Positions 1 to 46,537 of a stretch of 46,537 nt of DNA are shown piece by piece. The DNA lies in NCBI GenBank assembly GCA_021405325.1, contig QWII01000078.1, positions 1-46,537 of the forward strand, written 5' to 3'. The position numbers and the translations under genes were made by a program. The notes under the pieces were generated by a model that was not told the DNA's origin, did no database searches, and worked only from the letters and a program-made list of their open reading frames with translations. Positions within the stretch are counted from its first letter, which is position 1. Every line of letters begins with the position of its first letter. Origin of the DNA: Caldilinea sp. CFX5. GTDB lineage: Bacteria; Chloroflexota; Anaerolineae; Caldilineales; Caldilineaceae.

Positions 1-261
1 CGCCGTTTCCTGCGCCGCCTGCAACATGGGCAGCAGACTGGAAAAGTCGTAACGATACGGACGCGTTTCAATGCGATGCCAGCGCACACCATCGCGTGCG
101 GTTGCGATCCCCATTGATCGCAGTCGTTCATAATCAGCACGCACATGTCGGTCATGACCGGTGGCGCTAATCAAATCCAACCGTTTGCCGGCGCGAAGCC
201 GATGACTAGAGCACTCAAACCCCCCTTGAAAGAAAGTCTGAAACAACGATACTTGACTCAA
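1..261 (-). CDS. Glycoside hydrolase-like protein, N-terminal part (beta-glucosidase-like)
   Basis: Only the first 87 codons lie in the window; the gene continues beyond position 1. The reading frame has no ATG. A TTG at 261-259 follows AGGAG by about 8 nt, so I take TTG as the start. The protein opens with FFQGGFECSSHRL, then GKRLDLISATGHDRHVRADY and a DGVRWHRIE segment. This pattern is known to me from bacterial proteins annotated as beta-glucosidase/6-phospho-beta-glucosidase-like TIM-barrel proteins, where it forms the first strands of the barrel. No signal peptide is seen. The catalytic residues would lie outside the window, so activity cannot be judged. Confidence 0.6.
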   Translation of the reverse strand, partial: MSQVSLFQTFFQGGFECSSHRLRAGKRLDLISATGHDRHVRADYERLRSMGIATARDGVRWHRIETRPYRYDFSSLLPMLQAAQETA

Positions 262-545
262 TGAATGCTCTCCTACTATAACTAACGAGTCGCACAAGAA
301 AACGCCCTCAGTTCCTAGCAAAAGGGTATCTTCCGCTCTCGTTGATATAGAGTCGGGACGCCGGCCACGATTCGGGGCTTGTGCCGACGCCCGCTGTACC
401 TATCTTTGTTAACAGGCAGATGCCCCTATTATAAGCATGGCGCGCACAGTGTTGTTGTATCGGGGTATAGATTACAGATATATTGTATGTACATCGACGG
501 AATTACTCTGGTGAGTGGTGGATGGAGGATGGATGGCGCGATTCT

Positions 546-1029
546 TTACTGGTCAAAGGTGTAGTCGGCAACAAGTGGGTGGTGGTCTGAGCCGGCCATG
601 TCAGTGATGACATAGACGCCGATGGGGGTCAGGGGGCTTTGATGAAAGAAGTATTCGAGACGCTAGATGGGTTGCAATCAAGGTGAGTGGTTGCTCATTG
701 CTGTAGAGGACATTGAAGTTTAGGACACGCACGGCAGGCGCGGTGTGTGGCGGCGTTGTCGGGGGACGAAGGATGGGGCCATAGAGTCCAGCAAAGAAGA
801 GGATTGGAATGATCAAGAGCCACGACCACCGTCTGGCGACAAAGAACAGCCCCAATAGCAGCGGGGCCGGCACAAAAAGGTCGGGCGCATAGCGGTTGAG
901 CGCCATCAGCCACCAGGTTGCGTCGCCATACAGCCGCCAGAGGATAAACCAGCCGCTCAGTGCAATGGTGTAAGCAATAGCGCTATTGCGTGCAACGGTA
1001 GCCCCATCTTTTCCGAACATCTTACCCAC
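546..1029 (-). pseudogene. Endonuclease/exonuclease/phosphatase family membrane protein, broken
   Basis: The first part encodes three hydrophobic segments followed by VRVLNFNVLYSNEQ, the usual start of an EEP (endonuclease/exonuclease/phosphatase) domain after an N-terminal membrane region. The middle of the domain is missing. After THL near 668 the reading frame breaks. The other frame then gives RLEYFFHQSPL and ends ITDMAGSDHHPLVADYTFDQ before TAA at 548-546. GSDHHPL is the conserved C-terminal metal/catalytic motif of the family. So both ends survive, but at least one internal deletion and a frameshift separate them. The start is GTG at 1029, overlapping the cytidine deaminase stop, or ATG at 1020. 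Family members are normally about 300 residues; here fewer than 165 codons remain. Confidence 0.75.
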
Positions 1030-1414
1030 GCAGTGATTGGCGCCAGTCGAAGGGCAGAAGTTCCTGAAGCGTAACGATCACGCCATCACTTACCATCACG
1101 GCCGTGTGCAGATTGTCATCATGGATCTGGCTGATAAATTCACGACAGCGCCCGCAGGGTGGCATGATTCGTCCATCCCAGTCGACCGCGATCATCTGCA
1201 AGACACGGTTTTCGCCGGCGGTGATCATGGCCGCCGCTGCGGCATGTTCGGCGCAAAAGCCCATCGAACAGGCGGTGTCGATGCAAACGCCGGTGTACAC
1301 TTTGCCGCTTTCAGCCAAAAGGGCGGCCCCAACGCCGCCGGCATCGGCTGAGGAAGAAAGCTTGCGTGGGTTGATGACTGCTTTGGCTTGTTGGTAGAGT
1401 TCATCAAAAGTCAT
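1022..1414 (-). CDS. Cytidine deaminase-like enzyme
   Basis: A 130-residue zinc-dependent deaminase of the cytidine/blasticidin-S deaminase superfamily. It would convert (deoxy)cytidine or a related base to the uridine form in pyrimidine salvage. Both zinc motifs are present: CAEHAAAAAM supplies the Cys ligand and the proton-shuttling Glu, and PPCGRCREFI supplies two Cys ligands. Length is normal for a tetrameric CDA. I choose the ATG at 1414 because GAGG lies 9 nt upstream; an in-frame ATG at 1429 lacks this. The downstream gene is broken, so this one may be the only working gene of its operon. Exact substrate (cytidine or another aminated compound) cannot be decided from sequence alone. Confidence 0.85.
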   Translation of the reverse strand: MTFDELYQQAKAVINPRKLSSSADAGGVGAALLAESGKVYTGVCIDTACSMGFCAEHAAAAAMITAGENRVLQMIAVDWDGRIMPPCGRCREFISQIHDDNLHTAVMVSDGVIVTLQELLPFDWRQSLRG

Positions 1415-1479
1415 AGGGCATCGCCTCAATTTTTAGTCGTAAGAACCCGGCAACCTGAATAGGCCAATTATACCAATGG

Positions 1480-1653
1480 ATGGCAACCCTGCGCCAGACT
1501 GTCGCCAATTTGGATGAAGCGGTTGCTGCGCTCTTTGATGAATTAGAGCAGTACGTTGCGGATCACAAAGCGCGGGCGTTCAGTAGTCCCGTGCTGCTCT
1601 ACCATGACGCCGAATATCGCGAAAGCGACTGTGCGGTCGAGGCGGCGTGTTGA
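1480..1653 (+). pseudogene. Fragment of a MerR-type regulator effector (GyrI-like) domain
   Basis: A 57-codon frame reading MATLRQTVANLDEAVAALFD and later LLYHDAEYRESDCAVEAAC before TGA. The YHDxEYxExDxxVE pattern is typical of the start of the GyrI-like/AraC effector-binding domain, which follows the coiled-coil helix of MerR-family multidrug regulators. The DNA-binding domain is absent upstream and the rest of the effector domain is absent downstream. An aldo/keto reductase fragment begins directly at the break, in another frame. I read it as a remnant left by a deletion joining two genes, not a working protein. Confidence 0.6.
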
Positions 1654-2024
1654 CCGGCAAATATAGCCAACCGGGGGACGAACCCCGCCGTGAGTCCAGC
1701 GTCAGCGATACCGAACGGGCCGCCGGTGAAGCAGTTGTGCAACTGGCGCAAAGCCTGGGGCGGACGCCGGCGCAAGTGGCCATCAACTGGGTGCGGCAAC
1801 AACCGGGTGTTGTCATTCCCATTTTGGGTTGTCGCACCGAGGCGCAACTGCAAGATAACCTCGGCTGTCTCGATTTCCGCTTAAGCGATGAACAACTGAC
1901 CGCCTTGAACCGCCTTGCCGACTTCAAACAAGGCTTCCCCAGCAGCTTCCTCCACAGCAACCATGTGCGCAACCTGATCTTTGGCGACACCTTTGCTCAG
2001 ATCGATAGCCACCGGGTGGGGTAG
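1650..2024 (+). pseudogene. Aldo/keto reductase, C-terminal half only
   Basis: The 125 codons begin LTGKYSQPGDEPR, which in family members sits around residue 200 of roughly 320. They continue with RTPAQVAINWVRQQPGVVIP and a normal C-terminus ending in TFAQIDSHRVG. The NADPH-binding segment IPILGCRTEAQLQDNLG is present. The N-terminal barrel with the catalytic Asp-Tyr-Lys-His tetrad is absent, and upstream sequence belongs to a different family. No start codon with a ribosome-binding site is evident. This is a decayed gene whose 5' part was lost, probably by the same event that truncated the preceding regulator fragment. Confidence 0.75.
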
Positions 2025-2240
2025 AGCGCAGCGCGTCAGCACCACGAGAACGGTCATCCAGCGTTGCCAGGGCGTCTGGCGCAAAGCCGCCTTGCAATCA
2101 TTGCAAGGCTACGGAGGAAAAGATAAAAACTTGCTGTCACTATTGTCATCATTGTTGTCCTTCTTACAATGTTATTTGCGCCGTCTGCGCTACGATGATC
2201 AGGCAGGGCAGGCGGCATTGGTTTTTGCACAACCCATCGC

Positions 2241-2289
2241 GTTGGTTGGTTCGTTGGTTGAGCCTGTCGAAACCAACGAACCAACCAAC
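2241..2289. repeat. Hairpin repeat with GAGCCTGTCGA loop, copy A
   Basis: Perfect 19-bp arms (GTTGGTTGGTTCGTTGGTT) around the 11-nt loop GAGCCTGTCGA. It is one of five copies in the window, all intergenic; the others are at 4318, 18475, 22568 and 25446. Confidence 0.85.
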
Positions 2290-2417
2290 TATCGCACAAC
2301 CAGATTGCGCTTTGTTTGCCGTTGTGTTAAGAAAGCGCAACATTGCCTCTTTTTGTTACTCAGGCGTCACTCGGCTGGCGTAGAGTAGGGTAGGCATGAC
2401 ATTCCCGACTGCCGGCG

Positions 2418-2441
2418 CTGCTTATCAATGGCGATAAGCAG
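2418..2441 (+). promoter_or_regulatory. Stem-loop in the pckG leader
   Basis: CTGCTTATC and GATAAGCAG form a perfect 9-bp stem with a 6-nt loop, ending 28 nt before the pckG start codon. It could be a regulator-binding palindrome or an mRNA hairpin. Position next to pckG is the only hint of function. Confidence 0.35.
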
Positions 2442-2469
2442 GTAGCTACCCGCTTGGAAAGGCAAAAAG

Positions 2470-4302
2470 ATGAATATTCCCGCGACGATGACGAACCCGC
2501 AACTGCGCACCTGGCTGACAGAGATGATCGACCTCTGCCAACCCGACCAGGTCTATTGGTGTGATGGTTCTCAGGAGGAGTATGACCGGCTCTGTCAACA
2601 GATGGTCGAACGGGGCGCCTTCATTCGTCTCAATCCGGCCAAACGCCCCAACAGTTTCTTAGCACGTTCCGACCCTGGTGATGTGGCGCGCGTCGAAGAT
2701 CGCACCTTTATTTGCAGCCTGAACAAAAGCGACGCCGGCCCGACCAACAACTGGGTTCATCCGCGTGAGATGAAGGAGACGCTCACCAAACTCTTTACCG
2801 GCTGTATGCGGGGGCGCACTATGTATGTCGTCCCCTTTAGCATGGGGCCGGTCGGCTCACCCATCGCCCACATTGGCATTGAGTTGACTGACTCGCCCTA
2901 TGTGGTGGTGAGTATGCGCATCATGACGCGTATGGGGTGTAAGGTGCTGGAAGTGTTGGGCGATGGCGACTTTGTGCCTTGCATCCATTCGGTGGGGATG
3001 CCGTTGGCGCCGGGGCAAAAAGATGTGACCTGGCCGTGTAATAAAGAGCAGAAGTACATTGTCCACTTTCCCGAAGAGCGTTCGATCTGGTCCTTCGGCA
3101 GCGGTTATGGCGGCAACGCGCTGCTGGGGAAAAAGTGTTTTGCGCTACGTATCGCCTCAATTCTAGCGCGTGATGAAGGCTGGCTGGCCGAACACATGTT
3201 GATCCTGGGCGTCGAAGATCCGCAGGGGCGTAAGACCTATATCGGAGCGGCCTTCCCCAGCGCCTGTGGCAAGACCAACTTTGCCATGTTGATCCCGCCG
3301 CCCATGTTTCAGGAAGAGGGCTGGAAAGTCACCACGGTGGGCGACGACATTGCCTGGATCAAACCGGGCGCCGATGGCAAGCTTCATGCCATCAACCCCG
3401 AAGCCGGCTTCTTTGGCGTGGCGCCCGGCACGTCGGCGCACTCAAACCCGAATGCCATGGCTTCGATCAGCGCCAACACCATCTTTACCAATGTGGCGCT
3501 CACCGATGACGGCGATGTCTGGTGGGAAGGGATGACCAAAACGTCGCCGGCCCACCTGATCGACTGGACGGGGCAGGCGTGGACGCCCGACTGTGGTCGC
3601 ACCGCCGCTCATCCCAATGCGCGCTTTACGGCGCCCCTCAGCCAATGCCCTTCCGTTGACCCCGCCTATGATGACCCCAACGGTGTAACCATTTCGGCCT
3701 TTATCTTCGGCGGACGGCGCAGCACAGTCGTCCCGCTGATCTATCAAGCCTTTAACTGGAACTATGGCGTCTATGCCGCGGCCACAATGGGGTCAGAGAC
3801 AACCGCCGCCGCCGCCGGCAAGCTGGGCGAAGTGCGCCGTGATCCCTTTGCTATGTTGCCCTTTAGCGGCTACCACCTGGCCGACTACTTCCACCACTGG
3901 CTGGATGTGGGGCGCCAGGTCGCTAATCCGCCCCGTATCTTCAATGTCAACTGGTTCCGCCGCGATGCCGCGGGTAACTTCCTCTGGCCCGGTTTTAGTG
4001 ACAACATGCGGATTCTCAAGTGGGTAGTCGAGCGGGTGCGCGGGCGCGTCACCAGCATTGAAAGCCCTATCGGCTGGATGCCCCGCTACGAAGACCTCGA
4101 CTGGCGGGGCCTCTGCTTTGCGCCCGACCAGTTTCGCGCCTTGATGACGGTGGATCGCCAGGAGTGGCAACAGGAGATCCTGTCGCATGAAGAACTCTTT
4201 ATCAAGCTCTATGACCGTTTGCCCAAAGAACTCATTTTTATCCGCGAACTGATCCTCTCCAGCTTATGGCGCTCCCCGGAACACTGGACGTGGGAGGAGT
4301 AG
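2470..4302 (+). CDS. pckG: Phosphoenolpyruvate carboxykinase (GTP)
   Basis: A 610-residue, full-length GTP-dependent PEPCK. It interconverts oxaloacetate + GTP and PEP + GDP + CO2, the entry step of gluconeogenesis, in the cytosol. The P-loop [13 protein letters not shown] with the hyper-reactive active-site Cys is near residue 265, followed by the [11 protein letters not shown] metal/nucleotide motif. [18 protein letters not shown] and the C-terminal [15 protein letters not shown] segment are also family hallmarks. The sequence belongs to the GTP class rather than the ATP class, as the length and the CGKT P-loop show. The ATG follows GGAAAGG. It stands alone, flanked on both sides by hairpin repeats. 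Its PEP product could feed the PTS-dependent dihydroxyacetone kinase encoded further right. Confidence 0.97.
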
Positions 4303-4317
4303 GCGAGAAATTGGGGT

Positions 4318-4364
4318 AGTTGGTTGGTTCGTTGGTTGAGCCTGTCGAAACCAATGAACCAACT
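4318..4364. repeat. Hairpin repeat, copy B (imperfect)
   Basis: AGTTGGTTGGTTCGTTGGTT, loop GAGCCTGTCGA, then a shorter right arm AACCAATGAACCAACT with one mismatch and a lost GGTT unit. It lies 15 nt after the pckG stop, where it might also act as a transcription-terminating hairpin. Confidence 0.8.
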
Positions 4365-4500
4365 GCGTAGAACCGCAGAAGTTGCGCTGATGAATTAATT
4401 TGATGGCGTGTTGGAAACGGTGGAGTCGGGTCTCCAATTGCGCACCGGCTTTGGCACGCTTGCTCTGCCGGCGAATGTGCGGGAAAAGTTGCAACGCCGT

Positions 4501-4530
4501 TTAGCATTTTCGTGGCATTTCGGCTATACT
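4501..4530 (+). promoter_or_regulatory. Candidate sigma70 promoter for the antitoxin/PIN operon
   Basis: TTAGCA (-35, 4 of 6 consensus) and TATACT (-10, 5 of 6) are separated by 18 nt. The antitoxin start lies about 40 nt downstream, and an AGGAG ribosome-binding site intervenes. Confidence 0.45.
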
Positions 4531-4570
4531 AACCATAGAGCGATTGCCGTATACACCTTAGGAGTTTATG

Positions 4571-4819
4571 ATGACCATTCAGTCTATTCAACATCAGCGA
4601 GAAACACCGTTAGCTACGGATGCTATTTTGATGCGACTTGATGCGATCATGTACGAATTGCAGGCGCTGCGCCAGGCAATTCTCGTGGCCCAACCCCAGC
4701 CAGCCACCAGCATTGTGGATCAATTGTGGGGGGCGCTAGGGCAAGGCATACCGGAAGAAATGCGCGAGCTAAAAGAAGATATCTACTTGGAGATCTTTGA
4801 CGATGAGTCACCCCATTAG
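4571..4819 (+). CDS. Small antitoxin-like protein paired with a PIN toxin
   Basis: An 82-residue protein beginning MTIQSIQHQRE. A middle helix (DAILMRLDAIMYELQALRQA) is followed by a charged tail ending EDIYLEIFDDESPH. I do not recognise a named DNA-binding fold. Its small size, acidic C-terminus and 17-nt overlap with a downstream PIN-domain gene match the layout of VapBC-type modules, where the first protein binds and neutralises the RNase. AGGAG lies 6 nt before the ATG at 4571 and only 3 nt before the ATG at 4568, so 4571 is preferred. Its partner toxin is now interrupted, leaving a possibly orphaned antitoxin. The region has lower GC than pckG. Confidence 0.6.
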   Translation: MTIQSIQHQRETPLATDAILMRLDAIMYELQALRQAILVAQPQPATSIVDQLWGALGQGIPEEMRELKEDIYLEIFDDESPH

Positions 4820-5387
4820 TAGCTTCCGTGGCGACAATCTCTATTTGGATACGATGGTCTTCTATACAGTGCTGCGTGCCAGCAATCCAGCGGCTCGTAC
4901 GCTTTTACGGCAAGTTGAAAGTGGCATTTATCAGGCTTACACGGCATCTCTAAGCTTTGACGAATTAGCTTATCGTTAGGAGTTACGCAGTTGACGGGCG
5001 CTACCAGAGACCTGTCAGGTTTCGCAAACCTGACAGGTCTTGTCCAACTGCGTAACTCCTAATCGTATGTTGCTTGGTTTCATTCGTGACAAATATGGTA
5101 AATCACCGCAGGATCGGCTGCGCCAGGATCAAGCAGGCGTCATAAGAGAATTTTACCCACAAATCGATAGACTTCGCAATCAACTACTGCTACTACCCAA
5201 CCTGACTGTACTTGACATAACAGCGGCGGATTTGATTGCCATGCATCGCAACTGTTTGGCTTATCATTTGCTCCCGCGTGATGCCTTGCACCTGGTTGCC
5301 ATGCAGAAAGTCGGTTGCGAGAATTTGGTCAGTCTTGATAGTGATTTTGATCATATCCCTAATATCCAACGCTACACTTTTGAATAG
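4803..5387 (+). pseudogene. PIN-domain toxin (VapC-like) split by a palindromic insertion
   Basis: The gene reads from ATG 4803 to TATCGT at 4976, where a palindromic element begins with TAG and stops translation after 58 residues. Removing the 85-bp element and one copy of the ATCGT duplication joins DELAYR to MLLGFIRDKYGK in frame. This gives a 164-residue protein ending in QRYTFE. The four acidic positions expected of a PIN ribonuclease are all there: LYLDT, SFDELAY, LPRDALHL and SLDSDFD. So the ancestral protein was a complete RNase toxin and the insertion is probably recent. The right half (from about 5067) keeps a long frame but has no evident start with a ribosome-binding site. The upstream antitoxin gene is intact. 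Confidence 0.85.
4977..5061. mobile_element. 85-bp palindromic mini-element inserted in the PIN gene
   Basis: Terminal inverted repeats are TAGGAGTTACGCAGTTG and its complement. Inside is a second perfect palindrome, AGACCTGTCAGGTTT / AAACCTGACAGGTCT, around CGC. The element is flanked by the 5-bp direct repeat ATCGT (4972-4976 and 5062-5066). It has no coding capacity, so any transposase would act in trans. Confidence 0.85.
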
Positions 5388-5452
5388 GTTGCTTTCATAA
5401 AAATAAATATCTACGTGCATCATTGTTTTACTTAAAGATAGCGAGGGGTTTT

Positions 5453-7279
5453 ATGACTACTTCCCAAAGCAGTGGCTTGGTACTTGCAGCATGGCAACCC
5501 TATATAGTGGATGCACCAAGCAAGAAGATCAGCATCGAGCCTGCCCGCTATGAAGTTGTCATAGAACGCGGCATACGTATTCCAATGCGGGATGGCATAG
5601 AATTGGCAGCTATCCTTTGGCGCCCCAAAGAACAAGGTATTTACCCAGCATTGGTTGAACGCGCACCACACCGCCTTGAAGACCGGACTGGTCCACCGGG
5701 CGAATATTACGCAGCGCGTGGCTATGCCGTGCTTGGGGTGGGGTTACGCGGTTGCTCCGGCTCTGGTGGCGAGTTTCTAGGGCCAATGCCGGGAACTCAG
5801 TTTGGCGATGGTTATGATCTGATTGAGTGGGTTGCAGCACAAACGTGGTGCAACGGCCAAGTTGGCATGCTATGCGGCTCAATCAGCGGGTTTACACAAT
5901 ATCAAACGGCCGTTGAAGCGCCACTTCATCTAAAAGCCCTCCTTGTACGTGAGGGGCCTTTCAGCACCGAAACAGTAGGTGGTCTAATCCCGCTACTCGG
6001 GTTACAATTTACGGCGATGGCATGGACTGAGCAACAACTTGAACATTACCAAGCTGAAACTCAACAACGGGTTCAGCGGATGCTCCAAGAGTGGGAACAA
6101 GGTTGGCAAATTGCTTACAGTAGCGCCGATTCTCATAGTCCACTATTGCCCGTTCCCGACCTGTTGAAACGCCTACCGCTCTACCCTAACCTATTCTTTA
6201 CTGGAGTTGCTGATTATTATAATGATTGGATTATCGCTCCGCAGCAGCCAGATTGGCAGCAGAGCGCTGAATTAGAGAGCAGAGTAGACCAAATCCAGAT
6301 CCCAATCTGTCATCTTGGCGGTTGGTTTGATAACTTTTTGTCCAGCACATTAGCGGCCTTTACATTGATGCAACAGCGCGCGAAAACGCCACAAGCGCGC
6401 AATGGACAACGCTTGATCATTGGCCCATGGGTTCACGGACCGATGAACACCCACGGTAAGCCGGTTGGTCTGCTGGAATTTGGGCCAAACGCAGAACTTG
6501 ATTTTTATGCATTTCGGCAACGCTGGTATGATGCTCATCTCCGTAACCAAGGCACGCTTGAAAACGATCCCGTAGTTTGGCTTTATTTGATCGGCGCTGA
6601 TCGTTGGCTTGGCTTTGATACATGGCCACCGCCACCGGCTACACCAACGTCGTGGTACCTACAAACAGATATGCTTACAGAAACAGCACCTGATGGCGCG
6701 CAAGATCCGGATGTCTACGAGTATGATCCAGATAACCCGGTTCCCACATTGGCTGGCGATGGGAATATGGGGATTGGCCTCGATCAACGACCGATTGAAC
6801 ACCGTCTGCTCACCTATACCTCTGCACCCTTAGCACATCCGCTAACCCTTATCGGCCCAGTGAAGGCTATTTTGTATGCAGCATCGAGTGCATGTGACAC
6901 GGATTGGATTGTGCGCGTGACAATGGTGCGACCTGACGGCGCCTCGGTGATCCTATCAAGTGGTGTCTTACGCGCTCGATACCGTCATTCCCTCACAGAA
7001 GCCCAACTGCTCACCCCTGACCAACCTGAGCGCTTTGAGATCGAGATGATACCTGTTTCTATCGTTATTCCGGCCCAAAATCGCTTACGCTTCACAGTTA
7101 CCAGCAGCGATTTTCCTGCTTTCGACCGTAATTTGAACACCGAGGAAACCATCGGGTACGGAAGACATGGACAGAAAGCGATCAACCGCATCTATCATGA
7201 TCATTTGCGTCCATCGCACGTCCTCCTACCGGTACTAAACATGAATGCTGAAGGTGACGCGAATTCTTCTCTGCAATAG
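5453..7279 (+). CDS. CocE/NonD family hydrolase
   Basis: A 608-residue alpha/beta hydrolase of the X-Pro dipeptidyl-peptidase S15 / cocaine-esterase family, which cleaves esters or amides. Family members open with IPMRDGIELAAILWRP, seen here near residue 43. The nucleophile motif is VGMLCGSISG with Ser143; alignment with CocE proteins (VGMFGVSYLG) supports this Ser. GGWFDNF and IIGPWVHG supply the catalytic Asp and His. The C-terminal 200 residues (from about RLLTYTSAPL) match the jelly-roll domain that closes the active site. No signal peptide is visible, so it is probably cytosolic. ATG 5453 follows GAGGGG by 4 nt; an earlier in-frame start at 5423 lacks a site. The substrate is unknown. 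It ends 2 nt from a convergent gene. Confidence 0.88.
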   Translation: MTTSQSSGLVLAAWQPYIVDAPSKKISIEPARYEVVIERGIRIPMRDGIELAAILWRPKEQGIYPALVERAPHRLEDRTGPPGEYYAARGYAVLGVGLRGCSGSGGEFLGPMPGTQFGDGYDLIEWVAAQTWCNGQVGMLCGSISGFTQYQTAVEAPLHLKALLVREGPFSTETVGGLIPLLGLQFTAMAWTEQQLEHYQAETQQRVQRMLQEWEQGWQIAYSSADSHSPLLPVPDLLKRLPLYPNLFFTGVADYYNDWIIAPQQPDWQQSAELESRVDQIQIPICHLGGWFDNFLSSTLAAFTLMQQRAKTPQARNGQRLIIGPWVHGPMNTHGKPVGLLEFGPNAELDFYAFRQRWYDAHLRNQGTLENDPVVWLYLIGADRWLGFDTWPPPPATPTSWYLQTDMLTETAPDGAQDPDVYEYDPDNPVPTLAGDGNMGIGLDQRPIEHRLLTYTSAPLAHPLTLIGPVKAILYAASSACDTDWIVRVTMVRPDGASVILSSGVLRARYRHSLTEAQLLTPDQPERFEIEMIPVSIVIPAQNRLRFTVTSSDFPAFDRNLNTEETIGYGRHGQKAINRIYHDHLRPSHVLLPVLNMNAEGDANSSLQ

Positions 7280-7281
7280 TT

Positions 7282-7887
7282 TTAGCTGTTACGAAGTTGT
7301 TTGGACGCACCGATGCCTTTGCTGGCTTCCGCCTTTTGCGCTGTCTCTTCATCAAGAATAATACGAATCACCGCCGCCAGCGGCACCGCATCGGTAAACT
7401 TCTTGCCATAGTCCAGGTTAAAGGTGTAATCAAAATCCGGCGGATTGGCCCCCTGGTTGTGCTGCATGATCGTCTCCAGTTTGTCGAGCGCTTTGGCGAT
7501 TTTGGCTTCCGGGGTGGCGGCGGCCTCGTATTCATCCCACAAGGCAACCAACAATTCCTGGCTTGCGACCGGCAACGGCGCGACCAGCGTCAACAGATCG
7601 GCGCGCTCACCGTCGGCTTTGGGGGCGTTGGCATCCTGGTGGATCGCCGGGATGTCACCACGGATCGCCTCGCCTAAATCATGCACAATACAGAGCTTCA
7701 GTAACCGCCCGGTATCAATGCCCGGAAAATAGTCGGCCAACACCAGCGCCATCAGACAGAGCCGCCAGGTGTGCGACGCCGTGCTCTCCTGCTGCCCACC
7801 CGATGTCCAGGAGGTGCGCAATACATTTTTCAAACGCTCGGCTTCCCGTAGAAAGGCGAGGACGCCGGTGAGTTCATTGGCATTCAT
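7282..7887 (-). CDS. HD-domain phosphohydrolase (YfbR/HDDC2-like 5'-nucleotidase)
   Basis: A 201-residue metal-dependent phosphohydrolase. The HD signature is laid out as in YfbR/HDDC2 proteins: ASHTWRL with His39, IVHDLGEAIRGDIP with His69-Asp70, Glu73 and Asp78, and a distal Asp in KALDKLET. Proteins of this group remove the phosphate from deoxynucleoside 5'-monophosphates. ATG 7887 has AAGGG 6 nt upstream. The last 20 residues are Ala/Lys-rich and probably disordered. The gene is monocistronic, converging on the CocE gene. Confidence 0.85.
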   Translation of the reverse strand: MNANELTGVLAFLREAERLKNVLRTSWTSGGQQESTASHTWRLCLMALVLADYFPGIDTGRLLKLCIVHDLGEAIRGDIPAIHQDANAPKADGERADLLTLVAPLPVASQELLVALWDEYEAAATPEAKIAKALDKLETIMQHNQGANPPDFDYTFNLDYGKKFTDAVPLAAVIRIILDEETAQKAEASKGIGASKQLRNS

Positions 7888-7913
7888 TAACAACCCTTTG
7901 CAATGCTTATACT

Positions 7914-7970
7914 GCTCACAGCCAGCCCGTGACTAGCGATAGGGACGCCAGTCACGGACTGGCTGTGAGC
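7914..7970. repeat. Intergenic inverted repeat (GCTCACAGCC family)
   Basis: 21-bp arms with one mismatch around a 15-nt loop. The arm GCTCACAGCCAGCCCGTGAC resembles the arm of the palindrome at 40684, GCTCGTAGCCGGTTCGTGAC, with paired changes on both sides. Confidence 0.75.
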
Positions 7971-8036
7971 GATAGGTGTACTGTCACGCTGCGACAAGAA
8001 AAACCATACCGCATCATCGCTGATTGTACAAAACCG

Positions 8037-9194
8037 TTAAGGGACTGGCGTCGGCAGTGGGGAAACAAAGGATGACGTGGGGGGCGGCATCCCTTGTGCC
8101 AGTGCCGGTTTGACGCCAAAGGTCACGCGTAAGGTTACTGGCACATCAATGTTTAGCACTGTTGACAAAGCAGTCGTCAACGGCAGTTCATACCATTGGC
8201 GCCAGCGTAGCGCTTGGCAAACATCGCCCTCAGCCGGCGACATACTGTCAGTAGGTTCCTCGACAATCGTTTGCACGGTATCAACCGCGCTGCCCATCAC
8301 CGTCGCCAGTAAACCGGCGCGGGCATGCGCCGTCCACAAGGCGCTGCGGTGGGCAGTGACAAGCGGCAGGGTGCAATCTTCCACGGCAAACATGACTTCT
8401 ACCGCTCGAATTGATAAACGCTCGTCTGTCGTTAATGTTATCTCCAACTGGGCTAGTTGGTCGAGCAAAGCATGTAAGTCATCATCAGAAAAGGAGTCGC
8501 GCTTGAAGGTAAGGTAGAAATCCTGCCCATTTGTGGAGAGCGGGAACTGGTCAACCAGCGTCGCCAGCGTTTGTTCTGATTTGAGCAGTTCCTGTAACAG
8601 CGCTTGTTGTGCTTCAAGCGCTGCCCATACGGCAGCCTCGCTTTGACCCGTCGCCGGCTCAGCCCTGACAAAGCGCACCGTCACCTGATCCGCTTGTGTA
8701 CTGGATGTGATTGTACTCAGCACAGTGACGGTGGTCGCCGGATGTAACGGGGGCGCCGCCAAATCGCTAAAGAGTTGGTCGAGTAATGCCATCTCACGGT
8801 CAGCCGTTGCTAAGGGTTGATTACGGTCGCACAGTCCCGTAACGAGGACGCCATCGATTTCTCTAGCAAAGAGCAAATATTCCTCACCTACCTCCAAAAA
8901 GTAGGCACAACTGCTACTCTGATCGGTCGCCACGGTAATGGTTGACTGTTTGGCGCCTTTCCATACTTTCGTCACTTCCATGGTCGTGAGCATCGGGTAG
9001 ACGCCGTAACGGGTTGGCGTCGTTGCCGGTTCTTGCGCAATCACTTTGCCGGCGAAAATAGCATCGGCGTTGGTCACATGGTCGATGAAGGGCAGACCAC
9101 CGGCACAAGTACAAGCGGAGGCCGGCATTGTTGTCAGCAACAGTAGTGAGGCCAATAACGCAGTGACAAGCGCCAGACGGATTGTGGGTTTCAT
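8037..9194 (-). CDS. Secreted protein with TIMP/netrin-like N-terminus
   Basis: A 385-residue exported protein. The signal peptide has a Lys/Arg start (MKPTIR), a Leu-rich core and a likely cut after MPASA. The mature form therefore begins CTCAGG, and IDHVTNADAIFAGKV follows. A CxC at the very N-terminus plus the xDAIFxGKV segment is the pattern of tissue-inhibitor-of-metalloproteinase/netrin-like domains in bacteria. The remaining 270 residues, with several QADQVTVRFVR-like strands and a Pro-rich tail (PPPTSSFVSPLPTPVP), match nothing I can name. ATG 9194 is preceded by AAAGGA; the frame extends further upstream without a signal peptide at its start. Whether it inhibits a protease is unknown. 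Confidence 0.75.
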   Translation of the reverse strand: MKPTIRLALVTALLASLLLLTTMPASACTCAGGLPFIDHVTNADAIFAGKVIAQEPATTPTRYGVYPMLTTMEVTKVWKGAKQSTITVATDQSSSCAYFLEVGEEYLLFAREIDGVLVTGLCDRNQPLATADREMALLDQLFSDLAAPPLHPATTVTVLSTITSSTQADQVTVRFVRAEPATGQSEAAVWAALEAQQALLQELLKSEQTLATLVDQFPLSTNGQDFYLTFKRDSFSDDDLHALLDQLAQLEITLTTDERLSIRAVEVMFAVEDCTLPLVTAHRSALWTAHARAGLLATVMGSAVDTVQTIVEEPTDSMSPAEGDVCQALRWRQWYELPLTTALSTVLNIDVPVTLRVTFGVKPALAQGMPPPTSSFVSPLPTPVP

Positions 9195-9300
9195 AAACAA
9201 CATCCTTTCTTGCATCATCCCCGCTAAAACCGTAAGCAATGCCGAAAAACGCAATTTTGCTATTGTAGCGCGTATTCACTCCGAAAAGATGGAGTGCTGA

Positions 9301-10248
9301 TCAAGCGCATGGCAAGCCGGTTGTTTCATCCAAACCCAGATGAATATTCATACACTGAATTGCTGCTCCCGATGATCCTTTGCCCAAATTATCCAGCCGC
9401 GCCATTACAATCATCTGTTCACCATCACCAAAGATAAAAAGATCGGTGCGATTGGTATCGTTGCACCCCTACACATCAAAACAACGATTGTCCAGGTTGC
9501 CCTCATCGCCCACGGGCAGTACACAGATAAATGGCTCATGGGCATAGTAGTCCGCAAAGAGCGCATGTAGATCGGTTGGTGATACGGGGCGGGTAAGCAG
9601 CCGCGGTGTCAGAAAAACGGTCACCGCCAGTCCCTTGTAATAATTGCCTACCACCGGCACAAAGGTCGGCGCAAAGTGCAAGCCACTGTACTGTTGCATT
9701 TCCGGCAGGTGCTTGTGTTGCAGATGCAGCGCCGAAGGGCGAGGGCTTTGGAGTTTGGGTGTAAAGGCTTGTTCATAGGTTTGGATGAGCCGCTTGCCGC
9801 CGCCACTATACCCTGTAATCGCGTAACAGGTGACCGGATAATCGGGTGGCGTGATCCCAGAAGCGATCAAGGGATGCACCAGCAAATTGAAGGCTGTAGC
9901 ATGACAGCCGGGAACCGCAATGCGTTTGCTGGCCCGGATCTGCGCCCGTTGTGTTGGCTTAAGCTCCGGCAACCCATAAACCCAACCAGGGGCGGTGCAG
10001 AAAGCTGGACTAGCGTCAATCACACACGTTTGCGTGTTCGTCACCAGCGGCACGGTCTCACGGACGGCTGCGTCGGGCAGACAGAGAAAAGCCACATCGG
10101 CGGCATTGAGTAGTTCGCACCGGCGCTCTTGGTCTTTCCGTCGTTCCAACTCAATGGTCAGCAGTTCAATATCACGTCGTTGCGCCAGACGCTCACCTAA
10201 GTGGAGACCGGTCGTCCCCTCCTGCCCATCGATAAAGACCTTGGCCAT
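9301..10248 (-). pseudogene. argC: N-acetyl-gamma-glutamyl-phosphate reductase (type 2), amber-interrupted
   Basis: ArgC makes N-acetylglutamate semialdehyde in arginine synthesis. The frame starts at ATG 10248 (AAGGAG 7 nt upstream) with [17 protein letters not shown], has the catalytic Cys115 in [10 protein letters not shown], and [14 protein letters not shown]. Codon 260 is TAG (9471-9469), inside the conserved [14 protein letters not shown] segment, where Gln (CAG) is the likely ancestral codon. The same frame continues intact through [20 protein letters not shown] to ...DETTGLPCA and TGA at 9303-9301. A single point mutation, or a sequencing error, therefore separates this from a normal 315-residue enzyme. 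Its upstream operon partner is also broken, which favours real decay. Confidence 0.85.
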
Positions 10249-10302
10249 TCGTTTGCTCCTTCCCACAGCAATTGTCGTCTGGTTGGTTGTAAGCTGACCC
10301 AT

Positions 10303-11131
10303 TCAGTGAATGGCAGCAAGCAACCTGTCACAGAGTAGATCCAAAGCCGCACTCCGGTCACTGCCGGCCAGCCGTTCACCGGTGGCTGTCACCACCATAT
10401 TTTGATAGTCGCTCATCTACAGAAAGTGTGAGGTTTCGACCCGCCACACCTGTCAGGTTTCCAAAACCTGACAGGTGTTCACACTTTCCGTAGATGAGCC
10501 TTTGATAGTTCTGGATGTCGTTGGCAAAGACCAGGTCACTTTGACTCTTTTGCAAATTATAGAAGGCTTGACTAAACAATTCGTCTGCTGTCACCCCTGC
10601 GGTCGTCTTGAAGGTCACTACCATGAGATCGGGCCGCACCCGCTTGATGCCGTCAATGATTTTGTCGCTGGGTCGCATCTGTAATGTTAACGTTTCAATG
10701 TGGTGAAGTCGCTTCTGCTCTTTGCCAAAGTGCTGCATTGTCGTAATATGGCCGCTTTTTCCCACTGCGGTTAAATCTATTGGCGAAAAATCGCAGATCG
10801 CCGCCGCCATGATGAGGGCAACAGCTTGCGCATCCGCCAAAACGGCCTGCACAAAAGCCTGAGCATCGGCATTGGTTTCGGGCGTTGCATGAATCCCCAA
10901 CAGCGCTAACCGGGCCATGGTTGCACTGGAATTGGCGCCAGCCATCTTCGTTTTCACCAGCACAATTTCATGGTTTCCGTCCGGTATCGTACCCAATAGC
11001 CTATGCGCTAAACGGTCGGCAATCTCGATACCGACCGTACCGTAAGCCGGCGCACAGAGGGCAAAGTGGGGTGTGACATGAACCACTGTGCCACCAGTAA
11101 GTATATAGATACGTTTGGCTGGTGAACTCAT
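10303..11131 (-). pseudogene. CoaB-like (phosphopantothenate-cysteine ligase/DFP) protein disrupted by a 91-bp element
   Basis: The protein resembles the DFP/CoaB domain: RIYILTGGTVVHVTPH at the start, LIMAAAICDFSP (compare the AAAVADFRP motif), VTFKTTAGVTADEL and SDLVFANDI. A small palindromic element interrupts codon 207 or so, just after FANDIQNYQ, and shifts the frame. The current product reads 36 foreign residues and stops at 10376. Deleting 91 bp plus one 9-bp target copy restores QNMVVTATGERLAGSDR and a stop at 10305-10303, 242 residues in total. That stop is directly followed by an ATG leading toward argC, so the two were one operon. Family members condense phosphopantothenate with cysteine, but this stand-alone divergent version may act on something else. 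Confidence 0.75.
10410..10500. mobile_element. 91-bp palindromic mini-element, copy 1 (inside the CoaB-like gene)
   Basis: Terminal inverted repeats start C/GGCTCATCTAC and extend about 22 bp (2 mismatches). Inside lies ACACCTGTCAGGTTT / AAACCTGACAGGTGT. It is flanked by the 9-bp direct repeat TTTGATAGT (10401-10409 and 10501-10509). It is identical over all 91 bases to the copy at 24663-24753. Confidence 0.9.
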
Positions 11132-11253
11132 CGAAATACACTCCCTTATTTTTTAATTGAAACGCCGCTTATCCATAGTATATAGAGGGCTTCGCCGAGC
11201 GTCAATAGACAGATGAACGCGTCGTGATCCGGCATGGGTTGCCCCCTATTTGG

Positions 11254-11282
11254 TTGCTTGTATCGACAAACTTTAGTATAAT
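11254..11282 (+). promoter_or_regulatory. Candidate sigma70 promoter for the propeller-LysM gene
   Basis: TTGCTT (-35) and a consensus TATAAT (-10) spaced by 17 nt, ending 50 nt before the ATG at 11333. Confidence 0.55.
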
Positions 11283-11332
11283 TTAAGCACAAGCAATTTA
11301 CCCGATCTTTACATAATTCGCAGGAATGATTT

Positions 11333-14300
11333 ATGCCGCGCCCAGTTCAATCACCCAACACGCCGCCATCCGCTGCACCGCAACCAGTCGATAACAACCC
11401 GGCCCTCCCCCGCGGACCGGCGGCGCGGCTGCAAGCCTTTGTCGAGGAACGACTGCCACCCACGGTTTCGTCGACGCGCGCCTTGGCCGCAGCCAGCAGC
11501 CCGACTGTTGACCTGCCCGTCAGCGCCACCCGTCCCCAGGGAGAAGTCGAACAACTGGCGGCGGAACGCTTACGCCAACTGACCGAATATCGCACACGGC
11601 TGGCATTGCAGACGCCTCCCACCAGCGACACGCCGCCGGCCGCGATGCGGGCAATGACGCCCGCGTCGGCGCCGGCGGCGACACCCCCAGGGTTGGCAAC
11701 CAATCGCTGGCTCTCAGTCGGGCCGCAGGCGGTGAAGGCGCCTATCTATAACCGCATGACCGCCTACAGTGGTCGCGTCACCGGCATTGATGTGGCGCCG
11801 GGGGGCAAACGGCTCTACATTGCCACGGCCAACGGCGGCGTCTGGCGGTCGGAGGATCACGGCCTCACCTGGCAGTCGCTCATGGATGCTTTTGACCTCA
11901 ACCCGACGGCGCACCAGGCCGATTCGCAGGCGTGTGGCGCCATTGCCCTGGTGGCCGGTGAGTGGACGGCGCAGGATTTCATCTATGTCGGGTCGGGCGA
12001 GGCGAATGGCGCACTCAATGCCTACAACGGCGTCGGCCCCATCGTCTCCACTGACGGCGGCTTGAACTGGTACACCGAGGTCAGCGAACCGTCGCTGTTG
12101 GGCATGGCTTTCTATGCGCTGGCGGTTGACCCGGTCGCGCCGACGCGGGTGGTGGCGGCCACAACGAATGGCCTCTACCGCCGTGAACCGGACGCAAATG
12201 GCGCCTACATCTGGCGGCAGCAGGTCGCCGGCGACTTTAGTAGTGTCGTGGCTGTGCATGGCGACGGACAGACGCTCTTTTATGCCGCCGAGAAATATGG
12301 CAATGTCTACCGGTCGGCGGATGGCGCCGCGTGGACGCCATTGGGTACAGGCTTTCCCACCGAGGCCGTCGGGCGGATCGGGTTGGCAGTTCAGGACTAC
12401 AACCCCAACATCGTCTATGCGCTGGTGGCGACAAGTACGGCCCAGGTCGGCCCGAACCATGTCGTACAGAAGGAAGCCTACCACCTACATGGCCTCTACC
12501 GCCTCGACGTGAGCGAAGGCAACTGGCACAAGGTCAATGGCGTGCCGGAAAAGCTCTTTGGCATCGACTTACAGCGCCCCGGCCAGGGCTGGTATGATCT
12601 CGCCCTGGCGGTGGCGCCTGATGATGTCAATCGTGTCTATGTTGGCGGTGCAGCGGTGCTGTCGGACGGCATTCATGATGAGCCGAATGGCGGGGGGGAG
12701 TGGGTCGGCGCGCTCTACCGCTGTGAGATCAGCTATAGCCGGCGCAGCAAGCGCTACAATGCCAAGGCGACCTTTATCGGCGGCGCCATTCATGCCGACG
12801 TTCATGCCCTGACCTTTGCGCCGGGTGACAGCAACCAGCTTTATGTCGGCTGTGACGGCGGCGTCTTCTATTCGACCAAGCCGGCGGCTGACCCCGAAGA
12901 GTCGGCCAATCAGACTGACCTTTTTCAGCCGCGTAACGGCGGATTAGCAACGATGACCATGAATTTTCTGAGCCTCCACCCGACCGAAGATGCGATCTTC
13001 TTCTGTGGCACCCAGGACAATGGCGGGCTACGCTACAGCGGCGATGAACTCTGGCAGCTTTCCGCCGGCGGTGATTGCGGTTACTGTGTCATCAACCCGC
13101 GCGACCCCTACCATGTCCTCACGACCTACACCTACGGCAGCATCAACCGTTCACGCGATGGCGGTAACAGCACGGCTTATGACCAGGTGGCGGTGCCGTT
13201 AGTAGGGGACGAAGCGTGGGGAACGCTCTTCTATGCCCCGCTGGTCGGTGCGCCCTACGATCCGGCCAACCCGGCGACGGCGGATCTACTGGCCTTTGGC
13301 AGCAACCGGGTCTGGCTCAGTGAGCGCTTTGGCGGCTACTTGTGGTGGGAAAATGGCTCACCCTGGCAACATGAGACCGATTGGCGCTCTCTACCCACTG
13401 GGCAGCGGGAGCAGGATCAACTGCCGGGGTCTGTCCGTTCGCTCACCTTTGCCAATAGCGACAAGCTCTACGCCGGCACCATCAACGGCACCGTCCATCG
13501 TTTTGAACGCACGGCCAACGGCTGGCAGAAGATCGATCTGCCGGCGCTGGCCGATACGTGGAGTCCGATTACCGCCATCGTTGTCGATCCGACCGTTGCC
13601 AGTGGTAATACCATCTACGCTACCATCGGTGGCTATACAGCCGGGGCGCGCGTCTGGCGCTATGACGGGCAGGAATGGCAGCCATGCCAGGGGCCGGTCG
13701 ATGCGCCGCATCAACAACTGATGAATGTGCAACACAATGCGCTGGTGATCGATCAACGCAACCCGCACCATCTCTTTGTCGGGGCCGATATTGGCATCTG
13801 GCACTCAGCCGACGGTGGCGCGACCTGGGAACCCTTTTCGCACGGCCTGCCCGACGCCGCCGTGCTGGATCTCAAACAGCATCCGGTGACTGGCGCGCTC
13901 TATGCGGCAACGCATGGCCGTGGCGTCTATGAGTTCGACCTCTATCAGGTGCAGACGCCGGTGGAGTTATATTTGCGCGACCATCAGTTGGATCGGGGGC
14001 GCGTGCGCGTAACGCCCTTGGGCGAAGCCAAACATCCATTGGCGCCGGGGCGTCCGCTCCAAGAAGCTGACAGCCCGGACATCAAGTTTGATCTGCTCAA
14101 CCAACAGGGCGCTTTTCTGCTCAGCGAACCGACCTGCAACTTCTTTCGCTTTGCCACTGAACTGCCGGAAACGCCGGCGCCGGTCGCCATCTTTACCCAT
14201 GATGAAGCGAGCCTGGCCAATCGCATCTATGTCCAGGTGCATAGCCACGGCGCCGACTTAGCCCGGCATGTCCGTGTGGTGCTACTGCTGAGCAAAGTAA

Positions 14301-14833
14301 CGGAAGGCATCCCGGCGCTACCCATCGGCTATGACCAACTGCTGCGTAACGGCGCACCGATCGAGAATCGCGACTGGCTCACCGTCGGCTACCGGGATGT
14401 CTACAATGTACGCGCTGAATTGCCCCAGGTCGCCTATTTTGAACTTTCCTCGGATCTACTGCCCACCAGTGACAAACTGTCGCCGGACAATCGTTATCTG
14501 CTGGTCGCTCTGGCCCATAGCTATGCCGACCCCTTCTATAGCGCCACGGCGACGGGACTGGATCTGCAAGAACGCAAGGTGGCCGGCAAGTGGGTGACAA
14601 TTGTTCCCTTTACCGGCACACTGCCGACGCCAACGCGACCGCGGCGCAGCCTGGATCCCGACATTCTCGACACTTATCGGGTCAAGACCGGCGATTCGCT
14701 CTTTACCATTGCCAAACGTTACTACGGCGACGGCAATCTCTGGCCGCTGATCTACCGGCTCAACAAGGAGACCATTGGCGACAATCCACGCCTCATCCGT
14801 CCGCGAATGGTGCTAAAGATTCCCGTGTTATAA
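11333..14833 (+). CDS. Giant Asp-box beta-propeller protein with C-terminal LysM domain
   Basis: A 1166-residue protein. Residues 1-120 are Pro/Ala-rich and look disordered, with no signal peptide. From about residue 125 (NRWLSVGP) a sortilin/VPS10- or BNR-like propeller follows. Its Asp-box turns (SxDxGxxW) include WRSEDHGLTWQSL, STDGGLNWY, YRSADGAAW, NRSRDGG and WHSADGGATWEPF. After about residue 880 comes an uncharacterised beta-rich region. The last 55 residues are a LysM domain (YRVKTGDSLFTIAKRYYGDG to PRMVLKIPVL), which binds peptidoglycan or chitin-like sugars. ATG 11333 has CAGGA about 9 nt upstream. How a signal-less LysM protein reaches the wall is unclear. It could also be an internal scaffold, as LysM domains occur in phage-tail-like machines. 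It is transcribed alone. Confidence 0.8.
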   Translation: MPRPVQSPNTPPSAAPQPVDNNPALPRGPAARLQAFVEERLPPTVSSTRALAAASSPTVDLPVSATRPQGEVEQLAAERLRQLTEYRTRLALQTPPTSDTPPAAMRAMTPASAPAATPPGLATNRWLSVGPQAVKAPIYNRMTAYSGRVTGIDVAPGGKRLYIATANGGVWRSEDHGLTWQSLMDAFDLNPTAHQADSQACGAIALVAGEWTAQDFIYVGSGEANGALNAYNGVGPIVSTDGGLNWYTEVSEPSLLGMAFYALAVDPVAPTRVVAATTNGLYRREPDANGAYIWRQQVAGDFSSVVAVHGDGQTLFYAAEKYGNVYRSADGAAWTPLGTGFPTEAVGRIGLAVQDYNPNIVYALVATSTAQVGPNHVVQKEAYHLHGLYRLDVSEGNWHKVNGVPEKLFGIDLQRPGQGWYDLALAVAPDDVNRVYVGGAAVLSDGIHDEPNGGGEWVGALYRCEISYSRRSKRYNAKATFIGGAIHADVHALTFAPGDSNQLYVGCDGGVFYSTKPAADPEESANQTDLFQPRNGGLATMTMNFLSLHPTEDAIFFCGTQDNGGLRYSGDELWQLSAGGDCGYCVINPRDPYHVLTTYTYGSINRSRDGGNSTAYDQVAVPLVGDEAWGTLFYAPLVGAPYDPANPATADLLAFGSNRVWLSERFGGYLWWENGSPWQHETDWRSLPTGQREQDQLPGSVRSLTFANSDKLYAGTINGTVHRFERTANGWQKIDLPALADTWSPITAIVVDPTVASGNTIYATIGGYTAGARVWRYDGQEWQPCQGPVDAPHQQLMNVQHNALVIDQRNPHHLFVGADIGIWHSADGGATWEPFSHGLPDAAVLDLKQHPVTGALYAATHGRGVYEFDLYQVQTPVELYLRDHQLDRGRVRVTPLGEAKHPLAPGRPLQEADSPDIKFDLLNQQGAFLLSEPTCNFFRFATELPETPAPVAIFTHDEASLANRIYVQVHSHGADLARHVRVVLLLSKVTEGIPALPIGYDQLLRNGAPIENRDWLTVGYRDVYNVRAELPQVAYFELSSDLLPTSDKLSPDNRYLLVALAHSYADPFYSATATGLDLQERKVAGKWVTIVPFTGTLPTPTRPRRSLDPDILDTYRVKTGDSLFTIAKRYYGDGNLWPLIYRLNKETIGDNPRLIRPRMVLKIPVL

Positions 14834-14919
14834 CCTGGTGCGTAGTCTGGCATAAATACCCTCGGCATAGGCGAACATGAGCCACAAGCGCCACAGCGCA
14901 TCTAAAGCCAATTTGACAA
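14828..14919 (-). other. Possible C-terminal gene remnant
   Basis: On the minus strand a short open stretch ends LALDALWRLWLMFAYAEGIY-ARLRTRL and a TAA overlapping the LysM-gene stop. It is cut off on its upstream side by the 72-bp palindrome. It looks protein-like (amphipathic, aromatic-rich), but I cannot assign a family. Confidence 0.25.
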
Positions 14920-14991
14920 AATCAATTCCCCTAATTTACAGTAATTAGGAGAATGCATTCTCCTAATTACTGTAAATTAGGGGAATTGATT
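14920..14991. repeat. 72-bp perfect palindrome without a spacer
   Basis: Every base of 14920-14955 pairs with 14991-14956; the centre is ATGCAT (14953-14958). It immediately precedes the ribosome-binding site of the ATPase gene. Confidence 0.9.
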
Positions 14992-15006
14992 AACAGGAGC
15001 GGAATT

Positions 15007-16140
15007 TTGGGAACCTATCAGCGAGCAATTCAACCGGCGATCGAAGCCAATCTTTATAAAGGCAAAGCCATTATCATTTATGGTGCGCGCCAGGTGGGGA
15101 AAACTACGCTCTGTCGGGCGATTATGCGCAATTATCCAACTGATGCGCTCTACCTGAATTGTGACGAGCCGGATATTCGGCAAGCTTTGACTCATAAGAC
15201 CTCGACGGAACTACGGGTTATGCTTGGTGCAAAAAAACTGATTGTGATTGATGAAGCACAGCGAGTGAAAGATATTGGCCTGACCCTGAAATTGCTCATC
15301 GATACCTACCCGGAAATCCAGATCATCGCAACCGGTTCCTCTTCGTTTGATCTATCGAACGAAACCAAAGAGCCATTGACCGGTCGCAAGATCGAGTACT
15401 ATCTCTACCCGTTGGCCGTTTCAGAATTGCTCGAACAGGAAAGCCGCCTTGAAATGATGCGCTTGCTGGAAACACGCTTACGCTTCGGCAGCTACCCCGG
15501 TGTGATCAACAGCGATGATCCAGCCGCAACGATTGCTGAGATTGCCGGTAGTTATCTTTATCGTGATATTCTGGAGGTGCAAACGGTGAAGAACCCGGAT
15601 CAACTCCACCGTTTATTGCAGGCGTTAGCGCTTCAGGTTGGCAAGGAGGTTGCATATACCGAATTGGGCACTCTGCTTGGTTTGGACAAAGCGACCATTG
15701 CGCGCTACATCACCTTGCTTGAACATGCTTATGTGATTTTTCACCTTCCACCCTTCAGTCGGAATTTACGAAAAGAGTTGGGGAAACAACGCAAGATTTA
15801 TTTCTATGATGTTGGCGTGCGCAATGCTTTGATCAACAACTTTAACCCGCTGCACCTGCGCCAGGATGTTGGCGCCGTGTGGGAAAATTACTTTATCATC
15901 GAACGAATGAAATATAACCAAAATCGCCGCTACCGAGTGAATCACTATTTTTGGCGCACCTATGACGGTCAGGAAGTTGATTATCTGGAAGAAGCGGGCG
16001 GGCAACTGGCGGCGTTTGAATGCAAATGGTCAAAAACCGAGCAACGGGTTCCGCCGGCTTTTGCGAAAGCATACCCTAACAGCACTTTTCAGGTCGTGCA
16101 TTCACAGAATTACCTGGATTTCCTGCTGGCTACCGGCTAG
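15007..16140 (+). CDS. AAA_14/DUF4143 ATPase
   Basis: A 377-residue ATPase. Walker A is YGARQVGKTT (residues 25-34), Walker B is KLIVIDEAQ (about 78-86), and IQIIATGSSSFDL is the sensor segment. The C-terminal DUF4143 domain follows (LTGRKIEYYLYPLAVSEL onward) and ends in a restriction-endonuclease-like core with VDYLEE and FECKWS. Such proteins are common in Bacteria and Archaea; their role is not established. An ATG at 14953 sits in the middle of the 72-bp palindrome. A TTG at 15007 with AGGAG 7 nt upstream is a better start and keeps the usual N-terminus (TYQRAIQPAIEANL). Base composition is AT-richer than the neighbours, consistent with an accessory gene. Confidence 0.88.
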   Translation: MGTYQRAIQPAIEANLYKGKAIIIYGARQVGKTTLCRAIMRNYPTDALYLNCDEPDIRQALTHKTSTELRVMLGAKKLIVIDEAQRVKDIGLTLKLLIDTYPEIQIIATGSSSFDLSNETKEPLTGRKIEYYLYPLAVSELLEQESRLEMMRLLETRLRFGSYPGVINSDDPAATIAEIAGSYLYRDILEVQTVKNPDQLHRLLQALALQVGKEVAYTELGTLLGLDKATIARYITLLEHAYVIFHLPPFSRNLRKELGKQRKIYFYDVGVRNALINNFNPLHLRQDVGAVWENYFIIERMKYNQNRRYRVNHYFWRTYDGQEVDYLEEAGGQLAAFECKWSKTEQRVPPAFAKAYPNSTFQVVHSQNYLDFLLATG

Positions 16141-16156
16141 TTTGTAACCCCGTCTA

Positions 16157-17371
16157 TCATTGACTCCAGGTAAACAGCGTAACCAACGTCTCCTCATCGC
16201 CGTGATTGCCGGCCTTCAAGATAATTTGGTAGCGTTGCCCATCAGCCGCAATGCCGGTCGTCAGCGGCATCCCAGGGAACAATTCGGCTTCCACTGACAA
16301 AGCGGTTATCCCCAACAAGTGTAACAGATGAAAGGCCGTGTCGCCGCCAACCAGGAGCAGGGTGCGCGGATGGCGCTGCCGGATCTGGTCAAGCGCAGCC
16401 GCACCCAAGGTGGCGGCGTATTGACGCGCCGTTTCGCCTTCCAAACGCGCCGCGGCGGCCGGCGCGGGGAGATGCAGCGCACAACGTGTATTGTTGCCGC
16501 TGCCGGCCACCATGCGCAAGCCATCTACACCACCCGGATCAACTTCATACAGATCGAGCTTCGCTAACTGGCGCAACCGTGTCAACTGCCGGTGCGCCAT
16601 CACGCTGCCGCTGCCGACAACGGCCAGCATGGGGTATGGGATTGTCGGTGGTTGCTCAGGGGGCGGCGGTTTGCCCCCTTGCGCAGCCACCAACGCCGCA
16701 GCAATCACCCCCATCAACCCGGCGCTGCCACAGAAGAGAGCCTGCGGCAGTGCGATTTGTGCTGCTTGATAGAGCGTCTGCAAATCGGCTTCGGTGAGGG
16801 CATCAGCAATGAACAGGTGCGCGCCGGCAGCATATTGCGCTTGTAAATGCCGCGTGAGTTCTGTCACGCCGGCGCGCACGGTTGCCAGCCCGATCAGTGC
16901 CTGTGGTAACGCGGTTTGTTCCGCAATCAGCTTTGGTAGAGACAAGCTTTGCGCCGCCGCTTGGTCATAAACCAGATAGCCATCAACCAGGCCGCGCCCT
17001 TGCGCCGGGAAGGCGGGGGCAATCACGGCGCAAGGACGCGACTTTACGGGGCTGGCCAACGTCATCATGGCCGCGAGTTCAGCGCCAATGTTGCCGCGCA
17101 GGGTCGAGTCGATCTTTTTGTACCAGATGGCGTTCGCCGCCTGTGTCACCTGTTGCAACGCTCGGAACAAAGTCTGTACCCGTTCTGCCGCCTGGGGCGG
17201 CGGCAAAAAGCGCGAGTCAGAGGAGAAAGCCACGGCGCCGGCCGGTAGTGGGCTGTCGGTTGGTTGGATCAAAATAGTTGCGGGCAACCCAGCGCCTTTA
17301 CAGCGGGCCGCGCAATCGGCGGCACCGGTGACATCATCGGCTAAGACAAATAACGTAGGATTCGTATACAT
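16157..17371 (-). CDS. Four-carbon acid sugar kinase family protein (DUF1537, OtnK-like)
   Basis: A 404-residue kinase of the DUF1537 family, whose members phosphorylate four-carbon acid sugars such as erythronate and threonate. The N-terminal domain shows FVLADDVTGAADCAARC and YKKIDSTLRGNIG; the C-terminal nucleotide-binding domain shows VVGSGSVMAHRQL, LLLVGGDTAFHLL and the family-typical end IILKAGNHGDEETL. It is near the family length (about 410-440). ATG 17371 is chosen; a GTG at 17383 is possible and neither has a clear ribosome-binding site. No dehydrogenase (PdxA2-like) partner is adjacent, so the pathway cannot be completed here. The next gene is divergent. Confidence 0.88.
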   Translation of the reverse strand: MYTNPTLFVLADDVTGAADCAARCKGAGLPATILIQPTDSPLPAGAVAFSSDSRFLPPPQAAERVQTLFRALQQVTQAANAIWYKKIDSTLRGNIGAELAAMMTLASPVKSRPCAVIAPAFPAQGRGLVDGYLVYDQAAAQSLSLPKLIAEQTALPQALIGLATVRAGVTELTRHLQAQYAAGAHLFIADALTEADLQTLYQAAQIALPQALFCGSAGLMGVIAAALVAAQGGKPPPPEQPPTIPYPMLAVVGSGSVMAHRQLTRLRQLAKLDLYEVDPGGVDGLRMVAGSGNNTRCALHLPAPAAAARLEGETARQYAATLGAAALDQIRQRHPRTLLLVGGDTAFHLLHLLGITALSVEAELFPGMPLTTGIAADGQRYQIILKAGNHGDEETLVTLFTWSQ

Positions 17372-17511
17372 CGTCAGGTTCACTAATTTGCCATAATTTT
17401 AAATAAATTGTAATTTCAATAACGAACTTGTTAATTATATTGCTTTCGTTCTTCCTGCACTTAGGCGCAGGAACATTCGCTTATTTGGTAACTTTACCAG
17501 GAAAGGTCTTT

Positions 17512-18444
17512 ATGTTCAATCCTCCAATGTGGTTGATGTTAAAAATTACGGGCGGGTTGGGGTTGCTCTTGTTGCTCTGTTTTGCGCCGCTGCAACCGAT
17601 GACTGAGTACACGGCTGCCAAATCGTTACAACAGACGGCGCCGGCCGTGATTACCATCACCGTGCAGGCACGACCGGCTAGTCGGCAGGATTTTCGCTTT
17701 CATGACGACTTGGGCGACTTTCGGTTGGACAGCGCCGATGTTGGCGATGGCGATGCCTTGACCGATACGATCACCTTTACCGTGGCCGCCGGCGTCTACA
17801 CCATTACCGAGGCCGTGCCGCTCACCTGGCAGTTGAGTCAGATCACCTGTACGCCGCGAGCCGTGGCGCGGATCGATCTGCGCACCGGGCGCGCCAGCCT
17901 TACTGTCGCTGACGGCGACCAGCTACGTTGTACATTTATCAACGAACGGGGGGTAACTGTCCGCACACGCAGCTACCAGGATACCAATGGCGACCGGATT
18001 CATAGCCTGAACGAAGCTTATTTGAGCGGCGCAACTGTGACGCTTTACAAGGATGTCAACATTCTCATTGGCAGTCAGGCGACTAACGGTTTGGGCAAAG
18101 CGAATTTCAACTACCTGCCGCCGGGACAATACACCGCCTGTGCTGAGGCGCCACGCGATTGGACAAATAGTCAACCGGGGCTTGTCGATACGGCCTACAA
18201 TGCGCCCTGCTATACCTTCACACTCAACGCCGGCGAAATGACTACCCTCTGGTTCGGCCATCAACAGCCGGGCGACCCAGCTCCTACCCCGCAAACACCG
18301 CCGACACGCGTCGTACAGATTGCGCAAGGCGCCGATGTCGCAACAGATAACAGCGGGTACGACGGCTGGACCTTTGTCGATGATGACTTGACGCAAGATG
18401 ATCGCGGCCCCCGCCTCTATCTCCCATTGGCATCAGCCCGGTAA
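17512..18444 (+). CDS. Exported protein with prealbumin-fold/SdrD-B-like repeats
   Basis: A 310-residue predicted secreted protein. ATG 17512 has AGGAAAGG 5 nt upstream, better than the in-frame TTG at 17428. A hydrophobic segment (LKITGGLGLLLLLCFAPL) follows near residue 10. Two beta-sandwich modules are visible. Residues about 55-145 read VITITVQARPASRQDFRF and FTVAAGVYTITEAVP, ending in LRCTFINERG, the bacterial prealbumin-like pattern. Residues about 145-245 read SYQDTNGDRIHSLNEAYLSG and NYLPPGQYTACAEAP, the SdrD-B/Cna-B-like pattern with Asp-rich turns. The C-terminus is Asp-rich and ends LYLPLASAR, with no sortase motif. It is probably a cell-surface or released protein of unknown ligand. 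Confidence 0.7.
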   Translation: MFNPPMWLMLKITGGLGLLLLLCFAPLQPMTEYTAAKSLQQTAPAVITITVQARPASRQDFRFHDDLGDFRLDSADVGDGDALTDTITFTVAAGVYTITEAVPLTWQLSQITCTPRAVARIDLRTGRASLTVADGDQLRCTFINERGVTVRTRSYQDTNGDRIHSLNEAYLSGATVTLYKDVNILIGSQATNGLGKANFNYLPPGQYTACAEAPRDWTNSQPGLVDTAYNAPCYTFTLNAGEMTTLWFGHQQPGDPAPTPQTPPTRVVQIAQGADVATDNSGYDGWTFVDDDLTQDDRGPRLYLPLASAR

Positions 18445-18474
18445 TTGTGGTAAACTGGCGCTTTCAGAAGATTG

Positions 18475-18564
18475 TTGGGTAGTTGGTTGGCGCGTTGGTT
18501 GAGACTTCGGCGTGAGCGCTCAGTCGAACGCTTGTCGAAACCAACGCGCCAACCAACTACCCAA
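18475..18564. repeat. Hairpin repeat, copy C (long loop)
   Basis: 26-bp arms beginning TTGGGTAGTTGGTTGGCGCG. The loop is enlarged to 38 nt: GAGACTTCGG... ...CTTGTCGA. It keeps the GGTTGAG and TTGTCGAAACC ends of the family loop with an insertion between them. Confidence 0.8.
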
Positions 18565-18584
18565 CCAGTAACCGAAGGCGCCTT

Positions 18585-19529
18585 ATGACCGCACCACGCT
18601 CATCGCTGCAACAGCCAACCTTCTTCTTTATCGGCGTCACCACCGGGCAATCGGCGGCGCAGCGCATCTTTCCCCGCTGGATGGCGGCGCTAGGGCGACC
18701 GGAAGTGGCGCTGCAAGGCGTCGATTTCCGTATTCATGATAAACCGGCGCGCTACCGGCAACTGGTCGAAGCGATCAAAGCTGATCCCCTGGCGCTGGGC
18801 GGGTTGATCACCACCCACAAGATCGATCTGCTGGCTGCTTCCCGCGATCTCTTTGACCGGCTCGATCCTTATGCCCAACTTTGTGATGAGATCTCCTGCA
18901 TCTCCAAACGGGGCAGCGATCTGGTGGGTCATGCCATCGATCCGGTGGCCGATGGGCGCGCCTTGGATGCCATTTTGGGAGCGGGCTACTTTGGGCGCAC
19001 CGGCGGGGAAGTAGTGTCGTTGGGCGCGGGTGGCGCGGCGGCGGCGGTAGCGCTGCACATTATCAATAAACCCGATCCTGCCGACCGTCCGCGCCGCTTC
19101 ACGCTGGTTGATCTGGATGCCCATCGGCTGGCCCATGTGCAAGCGATGGTCGCCAAACTGCCCACCGCTATTGACTTCTCTTTTCGTCAACACCAGGACC
19201 CCACCGCGAATGACGCCCTGTTGGCTGGCCTGCCGCCGGCCAGCGTCGTCATCAACGCCACCGGCATGGGCAAAGACCGCCCCGGCTCCCCCATCACTGC
19301 CGCCGCCGAATTTCCGCGGCTCGGCGTCGCCTGGGAACTCAACTATCGCGGCGCCCTCGACTTTATGCACCAGGCGCTTCGTCAACAGGCCGAACGCAAC
19401 CTCACCGTCGCTGATGGTTGGGTCGCCTTTTTACATGGCTGGACGGGCGTCATTGCCCAGGTATTGGATATTGAGATTACGCCGCCGTTGTTTGAAGCGT
19501 TGGCGGCAATTGCAGGCCAGTACCGGTAA
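18585..19529 (+). CDS. Shikimate dehydrogenase-like protein
   Basis: A 314-residue protein with the AroE two-domain layout. The N-terminal substrate-binding part has FIGVTTGQSAAQRIFPRW (compare the GxPxxxSxSPxxHN region) and LGGLITTHKIDL, where the usual Lys of the catalytic KxxxD pair is present. The C-terminal Rossmann domain has VSLGAGGAAAAVALHI as the dinucleotide-binding loop and VVINATGMGKDRPGSPI. True AroE has S-x-S and PFK motifs; here they are changed (TTGQSAAQ, TTHK). It is therefore a paralogue, probably an NAD(P)-dependent dehydrogenase acting on another acid rather than AroE itself. The ATG follows GAAGGCG. A hairpin repeat fills the 140-nt gap upstream. Confidence 0.7.
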   Translation: MTAPRSSLQQPTFFFIGVTTGQSAAQRIFPRWMAALGRPEVALQGVDFRIHDKPARYRQLVEAIKADPLALGGLITTHKIDLLAASRDLFDRLDPYAQLCDEISCISKRGSDLVGHAIDPVADGRALDAILGAGYFGRTGGEVVSLGAGGAAAAVALHIINKPDPADRPRRFTLVDLDAHRLAHVQAMVAKLPTAIDFSFRQHQDPTANDALLAGLPPASVVINATGMGKDRPGSPITAAAEFPRLGVAWELNYRGALDFMHQALRQQAERNLTVADGWVAFLHGWTGVIAQVLDIEITPPLFEALAAIAGQYR

Positions 19530-19573
19530 CTAAAGACAAGAAGACTTTGCCGCTATTCTACCTGTTTACCTAT

Positions 19574-20488
19574 CTACCCAAACCTCGGCGCGACCACCGC
19601 AATCAACACCAACGCCACCAATGCAAAGAGCGCAAATTCCAGCAGAACCCGTTGATTCAGATGCTCTTGCAGGCCATGCTGGGCGATCCCCACGATGATA
19701 TAGAAAATCAGCAACAGCAACAGACCGCCGGTCAGGTTGCTCATGGTCCACCAGTAGTTGAGCGCCCAAGTCACCTGCCCCAGAATCATGCCGGTGATGG
19801 CGCCATAAGTCAGAACCGTAAGCGGGCGGTCGGTGGTGCTGCGCAGCAACTCAATCGCCAGCAGGGTAGCCGTCAGGGCGATGAGGGTGCCGGAGAGCAG
19901 GCTGCGCGTGCGCGTCTGGTAGACAAAGAGGAACAGCACCAGCGCCGCGCCATACGAAAGCGCATCAAGGATCAACCGGGCGCGGCGGAAGCCGGTCTGT
20001 CCCCGTTCCACAGTGGTATAGAGGCTGAAGAGCGCCAGCATCATGAGGCCGCCACTTGCCAGCAGCACCAATACCTGGATGGGGCGGGTGGGCGCCAGCG
20101 GCAGGACATAAACGGCGATGATCGCCAGCGCCATCGGCAACGCCCAGAAGGGCCATGTCCAGCCCCGCTGCGCCGGGTTGACAAAGCGGGGATGCGTTGT
20201 AATGACACTCTCTACGCCGGCGGCGGCATAGAGCGCCAGCACGATCGCCGCCACCAGGGTCTTGGTCAAGGCGATGCTGACCGGCGACCCCAACGCCCGT
20301 AGCGTGATCACAGTGGTCGGCAGGGTATAGAGCAAGCTAACGCCCAGCGCAAAGACAAAGAGCCAGGTGAAAACGCTGATGCGGTCGCGGTAATCGACGG
20401 GCAGCGGCGCCGCGCCTGTCCACACTGGGTTTTTAGGCCGTTGAGCGCGGGGCAGCCAGTTGGATGGAAGGAGTTCACGAATGGTCAT
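19574..20488 (-). CDS. Polytopic membrane protein of unknown function
   Basis: A 304-residue protein with about eight or nine hydrophobic helices, for example FTWLFVFALGVSLLYTLP, LVAAIVLALYAAAGV, ALPMALAIIAVYVLPL, IQVLVLLASGGLMMLALFSL, YGAALVLFLFVYQ and LLLLLIFYIIVGIAQHGL. The final helix ends LVALVLIAVVAPRFG. A short basic loop with RRARLILD sits mid-protein. I recognise no catalytic motif. ATG 20488 (MTIREL) is taken as the start; an ATG at 20527 is equally open, and neither has a strong ribosome-binding site. It lies downstream of ptsI on the same strand with an 80-nt gap. Confidence 0.7.
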   Translation of the reverse strand: MTIRELLPSNWLPRAQRPKNPVWTGAAPLPVDYRDRISVFTWLFVFALGVSLLYTLPTTVITLRALGSPVSIALTKTLVAAIVLALYAAAGVESVITTHPRFVNPAQRGWTWPFWALPMALAIIAVYVLPLAPTRPIQVLVLLASGGLMMLALFSLYTTVERGQTGFRRARLILDALSYGAALVLFLFVYQTRTRSLLSGTLIALTATLLAIELLRSTTDRPLTVLTYGAITGMILGQVTWALNYWWTMSNLTGGLLLLLIFYIIVGIAQHGLQEHLNQRVLLEFALFALVALVLIAVVAPRFG

Positions 20489-20569
20489 GAGTCGGTTTGT
20501 TAATATTCCTTTTGTCTTGAAACCCATGCATAATTAATTGAAAATCGACAATTCATCATTGTTGATGAT

Positions 20570-22267
20570 TTACGTTAACAGGGCGCGCACGGCATTACTA
20601 TCAGGGCAAGCGAGCGCTTGTTCCGCTAGGGTGCGACAGGCGACCTGTGTGGAACGGCGCACCGCTGCTTTGACCAGCGGTGCGGCCAGCACCGGCACGC
20701 TCAGTTCGTTCAAGCCCAATCCCAACAACAAGGGAACCGCCTGGGGGTCGCCGCCGATTTCGCCACAGATGGAAACCGGGATATTGTGGGCGGCGCCGGC
20801 TTGACAAGTCAACTGGATCAAGCGCAGGACGGCGGGGTGCAACGGATCGGCCAGCGCGGCGACACTGCTATTGGTGCGGTCGGTCGCCAGTACATATTGG
20901 GCCAGATCATTAGTGCCGATGCTGAAAAAGTCCACTAGCGGCGCAATGCGGTCAGCAATCAAGGCCGCTGATGGCACCTCGATCATAACGCCAATCTTGA
21001 TCATGGCCGCCTGGTCGGCAGGGACAGCCTCGGTTAGCAGGGTGCGTACCGCACGAACTTCCTCCACCGTGCTAATCATGGGCAACATAAAACGCAATTC
21101 GGTTGCACAACTATCGATTGCCGCTTGCCAAAGGGCGCAATATTGCGTAACAAGCAGTTCGGGCTTTGCCAACAAGAGCCGAATGCCGCGCAAGCCTAAA
21201 AAGGGATTGGCTTCATGGCCGTAGAGCAGGTAGGGCATCGGCTTATCGCCGCCGATGTCGAGGGCGCGCACGGTCAGTTGCCGGCCGGCCATCTGCTCAA
21301 CAAAATAGCGGTAGGTGTCCACTTGCTCTTCAAAGGTGGGCGGGTCGATGCGGTTTTGGAAGAGATATTCGGTGCGCAGCAGACCAACGCCGTCGGCGCC
21401 ATGCATCTGGGCTTGGGTAATATCTTCCGGGTTATTGGCGTTAGCCAGCACAGGGATCAGCAAGCCGTCGCCCGTATAAGCCGGTTCATGGGCATGGACT
21501 TCCGCCGATGCCCGATCCGCCGCTTCCGCCTGCCGCTTGACCTGGTGGGCGGTCAATTCATCAGCCGTCGGTGCGACCAGGAGATAGCCTTCATGACCGT
21601 CCAGAATGGCCGCTTGCTCGGGCGCCAGCAAGAGAATACCCTCGCCCAGTGTGCAAACCAGAGGAATGCCCAAGCTACGCGCCAGAATCGCCGAATGCGC
21701 CGTGGGGGTGCTTTCGGCCAGGGCAATGCCGGCAATGTGATCAAAGGGCAGTTGGGTGATCTCGGAAAAGGTCAGGTCGCGGGCAATCAGCAGCGCGCCC
21801 GGTGGAATCTGGCGCCCCGGCTGGGGGTCGATGAGCGGGGCATCCATCTGTTTGAGTAGCCGTTGGCCAATGTCCAAAATGTCGATGGCGCGACCGGCCA
21901 GATAGTCATCGCCCAGGTTGCGAAAGAGCTCGGCCAGATGATTGATGACGGTTTGGGTGGCATTGAGCACCGGCTGTCGCTCTTGAAAGATCGCTTCGCG
22001 CATGGCCTGTAATAACGTCTGGTCATGCAAAATGACGCGTTGGGCAGCGAAAATATCAGCAATTAAGTTGTTGTTGGCTTGAATCAATTCGGCCAGTTCG
22101 GTGTCAACGGCCTGTTGCGCCGCCCGGAAGCGCTGCCATTCGTGCTCAGGATCAGCCGCCGGCCCGCTGGTCGTTGTCAGCGCGGACAGGCGCCAGGTGC
22201 GGTAGATAAAGATCTGGCCGATCCCAACGCCGGGGGCGGCAGGCAGGCCACGGAAAAGCGTGGTCAT
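20570..22267 (-). CDS. ptsI: PTS enzyme I (phosphoenolpyruvate-protein phosphotransferase)
   Basis: A 565-residue enzyme I, which takes phosphate from PEP onto a His and passes it to HPr. The N-terminal domain has AAPGVGIGQI. The phosphorylated His is His191 in STPTAHSAILARSLGIP. The PEP-binding barrel shows DGVGLLRTEYLF, FMLPMISTVEEV, GVMIEVPSAALIAD, SIGTNDLAQYVLATDRTN and the Cys motif PVSICGEIGGDP. Length equals that of the E. coli protein. ATG 22267 overlaps the HPr stop by 4 nt (ATGA), so translation is coupled. With HPr and DhaM nearby and no sugar EII gene, it probably serves dihydroxyacetone phosphorylation. Confidence 0.96.
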   Translation of the reverse strand: MTTLFRGLPAAPGVGIGQIFIYRTWRLSALTTTSGPAADPEHEWQRFRAAQQAVDTELAELIQANNNLIADIFAAQRVILHDQTLLQAMREAIFQERQPVLNATQTVINHLAELFRNLGDDYLAGRAIDILDIGQRLLKQMDAPLIDPQPGRQIPPGALLIARDLTFSEITQLPFDHIAGIALAESTPTAHSAILARSLGIPLVCTLGEGILLLAPEQAAILDGHEGYLLVAPTADELTAHQVKRQAEAADRASAEVHAHEPAYTGDGLLIPVLANANNPEDITQAQMHGADGVGLLRTEYLFQNRIDPPTFEEQVDTYRYFVEQMAGRQLTVRALDIGGDKPMPYLLYGHEANPFLGLRGIRLLLAKPELLVTQYCALWQAAIDSCATELRFMLPMISTVEEVRAVRTLLTEAVPADQAAMIKIGVMIEVPSAALIADRIAPLVDFFSIGTNDLAQYVLATDRTNSSVAALADPLHPAVLRLIQLTCQAGAAHNIPVSICGEIGGDPQAVPLLLGLGLNELSVPVLAAPLVKAAVRRSTQVACRTLAEQALACPDSNAVRALLT

Positions 22268-22539
22268 ATGTGTAAGGCCGTTAAAATGGTACACAAGGTA
22301 TGTAGCGCAATCTGCGCATCCGGCCCTTCGGCGCGCAGTAACAGGATATGACCGTGACGTGCTTGGAGTTGCATCAACTGCAGAATGCTTTTAACATCGA
22401 CAAAGGACGACTGACGCGTCAAATTTTGCGCATAGATCGTGGCGTCAAACTGGTTGGCAGCCTGCACCACATCTTTACCCGTGCGCAAATGTAAGCCGGC
22501 TGGGTTGGTAATCGTGACCGTTGTCGAAAAGCTCTCCAT
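22264..22539 (-). CDS. ptsH: HPr phosphocarrier protein
   Basis: A 91-residue HPr. The active His17 is in TNPAGLHLRTG, where it receives phosphate from enzyme I. The regulatory-site Ser (Ser51) is in VDVKSILQLMQLQ, matching the Ser46 segment, though no HPr kinase is seen in this window. The C-terminal helix DAQIALHTLCTILTALHI is slightly longer than in E. coli. ATG 22539 is used; a TTG two codons upstream is possible, and the ribosome-binding site is weak. It overlaps ptsI by 4 nt and follows dhaM with a hairpin repeat between. A role as a dedicated phosphate donor to DhaM is inferred from the location. Confidence 0.93.
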   Translation of the reverse strand: MESFSTTVTITNPAGLHLRTGKDVVQAANQFDATIYAQNLTRQSSFVDVKSILQLMQLQARHGHILLLRAEGPDAQIALHTLCTILTALHI

Positions 22540-22567
22540 TGTCAATAGTTTATTGTATTCTTAGGCA

Positions 22568-22624
22568 GTTAGTTGGTTGGTTCGTTGGTTGAGCCTGTCG
22601 AAACCAACGAACCAACCAACTAAC
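22568..22624. repeat. Hairpin repeat, copy D
   Basis: Perfect 23-bp arms starting GTTAGTTGGTTGGTTCGTTG around the loop GAGCCTGTCGA, between dhaM and ptsH inside the operon. It could moderate transcription between the two genes or stabilise the upstream mRNA. Confidence 0.88.
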
Positions 22625-22628
22625 AAGA

Positions 22629-23051
22629 CTATTCGCGTACAATCTTCGGCAGATGACAAGCCTCCTCCGCCGCTTGATTGACTGCATGCAACGAATGGGC
22701 AAGGCTGGCCTCCAACGCCGCCACGAACGCGCCTTCTACCAGCGGCGCATTGCTAATCAGACAACTGGGTTGCATCGTCGCTGGCAACAACTCAAGCGCC
22801 AGTTCCGCACTCAACACGGCGCTGCCCAAATCAACCAGGATCAGGACGCCGGCGGGCGTCCAACAGCGTTGAATCGCCGCCGCAATTTGGGCCGCATCGG
22901 TGCCCAGCACGGGGGCGCCACTCTGTTTGTCAACCAGCCCGGCGGCGATTTCGATTTGCACTTGCTGGTCGGCCATCTGGTCCGCCATCTCTTTGACCCC
23001 GCGCGCCAGGGTCAACGAATGGGAGACGATCACCAGGCTGACCAGCGCCAT
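22629..23051 (-). CDS. dhaM: DhaM, phosphotransfer subunit of PTS-dependent dihydroxyacetone kinase
   Basis: A 140-residue protein of the EIIA-mannose fold. It begins ALVSLVIVSHSLTLARGVKEM, where His11 in VSHS is the phosphorylated residue taking phosphate from HPr. GVLILVDLGSAVLSAELALE and the LISNAPLVEGAFVAALEAS segment complete the DhaM pattern. Unlike E. coli DhaM (three fused domains including HPr- and EI-like parts), this is the single-domain form, so separate HPr and EI are needed. Both are encoded just downstream. The ATG lies 1 nt after the glpK stop, so the two genes are cotranscribed and probably translationally coupled. Confidence 0.93.
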   Translation of the reverse strand: MALVSLVIVSHSLTLARGVKEMADQMADQQVQIEIAAGLVDKQSGAPVLGTDAAQIAAAIQRCWTPAGVLILVDLGSAVLSAELALELLPATMQPSCLISNAPLVEGAFVAALEASLAHSLHAVNQAAEEACHLPKIVRE

Positions 23052-23052
23052 C

Positions 23053-24552
23053 TTATTCCACCCAATCCAGTGTGCGCGCAACGGCTTTTTGCCAGTTGTG
23101 ATAGCCGGCCGCGCGGCTGACGTCATCGACCTGGGGCTGCCACTGGCGATCTACTTGCCAGTTGCGCCGCAGCGTCGCCAGGTTGTCCCAGAAGCCAACC
23201 GCCAGACCGGCGGCATAGGCCGCACCCAGACTGGTCGTCTCTGCCACTTTGGGGCGAATCACTTCCACGCCCAAAATGTCCGCTTGCAGTTGCATCAGGA
23301 AATTATTGGCCGTCGCGCCGCCATCAACCTTGAGCGTTTGCAATGGCACACCGCTGTCGGCGTTCATCGCCTCCAAGACCTCGCGCGTTTGGTAGCAAAT
23401 GGATTCCAGCGCTGCCCGGACAATATGCGCCCGATTGACATAGCGCGTCAAACCGACAAGAACGCCACGCGCATCGCTGCGCCAGTGGGGCGCGAAGAGG
23501 CCGCTAAAGGCCGGCACGAGATAGCAACCGCCGCTGTCAGTTACGCTTTGCGCAATGGCTTCGGTTTCGGCGGCATGGTTGATCAGCTTCAAGTTGTCGC
23601 GCAGCCATTGCACTGTCGCACCGGCCATGGCAATCGATCCTTCCAAGGCGAAGGTAGGGCGTTCGTTGCCGAATTGATAGCAGACCGTTGTCAGCAAGCC
23701 ATTGCGGCTGCGCACAATCTCCGGGCCGGTGTTGAGCAGCATAAAACAGCCGGTGCCATAGGTGTTTTTGGCCTCGCCGGGGCTGAAACAAGTTTGCCCC
23801 ACCGTCGCCGCTTGTTGGTCGCCCAAATTGCCGCAGACCGGCACGGCGCCGCGGAAGGGGCCGCTGGTCGTCGTCTTGCCATAAAAACGGGGGTCGCTGC
23901 TGGGGCGAATTTCGGGTAAGAGGGCGCGCGGCACACCGAGAATGGCCAGTAACTCGTCATCCCAATCCAGCGTCTCCAAGTTCATCAACATCGTGCGACT
24001 GGCGTTGGTGGGGTCGGTGACATGGTGACCGCCGGTCAGTTGCCAGATGAGCCAGGTGTCCACCGTGCCGAAGAGTAACTCACCCGCTTCGGCGCGCGCC
24101 CGCACACCGGGGACATTGTCGAGAATCCAGCGAAGCTTGGGGCCGGCAAAGTAGGTGGCGACGGGTAGACCGGTCTTGTAGTAGATCCGCTCGGCATGAC
24201 CGGCAGTGGTCAACTCTTTGCAGATGCGATCCGTGCGCGTGTCCTGCCAGACAATAGCATTGTAGACCGGCTTGCCGCTCTGCTTGTCCCAGACCAGTGT
24301 GGTTTCGCGCTGGTTAGTGATGCCAATGGCGGCAATGTCGGCAGCCGTGGCGCCTGTCTTCGCCAGTGTGGCGCCGATGACCTGGCGCGTCCGTTCCCAG
24401 ATCTCCATGGGGTTATGCTCCACCCAGCCGCTTTGGGGGAAGATCTGTTCATGCTCCCGCTGATCATAGGCGACAATGGCGCCTGTTTTGTCAAACAGAA
24501 TAAAGCGAGTGCTGGTTGTTCCTGAGTCAATGGCGCCGATATAGTTGCTCAT
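23053..24552 (-). CDS. glpK: Glycerol kinase
   Basis: A 499-residue FGGY-family kinase, making glycerol 3-phosphate from glycerol and ATP in the cytosol. The N-terminal ATP-binding segment [15 protein letters not shown] is present. Other GlpK marks are [61 protein letters not shown] and [19 protein letters not shown]. Length is typical (about 500). ATG 24552 fits the family N-terminus ([11 protein letters not shown]). It sits between dhaL and dhaM, which links glycerol and dihydroxyacetone use. No glycerol dehydrogenase or facilitator is seen in the window. A 91-bp mobile element and a palindrome lie in the gap upstream of it. Confidence 0.96.
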
Positions 24553-24594
24553 CTTGGCAATACTCACTGGTTTGTAAAGAGATTGAGAGATTAG

Positions 24595-24643
24595 GAGATT
24601 AGGAGATTGAGAGATTGGCGTAATCTCTCAATCTCCTAATCTC
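24595..24643. repeat. Word-repeat palindrome upstream of glpK
   Basis: 22-bp arms built from the words GAGATT and AGGAGATTGA, with a 5-nt loop GGCGT; further GAGATT copies extend the left arm. It lies between dhaL and glpK. Confidence 0.75.
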
Positions 24644-24662
24644 TTTTGTCACAAAAAAGCTT

Positions 24663-24753
24663 CGCTCATCTACAGAAAGTGTGAGGTTTCGACCCGCCAC
24701 ACCTGTCAGGTTTCCAAAACCTGACAGGTGTTCACACTTTCCGTAGATGAGCC
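24663..24753. mobile_element. 91-bp palindromic mini-element, copy 2
   Basis: Identical over 91 bases to 10410-10500. Flanked by AAAAGCTT on the left (24655-24662) and again on the right (24754-24761), an 8-bp duplication. It is inserted right at the dhaL stop codon; the right-hand duplicate overlaps the first base of the stop (24763-24761). Confidence 0.9.
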
Positions 24754-24760
24754 AAAAGCT

Positions 24761-25417
24761 TTAACTCCCACCCTGCCCCCACGTCTCTTGCGCAGCGACA
24801 AATAGATAGTACGCACTGGTGGCGCCGGGATCTTGATGGCCGACGGAGCGGGGGCCTAGATAGCTGGCGCGGCCCTTGCTGGCTTGCAGCATGATGGTGT
24901 GTTGCATCCCATGTTCGGCGGCGGTGCGGGCGGCGCGCAGCGCTTGGGCAAGGCTTTGGCCGCTGGCGACGGCTTGTTCCAAGGCTTCCACCGCCGGCGT
25001 CAGGGTGTCGAGCATGGTCTTTTCTTCGGTGTGCGCTTTGCCCCGCTGTTGCACCCCTTCCAGACCGCTGCGAAACATTTGGGCCAGCCGCATCAGATCG
25101 ACCTGGGTTAGATCGCTGGGCAGATCCTTCGCCGCCCGCAGGAAAAAGGCGCCGTAGAGCGGCCCGGCGGCGCCGCCGACACTGCTGATCAAGGTCATGG
25201 CGACATTGCGCAAGAGGGTGCTGACATTCGGGTAGCCGGCCCCTTCTTCGAGCAGGCGACTACAGACCTGTTCCATGCCGCGCGCCATGTTGGCGCCATG
25301 ATCGGCGTCGCCAATGGCGGCGTCCAATTCAGAAAGATAAGTTTCCTGGGTGTCAATATATTCGCCATAGCGTTGCAGCCAATGGACAAAATGATTCAGC
25401 GTAATCTCCTGGCTCAT
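24761..25417 (-). CDS. dhaL: DhaL, ADP-binding subunit of dihydroxyacetone kinase
   Basis: A 218-residue all-helical subunit that carries a bound ADP/ATP, rephosphorylated by DhaM and used to phosphorylate DHA on DhaK. The Mg-binding Asp cluster is seen in ELDAAIGDADHGANMARGM. Other marks are LISSVGGAAGPLYGAFFLRA, EEKTMLDTLTPAVEAL and the C-terminal RASYLGPRSVGHQDPGATSA. ATG 25417 (MSQEITL) is preferred because the family starts here. The 91-bp mobile element touches its 3' end without altering the product. It is separated from dhaK by hairpin copy E. Confidence 0.95.
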   Translation of the reverse strand: MSQEITLNHFVHWLQRYGEYIDTQETYLSELDAAIGDADHGANMARGMEQVCSRLLEEGAGYPNVSTLLRNVAMTLISSVGGAAGPLYGAFFLRAAKDLPSDLTQVDLMRLAQMFRSGLEGVQQRGKAHTEEKTMLDTLTPAVEALEQAVASGQSLAQALRAARTAAEHGMQHTIMLQASKGRASYLGPRSVGHQDPGATSAYYLFVAAQETWGQGGS

Positions 25418-25445
25418 GACCTTCCTCGGGAATTGTCGCACCTGC

Positions 25446-25508
25446 ATCGATTGTTGGTTCGTTCGGTGGTTGAGCTTGTCGAAACCACCGAACGAACCAA
25501 CAATCGAT
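25446..25508. repeat. Hairpin repeat, copy E
   Basis: Perfect 26-bp arms starting ATCGATTGTTGGTTCGTTCG around the loop GAGCTTGTCGA, in the dhaK-dhaL gap and touching the dhaK stop. The arms differ from copies A and D, but both sides changed together. Confidence 0.88.
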
Positions 25509-26494
25509 TACCACCACAACGTCGGCGTGCGGACCGGCGCATCCCAGAGGGCGAGCAGTTCCGGGTCCAGCCGCATGAGCGTTACGATGCAGCCTGCCAT
25601 ATCCAGACTGGTGATATAGTTGCCCACCAGCGTGCGCTTGACCGTGACCGAATAGCGTTCGAGCAGGTGATGCAGGTGACGATAAACGATAAACAATTCA
25701 TGCTGGGGGGTGCCGCCCAGGCCGCTGACCAACGCCAGCACCTGTTCGCCGGCCGACAAGCGTAATTCGTGCATGATCGGCGCAACGAGCATATCGACCA
25801 CTTCATCGGCCTTGGTCATAGCGGCCCGCCGCCGACCCGGCTCGCCATGAATGCCTACGCCAACCTCGATTTGCCCATCAGGCAATTGAAAGGTGGGTCG
25901 TCCCATTGCCGGCGAGACGCAACTGGTCAACGCTACACCCATACTGCGGGTTTGACGGCTTACCCGCTGAGCAATGGCGGTGACCGCCGAAAGGGGCAGT
26001 CCGGCTTCAGCGGCGGCGCCGGCGATCTTTTCCACCAGAATGGTTGCGCCGGTGCCGCGTCGGTTGGCGTCCTGGTCGACGGCGACATCGTCATGGATCA
26101 GCACCGAGGCGACTTTGATGCCTTCGTCGCTGGCCATCTCCATTGCCATCTCCATATTGAGCACGCCCCCCATGTAATTCTTGACCACATAGAGTACGCC
26201 GGCGCCGCTATAGACGGCACGGGTGGCCGCCAGATATTGATAAGGCGTCGGGCTGGTAAAGATCGCCCCCGGACAGGCGGCGTCCAACATGCCAGGCCCG
26301 ACATAGCCAATATTCAGCGGCTCATGACCGCTGCCGCTGCCGCTGACCAAGGCCACTTTATTCATCACCGGCGCATCCTTCCGACAAATATAATTTGGCG
26401 AATAGTGGACACGTAACAGATGATGATAAGCTAGTTCAAACCCTTCTAAGCTTTCAATCGCCGCATTGGAAGGGTGGTTAATTAACTTGTGCAT
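25508..26494 (-). CDS. dhaK: DhaK, substrate-binding subunit of dihydroxyacetone kinase
   Basis: A 328-residue subunit that binds dihydroxyacetone covalently through a His and presents it for phosphorylation. His216 in VGVGIHGEPGRR matches the substrate-binding His218 of E. coli DhaK. The N-terminal substrate loop VALVSGSGSGHEPLNIGYVG, VVKNYMGGVLNMEMA and GTGATILVEKIAGAAAE are all typical. The C-terminal end LDPELLALWDAPVRTPTLWW is complete. It is the first gene of the dha-glpK-pts run and has a promoter about 145 nt upstream. No DhaR or DhaQ/DhaS regulator is found nearby. Confidence 0.96.
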   Translation of the reverse strand: MHKLINHPSNAAIESLEGFELAYHHLLRVHYSPNYICRKDAPVMNKVALVSGSGSGHEPLNIGYVGPGMLDAACPGAIFTSPTPYQYLAATRAVYSGAGVLYVVKNYMGGVLNMEMAMEMASDEGIKVASVLIHDDVAVDQDANRRGTGATILVEKIAGAAAEAGLPLSAVTAIAQRVSRQTRSMGVALTSCVSPAMGRPTFQLPDGQIEVGVGIHGEPGRRRAAMTKADEVVDMLVAPIMHELRLSAGEQVLALVSGLGGTPQHELFIVYRHLHHLLERYSVTVKRTLVGNYITSLDMAGCIVTLMRLDPELLALWDAPVRTPTLWW

Positions 26495-26637
26495 GGTTTA
26501 GACGATCAGGGTTGGTGATCGTGAACAGCGAACAATGTGATTCGTGTTGCGTGATTCGTGAACTGGCTTTACCATCGCTCACGAAGTAGATAGCACGTAA
26601 CACGTCGCATATAACAAATGATCGATCCGATTATCCT

Positions 26638-26666
26638 ATTGTAGCCAGATTTGGCAATTTGAACAA
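26638..26666 (-). promoter_or_regulatory. Candidate sigma70 promoter of the dha operon
   Basis: Read on the minus strand: TTGTTC, 17 nt, TACAAT (5 of 6 in the -10). It lies about 145 nt before the dhaK ATG. Confidence 0.5.
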
Positions 26667-26701
26667 TCTTCATGCACACGGGATCAAAAGCCGTTGTCTG
26701 T

Positions 26702-26730
26702 TTGACCCGCTTTCCATGCTATCATATAAT
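26702..26730 (+). promoter_or_regulatory. Strong candidate sigma70 promoter of prs
   Basis: TTGACC, exactly 17 nt, consensus TATAAT. It ends 151 nt before the prs ATG; the hairpin arms at 26751 and 26839 lie in the leader. Confidence 0.65.
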
Positions 26731-26881
26731 TTCGATCATAGCGAAGTTCAACGTGTTGCGTGTTGCGTGATTCGTGGTATGTAATCATCAAGCGCAATAG
26801 GTGAGTCAGCTATGATTTCATGGCCGGTATTGCCAGTTCACACAACACGCAACACGTATCATCTAGAGATAAAGGTTTGTC

Positions 26882-27838
26882 ATGGTTGAGTCCTATCATC
26901 CATTGCGGATTTTTTCAGGCTCGGCGCACCCAGCCCTGGCGGCTGAGGTGGCAACGATGTTGGGCGTAAATTTGGGTCAGGCCACGACCCGCCATCTGCC
27001 CGACAGTGAAATTCATGTGACGGTCGAAGAAGTGGTGCGCGACCAGGATATTTTCTTCATCCAGCCTTGCTCGACGCCGGTCAATGACAATTTGATGGAG
27101 ATGCTGCTCTATCTGGATGCGTTTCGCCGGGCAAGTGCGCATAGCATCAGTGTTGTCATTCCCTACTTTCCCTATGCCCGTCAAGAACGCATGGCGCGCG
27201 GGCGCGAAGCGATCAGTGCGCGTGTGGTGGCGAATATGTTGGAAAGCCAGGGGGCGCGGCGGGTGGTTTATATTGACATTCATGCGCGGGCGATCCAGGG
27301 CTTCTTTAATATTCCCGTTGATCCCCTGAGCGCGCTGCCGCTGTTGGCCGACTATTTCCGCAAACCCGAATATGAAAACGCCGCCATTGTCAGTCCGGAT
27401 GTGGGACGCGCCAGTATGGCCGGTCGCTACGCCGAATATTTGAACCTGCCGCTGGTGGTGATGCACAAGCGGCGCACCAACTTTAGCGACACGGAGACCA
27501 CCCATGTGGTTGGTGATATTCAAGGGCGGCGCCCCATTATCATTGATGACATTATGGCCGGGGGCAGCGTTCTCAAACAGGTCGATGCGCTCTATGCCAA
27601 TGGCGCTGAGGGCAAAGCCTGTTTTGCCGTCACCCACCCGGTGTTGCTGCCGACGGCGCTGGAACGCCTGCAAGCTGACGACCGCATTGAAAAGCTGGTG
27701 GTCACCAACACCATCCCCGTCCCCCCGGAAAAACGTCATGCCAAAATCGAAGTGATCTCGGTCGCGCCCTTGCTGGCCGATATTATCTTCCGCGTCTATA
27801 AGGGGCGGAGCATTTCGGAGCGGCTGATTTTGGCATAA
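26882..27838 (+). CDS. prs: Ribose-phosphate pyrophosphokinase
   Basis: A 318-residue PRPP synthetase, transferring pyrophosphate from ATP to ribose 5-phosphate for nucleotide, His and Trp synthesis. Seen are [34 protein letters not shown], the flexible-loop region [49 protein letters not shown] and VMHKRR. The PRPP-binding loop reads [13 protein letters not shown], where most bacterial enzymes have DDMIDTAGT, so the loop is unusual. AAAGG precedes the ATG. A bactofilin and a PlsY-like gene follow on the same strand after a 125-nt gap. Confidence 0.93.
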
Positions 27839-27848
27839 TCATTCGATT

Positions 27849-27920
27849 CACAGAGTGACACAGCGGTTGCACAGAGACGCACAGAGTGATAATAGGAATT
27901 CTCTGTGAATCTCTGTGTTA
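27849..27920. repeat. Word-repeat imperfect palindrome after prs
   Basis: Repeated CACAGAG words on the left (CACAGAGTGACACAG, GCACAGAGACGCACAGAG) face CTCTGTGAATCTCTGTG on the right, around GAATTC-like centre sequence. It is 10 nt after the prs stop and might end transcription. Confidence 0.6.
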
Positions 27921-27963
27921 TCTCAGCGGTCTCTGCGAACTTTTTATTGGGAGGAGGCAACTC

Positions 27964-28398
27964 TTGTTTGGCCGAGGACAACGACCGGAAGCTGATGCAA
28001 TTGAAGTGATTATTGGGCCGCGGGCGACCTTTAACGGTCATCTGCGCTGTGATACGAGCATTCGGATTGATGGTGCAGTGGAAGGCGGCCATGTCGAGAC
28101 GCCCTCCAATGTGATTTTGACTGAAAGTGCGCGGGTGCAATGCGATATTACGGCAAAGACCGTGAGCATTCGCGGCGTCTACAAAGGCATTTTGCGCGCC
28201 GACCGGGTGGAGCTGCTGGAAGGCAGCCAAATCTATGGCGCGCTCTATGTCAACAGTTTTTACATGGATGACGGTGTGTTGCTGCGCGCCGAACTCAACA
28301 TTCAGGGCACCGTGGGTGACAAACAGTTTCCGCCCCCCCGCCCCGATCGCCAAGCGTCGATCCCGGTGATGCGCCCGCGCTCAACGCCGCAAAGTTAG
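27964..28398 (+). CDS. Bactofilin (polymer-forming cytoskeletal protein)
   Basis: A 144-residue bactofilin, a protein that self-assembles into filaments or membrane-associated scaffolds. The beta-helical core is seen as IEVIIGPRATFNGHLRCDTS, IRIDGAVEGGHVET, VSIRGVYKGILRADRVELLE and GALYVNSFYMDDGVLL, each turn about 16-18 residues. Termini are short, polar and Pro-rich (PPPRPDRQ). There is no ATG at the right place: TTG 27964 follows a near-perfect GGGAGGAGG by 6 nt, giving MFGRGQRPEADAIE. Frames calling an earlier start add non-homologous residues. The plsY-like gene begins 22 nt downstream, suggesting one transcript. Confidence 0.88.
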   Translation: MFGRGQRPEADAIEVIIGPRATFNGHLRCDTSIRIDGAVEGGHVETPSNVILTESARVQCDITAKTVSIRGVYKGILRADRVELLEGSQIYGALYVNSFYMDDGVLLRAELNIQGTVGDKQFPPPRPDRQASIPVMRPRSTPQS

Positions 28399-28420
28399 AA
28401 GACGGTGTATACAATAAGCT

Positions 28421-29092
28421 ATGTCAATCATTTGGTCAATCGTGCCGTTGGGCGCACTGCTTGGATATCTGTTGGGTTCATTGCCGGTTGGGGTGCTGGT
28501 TGGGCGGCTCTATGGCGTCGATCTGCGCACCGTCGGCAGTGGCCGCACCGGCACGACGAATGCCTGGCGTGCTGCCGGTCTCAAAGCCGCCGTGCCGACC
28601 CTGATCGGTGACGCCGTGAAAGGGGTGGTGGCGATCTGGCTGATCCAGAATCTTTACCGCCTCTTTTTCCCTGAAACGGGGCCGATGGAGGTGGACGAAG
28701 CGACCCTGCGCTACACGGCGCTCAAACTGGCGGAGGCGCTGGCCGGCGCCTTTGCCATTATTGGTCACAACTGGTCGGTCTTTCTTGGCTTTAAGGGCAG
28801 CGCCGGCGGCATTACCAGCGCGGCTACGACGATGATGATTTCCCCGTTGGTCGGCAGCATGGTCTGGTTGATCGGCGCCTTCCTGCTCTGGTGGACGCGC
28901 ATTGCGTCGATTGCCACCTTTGGCGTGGCTGTCAGCGCCTTTGCGATCTTCCTGGTACTTTATCTCAACAAAACTGCCCCTTGGCCCTTTGTGGTCTATG
29001 GCGTGCTGGTGCTGGCCGCGGTGGTGGTGGCCTTAGGATCAAACCGCGAGAAGTTACGCACAGGGGAAGAGCGGGTGATCACCTTGTGGTAA
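28421..29092 (+). CDS. PlsY-like glycerol-3-phosphate acyltransferase family protein
   Basis: A 223-residue protein with about six membrane helices. PlsY adds an acyl group from acyl-phosphate to glycerol 3-phosphate, the first step of phospholipid synthesis. Motif 1 reads LLGSLPVGVLVGRLYGVDLR followed by GSGRTGTTNAWRAAG (canonical GSGNIGATN). Motif 3 reads IGHNWSVFLGFKGSAGGITS, where PlsY usually has FKGGKGVAT. So the fold and the HNW segment are kept, but two substrate-binding loops differ. It could be a true PlsY with drifted motifs or a paralogue with another substrate. No clear ribosome-binding site precedes ATG 28421; coupling with the bactofilin gene is likely. Confidence 0.75.
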   Translation: MSIIWSIVPLGALLGYLLGSLPVGVLVGRLYGVDLRTVGSGRTGTTNAWRAAGLKAAVPTLIGDAVKGVVAIWLIQNLYRLFFPETGPMEVDEATLRYTALKLAEALAGAFAIIGHNWSVFLGFKGSAGGITSAATTMMISPLVGSMVWLIGAFLLWWTRIASIATFGVAVSAFAIFLVLYLNKTAPWPFVVYGVLVLAAVVVALGSNREKLRTGEERVITLW

Positions 29093-29238
29093 CGCTGCGC
29101 CGCCGACAACATCATTTATGTCGATACTGTCCGGCCTTGCTGCGGCAGTTTGCTTCCGATCCAAGTTTCCACTTGCTCAACTGAAGTGATAGTGGATCAG
29201 TTTTCATAATAGAACCCGGTTTGCTTGAAAATGCGGCG

Positions 29239-30243
29239 TTAGCTTATCCATTGTCCCAACTCCGGCGCAAAGGTTGCGAGATGCTGACGCAGCCGCAGCA
29301 AGGCCAAGTCTTTCGCCTTCGCTTCCAACATGATGTCAAAAGGGCGGAGCATGGCATCCCGCGCCGCTTGTAAAAATTCGATAAAGCTGAAGGGGTCGAT
29401 GAAATCGCTATGTTGATTGGGCAGAGGCATGGCTAAGCGCCGTTGGCGGTTTTGATAGAGATGACGTAGTTCGGTGCGTGAGCTACTGTAGTGGATCTTG
29501 GGCTGTTGATCGCCCGGCCAAGTGGCAAGCGCCAAGGCCAAAGCTTCTGTCAATGAATAGCGACCGGCATTCAAACAACGTTGGTGCAAGACATCCAAGA
29601 CGATGCGCACGCCGGTTCGTTTATGCACCCAGAGCAAATCTTGCAGATCAAAGGTGCGATCATCATTTTCCACCACAACTCGCTGGCGCACGGCCGGGCT
29701 GAGGGTCAAGTAATTGCGGACAAAGCGTTCCAGGCTGGCGCGCTTGTCGCCATAGAGGCCGCCGATATGAATCACCACCACCGCTTCAGCGCCCAACCCC
29801 ATTGCGGTCAATAAGGCTGTACAGACCGTTAACTCCTGGCGCGAGCGTTCTACGCGTACTTCATCAGGGCTGCTCAGTTGAATAAAATGGCCAGGGTGCA
29901 TGGTCAGGCGCAGCCGTTGTTGGCGCGCCATGTCGCCAATCGCCGCCAGTTCATTCCAACATTCGTCGATCTGCCGGTGAAAGTGGGGCATGGTCGGGTG
30001 GGTCAGATAGGGCGCCAGTTGACCGGAGAGCCGGTAGAAGTAGATGTTTTGCCGCTGTAAGTAGCCAAAGATGTCGCGCAGGTAAGCCAGACTCACGCTC
30101 AGATGGGGCTGGTTTTGCCAGCGGCGGCTGTCATGGGAACGCAGTGGTTCGCCCAACACATTTACCGGAAAGCCAAGACGATACAGTGGCGGCGTGACGA
30201 GCGGTGAGGGGGTATTCGCCGGTGTCGTTTCTGTCATGGCCAT
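29239..30243 (-). CDS. uvsE: UV damage endonuclease UvsE (UVDE)
   Basis: A 334-residue TIM-barrel metal-dependent endonuclease that nicks DNA 5' of UV photoproducts for alternative excision repair. Seen are YRLGFPVN, IYFYRLSGQLAPYLTHP, LTMHPGHFIQLSSP, VVVIHIGGLYGDKRASLERF, VVVENDDRTFDLQDLL, VRIVLDVLHQRCLN and QPKIHYSSSRTELR. These supply the His/Glu/Asp metal ligands of UVDE proteins. Length fits the bacterial family (about 300-330). ATG 30243 directly follows the TAA of the upstream gene, with a second ATG two codons later. It is the last gene of a three-gene operon with a DUF2071 protein and a small membrane protein. Confidence 0.92.
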   Translation of the reverse strand: MAMTETTPANTPSPLVTPPLYRLGFPVNVLGEPLRSHDSRRWQNQPHLSVSLAYLRDIFGYLQRQNIYFYRLSGQLAPYLTHPTMPHFHRQIDECWNELAAIGDMARQQRLRLTMHPGHFIQLSSPDEVRVERSRQELTVCTALLTAMGLGAEAVVVIHIGGLYGDKRASLERFVRNYLTLSPAVRQRVVVENDDRTFDLQDLLWVHKRTGVRIVLDVLHQRCLNAGRYSLTEALALALATWPGDQQPKIHYSSSRTELRHLYQNRQRRLAMPLPNQHSDFIDPFSFIEFLQAARDAMLRPFDIMLEAKAKDLALLRLRQHLATFAPELGQWIS

Positions 30244-31008
30244 TTATGGTTCGATAGCCCGCAACGGCCAGACGACAACATCAAGCCGGCGGACGAAATG
30301 TAGCACCGGCGCGATAGCCGGCAGGGTTAGCTTGCTGGCCTGAGCCATTGTGTTCGTAGTGATGGTCGCCGTGGCGGGTTGGAGCGGCCAGGGAATGTGA
30401 TGAATCTCGCCGATGCACACCTGCCCGCGTCGCCCGATGGTGTAGAGGGCATAGCGTTCGGTGAGCCAGGCATCGAAGGAACCGGGCGTTGACTGGTAGA
30501 CTTCACCCGTCGGGCCATAGCTACCGACAAACTCGGCGGATGGCGCGTTGCGATGGGTGCGGTGACTGTGGTAGTGAATACTCCTCGCTTTTTCCAAAAG
30601 TGACATCTGGGCGTTGAAATAGGGCAATTGAAAGGTCGATCGCGCCACCGCCACGGCGACCGGATTTGCCGCTTCCAGGCTGAAAAAGTAGACGCCACTT
30701 TTCTCTACACCCCGATCCCGTACTTTGACATAGGTTCGTACATTCAATTCAGGGAAAGCGGAAAGCCAGGGAACGGCTGGGAGCAATCGCGGTCGAACGC
30801 CGGCCATGCGAAAGGGCACCACGCCGAGCCACGCCATGCCGTTCCAGCTATCCAGCGACAATTGCGGCGGCACCAACGCCCGCATGGTTTCCACGGGAAT
30901 CGGCCAGTGGGCAAAGAGCAGATCCAACCACTGTTGCGCCATCACCCATGCACCAGGCGGCAGCGGCCAGGGGCGATGCGCTTGGACTTGTAGAATTGCT
31001 CCGCTCAT
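30244..31008 (-). CDS. DUF2071 (YqjF-like) protein
   Basis: A 254-residue protein of the DUF2071/YqjF family. Typical segments are MAQQWLDLLFAHWPIP, LVPPQLSLDSWNGMAWLGVV, PFRMAGVRPRLLPAVPWLSA, FPELNVRTYVKVRDRGVEKS and GVYFFSLEAANPVAVAVAR. The family has no firmly established biochemical role; proteins have an acetoacetate-decarboxylase-like barrel. No signal peptide or membrane helix is evident. ATG 31008 overlaps the upstream stop by 4 nt (ATGA) and has GGAGGGG 10 nt upstream. Its tight linkage to uvsE suggests coexpression, perhaps in stress or light response, but that is inference. Confidence 0.85.
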   Translation of the reverse strand: MSGAILQVQAHRPWPLPPGAWVMAQQWLDLLFAHWPIPVETMRALVPPQLSLDSWNGMAWLGVVPFRMAGVRPRLLPAVPWLSAFPELNVRTYVKVRDRGVEKSGVYFFSLEAANPVAVAVARSTFQLPYFNAQMSLLEKARSIHYHSHRTHRNAPSAEFVGSYGPTGEVYQSTPGSFDAWLTERYALYTIGRRGQVCIGEIHHIPWPLQPATATITTNTMAQASKLTLPAIAPVLHFVRRLDVVVWPLRAIEP

Positions 31009-31454
31009 AAAAAGGCAACCCCTCCATGTACGATGCCAAGCCAGGCGAAACCGGCGGCAATCCACCAGTCGCCGCGGCGCTGGCCCAAATAGAACTGACT
31101 GGCCGCGCGCAGAAACCACCAGACGGCAATCCAGACAGCCAGGATACGCCCCGTGGTCGTACCCAACCAGAGCCAGCTACCGAGATCGACAACGCCGATG
31201 GAAACAAGGGTGTAACTGGCGGCGTGGTTCATCACCCAAGCAATGCCATAGACATCGCTGCGCTGAGTAGCATAGTGGATGGGGCCGAGTTTGAAAGGAT
31301 GCAAGGGTGGTCCCCGGCGCGGAATCGCCTTGTCAAAATCAAGTAGAATCGGGAAGAAAAAATGCGCCGTTCCCAAGGCTGCTGTAAAAAGCCCGGAAAT
31401 CGCTAAGGCAAGGATTGCCAGCGTTACCAGCGCTGACGTACTGTCCATCATCAT
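31005..31454 (-). CDS. Small four-helix membrane protein
   Basis: A 149-residue protein with four hydrophobic segments: LVTLAILALAISGLFTAALG, VMNHAASYTLVSIGVVDLGS, ILAVWIAVWWFLRAASQFYL and WWIAAGFAWLGIVHGGVAFL. Conserved-looking polar spots are HFFFPILLDFDKAIPRRGP and NHAASY. I do not recognise the family. Three consecutive ATGs (31454, 31451, 31448) follow AGAAGAG; the first is taken. It begins the operon with the DUF2071 and uvsE genes and overlaps the former by 4 nt. Confidence 0.7.
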   Translation of the reverse strand: MMMDSTSALVTLAILALAISGLFTAALGTAHFFFPILLDFDKAIPRRGPPLHPFKLGPIHYATQRSDVYGIAWVMNHAASYTLVSIGVVDLGSWLWLGTTTGRILAVWIAVWWFLRAASQFYLGQRRGDWWIAAGFAWLGIVHGGVAFL

Positions 31455-31691
31455 GCTCTTCTTTCATAAGTGTAGCGGCTTGTTGGTAGCAGTATAGCAC
31501 AACGGAGGCTACCGAACATCCGCCGGATGATGGGGATTGTTAAAACTTCTTTGCAATTTCTTGCTTTCCGCTTGAAACCTTTTCAAAAACCCCACGTATT
31601 GTTGACTAAGTGCGCACGTTGGTTGACCGATAAATGCCACCGAGGGCGGTGGACGGCTACAGGAGGATAAAAGGGGTAGAGGAGAGATGCC

Positions 31692-32702
31692 ATGAGTACG
31701 GACGAACAAATTGCCTATCAACCGGAAGGAACGAATTCCGTCAATGTCTATAGCGAAAACAAGCGAGAGTCTATGAATAGTGAAAATAATTTTGCGAATA
31801 ACAATCCTGACACCAACAGCGGCCCACAACAGACGGCCTGGACCAATTACAGCCAGACCCAAAGCCAGAGCCAAAGTGCGCCGGGGGTTGGCGCAACCCA
31901 GAGCAACGGTAGCAACACCGTCACCAATACGCTCTATCGCCACCCGACTGACAAGATGATCGGCGGCGTCTGTGGCGGCATTGCCGATTACTTCCACTGG
32001 GATGCATCGTTGGTGCGCATTGTCTGGCTGGTGGCGACGATTGCCACCGGCGGCGGCGGGTTGCTGGCTTACCTGGTGCTATGGGGCCTACTGCCGGTTG
32101 GCTCCGTGAAGACAGGGTTGCAACGCCCCGCAGCCTTTGCCCTCAATGAACGCAACATCGGTCGTATGGCGATGGTGCTGATTGCCCTGGGCGGCCTCTG
32201 GTTGCTGGCTAATGTGGGCATTCTGCCCGGCATCCTGCGCATCTTCTGGTGGACGCTGAACATCTTCTTCTGGCCGGCGCTCTTGATCGGGATTGGCTAT
32301 CTGTTGCTGCGTGGCACGGGTAACACGGATCTGCGCGTTGACTTTAACGACTGGAAGAACCGCTTCCAGAGCCGCGCCAATGGTGTGAATGTCAAGATGC
32401 CCAACACAGATAGCTTGAAGAGCAGCTTGAATGATGTGCGCAACCGCCTCCCGCTGCGCCGCAGCACCAAAGATCGCCTCTTCCTGGGCGTCTGTGGCGG
32501 CATTGGCCAACAGTTGGGGATCGACCCGAATTTGGTCCGTCTGCTCTGGGCCGCCTTTAGCATCATGAGCATCGGTGCGGGTCTCTTCCTCTATGTGGCG
32601 CTGGGCTTGCTCCTGCCCGAAGAGAAACCGGCGAACCTGACCCCCTATCAACACGTTCAGGATGTTGAAGTGGTTGAAGGCTCGTCGACACGAGTGATGT
32701 AA
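31692..32702 (+). CDS. Membrane protein with two PspC domains
   Basis: A 336-residue protein. Residues 1-75 are Asn/Ser/Gln-rich and disordered (for example NNPDTNSGPQQT). The first PspC domain is at about 83-140 (KMIGGVCGGIADYFHWDASL, LLAYLVLWGLLPV). Two further helices follow (MVLIALGGLWLLANVGILPG and IFFWPALLIGIGYLLL), then a linker, and a second PspC domain at about 255-320 (KDRLFLGVCGGIGQQLGIDP, LFLYVALGLLLPEE). PspC proteins sense envelope stress or act with PspA in Gram-negatives; in other phyla the role is open. ATG 31692 lies behind GAGGAGAG. A terminator-like hairpin follows the gene. Confidence 0.9.
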   Translation: MSTDEQIAYQPEGTNSVNVYSENKRESMNSENNFANNNPDTNSGPQQTAWTNYSQTQSQSQSAPGVGATQSNGSNTVTNTLYRHPTDKMIGGVCGGIADYFHWDASLVRIVWLVATIATGGGGLLAYLVLWGLLPVGSVKTGLQRPAAFALNERNIGRMAMVLIALGGLWLLANVGILPGILRIFWWTLNIFFWPALLIGIGYLLLRGTGNTDLRVDFNDWKNRFQSRANGVNVKMPNTDSLKSSLNDVRNRLPLRRSTKDRLFLGVCGGIGQQLGIDPNLVRLLWAAFSIMSIGAGLFLYVALGLLLPEEKPANLTPYQHVQDVEVVEGSSTRVM

Positions 32703-32712
32703 TGCAATCAGC

Positions 32713-32743
32713 GTAACGACGGTTGGCGAAAGGCCGTCGTTAC
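32713..32743 (+). terminator. Hairpin after the PspC gene
   Basis: GTAACGACGG and CCGTCGTTAC form a perfect 10-bp stem with an 11-nt loop, 10 nt after the stop. No T-run follows directly, so termination strength is uncertain. Confidence 0.5.
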
Positions 32744-32771
32744 TAACTTGATAAAACCGCTTTCCACAGAG

Positions 32772-32810
32772 TAAACAAGCGCCGGGTCGTCATGGCCCGG
32801 CGCTTGTTTA
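32772..32810. terminator. Likely bidirectional terminator between convergent genes
   Basis: A 15-bp perfect stem (TAAACAAGCGCCGGG and its complement) with a 9-nt loop. The A/T-rich stem base gives TTGTTTA on the plus strand and on the minus strand. It contains the stop codon of the converging cellulase-like gene. Confidence 0.75.
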
Positions 32811-34073
32811 TTGGCTGATCCCACTCCGCTCAATGACCTCACCGTTGCTTAGATGGATCACGGCGCGCCATTGCTCCGATTCCGCCCCCACTTTGACGCC
32901 ACCCTGTCGCCAGTTGCTCATATAATGGACAGAGAACGGTTCGTCATAGGCGACGTAATAAAGCTGACCGTTGCGATAAAACTCGACATAATTGATCGAT
33001 TCCGGGTAGAGACTCGCCAGCCGCAGCCACCGCTCGCCGCCATAGCGCCAGTTCGCTTCCAAGCCTTGCAGATAGTACTGCTCTTCTACTGGTATAGCCG
33101 GCACAGCAATCCCAATCCCGGCTGCCATGCGGTGGGCAAAAAAGCGATCTTCGCCAGGCATCACCGACCAATCAGCGGGCGGCTCCTGCTTGGTCATGTT
33201 GTTGTAGTAGCCCCAAGAAGTACGTGTCTGGTAGGCGACGGCCAGTTGACCCATGGCCTGTGAATCCTCGTTACAGACAATCGGGCGGTTGGGCTGCCAA
33301 CTGCGCACTTCGGCAATCATGTTGTAGAGCCGTTGGCGGGTGCAGCCGTTGCCGTGAATCAAGATGATGTCGCTGGCTTCGGCAATCTCACGGTTGAGCG
33401 AGCCGCCTCGTCCACTGCAACCGGTCGGCAAGCCGCCGGATTCCTGTCGTGCGAGGTCGATCAGGGTGGCGACGCCTTCCGGGTAATAGAGCAGCGGGTG
33501 TTGTTGGAAGGGGGGAATGTCATACTCGTTGGCGACCTCAATCATTACATTCGTATAGCCACTCTCTTTGAGAAAACGGGATGCGGTGGTAACGGCATTG
33601 CGCACGGCCCGGCCATCGACCAATCGGCGCGCCTGGTCGCCATAGAAGTAGCTGACAATCACTGCCATGCCGACGGCATCGGCGCCGCGGATCAATTTAT
33701 CCAGGCGGTCGGCGTAGGCAGGGTCAAGACTTTTCCCATCCTCGCCAAAGGGGTTGTTGTCGATGGTCAAGTTGTTGATGGTGAAGCAAGGGCCGCCGCC
33801 TTGTAGACCAACAGTGAAGGCGCGCAGACCATAGCTGTACCACTCTGGTAGCGCGGCGATCAGATCATTGGTATGTTGCGCTGGATTCCACTCCTCTTTG
33901 CCCCAACGCGCAAAACGCCCTGGATCTGCTTTATCGTCAAAGATGCCTTGGATAAAGCGAGCATTTATGAGCAAGCCGTGGGCGTTAGGGTTACTGCCGG
34001 GGAGTTCACTATAGATACGCACACCATTGATGAGAAACGCTTCGTCTTGCATAGACAAGTGAGTAATTGTCAT
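32808..34073 (-). CDS. Cellulase-like TIM-barrel glycosidase family protein
   Basis: A 421-residue protein. The N-terminal 300 residues look like a (beta/alpha)8 glycosidase related to GH5/GH-A enzymes. It starts FLINGVRIYSELPGSNPNAH, with LRAFTVGLQGGGPCF, VGMAVIVSYFYGDQAR and then NVMIEVANEYDIPPF. The Asn-Glu in VANEYD fits the acid/base position of clan GH-A. PNRPIVCNEDSQAMGQ could supply the second Glu. The last 70 residues (WLRLASLYPESINYVEFYRN) form a small beta domain. No signal peptide is evident, so the substrate would be intracellular or the protein is not a secreted cellulase. ATG 34073 has AAAGG about 10 nt upstream. Confidence 0.7.
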   Translation of the reverse strand: MTITHLSMQDEAFLINGVRIYSELPGSNPNAHGLLINARFIQGIFDDKADPGRFARWGKEEWNPAQHTNDLIAALPEWYSYGLRAFTVGLQGGGPCFTINNLTIDNNPFGEDGKSLDPAYADRLDKLIRGADAVGMAVIVSYFYGDQARRLVDGRAVRNAVTTASRFLKESGYTNVMIEVANEYDIPPFQQHPLLYYPEGVATLIDLARQESGGLPTGCSGRGGSLNREIAEASDIILIHGNGCTRQRLYNMIAEVRSWQPNRPIVCNEDSQAMGQLAVAYQTRTSWGYYNNMTKQEPPADWSVMPGEDRFFAHRMAAGIGIAVPAIPVEEQYYLQGLEANWRYGGERWLRLASLYPESINYVEFYRNGQLYYVAYDEPFSVHYMSNWRQGGVKVGAESEQWRAVIHLSNGEVIERSGISQ

Positions 34074-34377
34074 TCGTAATTTACCTTTCTATTTACTTTT
34101 TTATCTAACAGAGAAAGGAGTTTTGTTCCTAAGCCGCCAATGCCGCCATCGCTCCGCTATTTCGACCAACATAAGGCTGAATGGGTTATTGATGAAGAAT
34201 TTCTAAAAATACTCGCTCATCTTCAACAAAGTTTGAGTATGTGGCTTTCAACATCCTGGGAATCTATAAAGTAGACATCTAAAATTAACAGTTGCTAAAA
34301 GCTTTCATGTACCTCTTTTTTGTGGTATCATTGCACCTAAATCGTGGTAAGCCTGCAATACGAGGAGGACAAGACCT
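34074..34377. other. AT-rich intergenic region with a small unassigned frame
   Basis: 304 bases of low GC. A 44-codon plus-strand frame at 34140-34274 (MPPSLRYFDQHKAEWVIDEE to STSWESIK) has protein-like composition. It lacks a ribosome-binding site at a usable distance: AAAGGAG is 20 nt upstream. It may be a gene remnant. Nothing else is recognised. Confidence 0.4.
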
Positions 34378-34767
34378 ATGACAGAAATTGCTGTCACGAT
34401 CAACGATGAACGGAAAGCTGGTCTTTTGGTTGAGCTACTATCGGCGTTGGATTTTGTGATTGATGTTCATATGAACGGCACGAATGCTGCTAGTTCAGCG
34501 GATAATGGGTATCACGATCCAAGACAACCCTTGATGGAAAAAGAGGTTGCTGCTTTTGAAAAGTTACATACAACCCTAGTTGAACGTTACCTAGGCGAGT
34601 ACGTCGCTATTCATCAAGGCCAGGTCATCGACCATGACAACAACCAAATTGCGCTGGTCGATCGTGTTGAATGCACCTACCCAAACACAGTAGTTTTAAT
34701 TCGTCAGGTTCAGCAACAACTACCGCCACCACTGATCATCCGATCCCCACGACTTGTGAGAGAATAA
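34378..34767 (+). CDS. DUF5678-like small protein, partner of the retropepsin-like gene
   Basis: A 129-residue protein. The N-terminal 45 residues (MTEIAVTINDERKAGLLVEL) form a short alpha/beta region. The C-terminal part reads EKEVAAFEKLHTTLVERYLG, EYVAIHQGQVIDHDNNQIAL and YPNTVVLIRQVQ. This is the pattern of DUF5678-type proteins (aFxxLxxxLxxxYxGxYVAIxxGxViD). GAGGAGG lies 9 nt before the ATG. Its TAA overlaps the ATG of the next gene (TAATG), so the two are cotranslated. Together with the aspartic-protease-like partner it resembles a compact two-gene module like a toxin-antitoxin pair; function is unknown. Confidence 0.7.
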   Translation: MTEIAVTINDERKAGLLVELLSALDFVIDVHMNGTNAASSADNGYHDPRQPLMEKEVAAFEKLHTTLVERYLGEYVAIHQGQVIDHDNNQIALVDRVECTYPNTVVLIRQVQQQLPPPLIIRSPRLVRE

Positions 34768-35135
34768 TGGCCATCACCTTCGTTTATGACAAAAGCTATG
34801 AACCTGCCGCCCCAATTGTTACCGTGGTTATCCGGCGTGCAAAGGAATTGACACTTCCCGCCCTCCTTGACACTGGGGCAGATTGTTCAATCTTCCCTGT
34901 TAATCTATTACGTAGAATTGGCGCTACTTACCTTGAGACACGTAACATGGTCAACCCGACCGGCTATGCACAAACGGTTAATTTATACTTGGTTGAGGTT
35001 CAGATTGGCTCTTATAAGATTCCTGGCGTCAGGGCTGTGGGTCTGAAAACTACCGAAGCAATTCTGGGGCGTGATGTTCTCAACCAACTTATCATTACAC
35101 TTGATGGTATTGCTGGCACAACCGAAATTAGCTGA
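34767..35135 (+). CDS. Retropepsin-like (clan AA) aspartic protease family protein
   Basis: A 122-residue protein with one aspartic-protease lobe: LTLPALLDTGADCSIFPVNL places the catalytic DTGA with Asp35, and TEAILGRDVLNQLIITLDG is the second conserved hydrophobic-Gly motif. A single lobe of this size works as a dimer in retroviral proteases. There is no signal peptide. The ATG overlaps the upstream stop (TAATG). Base composition is AT-rich like its partner, suggesting the pair was acquired together. Such lone retropepsin-like proteins are widespread in Bacteria with mostly unknown substrates. Confidence 0.82.
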   Translation: MAITFVYDKSYEPAAPIVTVVIRRAKELTLPALLDTGADCSIFPVNLLRRIGATYLETRNMVNPTGYAQTVNLYLVEVQIGSYKIPGVRAVGLKTTEAILGRDVLNQLIITLDGIAGTTEIS

Positions 35136-35176
35136 ACATTTTCGATGACACAGCAGACTTGTCTGAAGTTGCTATG

Positions 35177-36091
35177 TCACCCTTTTAACCCCTGCGTCGC
35201 CACCCCTTCAATGATATAGCGCTGTAAAAATAGGTAAATCACAAAGATCGGCGCAATCGTCAACACGGCGGCAGTGGTAAAAAGATGATACTCCACAAAG
35301 AACTGCCCGACATATTCCACCAACCCCACTGTCACCGGGTACATCTCCGTGCGCTGCGCCACCACCAGCGGCCAGAGCAGATCATCATATTTGAAGATAA
35401 ACATAATGATTGCCAGCGCTGCCAGATTATGCCGCACCAGCGGCATGACCACGCGCCAGAAGATGCTAAATTCATTCGCGCCGTCAATGCGCGCCGCGTC
35501 GAGTAGATCGCTGGGGACGCTCAACATCGCCTGGCGCATGAGGAAGACGCCAAAGGGCGAGATAATCCAGGGCAGGATCATCCCCCAGTAGGTGTTGATC
35601 ATCGGGATGCCGGTGACATCTTGAATGCGCAGCAGAATCTTGAAGAGGGGTAACAGATAGGTGACAAAGGGCACCATCGACGCCGCCAGCATCAACCAGA
35701 AGGTGAAGTCGCCCAACCAGGAGGGATCTTTGACAATTACATAGCCGATAAGACTGCTGGTAAAGAGCACAATCAGCGTCGAGCCGCCGGAGTAAATAAA
35801 CGAATTGAGGAAGTAACGCGCAAAGCGGGCGTCCCACACTTCCGGGTAGTTGGCGGTCGTCCACACCTCCGGCCACCAGGTAGGAGGAATGGCGCGCAGT
35901 TCTGCCGCCGTCTTAAAAGAGGCAATGACCACCCAGTAAAAGGGGAGGAAAAAGATCGCCGCGCCGAGCAGCAGCAACAGATAGACCAGCGTGCGTCCCA
36001 GCACATGTTGCAGCCGCTGACCGATCAGGGTCTTGTTCTGACCTTCAGAAGAAACTCTACTGCGATTAACGGTTGTTGGTGTAACGCTCAT
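35177..36091 (-). CDS. ABC sugar transporter permease, MalG type
   Basis: A 304-residue inner-membrane permease with six helices (VYLLLLLGAAIFFLPFYWVV, LIVLFTSSLIGYVIV and others). The EAA loop that contacts the ATPase is LLDAARIDGANEFSIFWRVV-MPL. The N-terminal 28 residues are polar. It pairs with the MalF-type permease and the solute-binding protein encoded upstream, giving an importer of the carbohydrate-uptake-1 class. No ATPase gene is adjacent, so a shared MsmX-like ATPase elsewhere is expected. The gene is last in the operon; a 90-nt gap with CACGCAACACGC words separates it from the MalF-type gene. Confidence 0.92.
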   Translation of the reverse strand: MSVTPTTVNRSRVSSEGQNKTLIGQRLQHVLGRTLVYLLLLLGAAIFFLPFYWVVIASFKTAAELRAIPPTWWPEVWTTANYPEVWDARFARYFLNSFIYSGGSTLIVLFTSSLIGYVIVKDPSWLGDFTFWLMLAASMVPFVTYLLPLFKILLRIQDVTGIPMINTYWGMILPWIISPFGVFLMRQAMLSVPSDLLDAARIDGANEFSIFWRVVMPLVRHNLAALAIIMFIFKYDDLLWPLVVAQRTEMYPVTVGLVEYVGQFFVEYHLFTTAAVLTIAPIFVIYLFLQRYIIEGVATQGLKG

Positions 36092-36181
36092 CCGTTTTCT
36101 ACCCGTGGCTTAGGCCAAACCAAAGCACTTTACACAAAGAGACTCTTTGAATGGTTCACGCAACACGCAGCACGCACTGCC

Positions 36182-37090
36182 TTAATATTCGTAGCTCGCC
36201 CGAATAAAGCGATACTGGATATAGCCCACCGCCACCATGATGATAAAGTAGATGGCGGACATAGCGCTGCCATACCCTTCATGACCGTAGGCAATCGCCT
36301 GGTTAAAGATGTGGAAAGCCATCAAGTTGGTAGCGAAGTTAGGCCCACCGCGCGTACCGCCGCCTGCTTCGGCTGTCATCACATAAACTTCGGTAAAGGC
36401 CAGAAAGGCGCTTAGGGTGGTGATGATGATGACAAAGGTGATCATCGGCATGAGCAACGGAATCGTAATGTGCCAGAAGCGCCGCCAGCTATTGGCGCCA
36501 TCCACCTGCGCCGCCTCATAATAGACGGCCGGGATCGCCTGGAGGCCGGCCAGGAAAAGCACCATGGCGTAACCGGCTTCCTTCCAGATGCGCATAATCG
36601 CCAGTGAACGGAGCGCCCATTCCGACGTCGTGAGCCAGCGAATGGGGGCGATGCCCACCCAATCCAACATGATGTTGAACAGCCCTTGTTGGCCCGGCAG
36701 GTAGAGATAACGCCAGACCAGCGCAATCGCCACCAACGGCACCACATAGGCGGTGAAGTAGGAAACGGTGAAAAAGCCGCGCACCGTTGTATTGCGGATC
36801 GTGTTGACTGCCACCGCCAGCAACAAGCCCAGTCCCACCACGCCCGGCAGCACCATCAAGGTAAAGTAAAAGGTCACTTGCAGCGACTTCCAAAAGATCG
36901 GATCATCAAAGAGCAGCTTCTGATAGTTCGCCAGCCCGGCAAATTCAAAAACCCCCGGCTCCTTAACAAAGAAGCTCCAGTAGAACATTTCCAAGATCGG
37001 CAGCCAGACCATCAGCCCCATAAAGAGCAGGGCGAAGCCGATCACAATCTTGCCTAACGGATGTTTGGGTAGCCAGCGTTCGGTGTACAT
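36182..37090 (-). CDS. ABC sugar transporter permease, MalF type
   Basis: A 302-residue permease. ATG 37090 (MYTERWLPKH) is chosen since the longer frame adds a stretch translated from an upstream repeat. Six helices are apparent, for example IVIGFALLFMGLMVWLPILE, VTFYFTLMVLPGVVGLGLLL and VVPLVAIALVWRYLYL. The EAA loop reads VYYEAAQVDGANSWRRFWHI-TIPL. It is the usual first permease of a carbohydrate importer and lies between the binding-protein gene and the MalG-type gene. The substrate is not determined by sequence; nearby AXE1 esterases and a cellulase-like gene suggest plant or microbial polysaccharide fragments. Confidence 0.92.
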   Translation of the reverse strand: MYTERWLPKHPLGKIVIGFALLFMGLMVWLPILEMFYWSFFVKEPGVFEFAGLANYQKLLFDDPIFWKSLQVTFYFTLMVLPGVVGLGLLLAVAVNTIRNTTVRGFFTVSYFTAYVVPLVAIALVWRYLYLPGQQGLFNIMLDWVGIAPIRWLTTSEWALRSLAIMRIWKEAGYAMVLFLAGLQAIPAVYYEAAQVDGANSWRRFWHITIPLLMPMITFVIIITTLSAFLAFTEVYVMTAEAGGGTRGGPNFATNLMAFHIFNQAIAYGHEGYGSAMSAIYFIIMVAVGYIQYRFIRASYEY

Positions 37091-37099
37091 AGTGATGAT

Positions 37100-37195
37100 T
37101 GAGCATAGAGACACGAGACAGGAGACACGAGACCGCCTCAACTCGTACTAGGAATTAAATATTCCTAATTTTTCTTGTCTCCTGTCTCCTTGTCT
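37100..37195. repeat. Word-repeat palindrome inside the ABC operon
   Basis: The left arm of GAGACACGAGACAGGAGACACG words (37108-37132) faces TCTTGTCTCCTGTCTCCTTG (37172-37194), with the inner TAGGAAT / ATTCCTA palindrome. It separates the binding-protein gene from the permeases, where it could limit downstream expression so that binding protein exceeds permease. Confidence 0.6.
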
Positions 37196-37198
37196 GAT

Positions 37199-38623
37199 TT
37201 AGCCGGCTGCGGTCAACCACTGCGGGTTGGCTTCATAGTCGGCGGCGCTGAGAATGCTCCATTGGGGGTTGGCGCTGAGGAAGGCGTTGCCCTCTTCGTC
37301 GAGCGCTTTGAGGACGGTGGCGATGTCCTGGCCTTCGTCGCGGATCGAGGGCAGGGCGCGACCGAGGATGTCGGTCAGTTCGCGCGGGTTGAAGCCCCAA
37401 TCGACGCTATTTTCTGGGCGGTTCTTGACGGAAACGGCGGCCCACTGCGTGCCCGAATCAGCCGAGAAGTTGGGATCTTCCCACATCGACTTGAGGCTGG
37501 GCTGGACGCCGCGCAGCTTGCAATATTTCGCCAGATAGGCCGGGCTGACGAGATAGCGGTAGAAGGTGAAGGCCGATTCCAGGTTGCCCTCGTTCTGCGT
37601 CGTCACCGTAAAGCCGACATCGGGGCCGCGGTTGCCATAGAGCGGTTCGCCGGAGAAGGTCGGATCGACGCGGATGCCCCACTCAATATCGCCGTATTGG
37701 GTATCCATAAAACCGTTGAACCAGGTCCAGTTATAGAGCGTGACTGCTGTGCCGGCGCCAAAACGTTCGCGCGAGTTGAGACCTTCGGTCTTGCTATCTA
37801 ACTTGTGAACGTCATAGAGATCCATGACAAATTGCCAGGCTTCCACACCGACGGCATCGCCTGTGCGCACGACGGACTTGGTTTCAAATTGATTACCGTC
37901 AATGGGGCCGCCGATTTGGTGGCGAAGCGCACCTTGCACCGACCCTTCGTTGCCATAGAAGGCAAAGCCGCTGCGCGTCAACGTATCGCCATCCCATTGG
38001 GTCACTTCCTTGGCCCAGAGCAGGAAATCATCCCACTTGGCGGGAATATCTTCCGGCTTGTAGCCCAACTCGTCGAGTAAACCGATGTTATAGTAGAGTG
38101 CGCCGGCAAAGACGCCATTGGGCAGGCCATAATATTGCGGCTCTTTGTCACCGACGGCAATGTGGTAGAAGTTGGCGGTCAGATCACCCATCTCTTCTTT
38201 CACATTCAGCACTTCCGAGGGGATGGGGCGCAAGACATCCTCTTTGGTCAAGGTGTCGAGGAAGGTTTCATCAATGGAGGAGACATCTGGTGCATTGCCG
38301 GCAGCTTTGGCAGTCAACAGTTTCTGTTGCAATTCGCTTTCCGGCACAAATTGCATCTCAACCGTGATATTGGCATTGGCCGCGTGAAAATCAGGAATCG
38401 CCTCTTTTTCCGTCATCTCGTTGATGGTGCGGCGGTCGGTGAACCAGGCAATCAAATTGGTGGCCTCACCGCCGGCAGGGGCGGCTTCCGATGCTGCGCC
38501 ACCACTGGGCGCGGCGGCGGGTACACAAGCCGCTAAGACGGCGCCGGCCGTGACCGTACCGGTTAAGAGCATGAACTGACGGCGGCTGTAGCGCTGGGAA
38601 GCCAAACGATCAATCACCTTCAT
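37199..38623 (-). CDS. Extracellular solute-binding protein, Tat-type lipoprotein
   Basis: A 474-residue ABC-importer binding protein of the MalE-like family. The N-terminus has a twin-arginine motif SRRQFM (residues 13-18), a hydrophobic stretch and the lipobox VLAAC with Cys33. It is probably folded before export and anchored by lipid. A low-complexity linker (VPAAAPSGGAASEAAPAGGE) follows. The body shows NLIAWFTDRRTINEMTEKEA, NITVEMQFVPESELQQKLLT and PPNGV-like binding segments such as YYGLPNGVFAGALYYNIGLL. GGAGG sits 6 nt before the ATG and a promoter lies at 38692-38720, so it leads the operon with the two permeases. Confidence 0.92.
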   Translation of the reverse strand: MKVIDRLASQRYSRRQFMLLTGTVTAGAVLAACVPAAAPSGGAASEAAPAGGEATNLIAWFTDRRTINEMTEKEAIPDFHAANANITVEMQFVPESELQQKLLTAKAAGNAPDVSSIDETFLDTLTKEDVLRPIPSEVLNVKEEMGDLTANFYHIAVGDKEPQYYGLPNGVFAGALYYNIGLLDELGYKPEDIPAKWDDFLLWAKEVTQWDGDTLTRSGFAFYGNEGSVQGALRHQIGGPIDGNQFETKSVVRTGDAVGVEAWQFVMDLYDVHKLDSKTEGLNSRERFGAGTAVTLYNWTWFNGFMDTQYGDIEWGIRVDPTFSGEPLYGNRGPDVGFTVTTQNEGNLESAFTFYRYLVSPAYLAKYCKLRGVQPSLKSMWEDPNFSADSGTQWAAVSVKNRPENSVDWGFNPRELTDILGRALPSIRDEGQDIATVLKALDEEGNAFLSANPQWSILSAADYEANPQWLTAAG

Positions 38624-38691
38624 AGATTCCTCCTTGCAAACCGATGGTATAGAACTGGATGAACTGGTTGGGAAACGAAGTGAGTGCGCCT

Positions 38692-38720
38692 ATGATACCT
38701 TGTTTGGGTTGATTGTGCAA
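38692..38720 (-). promoter_or_regulatory. Candidate sigma70 promoter of the ABC importer operon
   Basis: On the minus strand: TTGCAC, 17 nt, TATCAT (5 of 6), about 70 nt before the binding-protein ATG. Confidence 0.55.
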
Positions 38721-38731
38721 ATGCGTTTTTG

Positions 38732-38763
38732 ACAGAACTGGGAGCGTGAGCGACCAGTTCTGT
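38732..38763. terminator. Hairpin between the esterase genes and the ABC operon
   Basis: ACAGAACTGG and CCAGTTCTGT form a 10-bp perfect stem with a 12-nt loop, 10 nt after the stop of the AXE1-like gene and just upstream of the ABC promoter. No T-run follows on the minus strand, so this may be a weak terminator or only a spacer hairpin. Confidence 0.4.
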
Positions 38764-38772
38764 GCTTTTACC

Positions 38773-39657
38773 CTACCGCCAGTGCTCCGGCAGCACGGGA
38801 TCACCCAACTCATAGCGCGCACTGAGCCAGCGCGCCTGGACTACTCCATCTTTATAACCAGAGTGGGCCGACACATAACGTTCGACCGGGCGACCAAAGG
38901 CAGCAAGCAACGGCGCCGTGTGCGCCGGATCATCACCGACGACTACCTGCGTTGCCGCCTGGACCTGTGCCGCAAAATGCACCGGCTCGTAATAGGCCAG
39001 CGTCTGCCACACTTGCGCCGCCTGTTCCGGGTAGGTGCGCACATAGTCGTTGATCTCTTCGCTGGGGTAGGCGCTAGTGCGTGGCGTCAACGCTGCCGCC
39101 GCATAGAAGAAACTAGGGGTATAGTAGAGTGCATCCACTTGCGGTCGCAACGCGGCGGTAATCAAAGCCAGATCACCACCGACAGCGGCAATCTTCTGTT
39201 GATCGACTTCTGGTCTTGTCGCCAAAAAATCGATCACCCGCAAGCAGTCAGCGACGATGCCGCGGTAGATATAACGCTGTGGATCATCGATTCCAGTGGT
39301 CAACAAGCCAGGGTAGGCGGCGGCAAAGGGTTGATCCGAAAGCCGCTGGCCACGGTGACAAAGGGCAACCGAGACATACTGTTGACGCTCTTCGTAGGGC
39401 GGCACATGAACAACACTGCCATAGTTAGGCAGTTGATAGAGTACCGGGAAGGGGCCGCTTCCGTGCGGCACACAATAGTAGGCAAAAATGCGATAGGCGC
39501 CCAAACTGGTCAAACGGAGACCATAGACTGTACCGAAATCCGTGCAACGGATCGCCAAGGGTGTCAACTCTGGTGCAACCGGCAGCGCAGTCAGTTCAGC
39601 ATCCACCTGGCGCCAGTAGTGGTCAAAGTCGGTTGGTTTTGTGGTAATAGCAGGCAT
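38773..39657 (-). CDS. AXE1-family protein lacking catalytic residues (probable pseudoenzyme)
   Basis: A 294-residue alpha/beta-hydrolase of the acetyl xylan esterase/cephalosporin deacetylase (AXE1) family, clearly paralogous to the next gene. Shared features are KPTDFDxxW at the start, AAAYPGLLTTGIDDPQRYIY, RVIDFLATRPEVD and SEEINDYVRTYPEQAAQVW. At the nucleophile elbow the paralogue has IRGGSQGGALTLLTAAMRP. This protein has AVGGDLALITAALRP: the Ser is Asp162 and three residues are deleted. The catalytic His region YDGYAHD becomes HSGYKDG. Both Ser and His therefore seem lost, while the rest is well kept. ATG 39657 is used; a GTG at 39675 overlaps the upstream stop. It might bind a sugar without cleaving it. 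Confidence 0.8.
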   Translation of the reverse strand: MPAITTKPTDFDHYWRQVDAELTALPVAPELTPLAIRCTDFGTVYGLRLTSLGAYRIFAYYCVPHGSGPFPVLYQLPNYGSVVHVPPYEERQQYVSVALCHRGQRLSDQPFAAAYPGLLTTGIDDPQRYIYRGIVADCLRVIDFLATRPEVDQQKIAAVGGDLALITAALRPQVDALYYTPSFFYAAAALTPRTSAYPSEEINDYVRTYPEQAAQVWQTLAYYEPVHFAAQVQAATQVVVGDDPAHTAPLLAAFGRPVERYVSAHSGYKDGVVQARWLSARYELGDPVLPEHWR

Positions 39658-39671
39658 GATCGTTGTCCCTT

Positions 39672-40610
39672 TCACTGGCTATTCGGTCGGAGTTTTTCCT
39701 GGAAAAAGGCTTCGACAATCGCCTCGTGCGTGAAGCTGTTGGCATCGTGGGCGTAACCATCATAGGCGTAGAGCTTTTTCTCGGCAGAAGCGATCCGTTC
39801 AAAGAGGGCATACCCCGTCTCCGGCGGACAAACATTGTCCTGCAAGCCGATGTTGACCAGAATCGGACAGCGAATCTTGTCGGCAAAGTTGTGGCAATCG
39901 TAATAGGACCAGGTTTCAGCAATCGCCGCCCGACTCTCCGGGTGGAGCCGCAAATAGTCGTTGATCTCCTGGTAGGGGTAGGTATGGGTCAGTTCAATGG
40001 CGTCGATCACCCCGGCCAAGTAGGGCGCCCCGGCGGAAGCGGCGGCCACTTGGGGGCGCATGGCCGCGGTGAGCAAAGTCAATGCGCCACCCTGGCTGCC
40101 GCCGCGAATACCGATCCGGCTGCTATCCACTTCGGGGCGCGTATTCAGAAAATCGATCACCCGCCAGGCATCAACATAGAAGCCTTTGTAACCATAGCTG
40201 TGGCGGTCAATAATGTTGTGCGCCAACAACCCCGGATACCCAGGATTGAATTGGCGGTTGCTACGTAATTTACCGCGTGGCGCGGCGCCAAAGGCGGCAT
40301 ATCCTTTCGCTGCATGAGCTTTGGGCAGGGTCGGCTCACTGATATAGCCGGGATAAATAACCATTGCCGACAGCGGCTCCGGGCGGTGGCGCGGCAGGCA
40401 GTACCAGCCGGCAATCCGTACATCTTCCAGACTATCGTAGTGGACTTCAAAGACCTCAACCTGCGCCGTCGAGCGCAGGGGAACCGGCGTCAGCGTTGCG
40501 TTCAGCGGGAGCGCTGTGGCTTCCGTTTCAACCGCGTGCCAAAAAGCATCAAAATCGGTCGGTTTGACAACCGCGGTGCCATAAGCGGCAGGGTTCGTGG
40601 TCGTGGGCAA
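39672..40610 (-). CDS. AXE1-family acetyl esterase (acetyl xylan esterase-like)
   Basis: A 312-residue carbohydrate esterase (CE7-like) expected to remove acetyl groups from xylo-oligosaccharides or similar acetylated compounds in the cytosol. The triad is visible: Ser172 in IRGGSQGGAL, Asp258 in IGLQDNVCPP, His288 in YDGYAHDANS. PRGKLRSNRQFNPGYPGLLA and YKGFYVDAWRVIDFL are family segments. Starts farther upstream exist, but TTG 40610 has AAAGGAGG 6 nt before it and yields MPTTTNPAAYGTAVVKPTDF. That lines up with the start of the paralogue. It forms a pair with the following pseudoenzyme gene (gap 14 nt) and lies upstream of an ABC importer. Confidence 0.9.
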   Translation of the reverse strand: MPTTTNPAAYGTAVVKPTDFDAFWHAVETEATALPLNATLTPVPLRSTAQVEVFEVHYDSLEDVRIAGWYCLPRHRPEPLSAMVIYPGYISEPTLPKAHAAKGYAAFGAAPRGKLRSNRQFNPGYPGLLAHNIIDRHSYGYKGFYVDAWRVIDFLNTRPEVDSSRIGIRGGSQGGALTLLTAAMRPQVAAASAGAPYLAGVIDAIELTHTYPYQEINDYLRLHPESRAAIAETWSYYDCHNFADKIRCPILVNIGLQDNVCPPETGYALFERIASAEKKLYAYDGYAHDANSFTHEAIVEAFFQEKLRPNSQ

Positions 40611-40683
40611 AATCAGCCTCCTTTGGTGATTGATCCAGGTGGATGGTTCGATCATGGATGACATGGTTGATGGTAACTAGTCA

Positions 40684-40747
40684 GTTTGCTCGTAGCCGGT
40701 TCGTGACCGGCTGGCAGACGCCGGTCACGAACCGGCTACGAGCAAAC
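40684..40747. repeat. Perfect inverted repeat, GTTTGCTCGTAGCC family
   Basis: 27-bp perfect arms around a 10-nt loop CTGGCAGACG, between divergent esterase and VOC genes. Its arm is related to that of the repeat at 7914-7970. Confidence 0.88.
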
Positions 40748-40812
40748 GAATTGCAATTGTGAGATGATCTGACCGTAGTATACGGGTTTCTCTATATTTC
40801 GTCCAACGCGTT

Positions 40813-40841
40813 TTATGATGCACTTTGTGCTATACTATAAT
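40813..40841 (+). promoter_or_regulatory. Possible promoter for the VOC/PLP operon
   Basis: Consensus TATAAT at 40836-40841, with only a poor -35 (TTATGA, 17 nt upstream). A TATACT overlaps it. Confidence 0.35.
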
Positions 40842-40878
40842 GAACTAGCTTAACCAATCATGCCAACGGAAAACGCCA

Positions 40879-41784
40879 ATGACCCAATCACCCAATCTAC
40901 CCATTCAAGCCAACAATGCCCTCTACTATTACCATGATCTGCCGCGCGCCACGCGTTTCTACCAGGAGCTACTGGGTTTTGAACTGGTGGAAGATTACGG
41001 CGTTGCTAAACTTTTCCAAGTTGCTGCGTCGTCCTACCTCATGTTGATCGACGGCAGCATTGGCCGGCACAGCGCCGACGAGCCGAAGACCGTCACCACC
41101 GCCTTCATCACCGATGAACTGGAAGGCTGGTATGACTACCTCTCGGCACAGACAGTGCCCATGCGCTGGGCATTCAACTACAAACCGGGCAAGCCGCACG
41201 ACGGCTTTGTTGCTATCGACCCGGAAGGCTACCTGCTCGAATTTGAACGCTTCAACCCACACCCCGAAAATGACAAATTGATGCCCTTCCTCGCTCTCCT
41301 GCCTTCGCTCTACCCGACTGCCGACCAAACGACCACGCGACCACGCGACCTCGGCGTCAAAGCCACCGTCACCTGGCTCTACTACCGCGACCTGGAACGG
41401 GCCGGGCGCTTCTGGCGGGAGGTAATGGGCAGCCAGGAAGTGGTCGATCAGGGCTTTGCCAAAATTTTCCCTACCTCCTACTCCGGCTTTATCGGCCCGG
41501 TGCGCGCCGGTGATGGGTTGCATCCCTACACTGAACAGAAGGGCGTCACCGTTTCGCTCTTTACGGATAAGATCGACGAATGGTTCGCCTACCTCCAACA
41601 GCAGCCCGATTTCGATCTACAAAATGAGGCCGTTATCCTCGAGATGGATCGGGTGCGCGACTTCCTCGGCTTCGACCCGGAAGGCTATTTTATCGAATTC
41701 GACGCCTTTATCGACCACCCGGGGAATGCGGGGTTGCGGGCGCGATTGGCGGCTGTACCGACTATATCAAGGCTGACAAGGTGA
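40879..41784 (+). CDS. Two-domain VOC (glyoxalase/dioxygenase fold) protein
   Basis: A 301-residue protein of two vicinal-oxygen-chelate modules in tandem. The first (about 10-130) starts NNALYYYHDLPRATRFYQEL and ends FVAIDPEGYLLEFERFNPHP. The second (about 155-290) starts VTWLYYRDLERAGRFWREVM and ends FLGFDPEGYFIEFDAFIDHP. Each module keeps the DPEGYxxEF end with the Glu metal ligand. The other ligand positions are less clear (HDL in the first module, YRD in the second). Family roles include lyases, isomerases and antibiotic resistance; none can be picked. GGAAA precedes the ATG. It is probably cotranscribed with the PLP enzyme 15 nt downstream. Confidence 0.82.
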   Translation: MTQSPNLPIQANNALYYYHDLPRATRFYQELLGFELVEDYGVAKLFQVAASSYLMLIDGSIGRHSADEPKTVTTAFITDELEGWYDYLSAQTVPMRWAFNYKPGKPHDGFVAIDPEGYLLEFERFNPHPENDKLMPFLALLPSLYPTADQTTTRPRDLGVKATVTWLYYRDLERAGRFWREVMGSQEVVDQGFAKIFPTSYSGFIGPVRAGDGLHPYTEQKGVTVSLFTDKIDEWFAYLQQQPDFDLQNEAVILEMDRVRDFLGFDPEGYFIEFDAFIDHPGNAGLRARLAAVPTISRLTR

Positions 41785-41799
41785 CAGGGTGAGTGGGTG

Positions 41800-42930
41800 A
41801 TGATGGCTTTCCGTGAACGGTTTCCGATTTTTCAAAAGAAAACTTATCTGAATAGTTGCTCACAAGGCGCGCTGTCGATTGATGTGCAACTGGCCTACGC
41901 CCAATACCTGCGTGATTGGGAGGAGCTTGGCTCGCCGTGGGAGCTGTGGGTGGAGAAATTAGAGGCAGTGCGCCATGCCTTTGCCGGACTGATCAATGCT
42001 GAGGCGGATGAGGTGGCGGTGACGGCGTCCGTTTCCCACGGCGTCAGCGCGCTGGCCAGTGCCTTGGATTTCAGCGGCAAACGCAACAAAGTGGTGGTGA
42101 GCGATTTTGAATTTCCCACCATCGGCCAGATCTGGGATGCGCAACGTCCACGCGGCGCCCGGATTGTCCAGGTGCCGGCTGCGGGCAACAGTATTCCGCT
42201 GGAACGCTTTGCCGATGCCATTGATGATGAGACGTTGATCGTCTCGATCACCCATGTCTGTTACCGCAACGGCGTCATGCTCGATGTGCCGGCGATTGTG
42301 GATCTGGCCCATCGCAAGGGGGCGCTGGTGCTGCTTGATGCGTACCAGACGCTTGGCACACAGCCCATTGATGTCAAAGCACTAAAGGTCGATTTCCTGG
42401 CGGGTGGTACGCTGAAATATCTACTGGCTTCTTCCGGTCAGGCGTATCTCTATGTGCGCAAAGCGTTGTTGCCGCTGCTCAACCCCAGTGCCGTAGGCTG
42501 GTTTGCTCAGGCTAATATCTTTGCCATGGATCACAAAGCGCATACGCCTTCACCCACGGCGCGCAAATTTGAAGCAGGTTCACCGCCGGCGCCCAATCTT
42601 TATGCAACACTGGCCGGTATCAAGTTGATCCAATCAATTGGCGTCGAACGTATTCAACGCGAAGTGAGCGAAATCACCGGGGCGATCAAGGAAGGGGCGA
42701 TGAAGCGGGGTTGGAATCTGGTTTCGCCGGTTGACCCCAGCAAACATGGTTCGCTCATCACCCTGCGTTCGCACAAAGTCGATTTGCTGGTCAAGTGGCT
42801 GGCGGAGGATGACATCATTGTTTCCAGTCGCGACAACAATCTGCGCATCTCCCCCCATTTTTACAACAACCAGGCGGATGTGAACCGGTTGATCGATTGT
42901 TTGACGAAGCATAAGCCGTTGTTGGTGTGA
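41800..42930 (+). CDS. Class V aminotransferase-fold PLP enzyme
   Basis: A 376-residue PLP-dependent enzyme of the class V (cysteine desulfurase/kynureninase-like) fold. The start FPIFQKKTYLNSCSQGALS is the substrate-entry region. Other marks are AVTASVSHGVSALASALD, VSDFEFPTIGQIW, SITHVCYRNGVMLDVP, LLDAYQTLGTQPIDV (Asp180, bonding the pyridine N), AGGTLKYLLASSGQAYLY (Lys206, Schiff base) and RKFEAGSPPAPNLYA. No Cys desulfurase active-site loop is visible. Two ATGs (41800 and 41803) are possible. The specific reaction is unknown. The VOC neighbour suggests a small-molecule pathway, possibly on an amino acid or a ring compound. Confidence 0.85.
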   Translation: MMAFRERFPIFQKKTYLNSCSQGALSIDVQLAYAQYLRDWEELGSPWELWVEKLEAVRHAFAGLINAEADEVAVTASVSHGVSALASALDFSGKRNKVVVSDFEFPTIGQIWDAQRPRGARIVQVPAAGNSIPLERFADAIDDETLIVSITHVCYRNGVMLDVPAIVDLAHRKGALVLLDAYQTLGTQPIDVKALKVDFLAGGTLKYLLASSGQAYLYVRKALLPLLNPSAVGWFAQANIFAMDHKAHTPSPTARKFEAGSPPAPNLYATLAGIKLIQSIGVERIQREVSEITGAIKEGAMKRGWNLVSPVDPSKHGSLITLRSHKVDLLVKWLAEDDIIVSSRDNNLRISPHFYNNQADVNRLIDCLTKHKPLLV

Positions 42931-43060
42931 AACATGTTGCGTGTTGCGTGAACCGGGGGACAAGCGGCTTGTCAGTCGTGAAGTATAGTTTTTAGCGAAG
43001 CATTTTGCAACCGAATCATCGACTATGACACACGCAACACGCAACACGCAACACGCAACA
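42931..43060. repeat. Word-repeat palindrome overlapping the methyltransferase start
   Basis: TGTTGCGTGTTGCGTG (42935-42950) pairs with the CACGCAACACGCAACA words at 43031-43060, about 80 nt away. The right arm is a run of four ACACGCA words. Confidence 0.65.
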
Positions 43061-43726
43061 TCACCTGCCTTTGACGCTCTGGTGGATCGGTTCCCTTTAG
43101 AGGTGGTTGATATATCCATCGGCGAGCGGCTGTGGCATGTCACCTGTGTCACCGATCAAGACGCCCTACTGGACGGCATTGTGGAGGTGGAGCATGTGCC
43201 CTATGGTTTTTTGCTCTGGGAATCGGCGGTGGCGGTGGCGCAGTTGTTGGTGCAGCGGGGCGACGAACTACCAGACAAACGGGTGTTGGAGTTAGGGGCA
43301 GGGGTTGGCTTGGCGGGTCTCGTGGCCCAAGCATTAGGGGCCACTGTCTGGCAAACCGACCATCGTGCCGATCTGCTGGTGCTGGCGGAACAGAACGCCC
43401 GCCAGAATCAAGTTCCTTTGCCCCACCAATTTCTAGCCGACTGGCGCACCTGGGCTCACACACCGCAATACGATTTTATCCTCGGCGCCGACATCCTCTA
43501 TGAGCGGGCCATGCACCAATATCTCGCCCCGATCTTTCGGCAAAATCTGGCCCCTGGTGGTCAACTTTTGCTGGCTGACCCTAGCCGCCCCCAGGCGTTA
43601 GAGCTAATTGCCCAACTGGAAAGCGAAGGCTGGCGCATCGACATCGCCATGCAGACGCTTCTGCTGCCACTCTTGAAACGCAATAATAAGCCGGTGAATG
43701 TGGCGTTGCTCACCTGCCAGCGGTAA
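43025..43726 (+). CDS. Methyltransferase of the METTL21/Methyltransf_16 type
   Basis: A 233-residue class I SAM methyltransferase. The post-I order is typical of the group that modifies protein lysines or small molecules: GFLLWESAVAVAQLL, then KRVLELGAGVGLAGLVAQAL (SAM-binding GAGxGLAG), VWQTDHRADLLVLAEQNA and YDFILGADILYERAMHQYLA. The GADILYE motif corresponds to the (D/G)AD(V/C)xY signature of Methyltransf_16. Residues 2-14 (THATRNTQHATSP) are translated from the CACGCAACA word repeat, so the N-terminus may be extended or the true start may be elsewhere. No ribosome-binding site is evident. A palindrome follows, converging with the lipid kinase gene. Confidence 0.82.
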   Translation: MTHATRNTQHATSPAFDALVDRFPLEVVDISIGERLWHVTCVTDQDALLDGIVEVEHVPYGFLLWESAVAVAQLLVQRGDELPDKRVLELGAGVGLAGLVAQALGATVWQTDHRADLLVLAEQNARQNQVPLPHQFLADWRTWAHTPQYDFILGADILYERAMHQYLAPIFRQNLAPGGQLLLADPSRPQALELIAQLESEGWRIDIAMQTLLLPLLKRNNKPVNVALLTCQR

Positions 43727-43741
43727 GTGGTTGAGAGATAC

Positions 43742-43814
43742 AAAGATTGAGAGATACAGAGATTAAGAGATTCGTCGCATCTAATCCCTTAATCTCTGTA
43801 TCTCTCAATCTCTT
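43742..43814. terminator. Word-repeat palindrome between convergent genes
   Basis: The left arm (AAAGATTGAGAGATACAGAG...) and right arm (...CTCTGTATCTCTCAATCTCTT) pair over about 31 bp with one or two mismatches and a 9-10 nt loop. Since both flanking genes end here, it may serve as a bidirectional terminator. Confidence 0.55.
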
Positions 43815-44817
43815 ACGCATACGTCCGCAGCATCGGATGCGTCGGGCGCAAGGCCGGCACGCCGCGCAGGTGGAATAAGTCTTTGGGGGTGGTGCTGGGC
43901 GCGAGGACGCGCAGACAGTTGGGTTGGATTTCGCAGGTGAAGGGAGTGGCGCCGCTGGGTTCGGCGTCCAGGTGAAAGGGAATGGCATTTTGTGCCTTGA
44001 CCGTCACCTGTCGGCAGCGACGAAAGATCACATTGGGGTCTTCGTCATGGTTTTTAAGGCCCACTTCCAGGGTAAACTTCAGCAGATCCGGCCAGTGACG
44101 ACCACGCAACAGCCAGACTTCAAAACGCCCATCATCCAAAATGGCCGGAGCATTCAAGCGCAATTCACCACCAGCGTAAAAGCGGCAATTGCTAATGTTG
44201 ATCAGCAAAAACTCATCTTCAATCGTCTCACCGTCAATGGTGACGCTGGCGGGTTGACCATTGCACTCCGGCAAGTAGCGTAAGGCTTTGGCGGCATACC
44301 CCAACGGGCCAAAGCGTTTAAAGAGCTTGGAGCGCGGCTCAATTCGTTCGACCAAATAGCCATCCGCCCCAGTGCTGGCCCAGAGCAACCAGTAGCGGCC
44401 ATTGTTGCACAGCCCCATGTCGGCCCGCTGAATCCGCCCACGCATGAGCGCTTCGGTCATTTGAAACAACGATTGGGGGCGCAAAATGTTAGGGCTTGTC
44501 CCGCCTAATTCACGGGCAAAGGAGTTAGCGGTTCCCAACGGCAAGACGGCCAGCACACTCTCGCTATGCACCAAGCCATTGGCGACTTCATTCAATGTGC
44601 CGTCACCGCCGGCAGCAATCACCAGGCCGCAATGGCTTTCCGCCGCCTGGCGCGCTAACACTGTGGCATGGCCAGGGTAGGCGGTCGGTTGTACGATGAC
44701 ATCCCAACCCCACTTACGCCAAAGATAGGCAACCTTGGGCACCCATTGCTCCCAAGAGCCGTAACCGGCATGGGGGTTATAAATCAATTGAACACGCGAT
44801 GATAGAAAGGCATTCAT
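43813..44817 (-). CDS. Diacylglycerol kinase-family lipid kinase
   Basis: A 334-residue enzyme of the DAGK/YegS/sphingosine-kinase family, which phosphorylates membrane lipids with ATP. The nucleotide-binding motif VIAAGGDGTLNEVANGL (about 66-82), the NPHAGYG start and LAVLPLGTANSFARELG are diagnostic. The C-terminal beta-sandwich (EDEFLLINISNCRFYAGG, DDGRFEVWLLRGRHW, DAEPSGATPFTCEI) includes the metal-ligand region. ATG 44817 overlaps the stop of the DnaK-like gene (ATGA), so it is translationally coupled to that chaperone. Whether it acts on diacylglycerol, phosphatidylglycerol or another lipid is not decided by sequence. Confidence 0.92.
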   Translation of the reverse strand: MNAFLSSRVQLIYNPHAGYGSWEQWVPKVAYLWRKWGWDVIVQPTAYPGHATVLARQAAESHCGLVIAAGGDGTLNEVANGLVHSESVLAVLPLGTANSFARELGGTSPNILRPQSLFQMTEALMRGRIQRADMGLCNNGRYWLLWASTGADGYLVERIEPRSKLFKRFGPLGYAAKALRYLPECNGQPASVTIDGETIEDEFLLINISNCRFYAGGELRLNAPAILDDGRFEVWLLRGRHWPDLLKFTLEVGLKNHDEDPNVIFRRCRQVTVKAQNAIPFHLDAEPSGATPFTCEIQPNCLRVLAPSTTPKDLFHLRGVPALRPTHPMLRTYA

Positions 44818-46537
44818 ACTTCGGCTTCAACCAGGAAATCGACCAGTTCATCGCTGGCGTTCTGTAGTTCTTCTTCATCACCAACTCTGGCCGCCTGATA
44901 GACATTGTCAATGGCGTCAACGATCTGTTCAGCCAGATCAGGGTCAAGGCTGGGCGTTTCCAAAACGTTGCGCGCCCGATCCAGCAAGGCCATGGTGGCT
45001 TCATCAAATTCAACTGCACCGGCGACTTCTTCCGCTTCTTCATCTTCTTCAACAGCAATGAGGTCGCCGTAGGCATCGAGCCTGGCCTGGCTGGCCGCAA
45101 TCTGATCGGGGGTCAAGCGCCGGCGTTCGGCATGCAGCCGTTCAGTCACTCGTTTGCCGCTGCCCCGCTCGGTAACAGTCACATCTAGAATGCCGTTGAT
45201 GTCTAGTTTGAAATTGACGGTGACATCGGCCAGCCCATCAGGGCGGTTGGCTTTGACATCTTCCACCATAAAGTCGCCCAGCAGCACATTCTGCGACGCA
45301 ACCGGGCTTTCCCCCTGGTAGACCTTGATGTGGATGCTCTCCTGACCCGGAAAGAGGGTGCTGAAAATCTCGCTCTTTTCGATGGGGATGGTGGCGTTGC
45401 GGTGAATCAGCGGCGCAAAATGATCGGTGTTGAGCCGTCCCGCCATGGTGATCTGCGCCGTTTCAATGCCCAGCGACATGGGCGTGACATCGACCAGAAT
45501 GGCGTCGATCTCTTCACCGGCGATAATGCCGGCCTGCACAGCAGCGCCCAATGCGACGGCGGCATCAGGGTCGATTTCAATGTGCGGATCTTGTTCCAGC
45601 CGGGCGGAAACCAACTCCCAGACCGCCGGAATGCGGGTCGAGCCGCCGACCAACAGGACGCGATTGATGTCACCGGCGGTTAAGTGGGCATCCGTCAGCG
45701 CCTGGTCGATGCTGGTGATGGTGCGATCGAGCAGATCCTGAATGGCCTCGGTAAATTCGGCGCGGCTCACTTCGCGGCGGATATGAAGCGGGTTGCCCTT
45801 GGCATCCTGGGCAATGTACTCCAGCGTCATCGTGGTGAAGGGCTGATCGGAGAGACGGATCTTGGCTTCCTCGGCTTCGCGCAAAAGGCGCGCCCACGCC
45901 TGATGCTGCTGCCGCAAATCAATCTGATGCGCCTCCTGAAATTCATCAGCCAGGAGGATCGCCAGCCGTTCGTCAAAATCATCGCCACCCAAAAAGTTGT
46001 CACCAGCCGTCGCTAACACATCGACGACACCCAGGTTCATTTCGATGATCGAGACATCAAAGGTGCCGCCGCCCAGGTCATAGACCAGGACGCGCAGATG
46101 CTCATCGGGGTCTACGCCAAAGCCGTAAGCCAGCGCAGCGGCAGTCGGCTCGTTGATGATGCGTTCCACCTGTAAGCCGGCAATGGCGCCCGCTTCCATG
46201 GTGGCCTGGCGCTGCACTTCGTTGAAATAAGCCGGCACGGTAATAACGGCGCGTTGAATTGGTTCGCCCAACGCCTCTTCCGCCGCCTGTTTGATTGTGC
46301 GCAGGATATAGGCGGAAATCTCCTGAGGCGTATAGGGCTTGCCGGCCATCGCCACGCTTTCGTCCTTGCCCATCTTGCGCTTGACCGAGCGAATCGTGCG
46401 CTCCGGAGCAATGACCCATTGGTTGCGCGCCGGTGTGCCGACCAACAACTCATTCTGCGGCGAAATGCCCACGACCGAGGGCAAGAGGCGCGCCCCCTGG
46501 ACATTGAGCAGCACCGGCGCCCCTTGTTGAATCACAC
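44814..46537 (-). CDS. DnaK-like Hsp70 chaperone, N-terminus beyond the window
   Basis: The coding sequence runs off the right edge. What is visible starts at [20 protein letters not shown], so about 10-20 residues are missing. The ATPase domain has [62 protein letters not shown] and [17 protein letters not shown]. The substrate domain has [12 protein letters not shown] and [14 protein letters not shown]. The lid is unusual: after [10 protein letters not shown] it has an acidic stretch ([20 protein letters not shown]) and then a short helical end, [11 protein letters not shown]. It lacks the Gly-rich tail and EEVD/EVxDK end of DnaK. It may be a second, specialised Hsp70. It is cotranscribed with a lipid kinase. 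Confidence 0.92.

What the first reader, a model, noticed from the sequence alone, without database searches (positions are those of the whole stretch)
10401..10509. 91-bp palindromic element with 9-bp target duplication breaks a CoaB-like gene; excision restores the frame
The element (10410-10500) is bounded by TTTGATAGT on both sides. Removing 91 + 9 bases rejoins QNYQ to NMVVTATGERL and gives a 242-codon gene ending right at the argC start region. An identical 91-bp copy at 24663-24753 has its own 8-bp flank duplication (AAAAGCTT). Identity over all bases plus two duplications indicates recent transposition by an enzyme acting in trans.
Basis: seen in the sequence. Interest (0 to 1): 0.75.

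Follow-up and report, generated by a model that had tools for sequence, protein, structure and literature searches.

The report
IS1595-type miniature transposon breaks CoaB-like gene
A 91-base hairpin-shaped jumping element with no genes of its own has landed twice in this Chloroflexota DNA, once cutting off the end of a CoaB-like gene, and its ends match those of IS1595-type transposons in related bacteria, so it is a new family of a well-known kind.

Summary
The 91-bp unit at 10410-10500 and 24663-24753 is identical, has 22-bp inverted ends (20/22), and sits in a 9-bp (TTTGATAGT) and an 8-bp (AAAAGCTT) duplication. It interrupts a DFP/CoaB-like gene; the joined flanks give 242 codons, and the ten closest relatives, the ones I read, are uninterrupted there. 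The "enzyme in trans" can be named as a family: the ends match those of IS1595 insertion sequences (PF12762) in Anaerolineae. Weight matrices built from IS ends rank the four element ends 1-4 of 93,032 window positions. Sister MITEs (72-197 bp, 9 of 23 with exact 8/9-bp duplications) occur in other Anaerolineae. So this is a non-autonomous MITE of IS1595 type: a new family of a known kind. No partner IS lies in the window, the window's genome is not held, and several MITE-rich genomes gave no PF12762 hit. Two extras: the inner palindrome is also a free-standing repeat and the core of an unrelated MITE in the window; and 12 of 16 delimited IS1595-like elements carry an invariant GCGGGGGAAAAAAG at an ORF junction, suggesting programmed recoding.

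The parts
10401..10409 (.). left copy of the 9-bp target duplication TTTGATAGT
10410..10500 (.). MITE copy 1, 91 bp
10410..10431 (+). left terminal inverted repeat CGCTCATCTACAGAAAGTGTGA, IS1595 type
   Evidence: the four element ends rank 1-4 of 93,032 positions with matrices from IS1595 ends
10446..10478 (.). inner palindrome ACACCTGTCAGGTTTCCAAAACCTGACAGGTGT
10479..10500 (-). right terminal inverted repeat GGCTCATCTACGGAAAGTGTGA
10501..10509 (.). right copy of the 9-bp target duplication
10303..11131 (-). interrupted DFP/CoaB-like gene (PF04127); start at 11131, native stop ends at 10303
24655..24662 (.). left copy of the 8-bp target duplication AAAAGCTT
24663..24753 (.). MITE copy 2, identical, between dak2 and an FGGY kinase gene
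24754..24761 (.). right copy of the 8-bp target duplication AAAAGCTT

Best explanation
The unit is a miniature inverted-repeat transposable element (MITE): two transposase-recognition ends around a short spacer and a palindrome, with no gene. An IS1595-family DDE transposase made elsewhere in the cell binds the 22-bp ends, moves the element, and joins it to staggered cuts 8 or 9 bases apart, giving the flanking duplications. One insertion truncated a CoaB-like gene; the other landed just behind the coding part of dak2. Shown: anatomy, duplications, interrupted gene, family-type ends, sister MITEs. Inferred: the trans-acting enzyme and its presence in this genome.
For: Identity and duplications. 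Uninterrupted relatives. End pattern with up to 3 mismatches in 396 Anaerolineae genomes: many copies in a few (G178 22, G171 19, G165 16, G111 6, G232 6; reversed-pattern control 0 in each of these five, at most 3 in any genome). Among 23 short end pairs outside the window, 9 have exact 8- or 9-bp flanking repeats and 16 have at most one mismatch; with right flanks dealt out anew the means are 0.40 and 0.71, maxima 4 and 5 in 2000 deals. Full-length elements with such ends carry the IS1595 transposase domain: L066, 971 bp, PF12762 E 1.2e-16; L080, 1038 bp, right end one mismatch in 21 bases from the window's (two in 22). Protein search in the same 396 genomes: 24 with a match; 16 elements delimited, 6 with an exact 8-bp duplication. 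Matrix from 20 ends of 10 IS: window ends score 24.1, 24.1, 21.6, 21.6, next best 14.6 of 93,032; best in 20 shuffled windows 21.1, mean of maxima 13.8. Matrix from the 6 IS whose edges an exact duplication confirms: window ends again 1-4 (19.8, 19.8, 18.7, 18.7; next 14.3; best in 30 shuffled windows 18.2, mean of maxima 13.8; with one of the two G279 copies left out 20.1, 20.1, 18.7, 18.7 against a shuffled best of 18.7).
Against: No full-length IS with the exact ends and no transposase seen in the window; no whole genome held. PF12762 was found in only 4 of 15 genomes with end matches; MITE-bearing G171, G178, G364, G086 and G103 gave none, so in those the partner is lost, missing from the draft, or of another kind. 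In one search the number of genomes with any match (59 of 396) hardly exceeds the number with a control match (53 by my hand count): single matches are at chance level, only the multi-copy genomes speak. The exact scan of 84,980 species genomes gave three matches: one likely related end (L002, Anaerolineales) and two inside coding sequence of Bacteroidota that look like chance. Of 30 loci (of 34 places) examined, 14 gave a clear end pair, 2 were places already delimited, 14 gave none. 10 of 16 delimited IS show no exact duplication (two of them begin at a contig edge). IS edges were set by eye on the best inverted repeat, so their common start is partly imposed except where a duplication confirms the edge.
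Confidence: 0.88

Rival explanations
1. A REP/REPIN-like palindrome moved by a RAYT (Y1, HUH) tyrosine transposase rather than by a DDE enzyme.
For: The inner palindrome is a dispersed REP-like repeat in other Anaerolineae (56 places in 12 of 190 genomes).
Against: 8/9-bp duplications in the window and in sister elements are not expected of HUH enzymes (recalled); the ends match IS1595; the duplications enclose the whole 91-bp unit, not the palindrome alone.
Confidence: 0.04
2. A MITE of another DDE family with 8-9-bp duplications (IS1, IS256, IS5/IS903, IS6) whose ends resemble IS1595 by chance.
For: Those families also make 8-9-bp duplications (recalled). The first ORF of L066 gives a weak hit to the IS1 model (17.4 bits, cut-off 100). 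Several MITE-bearing genomes gave no PF12762 hit.
Against: Matrix results; the transposase domain in full-length elements with such ends is PF12762 (3 of the 4 genomes with a hit).
Confidence: 0.07
3. Assembly or binning artefact: a repeat stitched into the contig.
For: No reads could be looked at; another perfect palindrome in the window (14920-14991) is of the kind that assembly can make.
Against: Two separate sites, each with its own target duplication; the gene's two parts read on in one frame across copy 1 when the flanks are joined.
Confidence: 0.01

Closest known systems
IS1595-type MITE of Haloquadratum walsbyi (PMC3852290, one table passage seen): 165 bp, 7 copies, IR 25, DR 8, partner ISHwa6
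   Same: Short, inverted ends of about 20-25 bp, 8-bp duplications, IS1595 partner.
   Different: Archaeal host, different length; its sequence was not compared here.
IS1595 family of insertion sequences (features as summarised in PMC8101967, passages seen; Siguier 2009 seen only as a citation there)
   Same: 8-bp duplications; DDE_Tnp_IS1595 domain in the presumed partner.
   Different: The window unit has no transposase. Most of the delimited Anaerolineae elements look like two ORFs around a conserved slip site, whereas the family is described as having a single transposase gene.
Merlin transposons of eukaryotes (PMC8101967, passages seen)
   Same: 8- or 9-bp duplications, terminal 5'-GG (here on the right end; the left end starts CG), DDE_Tnp_IS1595 domain in the presumed partner.
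   Different: Eukaryotic; a resemblance of enzyme family only.
MITE of genome G364 (Anaerolineae; L064, L065)
   Same: 92 bp, same layout: end, palindrome, spacer, end; L064 alike over the whole length.
   Different: Four stem pairs of the palindrome differ between L064 and the window, each compensated (read by eye); L065 is less alike.
REP palindromes (GTAG/CGTC classes, PMC3733652, passages seen)
   Same: The inner 33-bp palindrome is a dispersed, mostly free-standing repeat.
   Different: Tags of those classes were not compared; here the palindrome is enclosed in DDE-type ends.

Membership tests
MITE | short (70-300 bp in PMC3733652), no coding capacity | tested here: met
   91 bp; too short for a transposase; the only ORF of 80 codons or more across it is the interrupted host gene's
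MITE | terminal inverted repeats of 15-30 bp | tested here: met
   20 of 22
MITE | target site duplication | tested here: met
   9 bp and 8 bp, exact
MITE | several copies in the genome | tested here: met
   2 identical copies in 46.5 kb; whole genome not held
IS1595-derived | ends like those of IS1595 elements | tested here: met
   two matrices (20 ends of 10 IS; 12 ends of 6 IS with confirmed edges) rank the window ends 1-4 of 93,032
IS1595-derived | 8-bp (7-9) duplications | tested here: met
   8 and 9 bp here; exact 8 bp in 6 of 16 delimited IS
IS1595-derived | full-length partner IS in the same genome | tested here: inconclusive
   none seen in the window; genome not held; 5 other MITE-bearing genomes without a PF12762 hit
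IS1595-derived | mobilised by that transposase | not testable with these tools
   needs a transposition or cleavage assay
REP/REPIN (RAYT) | palindrome moved by a Y1 transposase without target duplication (recalled) | tested here: not met
   duplications present around the whole unit

The most novel reading that the evidence does not exclude
The palindromic core is a portable module: the same REP-like hairpin serves as the body of unrelated MITEs with different ends (IS1595-type at 10410 and 24663; an 18-bp TTAGGAGTTACGCAGTTG type at 4976-5062; possibly another in G138, L140), with stem letters changing in compensated fashion between genomes. That would mean the hairpin itself is useful to the movement or upkeep of such elements, and that MITEs can be built by capture of REP-like palindromes.
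Probability: 0.3. Interest if true: 0.55.

Novelty: new member of a known kind. Interest (0 to 1): 0.35.

Why it matters
It gives a clean case of gene truncation by a non-autonomous element in a little-studied Chloroflexota lineage and ties a scattered set of short hairpin repeats in Anaerolineae to one transposase family. The shared palindrome core bears on the question of how MITEs arise, and the conserved slip site in the presumed partner elements makes a recoding hypothesis for IS1595-type transposases directly testable.

Tried and rejected
Viral contigs held no exact match to the end pattern and the plasmid collection no similar DNA. Rfam (gathering threshold) and tRNA searches of the window were empty. 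L001 and L003 from the genome scan were set aside as chance: single matches in Bacteroidota, L003 inside an ORF on both strands, L001 inside a stretch that reads like a repeat protein though no closed ORF of 100 codons is listed there. The gene's relatives could not be reached as DNA near enough for an empty site: 0 of 396 Anaerolineae at E<=1e-30, 1 of 400 genomes of the phylum (44% identity), and in that genome's order 1 of 82, the same one. The end pattern in those 82 genomes gave 10 with one match each; 8 had a control match by my hand count. The idea that the inner palindrome is normally bracketed by inverted repeats was not borne out: 4 of 40 free copies fetched (of 56 places) reached 12 of 14, against 2 of 215 shuffles. 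Whole-length likeness to other sister MITEs failed for L076, L081 and L050 and was weak for L065, L077 and L060 (7, 4 and 2 of 300 shuffles as good). Papers: 'IS1595'+'MITE' 12 papers listed; 'IS1595'+'target site duplication'+'terminal inverted repeats' 9; 'IS1595'+'frameshift'+'insertion sequence' 36, 15 listed; 'MITE'+'Chloroflexi'+'inverted repeat' 2; 'IS1595 family'+'non-autonomous' 3; a six-term MITE/REP search 73, 15 listed. No listed title or abstract start describes this element; the unlisted papers were not seen, and subscription papers are mostly not held. Four papers were seen in passages only.

Full report
What is there. The window holds two identical 91-bp units, at 10410-10500 and 24663-24753. 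Each is bounded by inverted repeats, CGCTCATCTACAGAAAGTGTGA on the left and GGCTCATCTACGGAAAGTGTGA on the right (20 of 22). Inside are a 14-base spacer and a 33-base palindrome. The whole unit folds back on itself (DNA parameters -36.3 kcal/mol, z -11.55, 0 of 200 shuffles as good). The flanks are exact direct repeats of 9 (TTTGATAGT) and 8 bases (AAAAGCTT).

The broken gene. The ORF at 10376-11131 (minus) carries a DFP domain (PF04127, 35 bits), the CoaB half of coenzyme-A synthesis proteins or a relative of it. Its 70 database hits include itself; the best others are 242 aa at 83% and 81% identity over 85% of the query. I read the ten closest: all run straight through the insertion point, 8 of 10 with NYQNMVV. 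Leaving out the unit and one duplicate in a script gives 242 codons, with the stop ending at 10303 beside the argC start at 10302. The present ORF replaces the last 32 native residues by 41 others. The second copy lies between dak2 and an FGGY kinase gene and leaves the dak2 stop intact. It shows that the same unit inserts elsewhere with its own duplication.

Which organism. No genome is held for the window. The DhaK protein (25508-26494) is 96% identical to a cluster without an organism name and 88% to a protein labelled Caldilineaceae bacterium, with further Caldilineaceae names among the 120 listed hits. I therefore take it as Caldilineaceae-like Chloroflexota.

Which transposase: the search. 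One scan of 84,980 species genomes with GCTCATCTACNGAAAGTGTG gave three matches. Two are in Bacteroidota and look like chance. The third is one end in an Anaerolineales MAG, 21 of 22 bases, with a further likeness inside the end (ACCCGCC, by eye). Allowing 3 mismatches in 396 Anaerolineae genomes, 59 had a match; by my hand count 53 had a match to the reversed control, so single matches mean nothing. A few genomes had many (G178 22, G171 19, G165 16, G111 6, G232 6), with control 0 in each of these five and never above 3 in any genome. I fetched 40 stretches, mostly around such places; 23 hold a short pair of inverted ends spanning 72-197 bp. Of these 23, 9 have exact 8- or 9-bp flanking repeats and 16 have at most one mismatch; with the right flanks dealt out anew the means are 0.40 and 0.71 (maxima 4 and 5 of 2000 deals). 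The other 7 have none, though one of them (L076) has 10 of 11.

Which transposase: the enzyme. One stretch holds a 971-bp element (L066) whose second ORF has a DDE_Tnp_IS1595 domain (PF12762, E 1.2e-16, over the cut-off); the NCBIfam IS1595 model gives 67 bits, under its cut-off of 75. A family search in 15 genomes with end matches found PF12762 in 4. In 3 of these (G165, G067, G111) the outer ends are of the type in question. The G067 right end differs from the window's right end at one of 21 bases, two of 22. Against this, MITE-bearing G171, G178, G364, G086 and G103 had no PF12762 hit; they are drafts with many contigs, so loss and missing sequence cannot be told apart.

Test from the enzyme side. 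A protein search with the G067 DDE ORF found 24 of 396 genomes, 34 places. Of the 30 loci given to the end search, 14 gave clear outer ends; with L066 and L080 that makes 16 delimited elements, 6 with exact 8-bp duplications, two unable to show one because they begin at a contig edge. I set the edges by eye on the best inverted repeat, so the common start ([G/C]GCTC in 31 of 32 ends) is partly imposed. From 10 of them, leaving out G165, G067 and G111, which had been met through the end pattern, I built a matrix of 20 ends; three of the ten (G394, G258, G279) lie in genomes with pattern matches at other places. Over all 93,032 positions of the window the four element ends come 1st to 4th (24.1, 24.1, 21.6, 21.6), the fifth 14.6; in 20 base-shuffled windows the best scores average 13.8, with one at 21.1. 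With only the 6 IS whose edges an exact duplication confirms, the window ends again come 1st to 4th (19.8, 19.8, 18.7, 18.7; fifth 14.3), the shuffled best being 18.2; with one of the two G279 copies left out it is 18.7, equal to the lower window score. The 8/9-bp duplications and the terminal GG agree with what PMC8101967 says of IS1595 and Merlin elements (passages); PMC12561309 gives 7-9 bp for IS1016 elements (passages).

Relatives of the unit. The nearest sister found is a 92-bp MITE in G364 (L064), alike over the whole length (interior alignment score 9.5; best of 300 shuffles 3.0; the shuffles do not keep palindromes). The second G364 copy is weaker (7 of 300 shuffles as good). Four stem pairs of the palindrome differ between window and L064, each change matched on the other arm (by eye). 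Either the MITE lineage is old and keeps its hairpin, or two related palindromes were caught separately.

The palindrome. The core ACCTGTCAGGTTT..AAACCTGACAGGT stands at 56 places in 12 of 190 Anaerolineae genomes; the reversed control shows none in the rows listed. Of 40 fetched, 4 have a flanking inverted repeat of at least 12 of 14, against 2 of 215 shuffles; the three window copies all have one. The window copy at 5010 sits inside a different element, 4976-5062, with perfect 18-bp ends TTAGGAGTTACGCAGTTG. So the same hairpin is the body of two unrelated element types in one window and otherwise mostly stands free. Capture of a REP-like repeat is my inference.

Mechanism. Most likely the unit is carried by an IS1595-type DDE transposase in trans (inferred); duplications, ends and repeated insertion are shown. 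What the hairpin does is not shown. 'Excision restores the frame' is true of the sequence; excision itself is untested.

Novelty. A MITE of IS1595 type has been listed before in an archaeon (PMC3852290, table passage). This is a new family of that known kind in Chloroflexota. The paper searches listed nothing that describes it.

Noticed in passing
IS1595-like elements in L066, L080, L091, L092, L093, L095, L096, L098, L100, L101, L103, L114: 12 of 16 delimited elements share an invariant GCGGGGGAAAAAAG where the zinc-ribbon/HTH ORF meets the DDE ORF. In 10 of the 12 the DDE part lies in the +1 frame; in 2 it is one ORF. Some copies carry further breaks (G067, G156). This suggests programmed frameshifting or transcript slippage in a family described as having a single transposase gene.
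   Followed up: partly
window 4976-5062: A second MITE-like element with perfect 18-bp ends TTAGGAGTTACGCAGTTG around the same palindrome core; the flanks share only TCG.
   Followed up: partly
window 14920-14991: A perfect 72-bp palindrome without loop, overlapping the start of ORF 14953-16140 (AAA_14/DUF4143); could be real or an assembly fold-back.
   Followed up: no
window 2241-2291, 4319-4369, 18477-18559, 22572-22622, 25453-25503: Five places with a palindromic repeat of the type GTTGGTTGGTTCGTTGGTTGAGCCTGTCGAAACCAACGAACCAACCAAC, another dispersed hairpin family.
   Followed up: no
L063 versus L064 (G364): The 74-bp MITE looks like an 18-base internal deletion of the 92-bp one, within the palindrome.
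   Followed up: no
L046-L053, L055 (G178): MITEs of 125-197 bp; the four folded (L046, L048, L049, L050) carry different combinations of further hairpins between the same ends.
   Followed up: no
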